The position numbers were made by a program, and so were the translations under genes. A stretch of 64,000 nt of DNA, taken from the NCBI GenBank assembly GCA_027081405.1, contig JALWKO010000049.1, positions 43,090 to 107,089 of the forward strand, in the 5' to 3' direction. Shown piece after piece: positions 1 through 64,000 of this stretch. The stretch comes from Campylobacteraceae bacterium. GTDB lineage: Bacteria > Campylobacterota > Campylobacteria > Campylobacterales > Sulfurovaceae. The notes below the pieces were generated by a model. The model was given only the letters and a program-made list of their open reading frames with translations. It searched no databases and was not told the DNA's origin. Positions within the stretch are counted from its first letter, which is position 1; each line of letters begins with the position of its first letter.

Positions 1-18
1 CGGATAGATTGCGTTCAT
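1..18 (-). CDS. 5' end of a leftward gene running off the window (MNAIYP...)
   Basis: Reverse complement of 16-18 is ATG, preceded by a strong AGGAGG Shine-Dalgarno (cctcct, 25-30). Confidence 0.55.
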
Positions 19-45
19 CGTGTGCCTCCTGTGGTGATTCTGTGC

Positions 46-64
46 AGCTATCTATTAGATAGCT
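46..64. promoter_or_regulatory. Palindrome AGCTATCTA-T-TAGATAGCT in the leader of the leftward gene
   Basis: Perfect 9-bp inverted repeat with a 1-nt centre. Confidence 0.45.
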
Positions 65-147
65 CCATCGGATCACCTTCGCGCTCTCTCCCCTGCTCGC
101 GCTCGCTTTAGTCCGTTGCTCGGGACGGACTGTTAAGTAAAAGATCG

Positions 148-163
148 TTGACCGATAGATCAA
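148..163. promoter_or_regulatory. Operator-like palindrome 1, TTGACCGATAGATCAA
   Basis: TTGA-N8-TCAA, the same architecture as sites at 210 and 338. Confidence 0.5.
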
Positions 164-209
164 CTAATGCAAGTATTTCACACTTTAGCTTAAACGAAAA
201 TAAAATCCG

Positions 210-225
210 TTGATTCTTAGATCAA
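210..225. promoter_or_regulatory. Operator-like palindrome 2, TTGATTCTTAGATCAA
   Basis: TTGA-N8-TCAA. Confidence 0.5.
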
Positions 226-335
226 TTTTTTACGGATAGCGACAAAATGCCTATAAAATGGGGGTTTAGCTACGAATACTTTTTTATTAGTTACTATCCG
301 GTGCGATATTGTGGCTGCTTATTTCCACCCGCTAT

Positions 336-355
336 AATTGACCCTAGGGTCAATT
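336..355. promoter_or_regulatory. Operator-like palindrome 3, AATTGACCCTAGGGTCAATT
   Basis: Perfect 20-bp palindrome containing TTGA-N8-TCAA. Confidence 0.55.
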
Positions 356-553
356 TTTGATACCATTCGGTAAGGGGGGATATAGGGGGGTTAAATCTTT
401 TTGATGCTCTTTTGGTTGTAGTGGTTGCTGGAGTTGATGCCCCTATAAGGGTAGATGCTTCAGTAGTTGTTTCTCTATCTCTTTTCCCGTTAGCTAAAAA
501 AGTAGGGGGGCTTCGCATTGACAGCATCGAGGACGGTTGGCGGCTTTGGCTTT

Positions 554-601
554 GGCGATAAGTTAGGCGATAAGTTAGGCGATAAGTTAGGCGATAAGTT
601 A
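554..601 (+). repeat. Four tandem copies of 12-bp GGCGATAAGTTA (iteron-like)
   Basis: Exact copies at 554-565, 566-577, 578-589 and 590-601. Confidence 0.9.
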
Positions 602-1015
602 GCGGCTCGTTGCGGTTGCAGGTTGGGGGGGCGGGGCCGGCTCCAGCTTTTCCGCGTCGCCTCGCGCGTGGGCGTGCGTGCGTGCGCGATTGAAGGGCAA
701 CGGTCGGCGCTGGCGGCGTCTGTTTGGTGTCAAAATGGGACACAGTAGCGTTAAAGTGCCCATTTTATGGGGGATTGCATCGGGCATTGTATCCGATACG
801 GTGGGGGAAGCGGCCCGATCGTTGCTTCGTCGGGGGACCCCCTCCCCCCTCCGCCGCGCGCCAGATACCCATATCGCCCCACCTCAACCCTATGCAAATT
901 TTTCCGCATGGCCCAACCTTATTGCAATCTTAAATTGCCCTCTCCAAAACGGCCCCCGAAAAATTTTCGGATTTCTCTCTATGGGCCGACTTAATCGAAT
1001 CTTAAAGGCTTTTAC

Positions 1016-1156
1016 ATGAACGTCCTTAAATTTGCCGCCGCACTTGCCGTAAATATCGTTTTTGCTATCGGGAATATTTTGATTATCGCCGTAGCGCTCC
1101 CAGCCCTGATTGTTGCGAAGTCTATCGACGAAGCAAAGGACTCCTGTGAACGGTAA
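1016..1156 (+). CDS. Small membrane protein, 46 aa (MNVLKFAAALAVNIVFAIGNILIIAVALPALIVAKSIDEAKDSCER)
   Basis: Short ORF with a hydrophobic segment directly upstream of, and overlapping, the TerS start; read by eye, absent from the supplied ORF track. Confidence 0.4.
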   Translation: MNVLKFAAALAVNIVFAIGNILIIAVALPALIVAKSIDEAKDSCER

Positions 1157-1739
1157 GCCCGCCCCCAAATTCCTCACCCGTTTCGACAAGCAATATCTTG
1201 CAAAGCTCGTGGAGCTGGGAGACGAACGAAAAGCGCTGCGGGAGGTATTCGGCCCCGGCACCCCAATGACGAAACACGACGAGATCATGCGCAAGCCGCT
1301 GGCGCAAAAAGAGCTGCGGCGGATGATGAAGGAGGCCGACGCGAACATGGAAGTAGCGGCGTCGCTGGCTCTGCGCTACCTCCAGCGGGTGATGGCCGTG
1401 AACGTGAACGACATCATCGACCCGGAAACCGGACAGCCGAGGAAGGATGTGCCGGACGAATACTGGGCGGCGGTAAACCAGTTCGAGAAAAGCGAAACGG
1501 AGTCGGGGTCGAAAACCAAGGTGGTGATGGCCGACAAGCTCCGGGCGGCGACCCAGATTCTCAAGATTCACGGATTGACGCAGCCAAAACAGGACGTCAA
1601 CGTCAACATCGGGATCGTGCAGCAGTTGAAAAGTGCGGACGTGGACGAAGAGGCGGGCGCGTTGCTCGAGAGCTTTTTCGCTTCACGCGGTGCCCTCGAT
1701 GCGGAAATCGTCGAAAGGGAAGACGATGAGAACGCTTGA
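1146..1739 (+). CDS. Phage terminase small subunit-like protein
   Basis: Position directly before the large terminase; DNA-binding-like, charged sequence; probable GTG start at 1146. Confidence 0.6.
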   Translation: MNGKPAPKFLTRFDKQYLAKLVELGDERKALREVFGPGTPMTKHDEIMRKPLAQKELRRMMKEADANMEVAASLALRYLQRVMAVNVNDIIDPETGQPRKDVPDEYWAAVNQFEKSETESGSKTKVVMADKLRAATQILKIHGLTQPKQDVNVNIGIVQQLKSADVDEEAGALLESFFASRGALDAEIVEREDDENA

Positions 1740-2022
1740 TGTGTATGTCACCGACGCTTCGTCTATCGCCGAATCGGTTTCGGAATTGTTCGACGCCAGG
1801 CCGGTCGCCGTACTGGTGCCGATCGAAGACTGGGTGCGGATCGACGGAAAAGAGTCGGTCCGTTGTGTCGATATGGAAGCGGAGCTCCCGACCATCGACG
1901 ATCTTTTGCGAAACGACGTCCTGTTCATCCACTACGGGGAGGAAGCGGAACGCGACTGGACCGAAGAGCTTTGGAGCGGAGCGATCGGAGATTCGATCAT
2001 TGAGGTGAGGCTGGCCGAATGA
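1726..2022 (+). CDS. Hypothetical acidic phage protein
   Basis: In-frame ATG at 1726; overlaps both neighbours slightly; compact phage operon. Confidence 0.55.
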   Translation: MRTLDVYVTDASSIAESVSELFDARPVAVLVPIEDWVRIDGKESVRCVDMEAELPTIDDLLRNDVLFIHYGEEAERDWTEELWSGAIGDSIIEVRLAE

Positions 2023-3836
2023 GCGAAATGAACCGTGACGACGCGATTTTTCTCAAAGCGTGTGCAAAGAGCCTCGAATTTTTTACCGTGATGGCACTGA
2101 AGGCAAAGCCGACGCAGCAGCAGTTGCAAGTGATCCGCGCGATCGACAAAGGGAAGCGGCACATCTCGATTCGATCAGGGCATGGCTGTTTCGCAAAAGG
2201 GCATCCGGTGATGATGTTCGACGGTTCGGTGAAGCCAGTCGAGAAGGTGCGGGTGGGCGACCTGCTGATGGGCGACGACGGCAAAACGCCCCGCACCGTG
2301 CTGGAATTAAAGCGCGGACGGGAGGAGATGTACCGCTTCACGTTCAACAGTGGGGACGTCCACACCTACAACGCTTCGCACAAGCTGGTGCTGGCCGGAA
2401 TGCACGGAACCGTCGAGGTGGAGGTTAGGCATTGGCTCGACTGGCCTGCCGATATTGTGCAGAAGTTTCATCCATACAAGCGATATCCCGACGGCAGAAT
2501 CGAGCCGCTGAAAATAGCGACGGTCGAAGCTCTCGGCGTCGGTGACTACTACGGCTTCACCCTCAACGGAAACCACCGCTTTCTCTCCGGCGATTTCATC
2601 GTTACGCGGAACACCGGAAAAACGACCCTTCTTTCCTGGATCGTTCTATGGTGGGGAACGTTTCGTGAGGACGTGCGAATCCCAATGACCGCTCCGACGT
2701 CGCACCAGCTCAACGATCTACTCATGCCGGAGATTCGGAAGTGGTGGGAAAAACTGCCGGACCTACTCAAGAGCTCCGTCGAGATAAAGACGGAAAAGAT
2801 CGACTTCCCGCAGGGCTTCGCCGTAGCCCGGACGGCGCGGAAGGAGCAGCCCGAAGCGCTCCAGGGCTTCCACGCCACGAACCTGGCGTTCATCATCGAC
2901 GAGGCGTCGGGTATCCCGCAGATAATCTTCGAGGTCGCAGAGGGTGCCATGACGGGAGAGGAGACCCTTGCGATCATGGCGGCGAACCCCACGCGAACCG
3001 AAGGGTATTTTTATGACTCCCACCACAAGAACCGCTGGATGTGGGAATGTTTCCAGTTCAACGCCGAAGAGTCGGAAAACGTTTCACGCGAGTGGATCGA
3101 GCAGAAAAAGCGGCAATACGGGTATGACAGCGACGTGTATCGCGTGCGGGTAAAGGGGGAGTTTCCGTCCGCAAGCTCAAACTCCGTTTTCAGGCTGGCC
3201 GACATCGAAGACGCAATCGCAAGGGAGCAGTTCGACGATAGCGGCGCGGAGGTGTGGGCGCTCGACATCGCCGACTACGGGGACGACCGCTCCGTGCTGG
3301 TCAAGCGGAAGGGGAAGCACTTTTACTTCATCGAGGCAAGACGCGGCCTCAACCTCCCCGATCTCGTCGGATGGCTCCTGTACGAATACAAAAAAGCGCA
3401 ACGCAAGCCCGCCGTGATCTATTACGACGCGATCGGGGTCGGATCGTCGCTCGGCGCGGTCGCCTACGAAAAAGGGCTTCAGTGCGTCCACGGGGTCAAG
3501 GCTTCCAACACCGCCATCGACTATCACACATACGAGAACAAGCGTGCCGAGTGGTACTACGCCCTCTCCGAAATCCTCAAGGACGGGAAGCTCCCGGACG
3601 ACGACGAGCTCGTAGGGGAGCTGATGGCCAACAAATACAAGATTTCGGCAAGCGGGAAACTTCAACTCATCGACAAAAAGGAGATCAAGAATGAACTGGG
3701 ACGGTCGCCCGACAAGGCCGATGCACTGGCAATGTGCTGCGAGAGCTTCTCCGCTTTGGACGTTTTGGCGATCGAGGAGGAAATGGATGAAGAATATTCC
3801 GCTCCGGAGCCAATGGAAGGAAGGGCCGCATGGTAG
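2019..3836 (+). CDS. terL: Phage terminase large subunit interrupted by an in-frame mini-intein
   Basis: Exteins give SGHG/TGKTTLLSWIVLWW (Walker A), AFIIDEAS (Walker B) and a C-terminal nuclease-like region (ALDIADYGDDRS, SPDKADALAMC). Confidence 0.93.
   Translation: MSEMNRDDAIFLKACAKSLEFFTVMALKAKPTQQQLQVIRAIDKGKRHISIRSGHGCFAKGHPVMMFDGSVKPVEKVRVGDLLMGDDGKTPRTVLELKRGREEMYRFTFNSGDVHTYNASHKLVLAGMHGTVEVEVRHWLDWPADIVQKFHPYKRYPDGRIEPLKIATVEALGVGDYYGFTLNGNHRFLSGDFIVTRNTGKTTLLSWIVLWWGTFREDVRIPMTAPTSHQLNDLLMPEIRKWWEKLPDLLKSSVEIKTEKIDFPQGFAVARTARKEQPEALQGFHATNLAFIIDEASGIPQIIFEVAEGAMTGEETLAIMAANPTRTEGYFYDSHHKNRWMWECFQFNAEESENVSREWIEQKKRQYGYDSDVYRVRVKGEFPSASSNSVFRLADIEDAIAREQFDDSGAEVWALDIADYGDDRSVLVKRKGKHFYFIEARRGLNLPDLVGWLLYEYKKAQRKPAVIYYDAIGVGSSLGAVAYEKGLQCVHGVKASNTAIDYHTYENKRAEWYYALSEILKDGKLPDDDELVGELMANKYKISASGKLQLIDKKEIKNELGRSPDKADALAMCCESFSALDVLAIEEEMDEEYSAPEPMEGRAAW
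2187..2612 (+). other. Mini-intein (142 aa, Cys1 ... Asn142, Thr+1) in TerL Walker A
   Basis: Starts CFAKGHPVMMFDGSVKPVEKV (block A), has YNASHKL (block B-like), ends YYGFTLNGNHRFLSGDFIVTRN (blocks F/G) followed by T; removal restores GHGTGKTT. Confidence 0.93.
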
Positions 3837-4300
3837 CAGGGCAGGAGTGGGCACGGGAGCAACTTTACGATCTGGTGGACGGGGACCTGCTTCGGCTGTA
3901 CGCATTCGTACTCAAAAACGGGAATTGTCGCGTAGCGTTGTCAAAAGAGCTTGCGGTAGCGAAGATCGCTCGAGACATGGAAAGCCGTGGCGCACCAAGA
4001 AAAGCGATTCGGGAAACAGTGCGACGCTACGGTGTAAGCAGAATACCGAAGAGAAAAGCATTTCCGAAAGGATTCCTGGCTGCCGTCAGGCTTTTTGGAG
4101 ATCCAGAGCGGGTCCTCGAAAAGAGTGCCGAAGATGTAACGCTCGTCTACGTGCTCAAGCGTCGTCATATCGAATACCTCATCATCGAGGCGCTTGCAAA
4201 AGCCGGGTGGTCCCCGAGTCAGATCGTCGCCGCGACAGGCTTCGGTCGCCGCCGCGTACAAAGGATCGTCAAAAAAGTCAAGGAGCAACACAATGAGTAG
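3830..4300 (+). CDS. Hypothetical protein with two helix-turn-helix-like segments
   Basis: APRKAIRETVRRYGVSRIPKR and GWSPSQIVAATGFGRRRVQRIVKK look like HTHs; between terL and portal. Confidence 0.5.
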   Translation: MVAGQEWAREQLYDLVDGDLLRLYAFVLKNGNCRVALSKELAVAKIARDMESRGAPRKAIRETVRRYGVSRIPKRKAFPKGFLAAVRLFGDPERVLEKSAEDVTLVYVLKRRHIEYLIIEALAKAGWSPSQIVAATGFGRRRVQRIVKKVKEQHNE

Positions 4301-5957
4301 AAAAACGAAGCAGCGCAAGCAGGCCCAAATCCTCCAGCTTATCGAGGAGGCGAAAAAGGGCTATCAGCGCTATAAAAACGACTTTGCGAAACTCGAAGAG
4401 GGATACCTCAACATCCTCGACCCAAAGCTCGTCAGAAGCCTGAAAATTCGCCGCAAGAGCCACATCACCCCACAGATCATCCGGGCCAAGGTTCGGCGCG
4501 TCGCGATTTCGATCATGAAAACGTATTTCGAGAACGACCGCTTCGCCGCCGTAACACCGGAGACGTTCGACAAGGAAATAATCGAACAGGCGAGTCGCGT
4601 GCAAGCTCGGCTCGATGTGTGGACGACAAAGAAGATCAACCTCTATTCCAGGTTCAAGCCCGCCGTGATCGACGCGCTCGTGTACGGAACGGCGATCGCC
4701 AAGGTGTGGTGGGGCAAAGGCGGGCTCAGGGTGTCAAGGGTGAAGGTGCGTGATCTGTATATCGACCCGAACGCCACGAACGTGGAGGACATCCAATATT
4801 GCGTCCATCGCGTTACGACCACAGTAGGAAAGTTGCGACGCCAATACGGTCGAAAATTCAAGTGGAAAAACTACATCGGTCAGCACGAAAACGGGAAGCT
4901 CGTAACGATTGATATCGGCGATGCGTCCCGCGTCGAGGTGCTGGATGTGTATCGCTATGAAGGGGGCAAGTGGCTCGTCTCCACCGTACTCCCGGATCAG
5001 ACCTTCATCCGTACCGACGTGGAGCTAAAAGACGGCCTGCCGTTCGTCATTGGAAACGTCGAACCCCAGTTCATTCGGTTGAGCGAAGGGAACGCCGTGG
5101 AGGCTTACGGCGGGAGCTTCATCGAGCCGATGATCCCGCTGCAAGAGGAATACACCGTCACGCGCAACCAGCAGATCGACGCGATCGACGGGATTTTCCA
5201 GCACCGCTTTTTGGCCACACGCGAATCCGGGCTCAAAGAAGAGGACCTGACCTCGAACCGGAAAAAGATCACAGTGTCCAATCTCAACATGGTCAAAGAG
5301 CTTCCGATCCCGAGGATTGACCCGTCAATCTTCGGAATCGACCGGCTCGATTCCGAAATGCAGGAGGTGAGCGGAGTAACAAAATACAACCAGGGGCTCA
5401 ACGACCCCAAAAACCTGAACCAGACGGCAACCGGAGTCTCGATTCTGACGGAAGAAGGAAACGCGGTGATCGCCGACATCACCCGCGCATTGAACGAGTC
5501 GTTTTTTGAGCCTGCGGTACGCCGCATGGCGAGACTGATCTGGAAGTACGATGAAGCGCCGGAGCTTTACGGCATCGACCGAAGCGCCGTCCCGCTTTTG
5601 CACGTCCAGATCAACGCGGGGGTCGGGGCGGTCAACAACGAGCTGCTGCTGAACAATATTTCGGCGGCTGAAGGGGTAGCGCTCCAGCTGGCTAACACCT
5701 ATGCTTCGCTCGGTGACGCCGTAGGGGCACAACGGTATCTCAGGGTGCTGGATGCGCTTTTTGAGGAGAAACTCAAAGCGCTCAAGCTGAAGACAATTAT
5801 TCCAATTGCGAAGGGAGAAGATGATGAGCGAGAGCGGATTGAAGACAGCGCAGCAGGAGCCGTTATCGGCGATGGAACTGCTGGCGGAAATGGAGGCGAC
5901 CAGGGGGTCGCTGGGCTTCCAGGTGCTGCTCCGGGAGATGGAGCAGAGATTCAATGA
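4293..5957 (+). CDS. Phage portal protein
   Basis: Large protein after terL; start MSRKTKQRKQ; PMIPLQEEYTVTRNQQIDAIDG and NLNQTATGVSILTEEGN are portal-like. Confidence 0.75.
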   Translation: MSRKTKQRKQAQILQLIEEAKKGYQRYKNDFAKLEEGYLNILDPKLVRSLKIRRKSHITPQIIRAKVRRVAISIMKTYFENDRFAAVTPETFDKEIIEQASRVQARLDVWTTKKINLYSRFKPAVIDALVYGTAIAKVWWGKGGLRVSRVKVRDLYIDPNATNVEDIQYCVHRVTTTVGKLRRQYGRKFKWKNYIGQHENGKLVTIDIGDASRVEVLDVYRYEGGKWLVSTVLPDQTFIRTDVELKDGLPFVIGNVEPQFIRLSEGNAVEAYGGSFIEPMIPLQEEYTVTRNQQIDAIDGIFQHRFLATRESGLKEEDLTSNRKKITVSNLNMVKELPIPRIDPSIFGIDRLDSEMQEVSGVTKYNQGLNDPKNLNQTATGVSILTEEGNAVIADITRALNESFFEPAVRRMARLIWKYDEAPELYGIDRSAVPLLHVQINAGVGAVNNELLLNNISAAEGVALQLANTYASLGDAVGAQRYLRVLDALFEEKLKALKLKTIIPIAKGEDDERERIEDSAAGAVIGDGTAGGNGGDQGVAGLPGAAPGDGAEIQ

Positions 5958-6138
5958 CCTGCACCGGGAGGCTGGAGACGAAAGTCTCGACCCCGTTGCG
6001 GTGGTCCGCAGAATCGAGCGCGCAAAAGGGATTGCATGGTCGATGGCGCTCATCGACGCTTTGATCTCCACGCTCGAGGACGAGGCGGAAGAAGAAAAGC
6101 GACAAAAAGAAATCGAAAAGGAGTACGACAATGGCTGA
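5821..6138 (+). CDS. Hypothetical phage protein overlapping the portal 3' end
   Basis: ATG at 5821/5824 after AAGGGAG; overlaps the portal in another frame by about 137 nt. Confidence 0.6.
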   Translation: MMSESGLKTAQQEPLSAMELLAEMEATRGSLGFQVLLREMEQRFNDLHREAGDESLDPVAVVRRIERAKGIAWSMALIDALISTLEDEAEEEKRQKEIEKEYDNG

Positions 6139-6484
6139 AGCACAAAAGACGAAAGGCCGGGGGCGCGCCAAGGCCCCTGCTGCCCCTGAAGTACAGGACG
6201 CTGCCCCTGAAGTACAGGACGCTGCCCCTGAAGTACAGGACACAGAAGAAAATGCGAACCAGGGCATGAGCTTTTGTGAGGCGATGGAGGCCGCCAGAAA
6301 AGGCGCCAGACTGCGGCGCAGAAAGTGGGGAGAGCGCATCCTCCCCGGTGGTGCCGTTGTGATCCGCCGTGGCGAAACGCTCCCGACCGTCGCCTACGAA
6401 ACCTACTATGCCGTGTTCACGGTGAGCACCGAGGACGCAATGGCCAACGATTGGTATGAAGTGAAAGGAGACGATAATGCCTGA
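6131..6484 (+). CDS. DUF2829/Tad2-like protein with N-terminal heptapeptide repeats
   Basis: MSFCEAMEAARKGARLRRRKWGE...TYYAVFTVSTEDAMANDWYEVK matches the (M)SFxEALxxxKxGxxxxRxxW ... seDxxAxDWxv pattern remembered for DUF2829. Confidence 0.65.
   Translation: MAEAQKTKGRGRAKAPAAPEVQDAAPEVQDAAPEVQDTEENANQGMSFCEAMEAARKGARLRRRKWGERILPGGAVVIRRGETLPTVAYETYYAVFTVSTEDAMANDWYEVKGDDNA
6179..6241 (+). repeat. Three tandem 21-bp repeats encoding AAPEVQD
   Basis: gctgcccctgaagtacaggac repeated exactly three times. Confidence 0.95.
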
Positions 6485-7085
6485 TCCCAGAATCGACCCT
6501 GCGGCATACGCCGCCTTGTTGCAGGATGAAGGACAGCAGCCCCAGACGCAGACGAACGATGGGGGACAGCAACCGCAGATGCAGGCGACCATGACCCCGG
6601 AGGAGATTGCGGCAGCCCAAGCCGCCATGCAAATGCAGGCTGCACAGATGCAGCAGGCTCCCGCAGGCTCCCAGCCGGATACGGAGGATCAACTCGAAGA
6701 GGCAAAAAGGCTCCTCGGCCTTGACCAGACGCAAGAGCAACTCCAAGCCATGCAAGAGCGTCTGCGTCAAATGGAGCTCGAAAAAACCGAAGCGGAACTC
6801 CGGGCGAAATTCCCCGACGTTCCGAAAGAGGCCGTGGAGCAGGAGATCGAACGAATCAAGAAGTCCGACCCGAATTTCGCCGAGTCGCTGATGGCAACAC
6901 CGGCAGGTTTGGAGATGGCCTATCGCGCCGCTGCCGCCGCAATGAAGCCCAAAGAGGCTCCCGACGTCCTTACTGATGAAGGGGGCGCCGGAGCGGGCGG
7001 CGAAGATGACATTGTTGAGAAAGTCCGCACCGGAAAAGCGGACGACTTCACTCTCGGACAGTACATCCTCGGCCTGGGCGGATAA
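6477..7085 (+). CDS. Phage scaffold/capsid assembly-like protein
   Basis: Q-rich, helical, charged protein directly before the capsid gene. Confidence 0.6.
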   Translation: MPDPRIDPAAYAALLQDEGQQPQTQTNDGGQQPQMQATMTPEEIAAAQAAMQMQAAQMQQAPAGSQPDTEDQLEEAKRLLGLDQTQEQLQAMQERLRQMELEKTEAELRAKFPDVPKEAVEQEIERIKKSDPNFAESLMATPAGLEMAYRAAAAAMKPKEAPDVLTDEGGAGAGGEDDIVEKVRTGKADDFTLGQYILGLGG

Positions 7086-7196
7086 AGTCCGCCTCCCTTC
7101 CTCCTCCAAAAAAAGTATTCACGCGACAAAACAATATCGCTCCGCGCACGTTCCATATAGAAAAATTGAGGCATCACAACAAAAAGGAGAGTTTCA

Positions 7197-8132
7197 ATGC
7201 CTCTGCTTTCGTATGGAAACATGACGAACCAAAAGCCTTCGGTGCTCGACTCCATCATCCTCCAGGGCGTGCACAGAACCCCGTTCCTGGAGTGGATGGG
7301 GCGGGGAAGCGTCGCCGCGCCCAAGCACTCCTGGATTCTCGATCGCTACCGCGAAGCGCGCGAAAACGCGAACCTCGAGGTGACCGGGCTGGAGGAGAAC
7401 ACCCAGGACACGAAGTACATGAAGGACAACGTTGTCCAGATCATCAAGAACGACTTCGGCCTTTCCAAGGAGGAGCTGAAAAACGCCAAATACGGCGAAC
7501 AGGAGTGGCCCTACCGCGTAGCCAAAGAGGGGAAGGAGCACACCAAGGACATCGAGTACGCGATCCTCGGCCTCCACAACGCTTCCGTCTACGACGGCTA
7601 TACCGCGGGGAGCAACTCGACCCCCGCAAAAATGGCCGGCATCTTCCACTTCATCGAAGACACCAACCGGAAGCACTTCGACACCAACGGGGACGGAACC
7701 GGGGACAAGACCGATCTGACCTACGACAAACTCAGCGAGGCCATTCAGCCCGTATGGGAGCGTGGCGGCCTTGAAGACGAGAGCTTCCAGCTCGTCTGTG
7801 GCCCGACGCTCAAAAAGGCGATCAACCGCTTTGCCGGGGACCAGTATTTCCGGCGTGTAAAAGAAGACGGAAAATTCGACCCCACCCTCTTCGAGCTCGA
7901 GACCGACTTCGGAACCGTTCGGGTCAAGATTCATCGACTCTTTGCCAACCCCAAGCTGGCCGACAAACTGCTCATCGGGCAGCTCAACGAGGCGCGGATC
8001 ATGTTCAAGTACATGACCGACTTCGAGGAAGTGCCCACCGACAAGACCGCCAAATTCGGACGGTACTACACCTCCTTGACCCTGGAGATGGCCCGTCCCG
8101 ACTATTTCGCCTGCGCCGACGGACTGAAGTAA
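7197..8132 (+). CDS. Major capsid protein (SU10/DUF5309-like)
   Basis: Position after scaffold; SVLDSIILQGVHRTPFLEWMG ... ARIMFKYMTDFEEVPTDKTAKFGRYYTSLTLEM pattern. Confidence 0.8.
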   Translation: MPLLSYGNMTNQKPSVLDSIILQGVHRTPFLEWMGRGSVAAPKHSWILDRYREARENANLEVTGLEENTQDTKYMKDNVVQIIKNDFGLSKEELKNAKYGEQEWPYRVAKEGKEHTKDIEYAILGLHNASVYDGYTAGSNSTPAKMAGIFHFIEDTNRKHFDTNGDGTGDKTDLTYDKLSEAIQPVWERGGLEDESFQLVCGPTLKKAINRFAGDQYFRRVKEDGKFDPTLFELETDFGTVRVKIHRLFANPKLADKLLIGQLNEARIMFKYMTDFEEVPTDKTAKFGRYYTSLTLEMARPDYFACADGLK

Positions 8133-8141
8133 GGGGGGCGC

Positions 8142-8549
8142 ATGACCTGGGGCGAGGTGCGCGATTTCGTCTCTTTGTCGCTCAAGGGCGACAACAGCAA
8201 TGCGGACCCGAAGCCGATCCACCTGAAGATGGCGATCATGGAGATCGAGACGCTCTGCGAACCCCGGGAGTACCGCGCCCAATACACCGGAGCGGAAACG
8301 GACGTTTTTCGGCTTCTCCCTCCTCTCGACGTCGATGAGGAGGCCAATGAGTATTTGAAGATGCCGGATATTCCCGCCGCTCTCGGCGACGATGATCCGG
8401 TCCCGATCGACCCGGGACTCGAGCCTGCCGTGATCTATATGGTCGCATCGTTTTTTTCCCATAAAAGCCGCGACTACTACGAAGCGAAAGCGAAGCGGAT
8501 CATCGACATTTTCGTATCGAACGAGCGGCCAGAGAGTCAATTCCGATAG
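8142..8549 (+). CDS. Hypothetical head/connector protein
   Basis: Directly downstream of the capsid, conserved phage position. Confidence 0.5.
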   Translation: MTWGEVRDFVSLSLKGDNSNADPKPIHLKMAIMEIETLCEPREYRAQYTGAETDVFRLLPPLDVDEEANEYLKMPDIPAALGDDDPVPIDPGLEPAVIYMVASFFSHKSRDYYEAKAKRIIDIFVSNERPESQFR

Positions 8550-8644
8550 CCGGGCGCAGCTTCCTCCTTCGCCTCCTGTGACATACGCCCAGCGCCCGGC
8601 TATCGGAGCGGACCAGCTCATAAAATCACCCGAAAGGACTTCAG

Positions 8645-9580
8645 ATGAATGAAATGCAAACGCTGATCGAGCAGATCGGAAAGCACTGGGGATGGGAAGT
8701 CGGCGACAAGGTGCGCCAGGAGATTCAGGCGGTGCTTGCTGCTGAAGACGTGGACATCAAGCAGCTTCAAAGCGCGATCCAGACGATCCAGGGACTGCTG
8801 GACGCAGACCCCAGCACCGAAGAGTTCGACGTCGGCCAAAACATCGTCACCCAGTTGAGCGACCACCTCTCCCGCATCACCGGGCTCGAGACCGACATGA
8901 ACCGGCTGAAGGGGGACGAAACGGTAGCCGGGTCGGTCGCGTATGCCGTCAAACAGGAGCGGGACCGTGCCCAGGCCGTAGAAGCACAGCTGCGGCAGGA
9001 TACCGACGCCAACACCGCCGCAATCAACACCCTCAACGGTGATGAAACCGTAGAGGGGTCCGTCGCAAAAAAAGTGAAAGACGCGGTTGACGCCGAAGCT
9101 GCGGCCCGCACGCAAGCCGACGCGGCCCTCCAGGCCCAGATCGACGAGATCACCGGCGGAAGCGGAAATTCGCTCTCCAGCATCCAAGGCGAACTGGACG
9201 CAACCCAGGCCGGGGCCGGGCTGAATGGCGACGGCAGCTACACCGCCGACCAGAACGCCAACTACATCAAGGACGCCACCAGCCTGATGGATGCCGACAA
9301 AAAGCTGGATGCGGCCATCAAGAACGTGGAGACTCAAGCCGCCGCGCAAGCCAAGGCCGCAGAGTCGAATGCGAAACAGTACGCCGACGATACTTTCGTC
9401 ACCAAGGCGCAGATCGCGAGCATCAGCGCCGCCACGCTGGCGTCTATCTTCCGCCACGCTCTCGACTGCGGATTCGACGGCAAGCCCAAAGACGACGTAC
9501 TCAACGGTACGGGTGACTGTGCCACCGCAAACGGAGGCTCCGGCGACGGAGGAGACGGCGATGACGGCGCCGTAATCTAA
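8645..9580 (+). CDS. Coiled-coil phage structural protein
   Basis: Ala/Gln-rich coiled coil with duplicated L(K/N)GDETVxGSVA; Gly-rich C-terminus. Confidence 0.6.
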   Translation: MNEMQTLIEQIGKHWGWEVGDKVRQEIQAVLAAEDVDIKQLQSAIQTIQGLLDADPSTEEFDVGQNIVTQLSDHLSRITGLETDMNRLKGDETVAGSVAYAVKQERDRAQAVEAQLRQDTDANTAAINTLNGDETVEGSVAKKVKDAVDAEAAARTQADAALQAQIDEITGGSGNSLSSIQGELDATQAGAGLNGDGSYTADQNANYIKDATSLMDADKKLDAAIKNVETQAAAQAKAAESNAKQYADDTFVTKAQIASISAATLASIFRHALDCGFDGKPKDDVLNGTGDCATANGGSGDGGDGDDGAVI

Positions 9581-9589
9581 GGGGGCGAA

Positions 9590-9988
9590 ATGGCACTCTA
9601 CAAAAAAGAGGTCCTGGTGCGGCCCAATTCTACCGCCGACTTCGAGGCGGCGATGAGCTTCGCGCAAAACTGGCTGATGAACACCTTCCAGGACAAGGCA
9701 ACCAACAAAGACGAGAACGGAAACTACATCGACTACTTTTTCGCCGACGTCTTTTTCGCACCCGGTCATGCGCTGGGCGGACAGACGTGGAGAATCTTCA
9801 CCCCTCCGTGCGCGGACAAGTATTCGATGACCCCCGATCCGAACACCGGGCGGATCGAGTTCAAGATCGCCGATTTGGCCGGTTTGCAAAGCCAGATCGC
9901 CGCAAACGCGAATGAAATTTCCGATCACGAGTCGCGCATCCAGGCGCTGGAAAACAGCTCCGATGAAGTCGAAGCAACTGTAATCTAA
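9590..9988 (+). CDS. Hypothetical phage structural protein
   Basis: In the structural operon with a coiled-coil C-terminus (LAGLQSQIAANANEISDHESRIQALE). Confidence 0.55.
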   Translation: MALYKKEVLVRPNSTADFEAAMSFAQNWLMNTFQDKATNKDENGNYIDYFFADVFFAPGHALGGQTWRIFTPPCADKYSMTPDPNTGRIEFKIADLAGLQSQIAANANEISDHESRIQALENSSDEVEATVI

Positions 9989-10002
9989 AAAAAGGAGAAA
10001 TT

Positions 10003-10572
10003 ATGCCCACACCTATGAACTTGACCCTGAGAGCCGAAAAAGGCGCCCCCCTGACCCACGACGAAATGGATGCCAACTTCCTTGCATTGGCGTCGATGTT
10101 TTCGGGGGATGATCGCTACTTCCTCCCCGTGATGGTCGATGCAAGTGGGGAGCCTGCCGCTATCGACTACGAAACCGTACTGTGTACCGTCGATCCCGAC
10201 AATCCGGACTTTACCGCCACTACCCCACAGAACCCGTCATTCATATGCCATGTTCGTGGTAGCGTCATCGCGTTTTCCGAAGACGATAACGGGATCGTTA
10301 CGGAAGGGGACAACGCATTCACCAAATACGACATTAACGAGATGATGCTCGTTTCGGTAGAGATCGACAAGGACGGAAAGCTGGTTCCGACTGTAACCGG
10401 TGGGAGCGATAACGTGACGATCGAATATTACGAAGACGACGACGACAACCCCCGCAGGGAATTTGATCTGAAATTCACATTCGACGGTCACAACCGCGCC
10501 TTCGGGAGCGTGTTCGTGACGGTATACGTGGCAGAGCCTGACGGCTTCAACTTTGAAGAAATGTTTGCATAA
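10003..10572 (+). CDS. Phage tail/fibre-associated protein
   Basis: N-terminal LTLRAEKGAPLTHDEMDANFLAL, a motif common in phage fibre proteins. Confidence 0.6.
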   Translation: MPTPMNLTLRAEKGAPLTHDEMDANFLALASMFSGDDRYFLPVMVDASGEPAAIDYETVLCTVDPDNPDFTATTPQNPSFICHVRGSVIAFSEDDNGIVTEGDNAFTKYDINEMMLVSVEIDKDGKLVPTVTGGSDNVTIEYYEDDDDNPRREFDLKFTFDGHNRAFGSVFVTVYVAEPDGFNFEEMFA

Positions 10573-10581
10573 GGCGAGCTT

Positions 10582-11055
10582 ATGAGCAGCTATGTAGAGC
10601 CTGGCTACGTTGAGTCCGGATATTTTGAGGGGGATAGCGTATTGTCCATTCCCCCCGGTCCGATCGCCTTGCGCTTTTTTATCGCGCAGGGGGCTACGGC
10701 GGTGGAGGACGCGATCAAAAACGCTACGCCGGGCAGTGGAGAGATCGCCGTCGTTTATATGCCGGATGCGGGGAAAACGGTCCTGTTTGACGGGGAAAAT
10801 ACCGCCGTCATGGTCGGGGCGCCAAGCCAGGATGAGATCATCGCGGCGGTAAGCACGCCGACGTATGTGAACATGGTCGCACAGACGGTCCAGAACAGCG
10901 TATCCGTGAATATGAGCGCGTGCATCAAAGATTCCGGCGGCTCCATAGTCTCGGATGCTACGGTTCGACGAATCGACAATACAACATTCGAGGTTGAGAT
11001 CCCGCAAAATCTCGTCGGCACTCAATATCGGATCGTGCTCGGCGAACAATGCTAA
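10582..11055 (+). CDS. Hypothetical phage structural protein
   Basis: Collinear with the late operon; beta-rich. Confidence 0.5.
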   Translation: MSSYVEPGYVESGYFEGDSVLSIPPGPIALRFFIAQGATAVEDAIKNATPGSGEIAVVYMPDAGKTVLFDGENTAVMVGAPSQDEIIAAVSTPTYVNMVAQTVQNSVSVNMSACIKDSGGSIVSDATVRRIDNTTFEVEIPQNLVGTQYRIVLGEQC

Positions 11056-11067
11056 GAGGGGACATCT

Positions 11068-13791
11068 ATGGGGTGTGACGCATTTGTGAAATTCGGGGAC
11101 GGGGAAGTTGCGATCCCAGACGAGCTTAGGGAACGATTCCCCGATATCGAGATCGAGGTGGTGTCGGACACGACGATTCGGATCAAGAACGTCTGCGGCG
11201 CGGATGTTGGATTCGGAAGCGAAATCGTCCCTGCCGCGGAGGGGGCGTTTTGGGCAAACGTATCACACGGTCCAAACGTAGGGAGGATCGCCACGAGCTA
11301 TGAGGGAGACGTCACCGGGCCGTGCCCCCCAAAGCTGGTGGCGTTTTATGCTAACGCGGACGACGCCCCGCCGTTCCTTGACATCCGAGATAGGCGCTGT
11401 GATATCCCACCGATGATCGGGATGTTCATCACGGCTCCCGTTCTTGAGCATTTCACCACGGACGGGGTGACAGACTTCGACGCTCTCGAGCAGTGGGTGT
11501 ACGACAGTCTTCCCCGTGATCCGTACGGTAATCTCGAAACGAGTTACGGCGTTGACGCGCATTACGCGATTATGTCGTTGCGGTCTACACCACAGGAGAA
11601 AATCAACGAATACCTCCAGGCCAATGCTGATCCGATCGCGGCGTACAATGCGATCGTCGAGATGGCTGATATTTTCTATCGGGCCAATCCGACCGATTCA
11701 AGGCAGATCAATTTCACGTTCCGTCCGTGTACTGGAGGCTCCGGCGGAGGAGGCGCTATCGACGCAAGCTTCATCGGGAGCTACAACAGAGACGAGCCCT
11801 ATATCGGGCTCCGTATCAATTTCGGTCAATCGTTTCCCGACGCAGACAAGCTTGAACAGCGAGACTATATCGTTGTGACGCCGGATATTTCCGCCGTCTA
11901 TTCCGCTCCATGCGGCAAATCCTTCGGCCCTGTGGACGACGTAAGCTGGGGGCTTCCAGCGCCACCGAGCACGACCATCAGCTACAATCCAGACAATAAA
12001 ACGGCAACAGTTGTCGTAGAGGAGGAGGGAAGGTGGTTCGACGCCGCGATCGCGATCATTCAGGCATTTATGGCGTATCCGGAGCTTGAGGAACTTCAAG
12101 TCCACGTCAGAATGAGAGATGACCGGAAAACGTACAATGTTTTTGAATACCGTGCGTCCGGCCCTGATTTGGGGCTTTGGTATGCGCATAGTATATCGGA
12201 CAACGAAGGCGGCGGATATCGGCAGCTTGATGAAGCAGGCTATATGCTAATGCGAACTCTTGAGCATATTTTGGCTTTTGACCGTTGCGGGCATGTTCCC
12301 GCCCCGGAAAACATCCGGATGCCTGCTCCAGCCAAAGATGGCATCCTGTACTACCCCGGTAAAATTTCCAATAAAATCAGGAGACTTACAGTTACCCCGT
12401 CCTCCTGGGGTGATTTAGCAGGAGGACTCCTGATTCAGTCTAAGCATATTGAGTATTTTTATTGCGAGGGTGTTGAATATTCCATAGGTGACGACGGAAC
12501 GTCTACAATCATACTTAGAGATATAGGCGAACATGCTTATATCAATGCAGGGATCGCGGTGCACAAAAAAGCAGACGTATGCGAAATTGTTACCCTTGAA
12601 AATAGCGGCTTTGTAGCTCTTGCGCACACAGCCATCCAGAATGGGTGTGAAGTCGTCAATTTTTATGTTGGTTGGGCTGCGGCGCGACTGAAGGACGGAG
12701 TCCTTAAACTTGACTACATGACTTATGATGTGGCAAACATTGGCATGCCGACGCTGATGGCTGCCGGGTTTCGGAGGTTTTATGAAGTTGGCACAGATTG
12801 GCCGGAATTTAATCTCGCTGAGTTGGTCACGGATAAGTATGACATGCTTCCGGTCCTCTATGAGCATGGGGGGACGGCTGAACGGTATGTCTTTAATAAT
12901 CTTACAAGAAAGGTCTTTCGTTCCACAATTCGCTTCGGCGGCCTTCTTGACGAGTGCCCAGATTTTCTCGAGGAGATGCCGCTTTGGTATGGGGGGCCGC
13001 CAGACTTTATTTCTGTAAACGGAGTGTCGCTCTCCGATACGGCCTCTCTGACTAAAGCTCTTTACGAAGATGATAATGTTGTTGTGTCGATTGCCGGAGG
13101 CGAGCCGGATGGAAAAATTGTCGATCGCATCCAGCGCCTTTTCTCGGCGCTCTCGGAGTATCTTAAGTCTGGATTCGGCATAGATGCCACCCCACGAGAA
13201 ACAGTTCTTAGCTTCGGGCCCGCATTCGTTTTGAGTCTCCTTCAAAATTCAGACAAGGCTTTTAGCGGTGGGGTTATTGAGGCGCGTGTTTACGACCGTG
13301 GAGAGGACGTTTTCGATGGGGACGATGACACAGGTTGCAAAATTAGGGCAAAAATAACATGGGACGTTGATGAATGCACCATTCAGACCGAATCGTGGGT
13401 TGTTCTAAATACCATTGACCTGTATAACAAAACACACTTTCTTGGCGACGACTGGAAAGTGGTCGGGTCTGGCGATGGATGGTTGTCTGTGGCCTTCTAT
13501 TGCATGGGTGAAGGCGAGGATGCCACACGACCATGCAAAACTGCACACGTGCAAAATCCTTATCAAATCAACGATGAGACGGTGCCATGCGGCGAAACAG
13601 CCCCTCCGCCTGAGCCGATCGAAGAGCCGACGATCCATCGCGGAATGCGGGTGGAGTACACGCTCACGAAGATGGACGACGGAAGTGTGTCTGTTGGGTA
13701 TACGGCGTACGACGAAGAGGATAACGATATTACGGATCAAATCACCACCCTTCAAGTTGGGGACAAGTTCATGTATAAAGGAGCTTTCTGA
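11068..13791 (+). CDS. Large phage virion/appendage protein, 907 aa
   Basis: Large beta-rich ORF in the tail module. Confidence 0.6.
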   Translation: MGCDAFVKFGDGEVAIPDELRERFPDIEIEVVSDTTIRIKNVCGADVGFGSEIVPAAEGAFWANVSHGPNVGRIATSYEGDVTGPCPPKLVAFYANADDAPPFLDIRDRRCDIPPMIGMFITAPVLEHFTTDGVTDFDALEQWVYDSLPRDPYGNLETSYGVDAHYAIMSLRSTPQEKINEYLQANADPIAAYNAIVEMADIFYRANPTDSRQINFTFRPCTGGSGGGGAIDASFIGSYNRDEPYIGLRINFGQSFPDADKLEQRDYIVVTPDISAVYSAPCGKSFGPVDDVSWGLPAPPSTTISYNPDNKTATVVVEEEGRWFDAAIAIIQAFMAYPELEELQVHVRMRDDRKTYNVFEYRASGPDLGLWYAHSISDNEGGGYRQLDEAGYMLMRTLEHILAFDRCGHVPAPENIRMPAPAKDGILYYPGKISNKIRRLTVTPSSWGDLAGGLLIQSKHIEYFYCEGVEYSIGDDGTSTIILRDIGEHAYINAGIAVHKKADVCEIVTLENSGFVALAHTAIQNGCEVVNFYVGWAAARLKDGVLKLDYMTYDVANIGMPTLMAAGFRRFYEVGTDWPEFNLAELVTDKYDMLPVLYEHGGTAERYVFNNLTRKVFRSTIRFGGLLDECPDFLEEMPLWYGGPPDFISVNGVSLSDTASLTKALYEDDNVVVSIAGGEPDGKIVDRIQRLFSALSEYLKSGFGIDATPRETVLSFGPAFVLSLLQNSDKAFSGGVIEARVYDRGEDVFDGDDDTGCKIRAKITWDVDECTIQTESWVVLNTIDLYNKTHFLGDDWKVVGSGDGWLSVAFYCMGEGEDATRPCKTAHVQNPYQINDETVPCGETAPPPEPIEEPTIHRGMRVEYTLTKMDDGSVSVGYTAYDEEDNDITDQITTLQVGDKFMYKGAF

Positions 13792-15293
13792 TGTTGCCCA
13801 GGAGAACGGATTATAGTGGAGTGCTGATTAATTGGGACCCGGATGCAAGGAGATTTGTTGTTCGCCCAAAATATCCAGACCAAAGTATAACCCCGCTGAT
13901 CGGCCTCGGAAATGCCGCCATTCAGTTCAATATGGACCATCCGCCTCAAACGGTCGTTGCACCGATTACCGGCGAAGCGGATACGGCAAACGGGCTTGCT
14001 CCGCACAGCTTCTTTCCTTTGCATTCCCCAATTGTCGCGGCGAAGAATGTGGCGTATCGGGAAAACGTCCATATCACCGGACTCAACGGGGGGGCGGATA
14101 TCTCATTCTACGAAGCGGATTCTACCGTCGTGCTTGATTCGGTTAAGGATGCCGGTGTGATAGGAAACGGATGCAACTCAAAGCGAGGATTCATTCACGG
14201 AAGCGTAGACGGACAGTATTGGCGCCTCGATACGGTTATGGGGTTCTTCCCGGATGGAGTCAGCGGAACAAAGGTCGCGGTTGTATCCGGGGGGTATGGC
14301 GCCAAATACGTACACGCATTGGCATCCGATGGGTCGATCAAAATCGTAGCAATTGATCCGAACGGTGCAACGCACTTGGTCACGAACGAAGAAGTGCTCG
14401 AGCCGATCATGAGCCGTGTGGACAACGGATGCAAAATCGTCGAGATTGCAGGCAGCAAGAACACGCTGAAGGTGCGACTTGATGACGGACGGCTTATGAA
14501 TTTCATATACAGTGGGGCTGATCCTACGGCGGTATATGTAGGCACGGTCAGGGATATTGGTCGCGTGACGCGAAACGGTGAATATCGGTACAAGGGCGAA
14601 TATTATCACAGCGGACACGGCGACGCGCCGATCTATCCGCTGCTGGAGGGGAATATCCTCTACGTAATGGAGGCGGGAAGCACAGATATCGTCGTAAAAA
14701 TCGACAATCGGCCCGGGGATACACTGGCGACGATTCGCGGGGTGGATTTTGTCCTGATGGACGACGGCAGGATCGGGGTGCATACGCCATCGGGCTTGTC
14801 TCCAGTCTTGTCCATATCGGACTTTGCAATGCAGATGAAAATCCCAGGGGAGCCGTATTCCGCGTGCCCAGAGTGTTGCTATGGCCTATCGGGGCCTCAA
14901 GAAAGCTATCTCAAAAGCATCGGGATAGAGTGCGTCCACTCAAGCTGGAGTGGAGAAGGCGCCACCGGCCACGTCGTCGCCGGACATGTGGCCGACTTTA
15001 GTTACAGGGAGCGTCCGACCGGGTATATGAGGCAAGTAAGCGCCCTTATCGTTTCGACAGAGGCCGGAAACTTGATCCTCAAAAACGGGGCGCTCGAGCC
15101 GCTTGCCGATCACACGCAGGTTATATCCGGGGCGGATTTGGTGGCCGCCTTGTATCAGCATACGCTCTCAGACGACAAAATTCCCGTTACGTCAAACGAT
15201 GGGGTGTTTACGTCTCATGCAGTAGGTGACGGCTTGTTCCTGAGCTTTTCGGAGTGGCCATACGAAGAGGTAGACCCGACTGAGGGGGAGTAA
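13791..15293 (+). CDS. Hypothetical phage structural protein, 500 aa
   Basis: TGATG overlap with the previous gene; beta-propeller-like repeats around DGRLMNF, SDGSIKIVAID, DDGRIGVHTP. Confidence 0.55.
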   Translation: MLPRRTDYSGVLINWDPDARRFVVRPKYPDQSITPLIGLGNAAIQFNMDHPPQTVVAPITGEADTANGLAPHSFFPLHSPIVAAKNVAYRENVHITGLNGGADISFYEADSTVVLDSVKDAGVIGNGCNSKRGFIHGSVDGQYWRLDTVMGFFPDGVSGTKVAVVSGGYGAKYVHALASDGSIKIVAIDPNGATHLVTNEEVLEPIMSRVDNGCKIVEIAGSKNTLKVRLDDGRLMNFIYSGADPTAVYVGTVRDIGRVTRNGEYRYKGEYYHSGHGDAPIYPLLEGNILYVMEAGSTDIVVKIDNRPGDTLATIRGVDFVLMDDGRIGVHTPSGLSPVLSISDFAMQMKIPGEPYSACPECCYGLSGPQESYLKSIGIECVHSSWSGEGATGHVVAGHVADFSYRERPTGYMRQVSALIVSTEAGNLILKNGALEPLADHTQVISGADLVAALYQHTLSDDKIPVTSNDGVFTSHAVGDGLFLSFSEWPYEEVDPTEGE

Positions 15294-15360
15294 TGCGACA
15301 AAACGCTATCGGTGTATTGCCCGATAACACCATAAACTAATCGAAAAAAAGGAGAGAGCC

Positions 15361-15927
15361 ATGACTGTTCGGAACACCGGAGAAAATTTCAATCTTGTCG
15401 TTTCGACGAAGCGGACCGTGATCGGGGCAGTGCCTCAAGATTGGATGGTTTACTATGCTCCGGCGGATGATCTTGCGAATCAAACCTCTGTGCCCGGAGA
15501 CGTGCAGGAAGCTGTGGAGGAAATCGCATCCGGGAGCGCTCATAGCGCAACGCTGACACAGCCCGCAGGATGGGGCTCCAGGCTGCTGCACATCGACGAT
15601 CAAAACTCCACCCTCCAGGAGGGGGACGTGATCGAATACGCCACCGGGAAGTACGGCTACGTTATGCGCATTGTCGGCTCGAAGCTCTACCTCAAACGCC
15701 CGATTCGAGCCAACCTCAATGCCGGGGATACGCTGACTCAGGTCGGCAACACCGGAGAGTATATGACCCCCACGATCTCCATCGGGACCGCAGGGGAGTA
15801 TCTGGTTACCGTGGAGGCCCCAGACTACGGGATTATGGTTTCGGAGCGGGTCAAGGTGGTCGATCCTTCGTCTGGAAGCCAACCCGACCCGGACGCTCCC
15901 GATGACGCGGTGGCCGTAGCGTACTGA
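15361..15927 (+). CDS. Hypothetical phage structural protein
   Basis: AAGGAGA SD; LANQTSVPGDVQEAVEEIASG motif seen in fibre-associated proteins. Confidence 0.55.
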   Translation: MTVRNTGENFNLVVSTKRTVIGAVPQDWMVYYAPADDLANQTSVPGDVQEAVEEIASGSAHSATLTQPAGWGSRLLHIDDQNSTLQEGDVIEYATGKYGYVMRIVGSKLYLKRPIRANLNAGDTLTQVGNTGEYMTPTISIGTAGEYLVTVEAPDYGIMVSERVKVVDPSSGSQPDPDAPDDAVAVAY

Positions 15928-15928
15928 C

Positions 15929-16537
15929 ATGGTGCTACGGATCGAGACGAGCGGAATCACGAGGGGGAGGGAGTTCTCCCTTTATGCCTTTTCCGATTCC
16001 GTCCCCGCGATCGAGGCGTATGCCTACAATCCAGTGACCCGCGAAGTTGTGCCGCTGGATTGTGTGCATGGCAAATACGGAATGTTGCACAGGTTTGAAG
16101 CCGTCGCTCCCCATTTCGACGGCTTTTTAATGGCGAAGATCGGACGGCAAAAGATCGTGAAACGTATCGGCACCCCGATCCAGATCGCGTTGGTAGTCGG
16201 GTGGAAGGAGGGGTATACCGCATTCTACAAAGCGTTCGACTATCAGGGGAATGTGATCGGAGAGGGGGCGATGGATCATCTCGTCGGTCCGTTCTTTGCC
16301 TGCTCGATCCCGGACGATGCCGTAATGATGGAGGCGGCTGGTAAGCGTTTCCTTGTCAATCGAAACATCAGCCGCATGAATTACAGGATCACGATGGAGG
16401 GCGGGGAGCTCCATTCGAGCTTCGATCCTGCGATACTTGGAAACGTTGACCTGCCCGACGTGACATTTGAAGGGGCTGAGCTGGGAGACGTCACACTCGA
16501 TTCTACGCTTCCGAATATCACGATCGAGGAGTTGTAA
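15929..16537 (+). CDS. Hypothetical phage structural protein
   Basis: Tightly packed in the late operon. Confidence 0.5.
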   Translation: MVLRIETSGITRGREFSLYAFSDSVPAIEAYAYNPVTREVVPLDCVHGKYGMLHRFEAVAPHFDGFLMAKIGRQKIVKRIGTPIQIALVVGWKEGYTAFYKAFDYQGNVIGEGAMDHLVGPFFACSIPDDAVMMEAAGKRFLVNRNISRMNYRITMEGGELHSSFDPAILGNVDLPDVTFEGAELGDVTLDSTLPNITIEEL

Positions 16538-17556
16538 TGGATTTGAACCTCTATAAGCAGGCGATCGCCGAGGCGCTCAACGTCGTAAACTTTGACGACG
16601 ACGCGATTATGAAGCGCGCCGAAGCACAGGTGCGTGAATTTCTCGAGACCAACACTTCGATCACAGACGACCAAAAGGCGACGATCTACGCCCAGTTCCT
16701 GACCGACACAACCACCTCCGCGATCGCGGAGGCCATACGCTCCGCTTCCCAAATTGCGCTCCAGGGGCCAGTGAACGAGCAGCAGGTCGAAAACATGCGG
16801 GGAGAGCTGGCAATCAAGCAAGCCCAGAGCGACAAAGATTTGGCCGTCAAGGATAAGCAAATCGACACGATGGAGCGCGAAACGGCGGTCAAAGAGGCGC
16901 TGAAGGATAGCGAAATCTCCGTAAACGCTCAAAAGGTCGCCTCGATGCAGGCTGAGGACAACGCCCGCAAAAACGACGTGGCCGCACGGGTGGCCAAGGC
17001 GAAGTACGAGATCGAATCGCTCCTTCCGTCCCAGACCGCAATCAACGAAAAGGAAGTTGCGCTCAAAGACAGAGAGCTGCAACTGAAAGATAAACAGATT
17101 CAGGTCGAGTCGGAGCGCATCCCGCTTATGCGCAACCAGGCGCAGACCGAAGAGAAGCGTATCGAGCTGATGAAGGTGCAGGCCGACATTGAAAAGCGCA
17201 AGCTCCCACTCATCGAAGAGCAGGCCAAGGTGGAGCACGAAAAGGTGGCGCTTACCAGAGCCCAAACCGACATCGAAAAATCGAAATTGGGCCTGATGGA
17301 GCTTGACGAGGATCTCAAAAAGGCCCAGCTTGCCATAGAAAAAGAGCGTATCTCCCTTGTCTCTACACAGGTGCTTGTAGAAGAGGAAAAAGTGCGGCTT
17401 ACCGCAAAAGAGGTGATGCTGCGTGCCGCGGAAGTTCGCTATCGGCAGGAGCAGACCGAAACGATTCGCAGGTCCCTCGAGGTAAACCTGGAGATCGAGC
17501 GCTGCAAATGCGAGACTCAGGTCAAGGTCGCCGAGCTTCAGGCAGCGAGACTATAA
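16537..17556 (+). CDS. Long coiled-coil/helical phage protein, 339 aa
   Basis: Repeating EKxxLxxxQxxIEKxK segments over most of the length. Confidence 0.6.
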   Translation: MDLNLYKQAIAEALNVVNFDDDAIMKRAEAQVREFLETNTSITDDQKATIYAQFLTDTTTSAIAEAIRSASQIALQGPVNEQQVENMRGELAIKQAQSDKDLAVKDKQIDTMERETAVKEALKDSEISVNAQKVASMQAEDNARKNDVAARVAKAKYEIESLLPSQTAINEKEVALKDRELQLKDKQIQVESERIPLMRNQAQTEEKRIELMKVQADIEKRKLPLIEEQAKVEHEKVALTRAQTDIEKSKLGLMELDEDLKKAQLAIEKERISLVSTQVLVEEEKVRLTAKEVMLRAAEVRYRQEQTETIRRSLEVNLEIERCKCETQVKVAELQAARL

Positions 17557-17567
17557 GGAGGTAGCAA

Positions 17568-18803
17568 ATGACCGTAGACGCCGCAGTCGATATTATCAGC
17601 AGAATCATCGGAAACACCCTCGAGGAATACGACCAGTCGCCGCAGAGCAAGGACGAGGACGGAAACCGGAAACCTCATCCGCTGGATATCGTCGATCCGG
17701 ACGATAAGCTGTTCGCCCTCGACATGGCCCTAAAAGAGGTGGCACTCAAGACCACACCGGCGACCCTAATCGAAGGGCCCGGCTCCACCGCGCCGGAGCT
17801 GAGACGCGTCAACAAAGACTACTATGTGCGGGTCCCAGCCGCCCCCCAGAGCGGGCAGAATCTCGACATTGACGACGGACTGGCGTATGCGGTCGTATTT
17901 CGTGCGCTCTCTATGCTCTGGAGCGACTATGGACGCTATGAGCAGCAGGCAGACAGCATTATCGGGACATACGACCATGCCTATCGGGACTACATCAAAG
18001 CGCTTACAAGCGGGCAGCTGGCAAGCCAGGACGCAGCCTATATCCGCTTCAGTGCGGACGGGCAGGAGTGGCACGATGGATACCAGCCGGGAGACCTGTA
18101 TATCAGCTTCAAACGGATCGACACCGACAGCTGGACTCCGGCGATCCGCTTCGTGGGGCGCGACGGAGAGGACGGTCAGGACGGCACGCCTTGCAGCGAC
18201 ACGCAATTTACCGCACTTCATGACACTCCTGCCTCGTATTCCGGTATGGGCGGCAAGATTGTCGCGGTAAAAGACAGCGAGGACGGAGTGGAGTTTGTCG
18301 ATCCGCCATCTGGCAGCGGAGGTGCCTCGACGTTTCTCGATCTATCGGATACCCCGGCTTCGTATACGGCAGGGAAATACGTTGCCGTAAACTCCGAGGG
18401 CGACGCGCTTGAGTTTGTCGATCCCCCCTCCGGGGGTTCGCAAAGCGTGTCGCAGTTTGGGGATAATGTGTTCTACGACGATTCCGCAACGGGGACGATC
18501 AGCCTTGATGCCGATACGTACAACAGTTTCTATCTCTATCCGAACGACGATCTCACGATTTCGTTTGCAAAATTCGACGATGATGGACAGCAGGTGTCCG
18601 CGCATTTTGGAAGCGTCTATACCTTCGCAATCGTAAACGGGAACAGCTTCAATATTGCGTTCGACAGCAACGAAACGATTTACGGGGACGCTTCTATTGC
18701 CGGGGACGCCAACGGCTATCCCCTCACCCTACTGCGAATGTACTACGATGGCGTTGCCTGGATTGTGGTTGACCGGGTTGTAGTATCCGACTATGCGCCA
18801 TGA
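17568..18803 (+). CDS. Phage tail fibre protein
   Basis: Collagen-like GRDGEDGQDGTP and two copies of FLDLSDTPASYxxGKxVAVxSEGDALEFVDPPSG. Confidence 0.75.
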   Translation: MTVDAAVDIISRIIGNTLEEYDQSPQSKDEDGNRKPHPLDIVDPDDKLFALDMALKEVALKTTPATLIEGPGSTAPELRRVNKDYYVRVPAAPQSGQNLDIDDGLAYAVVFRALSMLWSDYGRYEQQADSIIGTYDHAYRDYIKALTSGQLASQDAAYIRFSADGQEWHDGYQPGDLYISFKRIDTDSWTPAIRFVGRDGEDGQDGTPCSDTQFTALHDTPASYSGMGGKIVAVKDSEDGVEFVDPPSGSGGASTFLDLSDTPASYTAGKYVAVNSEGDALEFVDPPSGGSQSVSQFGDNVFYDDSATGTISLDADTYNSFYLYPNDDLTISFAKFDDDGQQVSAHFGSVYTFAIVNGNSFNIAFDSNETIYGDASIAGDANGYPLTLLRMYYDGVAWIVVDRVVVSDYAP

Positions 18804-20128
18804 TCGACACGGTAGCTCCGTATCCCAGTCCGGACTTTTCAGATCCCGAGCTGCTCGACAAAGAATTGTTGGGCGGCGCATTTCCACATGCAATCTTTGC
18901 TGAGCTACGCAGCTTCACCCCAGCAATGAGCAGATATGAAGCTTCGCTGCGAGAAATACAATTTGATTTGCTGCGGCATGACGGGCTCAATTTGCAGGGG
19001 GTGGATGTGACGATGCACGGGAACGGCATCGGGTTTCTGAAACAAGTAGCGTACCTTCCGTATAGAATACGCCGGGCCGATCCGGAGCCGATCGTGGTGT
19101 ATGACCCGCTCGACCACTATACATCTATCGAATATCACGGTAGATCGTCGCGCATTTTGGGGGATGCGCCGATCCGTGATTTTTACTGCTCCACGATCTA
19201 CTATGATCCGGAGAACCCCGGCCTGTTTGGCACAAAATTCGTCAGGGACGATGACGGAAATGTGGTGGAGCGATACGAGGCGTTCGTGTCATTGCTTGAC
19301 TTCAGCGTATATTTACTTGGACGCTGGCCGGGGGATGCGGTTTTTGACTCAAGGAGTTTCGTCGGGTACACAAAAGGTGCCGCAATCTACAAGTGCTATG
19401 TCAATGACGATTATGACGAACTCGTCTCGTTTACCTTCGATGGCGCGGTGTATCGGGTCGGAGGCGTTGAAAAACTTGCGCTCCCCCTCGGGGATTCTGG
19501 ATGTGTTGCGGTTGTATCCGGCGGCGTGACAATCATTTTTGACCAAACGCTCAGCGCAGTCCACCATACAAATGGCGATTACGTAACGCGAAACATCAGC
19601 GAATCCCAGCCGCAATCCAGCTATCCGTTCGGTGCAAAGATCGGTGGGACGATCTATTATCCGAGAGACGCTGAAAGTGCCTACGCGTACCGCCGTAGAC
19701 AAGACGGAAGTTGGTCTATCAGGGTCGTTGAATATCCGTTGTGGATGTTTCAAAAGGCTACAAAGTACGACTATGTGACCGACGGATGGCTTCACCCGCT
19801 TCGATCACTCGGGTACAACCTGATTGTCCGTGGAGTGTGGGCGCCTTCAGGGATTCACCGTGGAGACCAGCTCAAGGGAGCCGATCGCTACGGAGACCTT
19901 GTTGAACGAAACAACACCCTTTATCACACATTCGATTTTAGGCGCTATACAGAGGTGACCGACACACGGGCGCGGGATTCGTTTTACGGCTTTTGCGAGA
20001 GAGTGTGGACTGGAGGGGTTGGTGGGATCGCTGGGTATCTGCCTTATGTGATCGCCGTATTCGACCAAGACGACAAAACAGTATTGCAATTCGAGGGGTT
20101 TGTATTTAGAATCGACCAAACTCCTTAA
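18800..20128 (+). CDS. Hypothetical phage tail protein
   Basis: ATGA overlap with the fibre gene; beta-rich. Confidence 0.5.
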   Translation: MIDTVAPYPSPDFSDPELLDKELLGGAFPHAIFAELRSFTPAMSRYEASLREIQFDLLRHDGLNLQGVDVTMHGNGIGFLKQVAYLPYRIRRADPEPIVVYDPLDHYTSIEYHGRSSRILGDAPIRDFYCSTIYYDPENPGLFGTKFVRDDDGNVVERYEAFVSLLDFSVYLLGRWPGDAVFDSRSFVGYTKGAAIYKCYVNDDYDELVSFTFDGAVYRVGGVEKLALPLGDSGCVAVVSGGVTIIFDQTLSAVHHTNGDYVTRNISESQPQSSYPFGAKIGGTIYYPRDAESAYAYRRRQDGSWSIRVVEYPLWMFQKATKYDYVTDGWLHPLRSLGYNLIVRGVWAPSGIHRGDQLKGADRYGDLVERNNTLYHTFDFRRYTEVTDTRARDSFYGFCERVWTGGVGGIAGYLPYVIAVFDQDDKTVLQFEGFVFRIDQTP

Positions 20129-20141
20129 TTTTGGAGGCAGC

Positions 20142-21083
20142 ATGAATTTCCTCGAAGTAGTCGATCCTTTGACCGGAAAAAAGACGCGCCGGGAGATGCA
20201 CCCCTCGAAGTACCAGCTCGGCAAAAGCCGGGAGCAGGGGCCGATGGGAGCATCCCAGGGGGCGCAGGGGTGGAGAGCTCAGTACGGCGATGCCGTAGGG
20301 AGATTGCTCGGAGGTATCACAGCGCAAAACGATACGCCGAAGTTCACCCCTATCACCCACTCCCTCTTGACGAACGAAGGATACAACCAAGCGCTGCAAA
20401 ACGTCTATGTGCGCAACCTCCAAAAGCTGGCTGCCCAACGCCGCCAGGCCCTCGTCGGGGCGCTCGGTAGCCTCCTCCGCCACAATGCGGCCATCAACAC
20501 GGCCAGGATTGGTGCGGCTTCCAGAATGTACGCGACCGACAAAGATTTCAAGGCCAAGACACTCGGACTTGAAGAGCAGCGTCGCTATCACGACCTTCTC
20601 AATAGCTACAATCGCGGGATGTTGCAAAACCAGCAGGAGAGGCTTCGGCTTGAGCGGGAAAAGCTGACCGCTCCCCAAAATCCGCGTCCGATCAATCCCC
20701 TTGACGCTGCAATCAAGCGCGCAAAAATCGTTCCGGATGCAAGCACATTCAAAGCGCTTATTCCGGACCGAGAGATAGCAGACGAGATCGGGAGCAAGAA
20801 TCTCAAAAAAGCCCGGATGTATTACATCCAGACTGGGAAAATGCCGAAATTCGAGAAAGAGAGCGGCTTCTTTGACGACTATGCCCCGATACCTCCGGGG
20901 CAAAAGCCCGCACCGAAGATCACCAAAGACCACATCCTATCAGTTCGCTCTGAAATCGCGAAAGACTTCGGTGTGCCGGAGGAGCAGATAGCCTTCGATC
21001 CTAAAAGGAAGATGTACGTTCTTCCTAACGGGTATGACGTTCCACTGAATAAAGCTTATGAGCGTGTTTTTGGGGACCGATAA
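20142..21083 (+). CDS. Internal virion/ejection-like protein
   Basis: ATG after GGAGGCAG; helical, Q/R/A-rich middle; directly before the large internal protein. Confidence 0.5.
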   Translation: MNFLEVVDPLTGKKTRREMHPSKYQLGKSREQGPMGASQGAQGWRAQYGDAVGRLLGGITAQNDTPKFTPITHSLLTNEGYNQALQNVYVRNLQKLAAQRRQALVGALGSLLRHNAAINTARIGAASRMYATDKDFKAKTLGLEEQRRYHDLLNSYNRGMLQNQQERLRLEREKLTAPQNPRPINPLDAAIKRAKIVPDASTFKALIPDREIADEIGSKNLKKARMYYIQTGKMPKFEKESGFFDDYAPIPPGQKPAPKITKDHILSVRSEIAKDFGVPEEQIAFDPKRKMYVLPNGYDVPLNKAYERVFGDR

Positions 21084-24000
21084 TGGCAAACGGTAAAAAT
21101 CGTTTTTTGGACATCGCCGTAAAGCGTGATGCTGAACCGAAAAATCGTTTTTTGGACATCGCCGTAAAATCCGACAATTCCCGCATAGACACGATGCCGG
21201 TAGAGGACTATGCCGAAGCAATCGATAACAAAAGCGGCACCATCGGCAGTTTCTTCAAAGGCTTCACCCACACCTTCGACGAATACGCGGCTACCCTGAA
21301 CAAGGGGCTGGATTGGGCTGCCGACAAAATCGCGGGACGCGACACCCACTACTTTGACCAGAATGTCGATTACTGGAATCGGCAGCGAAAGCAAAACGAG
21401 ATCGAAACAGCGGATCACCCTTTTGCGCATTTGGCCGGCGAGCTGCTGCTCGATCCGATCAACTTCACTCCGGCGGGGATCGCGTCGAAGGGGACGAAGC
21501 TGGCGCGAATCGCCAAGTCTGCGGCAGGAGGAGCGGCTATCGGGGCCGGAGCAACGTTCGCCCACGACTACGGAAACGTTTCGGTAAATGACGAGCAAAA
21601 AATCAAGAACATGGAGTTCGGGGCCGGGCTCGTCGCACTTGCGAATGCAGCGATCGCCGCCCTGACGAGGGGGAAGGTCTGGGATGCGATCAAGACTCCG
21701 GAGGACATTGAAAGCCCACACGCGAAAGCGGCGATCCAGGCGCTGATCGAGCGGCCCGAGGCGTTCGGGCTCGACAAGGGAAGTGTCGAGAAGATCAAGC
21801 GCGAGGCGGCGGCGAAAGAGCAAAGCGCCAAATCTGACGAGGCGTTCGATTGGGCGCGATTCGCGGAGGATTACGCGGAGCCGGATCACGGAACGGTTCT
21901 TGATGCAGAAGGGAACGTTTTGTATAGCGGAGAGGGGGCGTGGCGGGAGCTGCACACAATCGACGAGCCCCACGAGCTCCGCGCTCATGAGCAGGAGTCC
22001 GATCCTACCCCAGAGCCCGATATGGATGTGGATGCTATTTTGTCTGCGCCAATTGAGAATCTATCGGATAATCCGCTATTTCAGTATGTAGTCGATCGTG
22101 CACGAAAACGAAGCGCATCCGATATTCGGCATGGTCGGAAGCTTGAGTTCGATCGTGACTTTCGTTACACGCATGACGGCGCGAAGTGGGGCGCGGAGAT
22201 CAGCCCCGCCGTGTACTCCCCAAACTACGAAGCCGATTTTGCGCTGACGAAGGGGGACGTCAAAAAGATCGAGGCGGGCAAGATCACGCCGGAGATCGAG
22301 GAAAAGATTCGGCACGATATGCGGGTAATGCTCGAGCATCCCGACTGGGCCGATGAAGGGACGGCGATTCTCTCGGGTAAACGAGGGGCTCCGCTTGATG
22401 AGGTGCGGCTCAACGAAAACGGAGAGCTCGTAGGCCCCGACGGTGTACCAATCTTTGCAAATGGGATTCCGAGCCTGGCCGTAGGCGTTGGAGCCGGGAC
22501 CTACAACGCCATTTCCGGTGAGTACGATCCGAACCGGGACTTCATGAGCCAGATCGAGCAGAAGTTCCTCCAGGGACTGATCTACGGAACCCTTGGAACC
22601 CTTGCACTGAAACAGTTGCGTCACATTGCGCCAGAAAGCTATGAACGTGTGCGAAAAGCTGTGCTTGAAAATTCTTATCGGGACGCGGACGGTTCGATTC
22701 GGCTCAACGCCAACGCCCTGGAGTCGAAGTACCTGCGCAGGGGACGCGGCGGTGAGCGCGTCAACGAGTCGGCGCTGATGCGCGAAGCCGCCACGCTGCC
22801 GGAACCTATCAAGAGTTATCAGGAGTTTAAGGCAAACTTCTTATCGGCCCCAGATGGGCGCACATATATCGAAACGCCCGTTGGAAGAGTCTACGCCAAC
22901 GCAATGAAAGTATGGGGACATTTGACGGACAATACGCATTTTGACGATAGGGGGTATATCAGCGGCGCCTTCGCGGATACGATGCGCGATCCGCTCTTTG
23001 TGGTGAAGCAGCCGTATAAAGATGATTGGAATATCGTTTTCTATAAGCCGTTCAAGGGAGAAGACGGACACTATCATATCGCCGCTTTTGCGGTAGATAG
23101 AAACGGGGAGTTGGTCAACAAAACTTTTTTTGAGTTGAGCGATCTTTCCAAATTAAAGAAGATGATAAAAGTACCGGATAGGAACCTATTGTATGAGAAG
23201 CGCCTCAATCAGCCGACTCCCGAAGGAAGCCCTGATTACACTTCGCACGCTAAAAGCAGCGTGGAAAAAGACGCTAATGCAATTGTAGCAGATGACGACA
23301 ACGGCGTCAAGATCGGGATGTTTGCCGGAGACAAGCCTTATACGAGACCGAGCGGGCCGGACGATTTCAAATTTGAAAAGGCCGTAGTCAGACACGCAAA
23401 AGAGTGGGCGCAGGAGCTCAATCCGTTTTCAAAATCCGACACGAGCGCGCACTTGAAGCGGATCATCGACGATCAGTTTACAAGGGAATGGAAAAAGATC
23501 GACAACAGCCTGAAGGGGTCGTTCAACCGGTGGTTTAGAAACACCCTCTCTGGGGAATATATGAGCAAGCGCGAAGAGGTGATGTCCGGACGCCACGAGG
23601 CGATCAAAGAGGCCGAAAAGCTGCACGCCGCGTTGATGCACTTGAGCGAATCTGACCGGAAGATGCTGCATGAGTATATCGTCGGCGACATCGACGACGC
23701 GCCGGAGCACGTCAAGGCGATTGCAGAAAATATCCGCGCAACGGTCCACGACCTCCAGGAGAAAATCCGGGATGCCGGGATTCTGCCGGACGAGGCGATC
23801 GACGCGTGGGGCAAATACTACCTCAAGCGGCTCTACGACCCCTACTACAACGCAGACAATCCGGTACAGTGGGTCAAGCGCTCCATGACGATCCCGAAAA
23901 TGAAGCGTCGGGGGAAAGAAGAGATTGTCACGATGGATGAATTTCGGCAGATGGTCGAAGACGGCGAAATCCCCACAGAGAATCTGACAATCGACCCAGA

Positions 24001-25624
24001 AAGCGGGGAGCTTGTGCCCACACGCGCACTATCGCTAAAAGACGGCGGGGTAGAAATCGACTTCATCGGCAAGAATCGGGTGCGAATCCGCCGCGACTGG
24101 ACCAAAGAGGAGCGGGAGGCGATGGGGGAGATCACCGATGCGGCGATCACCGTGCCCGAAACGGTGCTCCACCTCAAGCTGCTCCTCGAGCATTCAAAAT
24201 TCCTCGATGCCGTCGCAAGAGTGGATGGCTCGGTCGTCCTCCCGGATGAGGCGGCAAAGCTCGGGGAGGACTGGCTCAAGGCAAACGGATACACGAAGCT
24301 CGGCTCCGATCCGCGCTATGGCCCGCTTGCCGGGCAGTGGGTGCGCGACGACGTGGCCAATGACATCAAAGGGGTGTCTGAGATCAACTTTGGAAAAGAC
24401 GGGGATGCGCTGATCCACCTGTGGCGCCGCTATCTGGCGCTCTGGAAAAAGTCCAAAACCGTCTGGAACGCGACAACACACCTGAACAACCTCGTGTCGA
24501 ACTTTTTCCTGATGCACCTTGCAGGGCTTGGGTGGAAAGACATCGGGCAGCGCTTCGTGCAGGCGGCGGCGGAGATGAAGGCGGGATCGAGATTGGACGA
24601 TCTCGAGAAGAAGGCGGCGATCAATGCACTCTCCGAAAGTGAAAGGGCCGAACTTGCGCGATTATCTGAGGAGCTGAAATACTACAAAGAGGCGTCCAGG
24701 ATGGGGCTGCTCAACACCTCCTTCGTCGAAGATATTGCAGCCGGAGAGGGGAAGGGAGCGCATTTTGGTGTGCGTTCAAAGCTCGGGGAGCTGGACAAAT
24801 GGCTTTCCGATCGATACCAGGCCGAAGACGCTGTGAACAAGCTGGCAATGTATAGACACCTCCGTGAGCAGGGCTGGAGCCCTTCCGAGGCGCGACGGGG
24901 AGTCGAAGCGATCATGCCGGACTATTCGGCTCCGATGGCAAAAGGGATCAAAGCGGCCCGTGACACTGGAGTGACCCCGTTTATCGCATGGGCCTATTTC
25001 ACCTATCCGAAAATCCTTTCGATGCTCAAAACGAAGCGGGGAATGATCCAGGCCGGGAAGGTGATCGGCACCTTTTACGGATTGAGCTACCTCCTAACCG
25101 GGATCGGGAACCCCTACTCGAATGCTCTCCCCGACGATGCGAAAGCGAAGCGTGTGCCGGTCTGGCGCGACGGAAACAAAATAACTACCGTCAAGATGGA
25201 TCGGTTGGTGCCCTATATGCAATTCATGAGTCCTCTATCGACTGGGGCGGAGTTTATCGGGCAGGGCATCCCCCAGGCTGTGTTGTCGAACGTCGTCGGA
25301 ACGAAAATCTACAATAGCCGACCTGTAACATCGACAACGAAACCGGCTGGGCAGCAGCTCTACGATAAGGCGAAGTATTTCGTGCAGAGCCTAACCCCGA
25401 TCCCGCAGCAGGTCAACAGCGGGTGGGATTTTATCGAGTCTCTCCTCCGGTCCGAAAATAACCGGAAGCGCTCCAGCGACATCGTTCCCAGGACGCCGGC
25501 ACAGCAGATCATCAAACTGTTTCCGGGGATCAACATTCTCACGTATGACGAAGAGCGGGTGCGAAAACGGAACAAACGACAAAACACCGTTTCGTCGTTC
25601 CTCGGAGACCTGTTAGGGTACTAA
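21083..25624 (+). CDS. Very large phage internal protein, 1513 aa (LPD38-like C-terminus)
   Basis: Single ORF; C-terminal region MPDYSAPMAKGIKAARDTGVTPFIAWAYFTYPKILSMLKTKRG resembles large polyvalent/ejection proteins. Confidence 0.6.
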   Translation: MANGKNRFLDIAVKRDAEPKNRFLDIAVKSDNSRIDTMPVEDYAEAIDNKSGTIGSFFKGFTHTFDEYAATLNKGLDWAADKIAGRDTHYFDQNVDYWNRQRKQNEIETADHPFAHLAGELLLDPINFTPAGIASKGTKLARIAKSAAGGAAIGAGATFAHDYGNVSVNDEQKIKNMEFGAGLVALANAAIAALTRGKVWDAIKTPEDIESPHAKAAIQALIERPEAFGLDKGSVEKIKREAAAKEQSAKSDEAFDWARFAEDYAEPDHGTVLDAEGNVLYSGEGAWRELHTIDEPHELRAHEQESDPTPEPDMDVDAILSAPIENLSDNPLFQYVVDRARKRSASDIRHGRKLEFDRDFRYTHDGAKWGAEISPAVYSPNYEADFALTKGDVKKIEAGKITPEIEEKIRHDMRVMLEHPDWADEGTAILSGKRGAPLDEVRLNENGELVGPDGVPIFANGIPSLAVGVGAGTYNAISGEYDPNRDFMSQIEQKFLQGLIYGTLGTLALKQLRHIAPESYERVRKAVLENSYRDADGSIRLNANALESKYLRRGRGGERVNESALMREAATLPEPIKSYQEFKANFLSAPDGRTYIETPVGRVYANAMKVWGHLTDNTHFDDRGYISGAFADTMRDPLFVVKQPYKDDWNIVFYKPFKGEDGHYHIAAFAVDRNGELVNKTFFELSDLSKLKKMIKVPDRNLLYEKRLNQPTPEGSPDYTSHAKSSVEKDANAIVADDDNGVKIGMFAGDKPYTRPSGPDDFKFEKAVVRHAKEWAQELNPFSKSDTSAHLKRIIDDQFTREWKKIDNSLKGSFNRWFRNTLSGEYMSKREEVMSGRHEAIKEAEKLHAALMHLSESDRKMLHEYIVGDIDDAPEHVKAIAENIRATVHDLQEKIRDAGILPDEAIDAWGKYYLKRLYDPYYNADNPVQWVKRSMTIPKMKRRGKEEIVTMDEFRQMVEDGEIPTENLTIDPESGELVPTRALSLKDGGVEIDFIGKNRVRIRRDWTKEEREAMGEITDAAITVPETVLHLKLLLEHSKFLDAVARVDGSVVLPDEAAKLGEDWLKANGYTKLGSDPRYGPLAGQWVRDDVANDIKGVSEINFGKDGDALIHLWRRYLALWKKSKTVWNATTHLNNLVSNFFLMHLAGLGWKDIGQRFVQAAAEMKAGSRLDDLEKKAAINALSESERAELARLSEELKYYKEASRMGLLNTSFVEDIAAGEGKGAHFGVRSKLGELDKWLSDRYQAEDAVNKLAMYRHLREQGWSPSEARRGVEAIMPDYSAPMAKGIKAARDTGVTPFIAWAYFTYPKILSMLKTKRGMIQAGKVIGTFYGLSYLLTGIGNPYSNALPDDAKAKRVPVWRDGNKITTVKMDRLVPYMQFMSPLSTGAEFIGQGIPQAVLSNVVGTKIYNSRPVTSTTKPAGQQLYDKAKYFVQSLTPIPQQVNSGWDFIESLLRSENNRKRSSDIVPRTPAQQIIKLFPGINILTYDEERVRKRNKRQNTVSSFLGDLLGY
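21095..21168 (+). repeat. 29-bp direct repeat encoding KNRFLDIAVK twice
   Basis: aaaaatcgttttttggacatcgccgtaaa at 21095-21123 and 21140-21168, 45-nt period. Confidence 0.9.
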
Positions 25625-25641
25625 TCAAAAAAGGAGATCGA

Positions 25642-26058
25642 ATGGGCCTGCTTGATTTCAATATTTCCGACATCGGCGACGTGCTGATAAAGGCACGGGA
25701 GGCAATCACCGGCAAGGGGGTTGAGGACCCTGTTAAAAAAGCGGAAATTGCTCTGAAGCTCCAGCAATTGGAGCAGGCGATCAATATGGGGCAAATCGAA
25801 GTCAACAAAGAGGAGGCGAAGAGCCCGAATCTCTTTGTGGCTGGGTGGCGTCCTTTCATCGGCTGGGTTGGGGGTGTGGCGATCGCCTACAATTTCATCG
25901 TCGCCCCCACGGCGGTTTGGATTGCCGCCCTCAACGGCGCTCAAGCCACGCTGCCGACCATAGACACCGGAGTGCTCTTCAATCTCGTGTTGGCAATGCT
26001 CGGCTTCGGCGGCCTCCGCACGTACGAAAAACTAAAGAACGTCCAGGGGAATCACTGA
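25642..26058 (+). CDS. Holin of 3-TM GTA-like family
   Basis: RPFIGWVGGVAIAYNFIVAP ... VLFNLVLAMLGFGGLRTYEK, typical of GTA_holin_3TM. Confidence 0.75.
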   Translation: MGLLDFNISDIGDVLIKAREAITGKGVEDPVKKAEIALKLQQLEQAINMGQIEVNKEEAKSPNLFVAGWRPFIGWVGGVAIAYNFIVAPTAVWIAALNGAQATLPTIDTGVLFNLVLAMLGFGGLRTYEKLKNVQGNH

Positions 26059-26477
26059 TGGAGCTTGGAATCAAGGACATTATCGAGGGAATTGCCCTCG
26101 TAAGCGGCTGGGTCGCAGCATTCACAGCCGTTCGGGTAAAAACGAATCATCTCATCGAGGCGCTTGAGCGATCAAACAACGAGCATCGTGATGCGATCCA
26201 ACGCACAGAGGACCTTTTACGAAAAGAGAACCGAGCGCTCCATGACCGAATCGACGACAAGAAGCAGCAATTTGACAATTTCCAGAACGAGGTCAAAAAA
26301 GACATGGAGCGGCTATGGAAGATGAGCAATAGGTTTATCGAAGCCGCCGAAGCAGAAAAGCGATTTGTCCTAAAGACCGAATTGAAACTGATGATGGAAA
26401 AGCTCGAAGTGCAGTACAAGCATCTTGATGAAAAACTCGAGATGCTCCTTGCTTCAACAGGCGCAAAACAAAAGTAA
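26058..26477 (+). CDS. Single-TM coiled-coil protein, lysis accessory candidate
   Basis: N-terminal hydrophobic segment then a long coiled coil; TGATG coupling with the holin. Confidence 0.5.
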   Translation: MELGIKDIIEGIALVSGWVAAFTAVRVKTNHLIEALERSNNEHRDAIQRTEDLLRKENRALHDRIDDKKQQFDNFQNEVKKDMERLWKMSNRFIEAAEAEKRFVLKTELKLMMEKLEVQYKHLDEKLEMLLASTGAKQK

Positions 26478-26496
26478 TTCATGAAAAATAGATGGG

Positions 26497-26560
26497 AAAA
26501 CTGTGTACCAAACTGTGTCCAAAAATACCCGATTTTACCCGCTCCTCCGTACACAGTTTT
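26497..26560. promoter_or_regulatory. Inverted repeat AAAACTGTGTAC ... GTACACAGTTTT at the end of the late operon
   Basis: Perfect 12-bp arms, 40-nt spacer with an extra AACTGTGTCC half-site. Confidence 0.6.
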
Positions 26561-26668
26561 GAAATGTGCTTCTTGAAAATGCCCATTTTATGGGGGTTTA
26601 TGAGAAGAGGCTACGGATAGGCGTTTCGATCCCGCATTATACCTTATGTGCGATGCTCGGCAGTGCGT

Positions 26669-27892
26669 TCACTTCGCCGGGACGGTGGCGAAGAAGTCGG
26701 GGAGCTTCTCCACGTAGATCGACTGGGAGGGGAACGCGAAATCGCTGCCGTGCTCCCGTACGATCTCCATGATCCGGATATGGACGTCCTCGCGGATTTC
26801 GAGGTATTTTTCCCAGTCGGAGGTGTTGGTGAAGGTGTAGACGAAAATCCCCAGCGCACTGTCTCCGAAGCGGTCGAAGCGTACCAGCAGGGTCTGGTCG
26901 TGTGCGATGCCGGGGTGGGAGGCGAGCATGGCGCGGATCGCCTCGGTGATGGCGCGGATCTGCGTGGGCGTCGTATCGTAGGTGAGCCCTACCACCATCT
27001 TGATCCGGCGGATCCCCCGGCGGGAGAAATTCTCGATGTTGGAGTTGGCGACGATGGAATTGGGGACGACGACGAAGGATTTTTCGAAGGTGCGGATCTT
27101 GGTGGTCCGCATCCCGATATCCTCCACGATCCCCTCCACGCCGTTGACACGGATCCACTCGCCCACCTTGATCGACTGATCGAGCATCAGCGCGATGGAG
27201 CCGAAAAGGTTCGCGGCGGTGTCTTTGGCCGCCAGGGCGAACGCCATCCCCACGAGCCCCAGGGAAGCGACGAAGGCGGTGACGTTGACCCCGAAGTTGT
27301 ACAGCAGGCTGATGATCCCCAGCGCCACGATCAACAGCCGGACCATCCGGATGATGAAATTGCCCAGTTCGTAGGAGATCCTGCCGGTGCTTTCCCCGTA
27401 AAGATGCAGCGCGGTGCGGATGGCGGGGGTGAAGGCATAGAGCATCCAATACAGATCGACGATGAACATGGAGCTCAGCAGCAGCTCCACGTAGGGATTG
27501 TGGCGCAGAAAGAGGAAATGGAAAAACAGATCCAGCCCGATGATGACGAAAAGGAAGCGGATGGGAGAGCGCAGCTCCCGAATGATCAGATCGTCGATCA
27601 CCGTTTCGGTTTTCCGGGCCAAATGGAGCAGAAACCGGAGCACCACCCGGGTGAGGAATTTCCGAAAAAGATAGATGAGGAAAAAGACTCCGAACGCCGC
27701 GACCCAGTTGCCCAGGGGGATTCCCAGGAAGGATTTGGCCAGATAGGCGCCGTAATGGCTCCCGTAAATCCTGTTGATCCATTCCTGAACGTACCAGTAG
27801 ATGTCCTGGTCGACGATATCGAGGATCTGCTGACCGCTTTGGGCCACTTTCTGCAAGCCCGCGGTGGCGTTGTGTTCGACCGATGGGGCCAT
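26669..27892 (-). CDS. MscS-family mechanosensitive ion channel
   Basis: GLVGMAFALAAKDTAANLFGSIALMLDQSIKVGEWIRV and FVVVPNSIVANSNIENFSRR. Confidence 0.92.
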   Translation of the reverse strand: MAPSVEHNATAGLQKVAQSGQQILDIVDQDIYWYVQEWINRIYGSHYGAYLAKSFLGIPLGNWVAAFGVFFLIYLFRKFLTRVVLRFLLHLARKTETVIDDLIIRELRSPIRFLFVIIGLDLFFHFLFLRHNPYVELLLSSMFIVDLYWMLYAFTPAIRTALHLYGESTGRISYELGNFIIRMVRLLIVALGIISLLYNFGVNVTAFVASLGLVGMAFALAAKDTAANLFGSIALMLDQSIKVGEWIRVNGVEGIVEDIGMRTTKIRTFEKSFVVVPNSIVANSNIENFSRRGIRRIKMVVGLTYDTTPTQIRAITEAIRAMLASHPGIAHDQTLLVRFDRFGDSALGIFVYTFTNTSDWEKYLEIREDVHIRIMEIVREHGSDFAFPSQSIYVEKLPDFFATVPAK

Positions 27893-28023
27893 CGCAACCC
27901 TTTTGGAAAAATTCTCCGATTATTCTACAATTTTTGGGTTGAATGGGGAGAGCGACGATTCAACCCAAATTATGCAGATGGCGTGCTGTCTAATGCATAG
28001 TTTGGGTTCAAAGGGGGCTGACA

Positions 28024-28740
28024 ATGGGACGGTTGGTAATCGCACTCGCACTGACGGTATACGGTTTTATCTCGGCGGAGACGATCCGCTACGAAGTCCG
28101 TTCGCCCCTTTTTGGGAAGCTCGGAGACGTACGACTGGACTACCGTTTGGCCAAAGGGCGCTACGAAGCGACGCTGGAGGCCGCCACACGGGGGATCGCC
28201 AAAACCCTTACTCGGCATCGGCGGGACCGGTATCGCTCTGTGGGGACGATCACTTCCCGCGGACTCCGCTCGTCCCGTTACGAAGCGCAGATGGAGAAAA
28301 AAGGGAAACGGGAGATCACCGATTACCGCTTCGAACCTCCCCGGCGGATCGTCAAACACAAAATCCGCCACAAACACGGCAAACTCGACAAAGACACGAG
28401 AGAAACGCTCCCGTACTACAGCTCCCGGGACGTCCTGGCGCTCTATCTGGATCTCTTCTGCCGGGGGCGTCCCCCCCGGCCGGGTAGTTACTACGCCGTG
28501 GGGATCAAACGGCGCTACGGGCCGATCCGGATCGCGACGACCCCTCCGAAAAAAGCCCGCTCCATCCGCCGCAAACTCGACGCCCCAAAGGATGCGCCGG
28601 TGATGACCCTGGTGATTCCCGGGAAAAAAGGATCCCATACCCTCTACACGATCCTCGACTCCCGAGGATTCGTCACCCGGGCCTACACGGTCGCGATCCC
28701 GGTCGTGGGGACGCTGATTCTGCGCCGGATCGGGAAGTGA
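28024..28740 (+). CDS. DUF3108-like secreted protein
   Basis: Signal peptide; YEVRSPLFGKLGDVRLDYRLAKGRYEATLEA ... YYSSRDVLALYLDL. Confidence 0.65.
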   Translation: MGRLVIALALTVYGFISAETIRYEVRSPLFGKLGDVRLDYRLAKGRYEATLEAATRGIAKTLTRHRRDRYRSVGTITSRGLRSSRYEAQMEKKGKREITDYRFEPPRRIVKHKIRHKHGKLDKDTRETLPYYSSRDVLALYLDLFCRGRPPRPGSYYAVGIKRRYGPIRIATTPPKKARSIRRKLDAPKDAPVMTLVIPGKKGSHTLYTILDSRGFVTRAYTVAIPVVGTLILRRIGK

Positions 28741-28779
28741 CCCTTTGGGTATAATCCCCCAAAACCCCAAGGAGTCTGG

Positions 28780-29580
28780 ATGATCCTCATCGCCGGTCCC
28801 TGCGTCATCGAAAGCCGCGAAAACGTCCTACGCATCGCCGAGGCGTTGCGCCCCTACCACGACGATCCGAGCAAGGATTTCTATTTCAAGGCCAGTTTCG
28901 ACAAGGCCAACCGCACCTCCCTCGAGAGCTTCCGGGGCCCCGGCCTCGAAGAGGGGCTCAAGATCCTGCAGGAGGTCAAGGAGCGTTTCGGCTATCGGGT
29001 GCTCACCGACATCCACCTCCCCGAGCAAGCCGCTCCCGTGGCGGAAGTGGCCGACGTGCTCCAGATCCCCGCCTTCCTGTGCCGTCAGACCGATCTCCTC
29101 GTCGCCGCGGCGAAAACCCCCGCCACGGTCAACATCAAAAAGGGGCAGTTTCTCGCCCCCCAGGCGATGGAACATTCGGTGGCGAAGGTGCTGCGTACCC
29201 GCGGCTACGACGGTCCGATCGTCCATGACGCCGCCCGAAAGCTGGGGGTCTGGCTCACCGAACGGGGGACGACCTTCGGCTACGGCAATCTGGTGGTCGA
29301 CATGCGGGGCTTTCCGATCATGCGCCGATTCGCGCCGGTGATTTTCGACGCGACCCACGCCGTGCAGATGCCCGCCAGCGGAGCGGCCGCCAGCGGAGGA
29401 GACAGCCGTTTCGTCCCCTATCTGGCACGAGCCGCGGCAGGTGCGGGGGTCGACGGCTTTTTCTTCGAAACCCATTTCGATCCCTCCGTGGCACTCAGCG
29501 ACGGCCCCAATATGATAAAATTGCACGAACTTGAACGATTGGTCCCCCAACTGGAGGCAATCGCCCGAATCGTCGAATAA
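28780..29580 (+). CDS. kdsA: 3-deoxy-8-phosphooctulonate synthase
   Basis: AGPCVIES ... [12 protein letters not shown] ... [16 protein letters not shown]. Confidence 0.97.
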
Positions 29581-29589
29581 AGGAACGCT

Positions 29590-30060
29590 ATGAACGTCAT
29601 CGAAGGGACCCTCCGGGTCGATCCGAGCCAGAAAGTCGCGATCATCTCGGCGCGCTTCAACCATTTCATCACCGATCGCCTCGTCGAAGGGGCCAAAGAC
29701 ACCTACGCCCGGCTGGGGGGCGATCCGGATGCGCTGGATCTGATCCTGGTGCCCGGAGCCTTCGAGATCCCCTTCGCCCTGGAGCGGGCGCTCGCTTCGG
29801 GCCGATACGACGGGGTTTGCTGCCTGGGGGCGGTGATCCGGGGGGCCACGCCCCATTTCGACTATGTCTCCGCCGAAGCCACCAAAGGGATCGCCAACGT
29901 CACCCTCAAATACGGCAAGCCGGTCTCCTTCGGCGTCCTCACCGTCGACAGCATCGAACAGGCGATCGAACGGGCCGGGACCAAGGCGGGCAACAAAGGG
30001 GGTGAGGCGATGAGCAGCCTCGTCGAGCTGATGAATCTCTACCCCCGGCTGGAAGGCTGA
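29590..30060 (+). CDS. ribH: 6,7-dimethyl-8-ribityllumazine synthase
   Basis: [41 protein letters not shown]. Confidence 0.97.
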
Positions 30061-30103
30061 GTAGTTCCTCCCGGCTACGAAACAAATCAAGACAAGGAAT
30101 ACG

Positions 30104-30523
30104 ATGGCGACACGGCATCAGGCCCGAAAAGCGGTCATCGGACTGCTTTATGCCTACGATCTGGGCAACGACGGGATCGAAAAATTCGCCGAAGAGATCC
30201 TCGAGGCCGACAAGATCCGAAATAGACAGCGGGAATTTTCTCTCCGCCTGTTCAAAGGGACGCTGGAGCATCTGGACGAACTCGACGCGGAGATCACCCG
30301 GCATCTGGAGAGTTGGGACTATACGAAGATCGGCAAGGTCGAAAAGGCGATTTTGCGCCTGGGGGCTTACGAGATCCTCGTGGAGAAGAACGAGCGCCCC
30401 GTCGTGATCGACGAAGCGGTCGAACTGGCCAAAGAACTCGCCGACGAAAAATCTCCCCAGTTCGTCAACGGCGTGCTGGACGCCATCGGCAAGCCGGTGA
30501 AACCGGTGGGAAACGAGGAGTAA
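30104..30523 (+). CDS. nusB: Transcription antitermination factor NusB
   Basis: MATRHQARKAVIGLLYAYDLG ... VIDEAVELAKELADEKSPQFVNGVLDAI. Confidence 0.96.
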   Translation: MATRHQARKAVIGLLYAYDLGNDGIEKFAEEILEADKIRNRQREFSLRLFKGTLEHLDELDAEITRHLESWDYTKIGKVEKAILRLGAYEILVEKNERPVVIDEAVELAKELADEKSPQFVNGVLDAIGKPVKPVGNEE

Positions 30524-30610
30524 GGAGTGAGGAGTGAGGAATTGAAGGCGCCTTCGGCGCAGTTGTTGCAAAACATTTTAATCCAAAATCCAAAATCCAA
30601 AATCCAACAT
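30517..30610. repeat. Heptamer cassette: GGAGTRA x3, GCGCC-TTC-GGCGC hairpin, CCAAAAT-type x4
   Basis: Copies 30517-30537; hairpin 30548-30560; copies 30583-30610. The nusB stop lies in the first heptamer. Confidence 0.9.
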
Positions 30611-30645
30611 TCGTCGATCGTCTTATATCACGAGGATAATCAGCA

Positions 30646-31695
30646 ATGAGAATGACGATCGACGAAGCGGTAGATCTGATCCGCCACGCCGACCTCAAGG
30701 AGCTGGGCGAAATGGCCTACGCCCGCAAAAAAGAGCTCCATCCCGAGGGGATCACCACCTTCGTCGTCGACCGGAACATCAACTACACCAACATCTGCTG
30801 GGTCGATTGCAAATTCTGCGCCTTCTATCGCCACGAGAAAAACGACGACGCCTATGTGCTGAGTTTTGAGGAGATCGACCAAAAGATCGAGGAGCTCCTG
30901 GCGATCGGGGGGACACAGATCCTTTTTCAGGGCGGGGTGCACCCCAAACTGGAGATCGAGTGGTACGAGGATCTGGTCGAGCACATCCATACCAAATACC
31001 CCCAGATCACGATCCACGGTTTCAGCGCCATCGAGATCGACTACATCGCCCGCCGCAGCGGCATCTCCATCCGGGAAGTGCTCCGGCGCCTCCACGCCAA
31101 GGGGCTCTCCTCGATTCCGGGAGCCGGAGCCGAAATCCTCTCGGATCGGGTGCGGGACATCGTCGCCCCCAAAAAACTCGACAAAGACACCTGGCTGGAG
31201 GTCCACCGCGAAGCCCACAAACTGGGGATCAAATCGACCGCGACGATGATGTTCGGTACCGTCGAGACCGACCGGGAGATCGTCGAACATCTGGATCATG
31301 TCCGCCGGCTCCAGGACGAAACCGGGGGATTTCGAGCCTTCATCATGTGGTCGTTTCAGGGGAAAAACACCCGGCTCATGGAGGAGATCCCCACGATCAC
31401 CAAGCAATCCTCCAACCGCTATCTCCGCCTCCTGGCGGTGGCCCGCCTCTTCCTGGACAACGTCCCCAACATCCAGAGCTCCTGGGTCACCCAGGGAAGC
31501 TACATCGGTCAGATGGCCCTGCTGTGGGGGGCCAACGACCTGGGGAGTACGATGATGGAAGAGAACGTCGTCTCCGCCGCGGGGGCGACGAACCGGATGA
31601 ACCAGGAGGAGATGATCCGCCTCATCCGGGACATCGGAGAAACCCCCGCCAAGCGCAATACCGCATACGAAATCCTGGAGATCTTTGACCAATGA
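30646..31695 (+). CDS. mqnC: Cyclic dehypoxanthinyl futalosine synthase (radical SAM)
   Basis: NYTNICWVDCKFCAFYR and LFQGGVHPKLEIEWYEDL. Confidence 0.93.
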   Translation: MRMTIDEAVDLIRHADLKELGEMAYARKKELHPEGITTFVVDRNINYTNICWVDCKFCAFYRHEKNDDAYVLSFEEIDQKIEELLAIGGTQILFQGGVHPKLEIEWYEDLVEHIHTKYPQITIHGFSAIEIDYIARRSGISIREVLRRLHAKGLSSIPGAGAEILSDRVRDIVAPKKLDKDTWLEVHREAHKLGIKSTATMMFGTVETDREIVEHLDHVRRLQDETGGFRAFIMWSFQGKNTRLMEEIPTITKQSSNRYLRLLAVARLFLDNVPNIQSSWVTQGSYIGQMALLWGANDLGSTMMEENVVSAAGATNRMNQEEMIRLIRDIGETPAKRNTAYEILEIFDQ

Positions 31696-31721
31696 GGAGT
31701 GAGGAGTGAGGAGTGAGGAGC
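31694..31721. repeat. Four GAGGAGT-type heptamers overlapping the mqnC stop
   Basis: 31694-31700, 31701-31707, 31708-31714, 31715-31721 (last GAGGAGC). Confidence 0.92.
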
Positions 31722-33067
31722 AGGTGATAGCGGTGCAGCGGCTCCGCTCTTTTTTCAGACGACAAGGAACCCCATTCAAAAAATTACTCGTGACGATACT
31801 CTTTTTTCAAGGATTTGCCATGGCCGCTACACTCCTGCATATCGACGTGAAAGGGATCAAGATTCCGGTCGTTTTCGAACGGGATAGCCGTTTGCCGCTG
31901 GCTTCGCTGGAGCTGGTCTTCCAAAACAGCGGCTCTCTGGCCGATACCGTCCCGGGGATCGCCTCGTTGGGGGCCAAGCTCCTCGAAGAAGGGACCCGAA
32001 AAGAGGGGGCGATCCGCTTCGCCGAAGCGTTGGAGAACCGGGCGATCCATTTCAGCGCCGCCGCCGGACGGGAGACGCTGGTACTCAGTGTCGAATCGCT
32101 CGCCGATCAGTTCCCGTTCGCCCTGGAGAAACTCCACGCGTTGCTGCGAGATCCCAACTTTACCCCCGACGCTTTCGCGAAAGTCCAAACCCAGCGGCTG
32201 GGGGAGCTGGAGCGGAAAAAAAGCGACCTGGACTATGTGGCGGCGATGCAGCTGCGAAGCGTCCTTTTTGAAGGGACCCCGCTGGAGCACCCCGATCTGG
32301 GGACCGAAGAGAGCGTACGGTCCATGACGCTGCAGCAGGTACAAGACTATCTGCTGGCCCATATGAAGCTGGGGAACCTCATCGTCGTGGCGGGGGGAGA
32401 TCTGACTCCCGAGACCATCGAGACGGCGCTGCGAAAACTCCTCGACCCCCTCGAGCCCGGCACGGTCGATCCGATCCGCCCTTTCGAAGCCTCCGACAAG
32501 GGGCGGAGCAAGACCCGCTACGAGGAGACCGATCAGGCCTATATCTATTTCGGTTCCCCCTATCATATGGATCTCAACGACACCCGCCGGGTCCTGGGGA
32601 AAGTGGCCGCCTATATCCTGGGAAGCGGCGGATTCGGCAGCCGGCTCATGGAGGAGGTGCGGGTCAAACGGGGACTGGCCTATTCGGCCTACGGACGTTT
32701 CATGCTCGGACGCAGCTACCACTACTTCTCGGGCTATCTGCAGACCAAGATCGCCAGCGCCGACGAAGCGATCGGCGTGGTCCGCTCCGTGATCGACGAT
32801 TTTCTCGCCCATGGGGCCACCGAGGAGGAGCTCGAAGCGGCGAAGAAGTTTTTCCTCGGGAGCGAACCGCTGCGGACCGAAACCCTCTCCCAGAGGATGA
32901 ACCGGGCGTTTCGGGAGTATTACGACGGTTTGGGGCTGGGGTGGTCGCAAAAGGAGCTGGAGATGATCCGGACGATGAAGCTCAACGATCTCAACGCCTT
33001 CATCCAAGCCCACCCCGAGATCGGCAGACTCAGCTGGTCGATCGTGACGAAGAAGGGTAAGCGTTGA
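31706..33067 (+). CDS. M16 peptidase-family protein lacking HxxEH; true start uncertain (31706, 31790 or 31820)
   Basis: GIASLGAKLLEEGTRKEGAIRFAEALENRAI aligns where GxAHxLEHxxFxGT is expected; VKRGLAYSAYGRF present. Confidence 0.8.
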   Translation: MRSEEQVIAVQRLRSFFRRQGTPFKKLLVTILFFQGFAMAATLLHIDVKGIKIPVVFERDSRLPLASLELVFQNSGSLADTVPGIASLGAKLLEEGTRKEGAIRFAEALENRAIHFSAAAGRETLVLSVESLADQFPFALEKLHALLRDPNFTPDAFAKVQTQRLGELERKKSDLDYVAAMQLRSVLFEGTPLEHPDLGTEESVRSMTLQQVQDYLLAHMKLGNLIVVAGGDLTPETIETALRKLLDPLEPGTVDPIRPFEASDKGRSKTRYEETDQAYIYFGSPYHMDLNDTRRVLGKVAAYILGSGGFGSRLMEEVRVKRGLAYSAYGRFMLGRSYHYFSGYLQTKIASADEAIGVVRSVIDDFLAHGATEEELEAAKKFFLGSEPLRTETLSQRMNRAFREYYDGLGLGWSQKELEMIRTMKLNDLNAFIQAHPEIGRLSWSIVTKKGKR

Positions 33068-33200
33068 GTGGTGAGCGTTGAGAGTTGAGGAGAATCGTGC
33101 GTTTTCTTTCTCTGAAATGACGTTGTGCCATTCGCCGCTTCGGTATTGCCGTTTCCTGCTAAGATAACGGAAACGGCGATCCCCGCACGAAGGAGCTTCG

Positions 33201-35033
33201 ATGGACGAGGCGGAGGCCAAAGCGCTTTTTCGCAAACTGAAAATCCGCACCCTTCTGGATCTGGCACTGATCCTGCCGAGCTCCTACGAAGACACCCGAC
33301 TGAGCCCCCGGATCGAGGCGGGGAAGACCCAGACTTTCGAAGCGGAGGTGATCGATCGGCGGATCCGGGGGGCGCGGATGCAGGTACGCTTCCGTCTCCC
33401 GGCACTGGGGCGGCAGATCGCGGGGGTGTTTTTCAAAGCGACCCCGTATCATCAGCGCCTCTTCGAACCGGGGAGCCGCCATATCATCCACGGCAAGGTG
33501 ACTCTCTACAACGGCTGGCCCCAGATGGCCCAGCCCCGCTCCCTCAAAGAGTACGGACGGATCCTCCCCCGATACAAAACCCCTCTGACCGAATCGAAAA
33601 TGCGCGAACTGATCCGCACCTACGTCACCGAACGCAATCTCTACGCCGAAGGGCTCCAAAGCGCCGAAATCCAGATGCTTATGCGGCGCCATTTCCCCGA
33701 TCTTTTTGCCGGAGCGGGGGAGCTCTCTACCGTCCCCGAAGGGGAGGAGCTGCGCCTGCTCAAATTCGTCGAAGCCTTCAACCATCTGCGCAAGCTCCGC
33801 TCCAAACGCCGGGAGTATCCGGCACTCAAAGCTCTGGATGCCTCCCCCGAGCCGTTTCTTCGATCGCTTCCCTTTTCATTGACCGAAGATCAGGAGCGGG
33901 TGATCGGGGAGATCCGCAGGGATCTGGCCCGCGACGATCGGGCCGCCCGCCGGATGGTAATCGGAGACGTGGGCAGCGGCAAGACGATCGTCATCCTTGC
34001 CGCGGCTTTCATCGCCGGGTCCGCGCGATCCTATCTCATGGCCCCCACCTCGATCCTGGCCCGGCAGCTCTACGAGGAGGCGCGCCGATTTCTCCCCGCC
34101 GATTTCCCCGTCGCCCTGCTCACCCAGTCGTCCCGGGAGGGGGAGCCGCAAAAGGCCCATCTGATCATCGGCACCCATGCGCTGCTCTACCAAGACGAAC
34201 TCCCCGAAGCGGCCCTGGTGATGGTGGACGAACAACACCGCTTCGGGACCCGCCAGCGCGCCGCCCTCGAAGCCCTCGTCAGCCGCGGGGAGCGGCGTCC
34301 CCACTATCTGCAGTTTTCGGCCACCCCGATCCCCCGGACCCAGGCGATGATGGAATCGGAGCTCGTGGACGTGAGCCTCATCACCCAAACTCCGTTCGAA
34401 AAGGAGATCGAATCGCGGATCGTCTCCCGGGAGGACTTCCCGGCGCTGATGGAACATATCCGCTCCGAAGTCGTCGCGGGAAGGCAGGTGCTCATCGTCT
34501 ATCCTCTCGTCGAGGAGAGTGAAGAGATCCCCTACCAGTCGATCGACGAGGCACGGGGATTCTGGGAGAACCGTTTCGAGGGGGTCTACATCACCCACGG
34601 AAAGGACAAAAACAAAGAAGCGATCCTCCTGGAATTCCGGGAAAAGGGTTCGATCCTCCTGGCGACCACGGTGATCGAAGTGGGGATCAGCCTCCCACGA
34701 TTGGATACCGTCGTCATCGTCGGTGCCGAACGGCTGGGGTTGGCCACGCTCCATCAGCTCCGGGGACGGGTGGGGCGCTACGGCCGGAAAGGGTGGTGCT
34801 ACCTTTTTACCCGTCATCCCGAGAGCAGCCGCTTACGCGATTTTTGCCGGACGACCAGCGGCTTCGAGATCGCCCGGCTCGATCTGGCCTACCGAGACAG
34901 CGGAGACATCCTGGACGGAACGATTCAGAGCGGGCAGAAATTCCGCTGGCTCGATCTGGCCGAGGACGAGGCGATCATCGCCGAAGCGAAGGGGCGGATC
35001 GAAGCGCTTTCGCGTAGAGAGCGATCGTCGTAG
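33201..35033 (+). CDS. recG: ATP-dependent DNA helicase RecG
   Basis: GDVGSGKTIV, DEQHRFGTRQR, LQFSATPIPRT, TTVIEVGISLPRLDTVVIVGAERLGLATLHQLRGRVGR. Confidence 0.96.
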   Translation: MDEAEAKALFRKLKIRTLLDLALILPSSYEDTRLSPRIEAGKTQTFEAEVIDRRIRGARMQVRFRLPALGRQIAGVFFKATPYHQRLFEPGSRHIIHGKVTLYNGWPQMAQPRSLKEYGRILPRYKTPLTESKMRELIRTYVTERNLYAEGLQSAEIQMLMRRHFPDLFAGAGELSTVPEGEELRLLKFVEAFNHLRKLRSKRREYPALKALDASPEPFLRSLPFSLTEDQERVIGEIRRDLARDDRAARRMVIGDVGSGKTIVILAAAFIAGSARSYLMAPTSILARQLYEEARRFLPADFPVALLTQSSREGEPQKAHLIIGTHALLYQDELPEAALVMVDEQHRFGTRQRAALEALVSRGERRPHYLQFSATPIPRTQAMMESELVDVSLITQTPFEKEIESRIVSREDFPALMEHIRSEVVAGRQVLIVYPLVEESEEIPYQSIDEARGFWENRFEGVYITHGKDKNKEAILLEFREKGSILLATTVIEVGISLPRLDTVVIVGAERLGLATLHQLRGRVGRYGRKGWCYLFTRHPESSRLRDFCRTTSGFEIARLDLAYRDSGDILDGTIQSGQKFRWLDLAEDEAIIAEAKGRIEALSRRERSS

Positions 35034-36108
35034 CGTAGCGCTTGGAGGCGTTGTAGAGGGTGATGATCCGGTAGTTGCGATCCCCAAGGAAAAGATCCCA
35101 CCGTTTCCCGTCCCGCATCCGGATGAAATAGGCTTTCGGATCCACGAAACGCCCGGCGGGGGTGATCCCGTAGCGCCGCAGCGTCGCGAGGGGGTAGAGG
35201 CTTTTGTAGGAGCTGCGTAGCCGCAAAAACCCCTCCCCCTCATGACGCGCCCGCACCAGCGTGGGGCGGTCGTCACGCCAGCCGTGGCGATGGAGGAAGT
35301 GGGCGATGGAGCCGATGCAGTCGGCCATGGAGTCGGGATCCTTGCGCCCGTCCCCGTCCAGGTCGACCCCGTAGCGCAGCTGAATCGAGGGGACCTGCTG
35401 CACGCACCCCATCGCCCCGGCGAACGATCCGCGCAGTTTCGTCACGTCCAGTCGGTTTTTTCGGGCCAGGATCAGGAGATCTTCGAGTTCGTGGCGGAAA
35501 AAGCGCTGCTTGCGGTTGGGGTTGAAAGCCAACGTCACCAATGAGTCGAAAACCGGATATTCGCGGCCGTAGAGGCCGAATTTGCTCTCGACCCGGATGA
35601 AGGCGGTGATGATCTCGGGCGAGACGCCGTAGCGGCGGGAGGCTTTGGCCAGCCAGCGACGGTAGCGGTGCATGAAGCGGCGTCCCAGCTCCACACTGTC
35701 GCGTACGAGGATTTTGCTCTTGTAGCGGTGCCAGCTGTAGTCGGTCTTGCCCACTTTGACCCGCCCCTGATAACGGGCCAGCGTCTCCCCCTGGTGGCGG
35801 ACCGTTTGAAGCAGCCCGAGCAGCCGCCCCTCGTCGAAGCCGTGGCGCAGGTGCATCCGGTGGACGAACGCCCGGGCGGCCGGGAGGCGGGAGTAGTCGA
35901 TGCGCTCCGCCTGCAAGGGAACGAGGGTGAGGAATACAAAGAAAATGAGGAACCGAAGTTTGGAAACGAGTAACTGATTTTCGATGGAGAATGGAGAATG
36001 GAGAATGGAGAATTTCGGGGCGCTGCTGCGCAACGCGTATTTTTGGAGACGGGACTTCAGTCCCGTTTTGCAGGGTTGAACCCCCGCCTTCTGTTCCTTA
36101 CTCTTCAC
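34975..36108 (-). CDS. MltB-like lytic murein transglycosylase; start uncertain
   Basis: FIRVESKFGLYG ... SFAGAMGCVQQVPSIQLRYGVDLDGDGRKD ... SIAHFLHRHGW. Confidence 0.88.
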   Translation of the reverse strand: MKSKEQKAGVQPCKTGLKSRLQKYALRSSAPKFSILHSPFSIENQLLVSKLRFLIFFVFLTLVPLQAERIDYSRLPAARAFVHRMHLRHGFDEGRLLGLLQTVRHQGETLARYQGRVKVGKTDYSWHRYKSKILVRDSVELGRRFMHRYRRWLAKASRRYGVSPEIITAFIRVESKFGLYGREYPVFDSLVTLAFNPNRKQRFFRHELEDLLILARKNRLDVTKLRGSFAGAMGCVQQVPSIQLRYGVDLDGDGRKDPDSMADCIGSIAHFLHRHGWRDDRPTLVRARHEGEGFLRLRSSYKSLYPLATLRRYGITPAGRFVDPKAYFIRMRDGKRWDLFLGDRNYRIITLYNASKRYATTIALYAKALRSAPSLRR

Positions 36109-36149
36109 TCCTCACTCCTCACTCGGCGATTTACCGTCGGTAAATCGCC
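35984..36149. repeat. Composite cassette: ATGGAGA x4, ACGGGACT-TC-AGTCCCGT, CACTCCT heptamers, GGCGATTTACC-GTC-GGTAAATCGCC
   Basis: 35984-36011; 36049-36066; about 36106-36124; 36125-36149. The last hairpin contains the aroC stop. Confidence 0.9.
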
Positions 36150-37207
36150 GCCAGGTGTTCCATCCGGCTGGTGGCGTTGAGCAGGAGCATATCGGCGATC
36201 ACCAGCGCCGCCATCGCTTCGCAGACCGGTACGGCCCGGATCGCGACGCAGGGGTCGTGGCGCCCTTTGAGTTGGAAGCGCACCGGGTTTCCCTCCATGT
36301 CGATCGTCTCCTGTTCCCGGAAGATCGAGGGGGTGGGTTTGAACCAGGTTTTGACAACGATCGCGTCGCCGTTGCTGATCCCTCCGAGGATCCCCCCGCT
36401 GTGGTTGGAGGCGAACCCCTCCGGACGGATCGGATCGTTGTTTTCGCTCCCGCGCATCCGCGCCGCGGCGATCCCCTCTCCGATCTCCACCGCCTTGGCG
36501 GCGTTGATCGACATCATCGCCTCGGCCAGCTTGGCATCGAGCTTGCCGTAGATCGGCTCCCCGAGCCCCGCCGGGACGCCGCGGGCCCGCACAAGCACCC
36601 CGCCTCCGACCGAGTCGTGGGCCTCTTTGGCTTCCAGCACCGCCGCCTCCCAGCGACTCTGGAGATCGGGATCGAGGGCGAAGAGGGGACTGGTTTTGGC
36701 GTAGTCGAAATCGTTGCGCTTCGCGGGGATCCCCGCGATTTCGAAAATCCCCCCCTCGATCGTGATCCCCAGCGTCGCGAGGAGCTGCTTGGCTACCGCC
36801 CCCGCCGCGACCCGGGCGGCGGTTTCTCTGGCCGAGGAGCGCCCTCCGCCCCGGTAGTCCCGGATCCCGTATTTGTGCCAGTAGGTGAAGTCGGCGTGCC
36901 CCGGCCGGAAGATCCGCTTGACGTTTTCGTAGTCGCGGCTTTTCTGATCGGTGTTGAAGATCACCATCGCGATGGGGGTTCCGGTGCTTTGGCCTTCGAA
37001 GACCCCCGAGAGGATCTCGACCCGGTCGGGCTCTTTGCGGGCGGTGGTGAGTGCGCTCTGCCCCGGGCGGCGCCGGTCGAGCTCGGCCTGGATCGCCGCT
37101 TCGTCGATCGCCAGCCCGGCGGGAACCCCGTCGAGCACGCAGCCGATCGCCCATCCGTGGGATTCCCCGAAGGTGGTCATCACCAGCCGCCGTCCGAAAC
37201 TGTTCAT
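36131..37207 (-). CDS. aroC: Chorismate synthase
   Basis: [59 protein letters not shown]. Confidence 0.97.
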
Positions 37208-37887
37208 CCCCGCTCCTTCTTGAGTTTTTTCAGCGCGATTTCGGCCGCTTTCTGCTGGGCGGCTTTCTTGCTCCTTCCTTTGGCGGTGGCGATCACCCTA
37301 CCGTCGAGTTCCACGGCCACCTCGAACTCCTTGCGGTGATCGGGACCGCTGCTGGAGACGAGGCGGTAGTCGGGGGTAACCCCGTGGCTGGCCTGGGTGA
37401 GCTCCTGCAGGGCGGTTTTGTAATCCTTGCACAGGGTGTCCAGGTCGATCCGGGGGTAGGTCTTCTCCAGCAGATCGACGACGATGGAACGGACCTTCTC
37501 CAACCCCGCCTCCAGATAGATCGCTCCGATCACCGCCTCGAAGGCGTTGGAAAGAAGCGAAGGCTTCTCCCTCCCTCGGTTGTTCTCCTCCGCGGGGGAG
37601 AGGTAGATGTAGCGCCCCAGGTCGAGCTCCCGGGCCAGCCGGGCGAAGCCGCTTTCGTTGACCAGGGAGGCGCGGATCTTGGAGAGGACCCCTTCGTCGC
37701 TTTTGGGGAACTTGTGAAAAAGGAATTCCCCGACCACCAGGTCGAGCACCGCGTCGCCGAGAAATTCGAGCCGTTCGTTGTTGTAGGGCTTTTTGTAGCT
37801 TTTGTGGGTGAGGGCCTCGACGATGAGACGGGGGTTTTGGAAGGTATATCCCAGCCGCCGTTCGAGATCGCGGTATTCACGCTCCAT
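37204..37887 (-). CDS. rnc: Ribonuclease III
   Basis: [18 protein letters not shown] and dsRBD C-terminus. Confidence 0.97.
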
Positions 37888-38329
37888 GAGCCTGCTCCTT
37901 TTGGCGTTGCGCCTCCCGGGTCGCCAGGAAGTCGCACCGTTCGTTTTCGGGGTGTCCGTTGTGGCCGCGGACCCATTCGGCCCGCACTTCGTGGGGGGCC
38001 GCCACTTGGAGGTATTCCCGCCACAGATCGGGGTTTTTGACTTTGCGAAAATCCCGGGCGACCCATGCGGGGAGCCACTCGTTGATCCCCTTGGCCACGT
38101 AGCTGCTGTCGGTCACGACCCGGACCCGGCAGGGCTCCTTGAGCATCCGCAGCCCTTCGATGACCGCCCGCAGCTCCATCCGGTTGTTGGTGGTTTGGCG
38201 CTCCCCTCCGACGTACTCCTTGCGCTTGCCTTTGTACTCCAGGATCCCCGCGTAGCCGCCGGGGCCGGGATTGCCGAGGCTGGAACCGTCAGAATAGAGT
38301 GTCACTTCTTTGATCGCGTCGTTTCCCAA
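37877..38329 (-). CDS. rnhA: Ribonuclease HI
   Basis: [50 protein letters not shown]. Confidence 0.97.
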
Positions 38330-39314
38330 GGGTTTCCTCTACTTCGATGGAGTTGAGCGCCATGCATCCCGGACACCGTACGAACGAAACCGGGAAGCTC
38401 CGTTTGCACTCTTTGCACAGGTAGGAAAAGCGCAGCTCCCCTTCGGCGTATCCGCATTGCCGGGCCGCCGCCAGGGTGTCGACGGCGAAGATCCCGGAGC
38501 GCTCCTGGGGGCGCGCGTCGATCTCCCCCCGGGCGAAAAAGATCGCTTCCAGCGTCGGATCGGCCGCAATTATATCCAATCGGAGCGATTCGGCGGGGAG
38601 ATACCACAGCAAATCGAGCACCTCGTTGACCCGGGAGGGATCGAGCCGCTCCCAGGCCTGGGAAGGGTCGATCCGGAACAGTTCGGCCAGAACCGGACGG
38701 TAGAAACGAGAATCTTCGTGCGCGATCCGCGTCAGAGCTTCGAAGCGATCGGCACCCGTAGCGGATCGAAGCTCCAGGAAACGGACGTAGCGTCCGATCG
38801 AGGCCACATCCTCTCCGTTGGCCCGCAGCGTCTCGATCACCTCCCGGGCGCGGGGATAGTCGCGCATCTTTTCGTAGAGGATCTCCAGTTGCAGGAGCAC
38901 GTCGGGACGCCGGGGGTGGCGGGAGAGGATCTCCAGAAAAATCTCCTCGGCCCGCTGCAGAAACCCCGCCCGCAGATAGACCTTGCCCAGATAGACCATC
39001 AGCTCGTCGTCCCGGGTGTGCCGGATCAGATAGAGCAGGATGCTGATCGTCTTGTCGTAGGTGCCGCTCTGCTCGAACGCCCGCGCCAGCAGCAGCAACG
39101 GCTTGGCCATCCCTTCCTCGAACGGCACCTCCTGCTCTTCGAGCGAACAGCTGGCGGTATCGAATTTTTCCAGGAAGGTGCGCAGCCGGGACGCCCGCTT
39201 GCGCTGACGGTAGAGATTCCAGATATGGGCCGCCAGGGCCACCGCGACGGCGATGAGGATCATCAGCGCCACGCTGACGATGGGGTCGCGGTAGTCGGGG
39301 AGAAAATCGTACAC
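38289..39314 (-). CDS. TPR-repeat membrane-anchored protein with C-terminal zinc-ribbon-like cysteines
   Basis: N-terminal TM, TPR helices, CxxC...CxxC (YLCKECKRSFPVSFVRCPGC); probable GTG start at 39314. Confidence 0.75.
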   Translation of the reverse strand: MYDFLPDYRDPIVSVALMILIAVAVALAAHIWNLYRQRKRASRLRTFLEKFDTASCSLEEQEVPFEEGMAKPLLLLARAFEQSGTYDKTISILLYLIRHTRDDELMVYLGKVYLRAGFLQRAEEIFLEILSRHPRRPDVLLQLEILYEKMRDYPRAREVIETLRANGEDVASIGRYVRFLELRSATGADRFEALTRIAHEDSRFYRPVLAELFRIDPSQAWERLDPSRVNEVLDLLWYLPAESLRLDIIAADPTLEAIFFARGEIDARPQERSGIFAVDTLAAARQCGYAEGELRFSYLCKECKRSFPVSFVRCPGCMALNSIEVEETLGKRRDQRSDTLF

Positions 39315-39427
39315 CCTGAATCTTCCTCGTTGCGTGTTTTGTCCTGTATTATAGCGGGTATCGCCTCCCCCATCGCCTCCTGGAGCCCGTGTCGCCGACG
39401 GCGCGGATTTTACACTATAATCCCCCC

Positions 39428-41086
39428 ATGATCGATCCCGCATCCATCGAAGCCCTCAAACAGTCCATCGACATCGTCGACGTAATCGGAAACTACCTCG
39501 AGCTCAAGAAGGCGGGGGCGAACTACAAATGCAACTGCCCCTTCCACGGCGAAAAGACCCCGAGCTTCAACGTCAACCCCCAGCGGCAGATTTTCCACTG
39601 TTTCGGATGCGGCATCGGCGGCGACGCGATCAAATTTGTCATGGAGTACGAGAAGCTCAGCTATCCCGAGGCGATCGAGAAGCTGGCCGCCATGTACAAC
39701 TTCACCCTCCGCTACACCAAAGGAAGCGGCGACTACAGCCAGGCCAAACGGGTGCTGGAGCTGATGCAGCATTTCTATACCGCCACCCTCGATCGGACCC
39801 CCCATGCGCTGGAGTACCTCCGCTCCCGGGGGGTGAGCCAGAGCTCCATCGAGGCGTTCGGGATCGGATACGCCCCCGGGACCCGGGCGATCATGGACCA
39901 TCTGGCCAAAAACCACATCCCCCTCCCCCAGGCCAAGGAGGCCGGGGTCATCGCCCAGGGGGAAGAGGGGCGCCACTATCCCCGGCTCATCGAGCGGATC
40001 ACCTTCCCCATCTACTCCCCCGCCGGGGCGCTGGTGGGGTTCGGCGGACGGACGCTGGGGGACCATCCGGCCAAATACATCAACTCCCCCCAGACCCGCC
40101 TCTTCAACAAATCCCGGCTCCTCTACGGATACCACCGGGCCAAGGAGAGCATCTACCGCCAGAAAGAGCTGATCGTCACCGAAGGGTATCTGGATGTGAT
40201 CATGCTCCACCAGGCGGGGTTCACCCAGGCGGTGGCGACGCTGGGGACGGCGTTGACGGCGGAGCACCTGCCGCTGCTGCGCAAAGGGGAGCCCTCGGTC
40301 ACCCTGGCGTACGACGGGGACGCGGCGGGGGTGGCCGCGGCCCTCAAAGCCGCCCGGCTGTTGAGCGCCCACGGCTTCGAAGGGAGAGTAGTCCTCTTCC
40401 CCGGGGGGCAGGATCCTGCCGACATGGTCCATACGGGCAGGCTCGCCGAACTGCGGAGCCTTCTGGCGGGGGGGAGCGATCTGATCGGTTTCGTCCTCGA
40501 ACGGATCGCCGCCCAACACGACCTTTCCAACCCCCGCCAGAAAGAGCGGGCCTTCAACGAAATGCGCACCTATCTGTCCACCCTCTCCCCGATCGTACGG
40601 GAGAGCGTCATCCCCCGGGCCGCCGGACTACTGGGGGTCTCGGCGGCGCTCTTTGGGAAACGACAGCCTCCACGCTTTGAGGAGCGCACCCCCGAAACGG
40701 CCGAAGATCCGGTCTGGCTCTCGATCCTCCGGACGATGCTCGAACGAGAACGCCTCGTGGAGGAGGTGCTCGACCTGATCAACCCTTCGATGGCCGGCAC
40801 CCACGCTCCGGCGCTGGAGGCTCTGGCCCGGGGCGATCGGAACCATCCGGGGCTGCGTCGGATCGCCGTGGACGAATCGATCCCCGTTTTGGACGATGAG
40901 GCCTTTTACGACACCCTCCGCGCCCAGATCGAACGCCGTTACCGCCTCGCCCTGGCCCGCCTGAGTCGGGATACCTCGATCCCCTACACGAAAAAAAGCT
41001 ACTGGATCCGGAAAATCAAAACCGATATACTTCCCCGACTGAAAAAAGGAGAACTGGTACCCTATGCAAGCGATTTCACTCTTTAG
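39428..41086 (+). CDS. dnaG: DNA primase
   Basis: IDIVDVIGNYLELKKAGANYKCNCPFHGEKTPSFNVNPQRQIFHCFGCGIGGD. Confidence 0.97.
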   Translation: MIDPASIEALKQSIDIVDVIGNYLELKKAGANYKCNCPFHGEKTPSFNVNPQRQIFHCFGCGIGGDAIKFVMEYEKLSYPEAIEKLAAMYNFTLRYTKGSGDYSQAKRVLELMQHFYTATLDRTPHALEYLRSRGVSQSSIEAFGIGYAPGTRAIMDHLAKNHIPLPQAKEAGVIAQGEEGRHYPRLIERITFPIYSPAGALVGFGGRTLGDHPAKYINSPQTRLFNKSRLLYGYHRAKESIYRQKELIVTEGYLDVIMLHQAGFTQAVATLGTALTAEHLPLLRKGEPSVTLAYDGDAAGVAAALKAARLLSAHGFEGRVVLFPGGQDPADMVHTGRLAELRSLLAGGSDLIGFVLERIAAQHDLSNPRQKERAFNEMRTYLSTLSPIVRESVIPRAAGLLGVSAALFGKRQPPRFEERTPETAEDPVWLSILRTMLERERLVEEVLDLINPSMAGTHAPALEALARGDRNHPGLRRIAVDESIPVLDDEAFYDTLRAQIERRYRLALARLSRDTSIPYTKKSYWIRKIKTDILPRLKKGELVPYASDFTL

Positions 41087-42047
41087 CGGCGGCCTGGACA
41101 GCATGCTGGCGATCCGGCTCATCGCCGATCAGGGGATCGACATGATCGCCCTGCACGTACGCACCGGCTTCGGCTCGACCCGGGACGTCACCGAGGAGCT
41201 ACGCCGACGGGCCGAGATGGCCGGGGCCGAACTCCGCATCGCCGACGTCCGAGAGGAGTACATCCAGAAAATCCTTTTCGATCCGGTCTACGGCTACGGG
41301 AAAAACTTCAACCCCTGCATCGACTGCCACGGATACATGTTCCGGATCGCCCGAAAGCTGATGGAGGACTGGGACGCGTCGTTTCTGGTCACCGGAGAGG
41401 TGGTGGGGCAGCGCCCCATGAGCCAGCGTCCCGAAGCCCTCAAACAGGTCAGCGCCCTGGCCGGTGACGAGGAGAAGCTCATCGTCCGCCCCCTCTCGGC
41501 CAAACTGCTCGAGCCCACCACGCCGGAGATCGAAGGGTGGATCGATCGGGAGAAACTCCTGGACATTAGCGGACGCAGCCGGGAGCGGCAGTTGAAAATG
41601 GCGGCGGAGTACGGCTGGGAGGATTACGAAAGCCCCGCCGGAGGCTGCCTGCTGACCGAACCGGCCTTCAGCGCCAAACTGCGGGATTTCATCGCCCACG
41701 AGGAGTTCGGCGTGGAGGACATCGACCTGCTCAAATACGGCCGCCATTTCCGCCTGCCTGAGGGCGCCAAATTGGTCGTCGGACGCCACAAGGAGGACAA
41801 CGAGGCGTTGATGAAGATCGAAAACCCCGACTATATCCCGATCCGCCTGCCGGTGACGGGCCCCTTTTCGCTCCTGTATCGGGGCGCCTCCGAAGCCGAC
41901 CGCCGATTGGCCGCCCGGATCGCGCTGACCTACGGCAAAAGCCGCCCCGGGGAGCGCTACCGGGTCAAAGTGGGCGATGAAGAATACCAAGTAGAGCCTC
42001 TCGACAGCAAAGCCGAAGCCCAGCGGTATTTCGTCCTGAAGCCCTGA
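41064..42047 (+). CDS. ThiI/MnmA-like PP-loop ATPase
   Basis: LFSGGLDSMLAIRL PP-loop; CIDCHGYMFRIARKLMED; 23-nt overlap with dnaG. Confidence 0.8.
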   Translation: MQAISLFSGGLDSMLAIRLIADQGIDMIALHVRTGFGSTRDVTEELRRRAEMAGAELRIADVREEYIQKILFDPVYGYGKNFNPCIDCHGYMFRIARKLMEDWDASFLVTGEVVGQRPMSQRPEALKQVSALAGDEEKLIVRPLSAKLLEPTTPEIEGWIDREKLLDISGRSRERQLKMAAEYGWEDYESPAGGCLLTEPAFSAKLRDFIAHEEFGVEDIDLLKYGRHFRLPEGAKLVVGRHKEDNEALMKIENPDYIPIRLPVTGPFSLLYRGASEADRRLAARIALTYGKSRPGERYRVKVGDEEYQVEPLDSKAEAQRYFVLKP

Positions 42048-42654
42048 ATCTACTTTAACAAGGTTGAGGCTGGCGACGAAGCCAATCGGACGAAGAAAGT
42101 CTCAAAAAATATGAAATATTCATTGAATCGTTCATATCTCGAATTAGCCATTGTTCTAATTGCCGATGTTGTTTTGTATTTTAAAATAGATAACGTAGGT
42201 TTTGATCTCAAGGGATTATTTACAATATTTTTGTCAATTATCGCGTTTGTGGCCACTATAGCAGGCTTTGTTTCGCTGATAATAGATGTCGACAAATGGA
42301 TAGTAGATAACAAACCTACTTTTTTCAAGGGCTACTCATATCTCAAAATATTTCTCGGTATTCTCTTTGTCATTTTCGCGGTTTTTCTCTTGTCAGAAAT
42401 TGCTTTTGACCACTCATCTTTAGATGATTTTATCTACTCTGTTTTGGGTATTGTATTTGTTGGCTTATTTCTCTACATTGGAGGTGTTTTGATTTCAAAA
42501 GGGTATAAAAACCTCAAAGAGCAATAATTTTGGATTAAGCGTATTCATCCTGATGTTGAGTTCTTCGCGTTTTCTTTTTCCTTGCTTCGTTTCGTTTTTT
42601 CTTGTCGCAATACAAAGAAAAACAAATGAAGGAGTTACCGCAGCGGTATTTCGT
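42021..42654. repeat. 14-bp direct repeats CAGCGGTATTTCGT flanking a low-GC insertion
   Basis: Copies at 42021-42034 (end of the PP-loop gene) and 42641-42654. Confidence 0.8.
42111..42527 (+). CDS. Hypothetical membrane protein (low GC)
   Basis: Four hydrophobic segments; composition clearly lower in GC than neighbours. Confidence 0.6.
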   Translation: MKYSLNRSYLELAIVLIADVVLYFKIDNVGFDLKGLFTIFLSIIAFVATIAGFVSLIIDVDKWIVDNKPTFFKGYSYLKIFLGILFVIFAVFLLSEIAFDHSSLDDFIYSVLGIVFVGLFLYIGGVLISKGYKNLKEQ

Positions 42655-42688
42655 GCAGTCGTCTGATGCCCGAGGGGTATCGTCGGGT

Positions 42689-43939
42689 TCAGAAACTGTC
42701 GACGATCTCGTTGTCTCTGACCCGCTCGGGGTCCAGATCGTTCAGATCCGTATGGGGGTCGTCGGTCGTGAGGAAGCGCTCGTCGCTCTTGGCCCGGATA
42801 AACCTGTTGCCCCGGATGGTGATCCCGTTGACACTCGCCGGGGAGTCGTTTTCGATCCCCGCATAGGCGTCGATCGCGATCGCGTCGCTGTGGGCTTCAT
42901 CCTCTTCACCGGTGTTGTCGAAGAGATTGCCGACGATCCGGATGTTTTGGGGTGGGAGGTAGACCCGTTCGGCACCGCACGGCGGATCGTCCCCGTAGAT
43001 GCTGTAGGCCACCGCCACATGGACGTTCCAGGCATCCCGCAGTGTCGTGAGGTGCCTGAATGTATTGCCCCGGATGATATGGGTCCAGTCCTCCGGAGGA
43101 AGGAAGCCGTTTTCGACGCTTCGACTCCCCCGATCGACGGTGTAGACGTTGCCGTAGCATTCGGAGCTGTCGGCTTTGCCGATGTAGGTGAACACTTCCC
43201 CTTCCGGATAATACCCCCGGATCGCCAGCGCGTCGTGTGTCGCCTCTTCGAAGGTCGAATCGACGACGGCCAGGTGCCACCCCATCATGTACCAGAAATG
43301 GGAATAGAGCGAATGGTGTACCGTACACCGTTCGACCGTCCAGTCGTGCGCCTGGAGGCCCGAATAGATTCCCATAAAAAGATCCTGGACTTCCAGGTTG
43401 TAGAAATAGATATTGAAGGGTCCGTACCGGGGGTTCTCCTCTCCGTAGTCGTGGAGATCGCCTCCGGAATCGACCCATCGGCCATGGACCGATTTGACGA
43501 ACTGTTTCCGGCCGTTCGGATCTCCCCGTACCGTGAAGCCCACAAAGTTGATATCGTGGACCTGATCGCCGCGCCGGGCGACGTTGGGGAGGGTGAACGC
43601 GGAATCGTCGTCTCTCCCCCGCGGGTAGATGACGGCATGCTCCCCTTTGGCTTTGATCGTGACGTGATGGAGGCCCCTGGGAAACACCACGTGGACATCG
43701 GTATAGTTCCCGTCTTCGAGTAGGATCGTCGTTTCGGAATCGGCATTCTCTATGGCGTGACGGAGCTCCCGCGTCGTAGAAACCGTGACCACTTTGCCGT
43801 TTCCATATACGTCGTCATGATCAAAATCCAGCGAAGGGCGATAAAACGCCGTATCCTGTACGTCGGATTTTCCATTCGAACCGCAACCGTTCGATATGAA
43901 TGCAGCAGTCAAAAATACAAACAAGAGCCTCCAATGCAT
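42689..43939 (-). CDS. Parallel beta-helix (pectate lyase/polysaccharide lyase-like) lipoprotein
   Basis: Lipobox-like FLTAAFISNGCGS; repeating beta-helix rungs (TIKAKGEHAVIYPRG, DINFVGFTVRG, GITIRGNRFIRA). Confidence 0.75.
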   Translation of the reverse strand: MHWRLLFVFLTAAFISNGCGSNGKSDVQDTAFYRPSLDFDHDDVYGNGKVVTVSTTRELRHAIENADSETTILLEDGNYTDVHVVFPRGLHHVTIKAKGEHAVIYPRGRDDDSAFTLPNVARRGDQVHDINFVGFTVRGDPNGRKQFVKSVHGRWVDSGGDLHDYGEENPRYGPFNIYFYNLEVQDLFMGIYSGLQAHDWTVERCTVHHSLYSHFWYMMGWHLAVVDSTFEEATHDALAIRGYYPEGEVFTYIGKADSSECYGNVYTVDRGSRSVENGFLPPEDWTHIIRGNTFRHLTTLRDAWNVHVAVAYSIYGDDPPCGAERVYLPPQNIRIVGNLFDNTGEEDEAHSDAIAIDAYAGIENDSPASVNGITIRGNRFIRAKSDERFLTTDDPHTDLNDLDPERVRDNEIVDSF

Positions 43940-44226
43940 GATCCATCCTTTTTTTGATCCGAATTCCGTGCCTGCAGAGATACACAAAAGTCCATCCACG
44001 CTCCGGGCGTGTTCGTTGTGACATAAGCTGCATTCGAAAACGGTTCGGGAATATCCGTAGATGAATATAACAAAAAATCGATCCTATGGGCTCTGTGGGA
44101 TTCAAAATATTTGGTATACGGCAACCCGATCACTCCGTTCGCATGGCGTGCTCCTTTATTCCACCAAAGCCTATAGATTCAATAAATTTTAATCTTCGCT
44201 CGGCTATAATGCCGTCACTTCTTTTC

Positions 44227-44302
44227 GGGCCCTTAGCTCAGTTGGGAGAGCGCCACGCTGGCAGCGTGGAGGTCACCGGTTCGAGCCCGGTAGGGTCCAC
44301 CA
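44227..44302 (+). tRNA. tRNA-Ala(GGC)
   Basis: Cloverleaf: GGGCCCT acceptor, CCACG-CTGGCAG-CGTGG anticodon arm, TTCGAGC loop, encoded CCA. Confidence 0.96.
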
Positions 44303-44493
44303 TCTATTTTCTTCTACTCAATCCTCTACTCGAAAATCTCCACAGTAATTTTGAATCGTGTCGATGACTTTTTGAAGCGGCAATGTTTCCAAGCGATTGA
44401 GTACGACAAAACGCAGAGCGATACTATCTCCGCATCCACGCTGCCGGCAGATGCGGAAAAATGATGATAGGGAATATTGTGGAAACCGAACGT

Positions 44494-44778
44494 TTATTGT
44501 GCGGCGGCGGCAGAAGAGAGTCCGAGTAATCCCAAAAGGACTGGCGACGTCACAAACCCCACAATGATCAAAATCCATGCCAGGATATTCACACCGATTC
44601 CGGCCATATTTCTGTTTTTGACTGCGATGATCGTTCCGATGACCGCCACGATCACGGCGATGGGGATGAAAACAACTCCCAAAAAGAGAATTCCCAATAC
44701 CGCCAGGACGCTTGCGATGATTCCGGCAATCAAGCCTGTCCCTTTTTTGGCTACCTGCACCTGTGTTTCACTCATCAT
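44494..44778 (-). CDS. Small two-to-three-TM membrane protein
   Basis: Hydrophobic, Gly/Val/Ile-rich; CDS with SD-like upstream. Confidence 0.6.
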   Translation of the reverse strand: MMSETQVQVAKKGTGLIAGIIASVLAVLGILFLGVVFIPIAVIVAVIGTIIAVKNRNMAGIGVNILAWILIIVGFVTSPVLLGLLGLSSAAAAQ

Positions 44779-44989
44779 AACTCCTTTAGTTGCAAAATAT
44801 TCGAAATATTACACAAGATTTTTTCAAATCTACTTAATATTGTTTTCTATGGCTCAAAAGAAATTATCAATTTTGGAACATATTCCATTGATTTAAGATT
44901 CTATTTATCAATATTCCAAACGCTTTGGACAAAAGGAACGACTGCCCCCAATCCCACAAGGAACACGTCGTACTTTTTTTTGTACACAT

Positions 44990-45036
44990 CGCACCACATC
45001 TGGCTCTCTCAAAAATTGAGGGAGTTACTTGGTGCG
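44990..45036. other. Nested hairpin of unknown function
   Basis: CGCACCA...TGGTGCG enclosing CTCTCTCAA-AAA-TTGAGGGAG. Confidence 0.45.
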
Positions 45037-45115
45037 GTGATAAAAGCGTTTTACATGGCGTGCAGATCAATCTTGCAAGAAAAGGCCGTACAAGAAACAC
45101 GAACGGCCGCAAAGA

Positions 45116-45652
45116 TTATTTGTTGATCTTGTTGAAAATCGAGCCGTCGAGGGAGAGGTTGTACATAATCCCTTTGTTGTCGAAAGCGAACGCGACGATG
45201 GAGCTTTTGAAGTTGGTGGTACTCAGATCGATCCCCCCACCCCAGTTGACGAAGGCGATCGACCCGTCTACCCCCACTTTCCATTTGGTTTTTTTCCGAA
45301 AGTTCTCCAGCGCATCCGGCGTGAGGAAGACCAGGATCACCGAACGCTTCTGCACGCCGGCCTGGAAGCCGATCGAGGCGGTGATCATGTTGTAGTATTC
45401 GACCACTTTCCCGCCTACGACGAGCCCCCCTTCTCCGTAACCGCCGCCGATGACGAGTCCGGCTTTATAAAGGTTGGGAATCACCAGGTAGCCGCTGGCC
45501 TTTTCCAAAAGGGCTTTCGCCCCTTGGGCCTCCTTTTCGAACCGCTCGACGGTCTGTTTGATCTGCAAATCGAGCACCTCTTTGGTCTCGGCGTGCACCA
45601 GCGTACCCGTCAGAAAAAATACGAACAGAAAACTCATCAAAAATCGACGCAT
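45116..45652 (-). CDS. SYLF/Ysc84-domain protein
   Basis: Signal peptide; AKALLEKASGYLVIPNLYKAGLVIGGGYGEGGLVV ... GVDGSIAFVNWGGGIDLSTTNFKSSIVAFAFDNKGIM. Confidence 0.85.
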   Translation of the reverse strand: MRRFLMSFLFVFFLTGTLVHAETKEVLDLQIKQTVERFEKEAQGAKALLEKASGYLVIPNLYKAGLVIGGGYGEGGLVVGGKVVEYYNMITASIGFQAGVQKRSVILVFLTPDALENFRKKTKWKVGVDGSIAFVNWGGGIDLSTTNFKSSIVAFAFDNKGIMYNLSLDGSIFNKINK

Positions 45653-45752
45653 AGAGTTCCTTTTTGCCTGGAGATGGATAGGAGAAAATGATAGCAGAAA
45701 ACCCGTGGATCAATCGTGGAATCGGATCGCCGCCGTCGGAAGCGAGGGGAGA

Positions 45753-46151
45753 TCACTCCCCTTTGGCGTGGGCTTTGTGGACTTCGATGAGGTCTTCGAT
45801 GTTGGTATCGAGCACGTAGACGTTGCTGTATCCGAGCATCTCCAGATACCCCATCACGCGGTTGGCGAACCACCCTTTCAAACACGCCACGACGATCGGA
45901 TCGGCCTTGTTGGCCGGCAATTCATCGGCATATTCGTAAAATTCGGGATACGGCATATAGTAGGCATTGGGGATGTCGGCCTCCTGGGCGTTTTCGCCGT
46001 TGACTTTCGCAGGAGGCCGCGCATCGAGCAATACCGCTCCCGCATCCTGGATCAGCTCACGAGCCTGGTGGATCGTCACATGCCCGAGATTATCTTTTTC
46101 CTTGTTGGGTTCGATTACCTCTTTGAGTTTTTCGGCGATGGTCTCTTTCAT
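45753..46151 (-). CDS. Rhodanese-like domain protein
   Basis: AGAVLLDARPPAKVNGENAQEADIPNAYYMP ... IVVACLKGWFANRVMGYLEMLGYSNVYVLD. Confidence 0.8.
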   Translation of the reverse strand: MKETIAEKLKEVIEPNKEKDNLGHVTIHQARELIQDAGAVLLDARPPAKVNGENAQEADIPNAYYMPYPEFYEYADELPANKADPIVVACLKGWFANRVMGYLEMLGYSNVYVLDTNIEDLIEVHKAHAKGE

Positions 46152-46188
46152 GGTCGGCTCCTTTCGTGGTTCGCTCCGACACGGAGCG

Positions 46189-46620
46189 TCATTTGACCGC
46201 AATGTCGCGGCGTTTTTTCGAGGCGACTTTCTCGAAGGTGATGATCAAGCGCCCGTTTTCGTATCGGGCCTCGATGCTATCGCGGTCGATGTCCTCGGGG
46301 AGGTAGAAGCTCCGGGTGTATTTCCCGAAGGCGCTCTCCATGAGATAGTAGTCCTCTTTTTTGACCTCCTCTTTCATCTTTCGCTCGGCGGTGACGGTGA
46401 GATAGTCTCCTTCGATGCTGACGTTGATATCCTCTTTTTTGACTCCGGGAAGGTCGATTTCGATCGTGAAATTTTCCTTTTCCCGGTTCCGGGCCAGGTT
46501 GGCACGGGGGAGGTGGCTTGCGACGTTGCTGAGGACTTCCTTCATTTTCCGGCCCGTCTCCACGACCCCTTTTTCTGCCGTCTGTTCGGTTTGGCGCAAC
46601 TCTTTTTTGGCTTCACTCAT
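46189..46620 (-). CDS. Hsp20/alpha-crystallin small heat shock protein (1)
   Basis: FTIEIDLPGVKKEDINVSIEGDYLTVTAER ... YTRSFYLPEDIDRDSIEARYENGRLIITFEK. Confidence 0.94.
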   Translation of the reverse strand: MSEAKKELRQTEQTAEKGVVETGRKMKEVLSNVASHLPRANLARNREKENFTIEIDLPGVKKEDINVSIEGDYLTVTAERKMKEEVKKEDYYLMESAFGKYTRSFYLPEDIDRDSIEARYENGRLIITFEKVASKKRRDIAVK

Positions 46621-46631
46621 GACGCACCTCC

Positions 46632-47078
46632 TTACTTGATCTCGATCTTCTTGGGGGCTTTTTCGACCACCTGGGCTTTGGGGATCCGGACGGTCAGCAC
46701 CCCGTCTTTGGCTTCTGCTTCGATCTTGTCGGCGTCCACGTCCTCGGGAAGGGTGAAACTCCGCTCGAACTTCCCGTAGACGCTCTCGACCCGGTAGAAG
46801 TCGTCCCCTTTGCGTTCCTCTTCGATTTTGCGTTCACCGGAGATCGTCAGGACGTTGTCTTTGACGTCGATGGAGATGTCCTCCTTTTTGACCCCGGGGA
46901 GATCCACTTCGATGTAATAGGCGTCGTCGGCCTCCCGGGTATTGACAGCGGGGGCGAAGTCGACGTCGGGAGCCTCTGCGGCGGCTTTTTCCACCGCTCC
47001 GAAGAGGCGGTTCATCACCTCGAAGGTCCGCTGGATGTTTTGAAATTCCCGAAACGGATCAAATTGAGTCAGATTCAT
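46632..47078 (-). CDS. Hsp20/alpha-crystallin small heat shock protein (2)
   Basis: YYIEVDLPGVKKEDISIDVKDNVLTISGERK ... FERSFTLPEDVDADKIEAEAKDGVLTVRIPK. Confidence 0.94.
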   Translation of the reverse strand: MNLTQFDPFREFQNIQRTFEVMNRLFGAVEKAAAEAPDVDFAPAVNTREADDAYYIEVDLPGVKKEDISIDVKDNVLTISGERKIEEERKGDDFYRVESVYGKFERSFTLPEDVDADKIEAEAKDGVLTVRIPKAQVVEKAPKKIEIK

Positions 47079-47157
47079 CACTACCTCCTTTTTCACGGAT
47101 CGCATACGATCCTGCATCGTTTCAGGACAATTGTACCCCCCATCCGCAGGATCGATC

Positions 47158-47174
47158 TGCTACATAGGTAGCAT
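47158..47174. promoter_or_regulatory. Palindrome TGCTACATAGGTAGCAT upstream of hsp20
   Basis: 15/17 identical to 55214-55230. Confidence 0.5.
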
Positions 47175-47299
47175 TACGAAAAAACTTCTCGCAAAAATAC
47201 AAAAACAAGGTGAAACAGAATTGGAAGATTGCAAATGGAGCATCGTTCGATCGTGATTTTGGAAAAAGGGGTTTTGATGAGGAAGAAACCAAAACGGAG

Positions 47300-47374
47300 T
47301 GGTGACCCCTAGGAGACTCGAACTCCTGTGGCCAGGATGAAAACCTGGAATCCTAACCGCTAGATGAAGGGGCC
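47300..47374 (-). tRNA. tRNA-Glu(TTC)
   Basis: Reverse complement folds as a cloverleaf; anticodon loop TTTTCAT; encoded CCA. Confidence 0.95.
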
Positions 47375-47542
47375 GTTTCGTGTTTTGGTAGGCGCAATTA
47401 TATAGATGGGATTCTTACGATTCGCTTAATCGGGAAGAAATTTTTGCCGTTTTTTCCCCTTAAAGAACTTCCGGCCGTTTCGCGATACAATCGTGAAACA
47501 GAAACATCGCAACGATCGATTAGACAAGGAAAGCGTCCACCG

Positions 47543-48436
47543 ATGGCAAAATACGTAGGAGCCCATGTCAGTGCCGCGGGAGGGGTCGAAAACGCCCCTC
47601 TCAACGCCATGAAAATCGGAGCGAAAGCCTTCGCCCTCTTCACCAAGAACCAAAAGCAGTGGAAAGCCAGGCCCCTCACCGAGGAGAGCATCGCCGCGTT
47701 CCGGGAAAACCTCCGAACCAGCGGGATCGCCCCCCGACACGTCCTCCCCCACGATAGCTATCTGATCAATCTGGGGCACCCCGAGCCCGAAAAACTGGAA
47801 CGTTCCCGGGAAGCCTTCGTCGACGAACTGGTCCGCTGCGAACAGTTGGGGCTGGAGAAACTCAATTTCCATCCCGGAAGCCACCTGGTCAAAATCCCCA
47901 AACGGGATCCCGAATACGAACGCAAACTCCAAGAGGCCGAGTATCACTGCCTCGACGTGATCGCCGAATCGATGAACCGTGCCGTCGAGGCGACCCCCGA
48001 TTCGAAGGTGAAGCTGGTGATCGAAAACACCGCGGGACAGGGGACCAATCTGGGTTATCGCTTCGAGCATCTGGCCTACCTCATCGAACGGATGGAGGAC
48101 AAAAGCCGCGTAGGCGTCTGTCTGGATACCTGCCACACCTTCACCGCAGGATACGATCTGCGGACGCCGGAGGCGTACGAAGAAACCATGCGGCTTTTTG
48201 ATGAAATCGTGGGCTTCGAGTATCTGGAGGGGATGCACATCAACGACTCCAAACCTCCGCTGGGATCCCGGGTCGATCGGCATCACTCCCTGGGAATGGG
48301 GGAGCTGGGATGGGGGGCGTTCGAGCTCATCATGAACGATCCGCGCCTGGATGACATCCCCCTCGTGCTCGAAACGATCGACGAAAGCCTCTGGCCCGAG
48401 GAGATCGCGGCGCTCTATCGCCTCAAAAAAGACTGA
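47543..48436 (+). CDS. nfo: Endonuclease IV
   Basis: [51 protein letters not shown]. Confidence 0.96.
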
Positions 48437-48459
48437 CGTATCACAAGGAAGGAGGAACG

Positions 48460-49746
48460 ATGAGACGATTGCTCGTTTGTTTGGCCGCCGCGGCGGCCCT
48501 GGCGTTTGTCGCCACCGGATGCGGTGGGAACACCGATCCCATCCCCGACGGAACCGTCGGCGGAAAAAAAGTGGTCGATTTCCCCGCCGACTTGCTCCGC
48601 AAAGAACTGATGGCCCGACACACCCCCGGGGTGGATGCCAACTCTACCCTCTTCGGATATCGGGCTTATCGTATCGAATACGAAACGGTCGACGAGGAGG
48701 GACTGCCGGTGCGGGCATCGGGGCTGATGGTGGTCCCCACCGATTACGGTACCACCGCCGCCGATGCACAAAAGATCGCCTTTATGCGGCAAAAAGGCTT
48801 CTCCCTCGTGAGCGATTCGCACGGGACGATCTTCGCCGATCGGGAAGCCCCCACGGTTGAAGCCAACCAAACCCTCGCCCCCTCGGGCGCCCCGGTGGTG
48901 CTCACGGCGATGGGGGGATTTGTCACTTTGCAGGCCGACTATATCGGCTTCGGCGCTTCTCGAGGGAAAGTCCATCCCTATCTCCTGCGTCGTTCTTCTG
49001 CCGCGGCGACAGTCGATTTCATCCGCGCCGCCCGGGAGTTCGCCGCAAAAAATCACATCCCCCTCAACGGCCAACTCTACCTGACAGGTTACAGCGAAGG
49101 GGGATACGTGGCGATGGCGGCGCTGCAGGAGCTGGAAACCGAGGGCGAACCGGTCGTCGCCGCCGCTCCGATGGCGGGGCCGTATATGCTTGATCAGATG
49201 GGTCGGGGGGTTCTCGCTTCCGATACGATCGGAGTCCCTTCGTTCATGGCCGATGTCGCATACGCTTACGCCCATTCCTACGGCCATCCAATCTCCGAAC
49301 TGGTCAAGGAACCCTACGCTTCGAAACTGCCCGCACTGTTTGACGGATCCCGCGATCGCAGCAGCATCGATGCGGCGTTGACCCACGTCACGAGTGAACT
49401 CTTCACCGATACGGTGATCACGCAGGTCCTTGATGCCAATTCGAGTTATTGGTTTTACGGCACGCTCCAAGCCAACAGCACCGCATATTGGGGACCGCAC
49501 ACCCCGGTCAAACTCGTTCAATGCATGGGGGATGATGTGGTACCGTTTCAAATCTCCCAAGCCACCGCTTCGGTGATGCACGATCGTTTCGGCGCTGCGG
49601 ATGTATCGGTCGTACCGGTCGAGGCGGCGTTGACCGGGGATCCCGCCACAACGCTGCGATACGGACATGCCGAATGCGCCCCCTACGCCTACGGAGTGAT
49701 CGCGCATATCTTTTCGCAAATCCGCCGTGCGACGGTGGGATACTAA
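48460..49746 (+). CDS. Lipoprotein alpha/beta hydrolase (secretory lipase-like)
   Basis: Lipobox ALAFVATGCGG; GYSEGGYVAMAALQE nucleophile elbow. Confidence 0.8.
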   Translation: MRRLLVCLAAAAALAFVATGCGGNTDPIPDGTVGGKKVVDFPADLLRKELMARHTPGVDANSTLFGYRAYRIEYETVDEEGLPVRASGLMVVPTDYGTTAADAQKIAFMRQKGFSLVSDSHGTIFADREAPTVEANQTLAPSGAPVVLTAMGGFVTLQADYIGFGASRGKVHPYLLRRSSAAATVDFIRAAREFAAKNHIPLNGQLYLTGYSEGGYVAMAALQELETEGEPVVAAAPMAGPYMLDQMGRGVLASDTIGVPSFMADVAYAYAHSYGHPISELVKEPYASKLPALFDGSRDRSSIDAALTHVTSELFTDTVITQVLDANSSYWFYGTLQANSTAYWGPHTPVKLVQCMGDDVVPFQISQATASVMHDRFGAADVSVVPVEAALTGDPATTLRYGHAECAPYAYGVIAHIFSQIRRATVGY

Positions 49747-49755
49747 GGAGGAGAC

Positions 49756-50991
49756 ATGAAACGATCGATTCTCGTCATTTGTTCGAGTGCGGTAGTGATA
49801 GCCGGAGGATACAAGATTCCCGAACAGTCCCTGGAAGGGATGGCCCTTTCAGCCGCACGCATCGCACACGGAACCGGTGCCGACACCGCCTATTACAACC
49901 CGGCCAATATGGCCTTCCTCGTTCCACAACTGCATTTCCTCGAAACCGATTTGACCTTTGTGACATTGCCGAAAATCGATTACGACGGCATGCAGATCTT
50001 CCCTCCGGCCACGATCGTACCGGCCGATGCCAAGAGCGAAAAGGAATTCGCGGTATTCCCTACCTTTCATTACGTCGACCGTGCACACGGGAAATGGCGC
50101 TGGGGAGTGAGCCTCACCGCTCCGGTGGGACAGACCCATCGATGGCATTCCCCGATACAGGGGGCATTCGCCCAAAAATTCTATCTCATGACCGCAGAGC
50201 TCAACCCTTCGCTCTCTTATCGACTCAGCGACACTCTCGCCATCGCCGCGGGGCTGCGCCTCGTCTATAGCGAAGGGGAGGTCGACAGCGACGCAAACGC
50301 GATCGGTGTCCCGATCAAAAGACAAATGAAAGGCGACACCGTCGAAGCGGGGTACAACCTGGCGCTAGCATGGCATCCGGGCAACGGCTGGGAACTGGGA
50401 ATCACTTACCGCTCCAAAATCGATCTGGCCGAAAAAGGAACGGCCAATCTCTACCTGGGAGGCGCGGGCAACCGCTACAGCGCCCGGGTCACCGTCCCCA
50501 TGCCCGCCGCTTTGGATATCGGAATCGCCAAGAGTTTCGACAATTGGACGGTGGAACTCGATTACGAACGGACCTTCTGGTCCTCGTACAAAACCCTCGA
50601 TTTCCGATACGATACGCCGATCCCCCCCGCACTCGTTCCCTATTTTGACGATCCCAAACCCAAAAACTGGCGCGACACCAATACCTATCGTCTGGGGATC
50701 ACCTACCGCTACAGCGACCGGCTCACTCTAATGGGAGGGCTGGCCTACGACGAGACTCCGGTACCGGCCCACTCACTGAGCTACGAACTTCCCGATGCCG
50801 ATGCCTGGATCGTCAGCGCCGGATTCCGCTGGAAACAAAACGATCATCTCCACTGGGGCGTCGCCCTCCTCTACGACCACAAGAAAAAGCGGACGATTAC
50901 CCTGCAAGATCGCAACGAATACGGAATCGACGGAACCTTCAAACACGAACAGGCGATTCTCGTAACCGCCGGATTCGAATACACCTTCTGA
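49756..50991 (+). CDS. OmpP1/FadL-family outer membrane transporter
   Basis: GGYKIPEQSLEGMALSAARIAHGTGADTAYYNPANMAFL; beta-barrel; terminal F. Confidence 0.88.
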   Translation: MKRSILVICSSAVVIAGGYKIPEQSLEGMALSAARIAHGTGADTAYYNPANMAFLVPQLHFLETDLTFVTLPKIDYDGMQIFPPATIVPADAKSEKEFAVFPTFHYVDRAHGKWRWGVSLTAPVGQTHRWHSPIQGAFAQKFYLMTAELNPSLSYRLSDTLAIAAGLRLVYSEGEVDSDANAIGVPIKRQMKGDTVEAGYNLALAWHPGNGWELGITYRSKIDLAEKGTANLYLGGAGNRYSARVTVPMPAALDIGIAKSFDNWTVELDYERTFWSSYKTLDFRYDTPIPPALVPYFDDPKPKNWRDTNTYRLGITYRYSDRLTLMGGLAYDETPVPAHSLSYELPDADAWIVSAGFRWKQNDHLHWGVALLYDHKKKRTITLQDRNEYGIDGTFKHEQAILVTAGFEYTF

Positions 50992-51002
50992 CGAGGGAGA
51001 CG

Positions 51003-52562
51003 ATGGGGAAGCTGCAGTATCGCTACAACAACTTTTATGAGATGCTCTTCGAGCAAGCGCATAAACGCCCCCGCAAAAAAGCCCTCTTTGTCGGTGACCG
51101 GGCCGTACCGTACCGGGAGCTCCTCGATCTGGTGGATCGTTTCGCGGGCTATCTGCACGGCATCGGCGTCCGGCCCGAAGATCGGGTGGCGATCTTCATG
51201 CGCAACTCGCTCGAATTCGTCGTAGGGATCCTGGCGATCTCGAAGGTAGGAGCGATCACTGTTCCGATCAATACCTTCCTCAAAGCTGAAGAGCTCGACT
51301 ATATCCTCCAAGACAGCGGAGCCAAGGTACTGCTGGCCTCCGCGACACACGAAAAGGTGATCCACGACTCCCAAGCCGCCGTACGGTGCCGCGCCATCGT
51401 CTGGGAAGGGGGACTCCGCCTGGCTGAAGATCCCCATATCTCCTTCGAAGAGGCCTTCGAAAACGGGGAGATCCACCGTCCCGTGATGCGCACACTGGAC
51501 GAACTGGCGGTCTTTTTCTACACCTCGGGAACCACCGGCAAACCAAAAGGAGCGATGCTCAGTTACAAAAACATCTTCTCCAACGCCCAGTCGGCGGTCG
51601 AACTGCTCCATATCACCCCCAAAGACCGCAATATCGTCTTTTTGCCCATGTTCCACTCCTTTACCTTTTCGATCGGAACGATCCTCCCCCTCTACGCCGG
51701 GATGAGTATCGTCATCATCCCTTCGGTACGTCCCTTTAGCAACATTTTCAAACAGATCCTCACCAAACGGGTGACGATCTTCTTGGGGGTCCCCGACGTC
51801 TACAACGCCCTGGCAAAAGCCAAACTCCCCTGGTATTTCATGGCCTTTCACCGGCTGCGGATCTTCGTTTCCGGGGCCGCGGCATTGCAACCCAAGACCC
51901 TCGAAGCGATGCAGCGAAAATTCCGGCGGACCAAAATGCTCGAGGGGTACGGCCTGAGCGAAAGCTCCCCGGCGGTGTGCATCAACCCCCTGCACAAACA
52001 AAAACCCCGATCGGTGGGCCCCGCGATGCCGGGATACGAAATCAAGATCGTGGACGAAAACATGCTCGAACTCCCGCGGGGCGAAGTGGGGGAGATCATC
52101 ATCCACGGCGACAACGTCATGCAGGGCTACCTCAACCGACCCGAGGCAACCGCCGAGACGATCGTCAACGGCTGGCTGCGTACCGGAGACATGGGGTATA
52201 TGGATGAAGAAGGCTACCTCTACATCGTCGATCGGAAAAAAGATCTCATCATCTCCAAGGGGATCAACATCTACCCCCGGGAGATCGAAGAGGTGATCGA
52301 CCGCTATCCGGGGGTGGGAGTCAGTGCCGTGGTGGGGATCCCCGACGAAAAAAGCGGCGAAATCCCCGTCGCCTACATCGAACCCGACGAGGAGGGGCCC
52401 GCCGTCGATCCGGCGGCGTTGCGACGCCATCTGCGCGAACACCTGGCCGACTACAAAATCCCCCGACAAATCCATCTCGTCGAATCGTTGCCCAAAAACG
52501 CCACCGGGAAGGTCCTCAAACGGGAACTTCGCCGCCAAATCACTCACGAGGAGACAGACTAA
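51003..52562 (+). CDS. AMP-dependent (long-chain) acyl-CoA ligase
   Basis: [62 protein letters not shown]. Confidence 0.94.
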
Positions 52563-52564
52563 GG

Positions 52565-53581
52565 ATGAAACGGATTTTCGTAACGGGAGGAGCGGGGTAC
52601 ATCGGTTCGCACACCTGCGTCGAACTGCTCGATGCGGGCTATGACGTGACCATCTACGACAATCTCTCCAACGCCCATGAAGGGGTGATCGACCGGATCG
52701 GACAAATCACCGGGAAACGCCCCCGTTTCGTCCAAGGGGACATCCGGGACACCCAGGCACTACGCCAGGCGTTACCCGGACACGATGCGGTGATCCATTT
52801 CGCCGGACTCAAGGCGGTCGGTGAGTCGGTGGAAAAACCGTTGATGTATTACGACAACAACGTCAGCGGAACGATCCGGCTCCTGGAAGCGATGGAAGAG
52901 GCTTCGATCCGCACGATCGTTTTTAGTTCGTCGGCCACGGTCTACGGAGAACCCGAATTCCTCCCCTTCACCGAAACGCACCCGCTGCGCACCACCAACC
53001 CCTACGGACAGACCAAACTGGTCATCGAAGAGATCCTGCGCGATCTTTATCGCAGCGACGGAAGGTGGCGGATCTCGATCCTGCGCTATTTCAACCCCGT
53101 CGGCGCACACGAAAGCGGCCTCATCGGCGAAGATCCCGAAGGGATCCCCAACAACCTCATGCCCTTTATCGCTCAGGTGGCGGTCGGAAGACGGGAGAAG
53201 CTGCATGTATTCGGCGGAGATTACGATACGCCCGATGGGACCGGAGTGCGGGACTATATCCATGTGGTCGATCTTGCCCAAGGGCACCTCAAAGCCCTCC
53301 AGGCCCTCGACGAGCCACAATGTGAAGCCTTCAATCTCGGACGGGGGGAAGGGTGCAGCGTTTTGGAGATGATCCGCGCCTTCGAAGAGGCCTCGGGTCG
53401 GACGATCCCCTACGAGATCGTCGATCGCCGCCCCGGGGACATCGCCTCCAGCTACGCCGACCCGCGCAAAGCGGAGGAAATTCTCGGCTGGGAAGCGACC
53501 CGCGATCTACTGCAAATGTGTGCCGACACCTGGAACTGGCAATCGAAAAATCCGCAAGGATACAAAAGCCCCGAGAACTGA
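52565..53581 (+). CDS. galE: UDP-glucose 4-epimerase
   Basis: [57 protein letters not shown]. Confidence 0.94.
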
Positions 53582-54988
53582 TCAACCCCGGCGACGGGGA
53601 CGCCGGGTACGGAAATTCCCCCGCCCGTAGCGGGGTTTGCCCCGTCTGTTCCCCTGCGGACAGTCGGCCTGCTTGAGATACCGCTCGATCTCCTCCAGGC
53701 TTTTGCCGATCCGGTCGGCTCCCCGAACCGTCTCTTCGTCCCGAAGCGCCCGCAAGAGTCGGGCGGCGAGATTGGTCAGATCGTACTCCTCTTTGAGCGC
53801 TTCGAGCAGCGCGAAGTCTTCGGCCGTCGGCTCCAGAGCGTCGATCCGGGAGCGGAGGGTGTCGTCCTTGCGGGAGCGAACCTCCTCGATCCGGGGGATC
53901 AGGCGCCCTTCGATCTTGCCTCCAACCGCCTTTTGGATCCGTATCAGCGACGAAAACTCATGCGGAGTCAGGAGCGAAACCGCCGTCCCTTCCCGTCCGG
54001 CCCGGCCGGTCCGGCCGATCCGGTGGACGTAGCTTTCGCTGTCAAAAGGAAGATGGTAGTTAAACACGTGGGTGACGTCGTTGACGTCCAATCCCCGAGC
54101 CGCCACGTCGGTAGCGACGAGGATCTCCACCGAGGAGCTTTTGAAGGCCCGGATCGTCGCTTCCCGCTGCCGCTGGTCCATGTCGCCGTGCAGGCCCCGC
54201 ACGTCGTAGCCCTGTGCGGCGAGGAAGTCCCGCAGGCGGTCGACCTCTTTTTTCATCCGGCAAAAGACGATCGCCTTGTCGGGAGTTTTGTAGTCCAGCA
54301 GCCGTACGAGTGCGGCGTTGCGTTCGTGCTCGTCGATGACGTAGTAGTATTGGCGGATCTTGTCGTTGGTCACCTGCGCTCCGGTGATCCGTACCGCCGC
54401 CGGATCGCGCAGGAGCGTTTGGGCCAGTTTGCGGATCGGGTCGGACATGGTGGCCGAAAAGAGCAGACTCTGGCGCTCTTGGGGGAGATGGCGGATGATG
54501 GGCCGGATCGCCTCTAGAAAGCCCATATCGAGCATCTCGTCGGCTTCGTCGAGGACCACGAATCGGGGGGAGAGGGAGATTTTGCCGCTTTCGAGCAGAT
54601 CGAGGAGTCGACCGGGGGTGGCGATCACCACCGAGGCGTGGGCCACGTGCTGGATCTGCCGGCTGTAGGAGCTTCCGCCGTAGACGGTGGCGGTGCGGAT
54701 GCCGAGTTTCTTGCCGAAACGGTAGATCTCGTCGCTGACCTGGGTGGCCAGCTCCCGGGTCGGGACGATCACAAGTGCTTCGGGACGTCCGGTCCGCTCG
54801 AGGCGCTGGAGGATCGGGAGGGCGAAGGCGGCGGTTTTGCCCGTTCCGGTATGGGCCTGGGCGATCAGGTCTTTGCCTTCCAGAATCAACGGGATCGCCT
54901 GAGCCTGGACCGGACTGGGTTCACGAAAACCCGCTTCGCGGATCGCTTCGAGGAGTTCGGGGCGGAAATTGAATGTTTCGAATGTCAT
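53582..54988 (-). CDS. DEAD-box RNA helicase
   Basis: AHTGTGKTAAF, VLDEADEMLDMGF, LFSATM, HRIGRTGRAGREG. Confidence 0.95.
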   Translation of the reverse strand: MTFETFNFRPELLEAIREAGFREPSPVQAQAIPLILEGKDLIAQAHTGTGKTAAFALPILQRLERTGRPEALVIVPTRELATQVSDEIYRFGKKLGIRTATVYGGSSYSRQIQHVAHASVVIATPGRLLDLLESGKISLSPRFVVLDEADEMLDMGFLEAIRPIIRHLPQERQSLLFSATMSDPIRKLAQTLLRDPAAVRITGAQVTNDKIRQYYYVIDEHERNAALVRLLDYKTPDKAIVFCRMKKEVDRLRDFLAAQGYDVRGLHGDMDQRQREATIRAFKSSSVEILVATDVAARGLDVNDVTHVFNYHLPFDSESYVHRIGRTGRAGREGTAVSLLTPHEFSSLIRIQKAVGGKIEGRLIPRIEEVRSRKDDTLRSRIDALEPTAEDFALLEALKEEYDLTNLAARLLRALRDEETVRGADRIGKSLEEIERYLKQADCPQGNRRGKPRYGRGNFRTRRPRRRG

Positions 54989-55213
54989 GTTGCTCACTTT
55001 CGGGGTAACGGAGCAAAAGCATCGCGTCCAAACGGGGCATGCTATCGGAAACTCGGAAGAATCAAACGCAGGCGGTCGTATCGTCGCTTTTGTGCGGCTA
55101 CCGGAATAGGTTTTCCATTTCGTCTCTTTGCCGCGACACGCGACGCTCAAGCCAAGAGGGGGAACGGTTGGGGGGATTGTAGCGGCTTTGGGGAAATGAT
55201 GCAAGGGGAGCTT

Positions 55214-55230
55214 TGCTACCCAGGTAGCAT
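55214..55230. promoter_or_regulatory. Palindrome TGCTACCCAGGTAGCAT upstream of amrA
   Basis: TGCTACC-CA... arms; 15/17 identical to 47158-47174. Confidence 0.5.
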
Positions 55231-55323
55231 CCCGATCGGCGCAGCTGTGCTATGGTCAATACAAACCCGCCGCACGGAAACGGGAGGAGAACGACCGATG
55301 CGGTGACGAAGAAGGAGGAAACA

Positions 55324-55893
55324 ATGGACAAAGAAAAACAAAAGGTGCTCCTGGAAATCGCCCGCAAGGCGATCGCCGAGGAGCTCACCGGCAAAAAGCT
55401 GATCGACCGGGAGGCGCTGCTGCGCGAATACCCCTGGTTGGCCGAGCCCGGCGCGGCCTTCGTGACGCTCAACGAGAATCATCAGTTGCGCGGGTGCATC
55501 GGATCGATCGTTGCCCATCAACCGCTGATCGACGACCTGATCCACAACGCCAAAGCCGCTGCTTTCAACGATCCGCGCTTCCGTCCGGTACGGCCGGAGG
55601 AATACGACAAGCTGGAGATCGAAATCTCCCTGCTCACTCCCCCGCAGGAGATCCCCTATACCGACAAGGCCGATCTACGCCGCAAGATCCGGCCCGGCGT
55701 CGACGGGGTGATCCTGCGGCTGGGGAACTACCAGGCGACCTATCTCCCCAGCGTCTGGGAGCAGCTGCCCGATTTCGACCTCTTTTTCGCCACCCTCTGC
55801 CAAAAGGCGGGGCTGGCCCCAAACTGCCTGGATATGCATCCGGTGATCTATACCTACCAGGCCGAAAAGATCAAGAAGGAGAGCCATGACTAA
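55324..55893 (+). CDS. amrA: AmmeMemoRadiSam system protein A (AMMECR1)
   Basis: AAFVTLNENHQLRGCIGSIVAHQPLIDDLIHNAKAAAFNDPRFRP. Confidence 0.93.
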   Translation: MDKEKQKVLLEIARKAIAEELTGKKLIDREALLREYPWLAEPGAAFVTLNENHQLRGCIGSIVAHQPLIDDLIHNAKAAAFNDPRFRPVRPEEYDKLEIEISLLTPPQEIPYTDKADLRRKIRPGVDGVILRLGNYQATYLPSVWEQLPDFDLFFATLCQKAGLAPNCLDMHPVIYTYQAEKIKKESHD

Positions 55894-56911
55894 AACCGTG
55901 ACCCCCGTAGAGGAGCGGGGATATTCGGACTTTTATCGCAAAGAGGGGGAGCGGATCGTCTGCGAGCTCTGCCGCCACTACTGCAAACTCAAAGAGGGGC
56001 AGGTGGGCATCTGCGGCGTCAACATGAACGACGGCGGACGGCTCAAAACCCTCGTATATGGCAAGGTTTCGGCGCTCAATATCGATCCGATCGAAAAAAA
56101 GCCCCTCTACCATTTCCTGCCCGGCACCACCGCCCTCTCGCTAGGGACGGTGGGGTGCAACTTCAAATGCCCCTTCTGCCAGAACTGGCAGATCTCCCAG
56201 AGCAAGGAGATCGAAGCGGGCTACGAGGTTACCCCCGAGCAGCTGGTGGCGCTGGCGCTGGAGAAAGGGTGCAAAAGCATCGCCTACACCTACAACGAGC
56301 CGACGATCTTCTACCCCTTCGCCCGGGACGTGGCGCTCCTGGCCAAAGAACACGGCATCAAAAACGTCTTCGTCAGCAACGGGCTGGAGACCCCCGAAGT
56401 GATCGAGGATATGCAAGGGGTCATCGACGGGTTCAACATCGACATCAAGGGGTTCAACCCGGAGTATTACAAAAAGACCCTCAAAGGATCCCTCGAAGGG
56501 GTCCTCGATACCCTCAAGCGGCTCAAAGAGGGGGGCTTCTGGGTCGAGTGCACCACGCTGATCGTCCCAGGGGACAACGACAGCGACGAGGAACTGGGCA
56601 AAATCGCCCACTTCATCGCCGACGAACTCGACCCCTATACCCCCTGGCACATCAGCGCCTTCCATCCCGACTACAAGCTTCAGGACAAAGGGCCCACGCC
56701 GCTTCAGACGCTGCAGCGTGCCGAGCGGATCGGCCGGGAGGCGGGACTGGCCTACATCTACATGGGCAACGTCCCCACCGACGGCATCACCCACTGCCCC
56801 GGCTGCGGCCTGGAGCTGATCGTCCGCCACGGCTATCACGTGGTCAAAAACGTCCTCGAAAATGGCCATTGCCCCGCCTGCCATCGGGCAATCGAAGGGG
56901 TCTGGGCCTGA
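55886..56911 (+). CDS. amrS: AmmeMemoRadiSam system radical SAM enzyme
   Basis: LSLGTVGCNFKCPFCQNWQISQ; THCPGCGLELIVRHGY; overlaps amrA. Confidence 0.95.
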   Translation: MTKTVTPVEERGYSDFYRKEGERIVCELCRHYCKLKEGQVGICGVNMNDGGRLKTLVYGKVSALNIDPIEKKPLYHFLPGTTALSLGTVGCNFKCPFCQNWQISQSKEIEAGYEVTPEQLVALALEKGCKSIAYTYNEPTIFYPFARDVALLAKEHGIKNVFVSNGLETPEVIEDMQGVIDGFNIDIKGFNPEYYKKTLKGSLEGVLDTLKRLKEGGFWVECTTLIVPGDNDSDEELGKIAHFIADELDPYTPWHISAFHPDYKLQDKGPTPLQTLQRAERIGREAGLAYIYMGNVPTDGITHCPGCGLELIVRHGYHVVKNVLENGHCPACHRAIEGVWA

Positions 56912-56928
56912 GAAACAGGTTTCTCAGG
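56907..56928. repeat. Palindrome CCTGAGAAAC-AG-GTTTCTCAGG containing the amrS stop
   Basis: 10-bp arms; TGA stop at 56909-56911. Confidence 0.8.
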
Positions 56929-56957
56929 GATGAAGGATTGAGAATGGAAGATGGAGA

Positions 56958-57866
56958 ATGAATCGGAGAGACTTTATGCGGGGGATCGCTTATTTGATAA
57001 GTGTTCCCTCTCTCCTCCATGCCTCATCGAGCGATAGAACAGACAAGAAGAAGGAGCAGAAAATGAGCATACGCATCGCGGGAAACATGGGGGCTTTCTA
57101 CCCGGGAAGCTGCGCCGAGATCGACCGGATGATCGATCACTTCAACGGCATCCTGGACGAAGCCCTGACGGACAAAAGCGTGCTGGAAGCCAAACCCCGA
57201 GCGATTATCGCCCCCCACGCGGGCTACGTCTACAGCGGCTTCACCGCCAATGTCGCCCACCGGATCCTGGGCAACAGCCTACCCAAGCGGGTGGTGGTGA
57301 TCGGTCCCAGCCACCACGTCTATTTCGAAGGAGTTAGCGTGGGGCTCCACGATCTGTATCAGAGCCCCTGCGGCGACGTCCCCGTCGACCGGGCCTATGC
57401 CGAGGAGCTGGCGCGGCGTTTCGGGCTGGTTTTCGTCCCCGAAGCCCATGAAAAGGAGCATAGCACCGAGACCCAGATCCCCTTCGTCCACCATTACGAA
57501 CCCGAGGCGAAGGTGGTGGAGCTGATCTACGGCCGGATCGACTACACGGCCTTGGTGCCGATCATCGACGCGATCCTGGCCGATCCCGACAACGCGGTGG
57601 TGATCAGCTCCGATCTGAGCCACTTCTACACCCTGGAACAGGCCAAACGGCTGGACAACATCTGCCTCGCCGGAGTCGCCGAAGAGGATGTCTCGCTCCT
57701 GGACAAGGGGTGCGAAGCCTGTGGAATCCTGGGGATCAAGGCGATCGTCGCCGTGGCGAAAGAGCACGGCTGGAAGACCCAGCTGCTCGATTACCGCACC
57801 AGCGCCGACGCCAGCGGCGACACCAGTCGCGTCGTGGGATACATGAGCGCACTGATCCTCCCCTGA
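56958..57866 (+). CDS. amrB: AmmeMemoRadiSam system protein B (MEMO1-like); alternative start 57063
   Basis: PRAIIAPHAGYVYSGFTANVAHRIL, VVVIGPSHHVYFEG, HEKEHSTETQIPFVHHY. Confidence 0.93.
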   Translation: MNRRDFMRGIAYLISVPSLLHASSSDRTDKKKEQKMSIRIAGNMGAFYPGSCAEIDRMIDHFNGILDEALTDKSVLEAKPRAIIAPHAGYVYSGFTANVAHRILGNSLPKRVVVIGPSHHVYFEGVSVGLHDLYQSPCGDVPVDRAYAEELARRFGLVFVPEAHEKEHSTETQIPFVHHYEPEAKVVELIYGRIDYTALVPIIDAILADPDNAVVISSDLSHFYTLEQAKRLDNICLAGVAEEDVSLLDKGCEACGILGIKAIVAVAKEHGWKTQLLDYRTSADASGDTSRVVGYMSALILP

Positions 57867-57894
57867 CAGACCGCGCCGGGAAGTCGCAAGATGT

Positions 57895-58108
57895 GTCGCC
57901 TTCGGCGACGTTATTAGTCTATTGGTGTATTGGTATATTGGAGGCAGGGCTTTCGCCCTGCATTGCGGGACTAAAGTCCCGCCTCCAATAGAACGCGTTG
58001 TGAAACAACGCACCGAAATCCAAAATTCAACATCCAAAATCCATCATCAAACCGCTCCGCCACGCGTCGCCTCACCAATTCTCAATTCTCAACTCTCCAA
58101 AATCCTCA
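57895..58108. repeat. Composite intergenic mosaic of hairpins and 7/8-nt repeats
   Basis: GTCGCC-TTC-GGCGAC; TATTGGTR x3; outer TATTGGAGGC/GCCTCCAATA enclosing two hairpins; GCGTTGT-GAA-ACAACGC; CCAAAAT and TTCTCAA units. Confidence 0.88.
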
Positions 58109-58224
58109 AGCATTGCTCATACGGTGCCTTCCGATCGGGGAAATAAACGGAGTAGCGAAAAAAAGAAAGGGGGATGGACGGGAAGTCCGTCCGTAGAAGA
58201 TGTTTCCGGGGAGGAAGGGGTCCG

Positions 58225-59181
58225 TCAGACTCCCGCTTCTTCCCGGCGCTGGAGATACTCCCAGCGCTCGTTGACCTCTTTTTGAATCATATCGATGACG
58301 TGGCGGTTTTCGGGCTTGAACAGGTGCTTGTAGCGCCCCTGGGCCGCCAGGTATTCTTCGACCGGAATGACGTTTTTGGGCCGGTAGAGGATGTTGAGCT
58401 GCCGACCGTCGATGATCTCATAGATGGGGAACATCAGGCTGTCGGTGGCCAGATCGGTGATATTGATCGTATCTTTGGGGTTGAATTTCCACTCGGTGGT
58501 ACAGGCGCTCACGGTGTTGATGAAGCAGGGCCCTTCGGTCTCGAGGGCTTTTTGGAACCCTTTGGCCATGATCTTCCACTTGTTGGGGGCCAGTTGGGCC
58601 ACGTAGGGGGCACCGTGAGCCGCCATGATCGCGACGATGTCTTTTTTCTTCTGCTTTTTCCCGTAGCTCACCCGGCCCGCCTGGGCGGTGGAGGTGTGGG
58701 CCCCGACCGGGGTGGCCGAAGAGCGCTGACCCCCGGTGTTGGCGTAGTTTTCGTTGTCGAGACAGATGTAGGTGACATCGTGCCCCCGCTCGATCATCCC
58801 CGAGAGCCACTGGAATCCGATGTCGTAGGTCGCACCGTCTCCCCCGAAGGCAACGAATTTGACCGGTGCGTCGGGGTCTTTGAGGGTCCCTTTGCGTTTG
58901 CGTGCTTTGTACATCGCCTCGGCACCCGCTGCGGCGGTGGCGGCGTTTTCGAAGCCGATATGGATCCAGGAGGTGTCCCAGGAGGTGTAGGGGTAGACCG
59001 CCGTACAGACCTCCAGACATCCGGTGGCGCTGGCGATGACCAGGTTGTCGTCGGTAGCGTTCATCAACTCCCGGACGATCATCGAGTGGGCACAGCCGGG
59101 GCACAGCAGGTGCGCCCCTTCGAAACGTTCGTTGGCGGTGGAAAATTCTTTCAGGTTTTTGATCGAGGTCAGCGCCATCAT
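58225..59181 (-). CDS. porB: Pyruvate:ferredoxin oxidoreductase beta subunit
   Basis: LLCPGCAHSMIVRELMNA, FGGDGATYDIGFQWLSGMIERGHDVTYICLDNENYANTGGQRSSATP. Confidence 0.94.
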   Translation of the reverse strand: MMALTSIKNLKEFSTANERFEGAHLLCPGCAHSMIVRELMNATDDNLVIASATGCLEVCTAVYPYTSWDTSWIHIGFENAATAAAGAEAMYKARKRKGTLKDPDAPVKFVAFGGDGATYDIGFQWLSGMIERGHDVTYICLDNENYANTGGQRSSATPVGAHTSTAQAGRVSYGKKQKKKDIVAIMAAHGAPYVAQLAPNKWKIMAKGFQKALETEGPCFINTVSACTTEWKFNPKDTINITDLATDSLMFPIYEIIDGRQLNILYRPKNVIPVEEYLAAQGRYKHLFKPENRHVIDMIQKEVNERWEYLQRREEAGV

Positions 59182-60416
59182 TTACTCCTTTTCATCTCGT
59201 AAAATCCCAGTTTGGGACCGCGCAGGCCGCTGAACTGCTGCAGCGGAGTGGTGATGTATCCCACGTCGGCGTGCCCTTTTTGCTCCCGGAAGATCGCCTT
59301 GGCATCCTCCAGAGAGAAGTCCCGTCCCCCCAGTCCGTAGATGAAGTTGGTAATGAGCGGACGGTGGGGAGAAGCGTACATCGCGGCGCTCACTTCGTTG
59401 AAAAGCGCCCCCATGGCTCCCATCGGGCAGGAGCGATCCAGGACCGCCACCGCCTTGACGTTGGCCAGGGCGTCGCGGATTTCGTTGAAAGGGAAGGGGC
59501 GGAAGACCCGGGGAGCGACGACTCCGGCCTTGAGCCCTTCGCTTTCTCTGAGCTGTTTGGCCGCCAGCAGTGCCGTTTCCACCGTCGAACCGAGCGCCAC
59601 GATGGCCACTTCGGCATCCTCCATCAGGTAGCTCTCCAGCCGCTTGTACTCCCGGCCGGTTTTTTCCTTGAATTCGGCGAAGACCCGATCGATCACCGTG
59701 TACGAATCCATCAGTGCGCGATGCTGCTTGGCCTTGTGCTCATAGTGCCAATCCTCCTCAGTCTGGGCCCCGTAGGTGACCGCACGGGTAAAATCGAGCA
59801 TCTCGTCGACCGGCTTGTAGTCCCCGATAAAGGCGTAGGCCTCGTCGTCGCTGAGGGGATAGACGTTCTGGGCGGTGTGGGAGGTGAGGAATCCGTCCTG
59901 GTGCACCATCACCGGGAGACGGACGTTGATGTCTTCTCCGATTTTGAACGCACAGAGATTCAGATCGTAGGCTTCCTGGGCGTTGAAGGCGTCCAGCTGG
60001 ATCCACCCGCTATCACGCCCCGCGTACATGTCGCCGTGATCCCCCCGAACGTTCAGCGGAGATGCGATGGCCCGGTTGACCACGTTGAGGATGATCGGCA
60101 GGCGCATCCCCGAAGCCTGATAGAGCACTTCGATCATCAGCATGAATCCCTGCGAAGAAGTGGCCGTAGCCACCCGGCCGCCTGCCGCCGCCGCACCGAC
60201 GCATCCCGACATCGCCGCATGCTCCGACTCGACCATGACGAATTCCCCGTCGATGTAGCCGTTGGCGACGAACGCTCCGTAATTCTCGACGATCGGCGTC
60301 GACGGGGTGATGGGATATGCGGCGACGACATCGACCTGCGCCTGCCGCAGCGCCTGAGCAGCGGCGTAGTTGCCGTCCCAGACTTCGACTTCGTTGAGTT
60401 CCATTTTTTCAGCCAT
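59178..60416 (-). CDS. porA: Pyruvate:ferredoxin oxidoreductase alpha subunit
   Basis: DVVAAYPITPSTPIVENYGAFVANGYIDGEFVMVESEHAAMSGCVGAAAAGGRV. Confidence 0.95.
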   Translation of the reverse strand: MAEKMELNEVEVWDGNYAAAQALRQAQVDVVAAYPITPSTPIVENYGAFVANGYIDGEFVMVESEHAAMSGCVGAAAAGGRVATATSSQGFMLMIEVLYQASGMRLPIILNVVNRAIASPLNVRGDHGDMYAGRDSGWIQLDAFNAQEAYDLNLCAFKIGEDINVRLPVMVHQDGFLTSHTAQNVYPLSDDEAYAFIGDYKPVDEMLDFTRAVTYGAQTEEDWHYEHKAKQHRALMDSYTVIDRVFAEFKEKTGREYKRLESYLMEDAEVAIVALGSTVETALLAAKQLRESEGLKAGVVAPRVFRPFPFNEIRDALANVKAVAVLDRSCPMGAMGALFNEVSAAMYASPHRPLITNFIYGLGGRDFSLEDAKAIFREQKGHADVGYITTPLQQFSGLRGPKLGFYEMKRSK

Positions 60417-60425
60417 GATACTTCC

Positions 60426-60878
60426 TTACTTCTTCTCTTTCTTTTTCTTCTCGGGCCATTTGGCGAGGGCCGCTTCGGGCTCTTCCGCTTCGGAGAACAT
60501 CAGAAGCGATTTGGGATTGGTGGGGCACACTTCGACGCAGACGCCGCACCCTTTGCAGTGGTCGTAATCAATCCCCAGCATCTGTTTGTCCCGGGAGATG
60601 ATCGAGGTATCGGGGCACCAGACCCAGCAGTTCTGGCAGTCGATGCAGATATCCCGGTTATACACCGGCTTGATCACCCGCCAGGAGGCGACGGTGGCGG
60701 TATAGCTGCTGAAGTCGCTGTAAGGGCGCTCTTCGGGGCGGATATGGGCGACGTTCTCTTCCATCGGAACCTCGAACGATTCGAGGATCACCCCCTGGGT
60801 CACCTCGTCCCAGCCGACCAGCTCCTCGGCACCGAGCTCGCGAATTCCGCGTCGATCTGTCGCTAATACACCTTTCAT
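60426..60878 (-). CDS. porD: Pyruvate:ferredoxin oxidoreductase delta (2x4Fe-4S) subunit
   Basis: CIDCQNCWVWCPD and CKGCGVCVEVCPTNPKSL. Confidence 0.93.
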   Translation of the reverse strand: MKGVLATDRRGIRELGAEELVGWDEVTQGVILESFEVPMEENVAHIRPEERPYSDFSSYTATVASWRVIKPVYNRDICIDCQNCWVWCPDTSIISRDKQMLGIDYDHCKGCGVCVEVCPTNPKSLLMFSEAEEPEAALAKWPEKKKKEKK

Positions 60879-60888
60879 CGTTGATCCT

Positions 60889-61452
60889 TTATTTTACTTC
60901 GTTGTAGGCGCGGGTGATCGCTTCCATGTTGGCGTCGATGATCTTCTGGGGGAATTTGGCCAAAACCCGCTTCATGCTTTCGAGAAACTCGTCGAGTTGG
61001 AACATCCCCGAAACTTTGACGAAGGCGCCCAGCATTGGGGCGTTGGGGATCGCCCGACCGATCGTATCGAGAGAAATCTGCATACAATCGACCGTATAGA
61101 CCCGGTCTTTTTTGTCCTGGAGCTCGGGGATCTGGGCAATCAGCTCCGTTTTGTCCAGGTGGGTGGTGATGATGTATTTCGTCTCGGGTTTGTCGTTTTC
61201 GGTGATATTGTCGGTAAAGGCAAGCGCCGGGTCAATCACAAGTACGTAATCGGGGCGCATGAACTTGGCGTGGTTGATGATCGGCTTATCGTCGATCCGG
61301 TTGTAGGCCCGCATCGCCGCACCGCGTTTGGCGGAACCGTAGAGGGCAAACGCCTGCACCTGCTTGCCGGTGCGGGACACCACGTCTCCAAGTCCTTTGG
61401 CACCGGTCACGGCGCCCTGCCCGGCACGGGAGTGCCATCGAATCTCGATCAT
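60889..61452 (-). CDS. porG: Pyruvate:ferredoxin oxidoreductase gamma subunit
   Basis: IRWHSRAGQGAVTGAKGLGDVVSRTGKQVQAFALYGSAKRGAAMRAYNRI. Confidence 0.94.
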   Translation of the reverse strand: MIEIRWHSRAGQGAVTGAKGLGDVVSRTGKQVQAFALYGSAKRGAAMRAYNRIDDKPIINHAKFMRPDYVLVIDPALAFTDNITENDKPETKYIITTHLDKTELIAQIPELQDKKDRVYTVDCMQISLDTIGRAIPNAPMLGAFVKVSGMFQLDEFLESMKRVLAKFPQKIIDANMEAITRAYNEVK

Positions 61453-61479
61453 AAATCCTCCTGCTTTGCGGAATGAAGT

Positions 61480-62178
61480 CTATTGTAATGGCTTGAGCTT
61501 AAAGGAGCCTTGTTTATCCCATTTTTTAAACTCTGTGCGGATATGGTGTAGCGCTTCGAAAAGGTCGCGCGCCAACGGGACGTCGTACGGGACCAGTTCC
61601 GCCTCCAAAGCGTACCCCCAGAGCATCCCCACTGCCGCGACGCCGGCCGAGCGGGCCGCTTCCAGATCCATGGGGGTGTCTCCCACCATCACACATCGGG
61701 AGGATTCCGCCCCCATGATCTCCAGTGCCCTGTGGATCGGCTCGGGGTGGGGTTTGTGCCGAGCGACGTCTTCGCTTCCCACCAACACTTCGAAGTATCC
61801 CATCAAGCCGAAATGTTCCATCAGCTCCCGGGAATAGCGGCCCGTTTTGGTGGTGACGATCCCCAGTCGGGCGAAACGGGACGCCTCTTCGATCGCCTCC
61901 CGGACGCCGGGCAGCAACACCGTCTTGGCCGTATGGACCCGGCGATAGTTCTCCTTGTAGGTGCGGACGTATGCGTCGATCCGGTCCTCCGCGACCCCCA
62001 GAGCGCGATACATGTCGGCCAGAGGATGGCCCACCAGCGCCGTGATCGCCTCGGGATCGGGCACCGATCCCCCCAGGAGCTCGAAACTCCGCCGGAAGCT
62101 CTCCAGGATCGCCTCGGTGGAATCGATGAGGGTCCCGTCGAGGTCGAAAAGGATGACGCTTCGCGTGTCATTGGTCAT
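61480..62178 (-). CDS. HAD-family phosphatase (phosphoglycolate phosphatase-like)
   Basis: VILFDLDGTLIDSTEAI, GIVTTKTGRYS, MVGDTPMDLEAARSAG. Confidence 0.92.
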   Translation of the reverse strand: MTNDTRSVILFDLDGTLIDSTEAILESFRRSFELLGGSVPDPEAITALVGHPLADMYRALGVAEDRIDAYVRTYKENYRRVHTAKTVLLPGVREAIEEASRFARLGIVTTKTGRYSRELMEHFGLMGYFEVLVGSEDVARHKPHPEPIHRALEIMGAESSRCVMVGDTPMDLEAARSAGVAAVGMLWGYALEAELVPYDVPLARDLFEALHHIRTEFKKWDKQGSFKLKPLQ

Positions 62179-62196
62179 TGGGCATTGGCCATTGGG
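62169..62196. repeat. Four CATTGGN heptamers containing the HAD gene start codon
   Basis: 62169-62175, 62176-62182, 62183-62189, 62190-62196. Confidence 0.92.
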
Positions 62197-62328
62197 AAGA
62201 TTTCTCTACTGAAGGACATATTTTGACTCCTTTTTATTGATACATCTAACAGCCGATATAGCAGATATATAGGGCGATACAAAAACTGTCAAATCCTGCG
62301 GTATCGCACCGAAGGCTTCAACCCCACC

Positions 62329-62356
62329 CAATGACCAGCGACCCATGACTAATGAC
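62329..62356. repeat. Four degenerate CAATGAC-type heptamers abutting the SBP gene stop
   Basis: caatgac cagcgac ccatgac taatgac. Confidence 0.6.
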
Positions 62357-62357
62357 T

Positions 62358-63872
62358 TCAATCCTTGATCTTCCAGTCGATAAAGTTGTGTTCGATCCCG
62401 ATGATCGAGGGGCTCACCCCTTCGATCCGACGGCTGACGGCGGTGATGCTGTCGGGGATATAGAGAAATACGTAGGGGTGGTCGGCTACGATGAGGCGGA
62501 AGATTTTTCGATAGATGGCGCCGAAAGCCTCGGGATCCACGATCGATTCGCTCTTTTTGATGAGCTGGTCCACCTCGGGGTTGTGGTATCCCACGAAATT
62601 GAATCCCCCCTTTTTATCGCCGTCGCTGTGCCAGATCGGGTAAGCATCGGGGATGAGCGAGAGGCTCCACCCCAGCAGCACCGCCTCGAAATGCCTGGGG
62701 AAGACCACCGTATTGAGGAACGCCTGCCACTCCATGGTGCGGATTCTCATCTCCACGCCGATTTTGCGCAGTTGCTGTTGGATGATCTGTGCTGCGTAGA
62801 TCCGCGTCATATTGCCGGTATTGGTCACGAGAGTGAAACGGAGCGGATGCTTGGGAGTGTATCCGGCTTCCAGAAGGAGCGCTTTCGCCCGCTTAGGATC
62901 GTAGGTTTCGGGCCGGAAATCACTCGGATACGCCGGGCTGCCGGGCATGAACGGACCGTAACACGGTTTCCCGTGACCGAAAAAGAGCAGATCGACGATC
63001 TCCTGCCGATCGATCCCCAGAGCGATGGCGTGGCGGACCCGGGGATCGCGGAACTTGGGATCACGGAGGTTGAATCCCAGATAGGTATAGCTGTGGGAAG
63101 GTTGCTCGTAGATTTTGTATCGTTTTTTGAACTCCTCCCCCACCTGACGGTCCAGCTGCAGGGGGCTGAGTCCACCGATGTCGAGTTTGCCCGCCTTGAG
63201 CATCATGAATTCGGTAGCGGGATCACCTATATAATGGTAGATCTGCCTCCGAATGAACGGAGGATGCTCATAATACCGATCGTTCGCTTCCAGGACGATC
63301 CGCCGGTTGATCCCGAACGGCTTGCGCATCCGATAGGGGCCCGTCCCCACGGGGAGCTTGTTGAGCCTGCTGCGCATGGGATCGCTCTCCTTCTCCCACA
63401 GATGGGCCGGAAGCATCCCCATCATCCAGATCGAAAGGGCCTTGAAATAGGGGCGGCTGTAGCGGACCCGGACGGTATGGGGATCGACGATCTCCACTTC
63501 TCGAACGTATTTGAAGTCGCTTTTGTAGGGAGTGACCACTTTCTTGGAGCGCATCATCTCGTAGGTGAATTTCACGTCCCGGGCGGTAAATGGAGCTCCA
63601 TCATGCCACACGACCCCTCGGCGCAGATGAAAAAGCAATGTGCGATTGTCCTCGAATCTCCAGTCGGTCGCCAGATCGGGAGCGATGGAGCCGTTGGCGT
63701 CGAATTTGACCAGTCCGTTGAAGATCCAGTCGGTGATCTCGCTGCTGGCACTGTCGGTGGCTAGCAGCGGGTTGATCCGGGTCGGGGAAGAGGACATCGA
63801 GCGGTGGAAGTCCCCGCTTCCCGCACCCAGCGACGCGACCAGAAGTACCAGCAGGAGGAATGCCCGCGTCAC
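62358..63872 (-). CDS. ABC transporter peptide-type substrate-binding protein (SBP family 5)
   Basis: Signal peptide; WRFEDNRTLLFHLRRGVVWHDGAPFTARDVKFTYE; probable GTG start at 63872. Confidence 0.9.
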   Translation of the reverse strand: MTRAFLLLVLLVASLGAGSGDFHRSMSSSPTRINPLLATDSASSEITDWIFNGLVKFDANGSIAPDLATDWRFEDNRTLLFHLRRGVVWHDGAPFTARDVKFTYEMMRSKKVVTPYKSDFKYVREVEIVDPHTVRVRYSRPYFKALSIWMMGMLPAHLWEKESDPMRSRLNKLPVGTGPYRMRKPFGINRRIVLEANDRYYEHPPFIRRQIYHYIGDPATEFMMLKAGKLDIGGLSPLQLDRQVGEEFKKRYKIYEQPSHSYTYLGFNLRDPKFRDPRVRHAIALGIDRQEIVDLLFFGHGKPCYGPFMPGSPAYPSDFRPETYDPKRAKALLLEAGYTPKHPLRFTLVTNTGNMTRIYAAQIIQQQLRKIGVEMRIRTMEWQAFLNTVVFPRHFEAVLLGWSLSLIPDAYPIWHSDGDKKGGFNFVGYHNPEVDQLIKKSESIVDPEAFGAIYRKIFRLIVADHPYVFLYIPDSITAVSRRIEGVSPSIIGIEHNFIDWKIKD

Positions 63873-64000
63873 AAGGATCCTTTCGCTCTTTTTGCGCCGA
63901 TTGTACCACACTCCTTCCCCTTTTTTCACATGCGGTGATGAATAATATATATAAGTAATAAAAATAATTTAACATTCTTTTCAGCTTTTAACATCACTTT

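Follow-up and report, generated by a model that had tools for sequence, protein, structure and literature searches.

A probable class 1 mini-intein with a penultimate arginine in the P-loop of a prophage terminase from the Campylobacterota

We identified a 142-amino-acid insert in the Walker A motif (P-loop) of a terminase large subunit gene (terL) of a prophage, in a window of 64,000 nucleotides from a draft genome assembly of a Campylobacterota bacterium. Inteins are self-splicing protein elements that are common in phages. Judged from its sequence, the insert is very probably a splicing-competent class 1 mini-intein that carries a compensating change in its active site and is derived from a LAGLIDADG homing intein whose endonuclease has since been lost. 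Features of the locus are listed below in window coordinates, except for two upstream genes given in contig coordinates; the window corresponds to G000:C49:43090-107089 in our numbering of genomes and contigs. A slash within a motif marks a splice junction.

1110..1739, + strand: terS, terminase small subunit (Pfam Terminase_2 4e-8, phrog_51)
2019..3836, + strand: terL, precursor of the terminase large subunit (N-extein, intein and C-extein), 605 aa
2019..2186, + strand: N-extein, 56 aa with C-terminal ISIRSGHG, delimited by alignment with intein-free TerL
2187..2612, + strand: mini-intein, 142 aa, Cys1 to Asn142 (C57...N198 of the precursor)
2187..2225, + strand: block A, CFAKGHPVMMFDG, with Cys1 at 2187-2189 and His6 at 2202-2204
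2352..2393, + strand: block B, GDVHTYNASHKLVL, with Asn62 (B:7) at 2370-2372, His65 (B:10) at 2379-2381 and Lys66 (B:11) at 2382-2384
2547..2585, + strand: block F, YYGFTLNGNHRFL, with the block F His130 at 2574-2576
2598..2615, + strand: block G and +1 residue, IVTRN/T, with Arg141 (CGG) at 2607-2609, Asn142 at 2610-2612 and Thr+1 at 2613-2615
2613..3836, + strand: C-extein, 407 aa from T199GKTTLLSW plus the stop codon, comprising the rest of the ATPase domain and the nuclease part
4290..5957, + strand: SU10-type portal protein (Pfam SU10_portal 4e-31)
7197..8132, + strand: SU10-type major capsid protein (Pfam SU10_MCP 7e-53)
C49:28233-29312, upstream on the contig: putative tyrosine integrase ORF, read by eye
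C49:34164-34766, upstream on the contig: putative LexA-like repressor ORF, read by eye

The terL product matches the terminase family in Pfam (Terminase_6N, 3e-7) and in PHROG (5902, phrog_2). The terS gene lies upstream and the SU10-type portal and capsid genes lie downstream, and the locus therefore encodes the packaging and head functions of a podovirus-like prophage. Host genes, e.g. that for DAHP synthase, begin by position 28780. A phage nucleotide search with the terL region returned no close phage. The interval between the portal and capsid genes (6131-6484) encodes a short protein with three tandem copies of the repeat AAPEVQD.

The insertion point falls exactly between SGHG and TGKT of the Walker A motif, and TerL without the intein comprises 463 amino acids (605-142). 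A second prophage on the same contig has a TerL (C49:3364-4746) that is intein-free, 84% identical and carries the uninterrupted sequence SGHGTGKTTLLSW. When the two prophages are compared by blastn, the alignment stops at window position 2185 and resumes at 2613; as far as an alignment can resolve, the insert is thus exact to the nucleotide. Further intein-free relatives of this TerL include L002 from IMG/VR, G011, G016 and about ninety others. The sequence-only reading had placed a 142-residue intein at 2187-2612, exactly inside the Walker A motif, and the translation, the Pfam match described below, the blastn breakpoints and the intein-free homologue all agree with that placement.

Searched alone against Pfam, the insert matches Hom_end_hint (E=2e-20). 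A PDB sequence search retrieves the yeast VMA1 intein (E=5e-12), with which both the first 55 and the last 28 residues of the insert align. Modelled by AF2 together with ten residues to either side, the intein has a mean pLDDT of 88.5, exceeding 90 across its core, while the whole precursor modelled from a single sequence gives a pLDDT of 33. Foldseek with the intein model ranks Prp8 inteins at the top (E=1e-11, TM normalised to target 0.90) and domain I of PI-SceI next, and we are confident from this model that the insert would fold as a Hint domain nearest to the Prp8 and VMA1 inteins. Its family includes the P-loop inteins of Campylobacterota DnaB and, more distantly, the fungal VMA1 and Prp8 inteins. 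The S. cerevisiae VMA1 intein (PI-SceI) and the Cryptococcus Prp8 mini-intein are the best solved-structure matches in both sequence and fold; however, they differ in having eukaryotic hosts, other insertion sites and a penultimate His. The VMA1 intein was also considered as an occupant of the same P-loop site, a candidate that was dropped when PDB sequences placed its start 23 residues downstream of the P-loop Cys (...IIYVG/CFAK).

The residues expected of a class 1 intein are present, namely C1, T+1 and the C-terminal N142. All splicing blocks (A, B, F and G) and nucleophiles are intact and the reading frame is open. Block B, YNASHKL, had earlier been called atypical relative to TxxH. However, its His is present (N62-x-x-H65; position numbering after PMC4031507), the Asn at B:7 and the His at B:10 do not vary among 18 aligned relatives, and in the VMA1 intein of yeast Asn (N76) likewise takes the place of the usual Thr at B:7 (PMC6805012). 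By sequence, N62-A-S-H65 is the norm of this family and would supply the assisting residues of class 1. Class 3 inteins have a non-nucleophilic first residue and a block F Cys (the WCT triad), whereas in this intein Cys1 is present and is the only Cys. The 142 residues contain no homing endonuclease domain and leave no space for one, in agreement with the description of the insert as a mini-intein.

The Hint fold is shared with bacterial intein-like (BIL) and hedgehog domains, and the insert could in principle be a BIL or other Hint domain that is kept in TerL as a stable or self-cleaving part rather than spliced out. We regard this as extremely improbable. Several properties of the insert mark it as an intein and not a BIL: its terminal Asn precedes a Thr nucleophile, it lies within an otherwise conserved P-loop, intein-free homologues exist, and full-length, endonuclease-bearing versions occupy the same site.

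The usual penultimate His, which is a common rather than a defining feature, is replaced by Arg141. About 5% of functional inteins have no penultimate His (PMC4031507). Regular expressions applied to all fetched loci recovered 81 distinct inteins, of which 77 have a penultimate His, two Arg, one Met and one Phe. The second Arg belongs to L184, a 329-residue intein in a prophage TerL of genome G068, which belongs to another family within the same order of Campylobacterota. L184 occupies the same insertion site, contains the motif LLAGLLDTDG and ends in FIVTRN/SGK, with Ser at +1. When the two inteins are aligned, the LAGLIDADG region is the part missing from the mini-intein. They share 69% amino acid identity over 140 aligned residues and form a sister clade in the splicing-domain tree (aLRT 97.8, bootstrap 100), making L184 the closest relative of the present intein. 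Simple pS/pN counts give a pS of 0.86, at which synonymous sites are saturated, and a pN of 0.22, and the Arg codon is CGG in the mini-intein and AGA in L184. Because Arg is retained at this identity, across saturated synonymous sites and with a different codon, the sequences indicate that it has been kept by selection and is neither a recent lesion nor a sequencing error. The Arg noted in the sequence-only reading is real and rare, but it is not private to this copy, since L184 shares it. Private decay as the source of the Arg was rejected once L184 had been found.

More broadly, the element could be a decaying intein in which loss of the penultimate His crippled splicing and left the terminase dead or nearly so. 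The Arg stands where 77 of the 81 surveyed inteins have His, the element has no endonuclease to keep it mobile, and the intein-free terminase of the neighbouring prophage could complement a defective one. Decay is nevertheless unlikely. A full-length intein of the homing type, from another host family, combines this Arg, there encoded by a different codon, with Lys at B:11 and His at position 6; the nucleophiles and frame are intact; and the TerL extein is not accelerated, having 8 lineage-private changes compared with 5-17 in five relatives. Moreover, the prophage retains its portal and capsid genes as well as integrase- and repressor-like ORFs. From sequence, an active terminase in this prophage, which would require splicing, is likely. 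Loss of the penultimate His could nonetheless result in slower splicing.

The Arg is linked to two other replacements. Thirty alignment columns are at least 90% conserved in 29 relatives, and the mini-intein departs from them at three only (T6H, I66K and H141R). L184, one of the 29, is the sole exception among them at these positions and has the identical replacements (H6, K66 and R141); position 6 is Thr in the other 28. Position 66 corresponds to B:11 and immediately follows the block B His. Arg is found at B:11 in the remaining inteins without a penultimate His, L094 (Met) and L095 (Phe), so that B:11 is basic in all four non-His inteins and Ile in 77 of 77 His inteins, where the residues of L025 (NASHI) and L254 (NKSHI) were taken after their intein starts had been corrected by eye. 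The naive probability of this split is 6e-7, a value that makes the evidence look too strong, given that the sequences are related and perhaps represent two origins. The association of B:11 with loss of the penultimate His is suggestive, because the four non-His inteins may reflect only two independent origins. L094 and L095 have Cys at +1 and are inserted at a DE/C site in the protein of a different phage gene.

In the Ssp DnaE intein, which likewise has no penultimate His, an Arg at B:11 is reported to help the Asn cyclize (reviewed in PMC4031507), although Ssp DnaE is a split intein of another subfamily. By analogy, the simplest inference is that Lys66 would do in the TerL intein what Arg B:11 does in Ssp DnaE. 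The sequence-only reading had raised the possibility of an atypical splicing mechanism; the evidence instead favours an intein of class 1 whose active site carries a compensating change in the form of Lys at B:11. With slightly more doubt than belief, we further propose that the mini-intein and its full-length relative form a small lineage with a rewired class 1 active site (penultimate His to Arg, B:11 Ile to Lys, position 6 Thr to His), that a basic B:11 generally permits loss of the penultimate His, and that fixation of the change preceded loss of the endonuclease. Exact DNA patterns for FIVTRN[TS]GK and YNASHKLVL had no match in IMG/VR, Arg-lineage patterns in 397 genomes of the phylum were found only in G000 and G068, and the pattern CF[AG]KGH in 397 genomes of the class returned the same two. 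These searches turned up no close orthologue of the mini-intein.

We infer splicing, the roles of Lys66 and His130 and the route of acquisition as follows. Cys1 would form the N-terminal thioester, assisted by Asn62 and His65, and the N-extein would be transferred to Thr+1 (T199 of the precursor). Asn142 would then cyclize and the exteins ligate, giving an uninterrupted SGHGTGKT P-loop. Without a penultimate His, Lys66 at B:11 and the block F His130 probably aid Asn cyclization, as proposed for Ssp DnaE. The ancestor would have been a homing intein whose LAGLIDADG endonuclease resembled that of G068; with the endonuclease lost, the intein would now be inherited along with the prophage. Splicing can fairly be expected to be needed for the ATPase activity of TerL, because the P-loop is interrupted.

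This dependence allows for a conditional switch, in which splicing regulated by redox, temperature or metal would gate the packaging ATPase. Such responsiveness has been proposed or shown for other phage and mycobacterial inteins (PMC7156551, PMC6195587), and in a phage RDF intein substitution at the penultimate position changed the levels of precursor (PMC5050341). Redox gating through Cys1, as suggested in the sequence-only reading, finds no support: Cys1 is the sole Cys of the intein, residues -4 to -1 are SGHG, and the closest N-extein Cys is C15, 42 residues upstream, making a disulfide trap unlikely. In addition, homing inteins of scattered distribution at the same site need no regulation, and no regulatory signal was found. 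We consider a switch quite improbable; a former homing element persisting after endonuclease loss accounts for the data without regulation.

The origin of the mini-intein as a homing element is consistent with the occupancy of its site. Twelve distinct inteins in the fetched loci, including this one, are inserted at GHG/[TS]GK of TerL, and L184 adds another. Eleven other inteins and L184 at exactly the same site are far beyond chance. Full-length inteins with LAGLIDADG (L022, L068, L088, L089 and L184), a degenerate intein of 207 residues that keeps LGAWLGDG and has no LAGLIDADG (G056), and further mini-inteins of 139-151 residues (L025, L026, L027, L036 and L084) are all represented. Proteins with and without an intein are mixed in the TerL tree, where adjacent pairs include the window TerL and its intein-free neighbour, L068 and L108, L184 and L185, and L007 and L186. 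The mini-intein and L184 are 69% identical whereas the TerL exteins are 56% identical; this difference suggests that the intein moved laterally while it still had its endonuclease. Intein (58%) and extein (57%) now have the same G+C content.

Among 96 intein-free TerL relatives, 63 have Val directly after SGHG (61 VGKT and two VGKS), and intein-bearing TerLs have Thr or Ser at this position. Val cannot serve as a +1 nucleophile. A Val after SGHG would presumably make a terminase immune to the TerL P-loop intein.

Inteins in the P-loop of TerL and phage inteins without a penultimate His have already been published; the present intein has an unusual, testable combination of active-site residues. 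In the part of Kelley et al. 2016 (PMC5050341) drawn on here, TerL is the most intein-rich mycobacteriophage gene, P-loop inteins included, and TerL1-a and TerL1-b likewise interrupt Walker A. Five tested mycobacteriophage TerL inteins splice in E. coli. Class 1 phage inteins keep the penultimate His poorly, it being often replaced by Gly, Lys or Ser, with Arg not among the replacements named in that part, and one Gly to His change slowed splicing. The same part states that TerL1-a splits Lys/Thr and that TerL1-b lies one residue away; the present cut, GHG/TGK, lies three residues upstream of a and therefore belongs to neither. The BAKA TerL1-b insert is without Cys1, which the present intein has. 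Other reports describe a cyanophage TerL that harbours two inteins and an intein in the TerL of a Salmonella phage (PMC7156551, PMC6486243). The TerL inteins of Acinetobacter phage ABMM1 and Vibrio phage pYD38-A are inserted at the same P-loop position, GxxG/[TS]GK, and run from Cys1 to HN/[TS]GK. However, both have a penultimate His and Ile at B:11, and pYD38-A keeps its endonuclease.

A single terminase site within one phage group thus presents all states of the homing cycle (empty, full-length with endonuclease, degenerate and mini), and the empty and mini alleles coexist in one bacterial chromosome. The mini-intein offers a clean, testable case of penultimate-His independence, in which residues 6, 66 and 141 can be swapped and natural controls exist. 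If active, a 142-residue single-cysteine intein could be a useful start for splicing tools.

Several further observations were made. The Sulfurimonas TerL L068, which has a full-length intein, and the intein-free L108 from IMG/VR are very close, with short branches, and are a good pair for studying homing. Campylobacterota frequently carry DnaB inteins with LAGLIDADG at AMGK/T (L009-L016 and L214-L251), three genomes of the genus to which the window belongs among them, and no other intein of this type was seen in the window genome. A Ruegeria phage tape measure protein (L031, vB_RpoS-V11, 1501-1887) matches intein residues 1-132 with 38% identity. Such a protein would be an unusual place for an intein or Hint domain, and our motif script located no ends in L031. 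Over its last 80 bases (2533-2614), the TerL mini-intein shares 78% DNA identity with inteins in the helicases of Salmonella Jersey-type phages (E=4e-8), an unexpectedly close match for such distant hosts. Finally, the two prophages (G000:C49:1-43089, with L178-L180, and window 1-26549) are related and apparently in tandem on one contig. Their alignable DNA, from the packaging genes to about 26.5 kb of the window, is 68-91% identical, and a 395-bp stretch (20897-21291) is 91% identical, above its surroundings.
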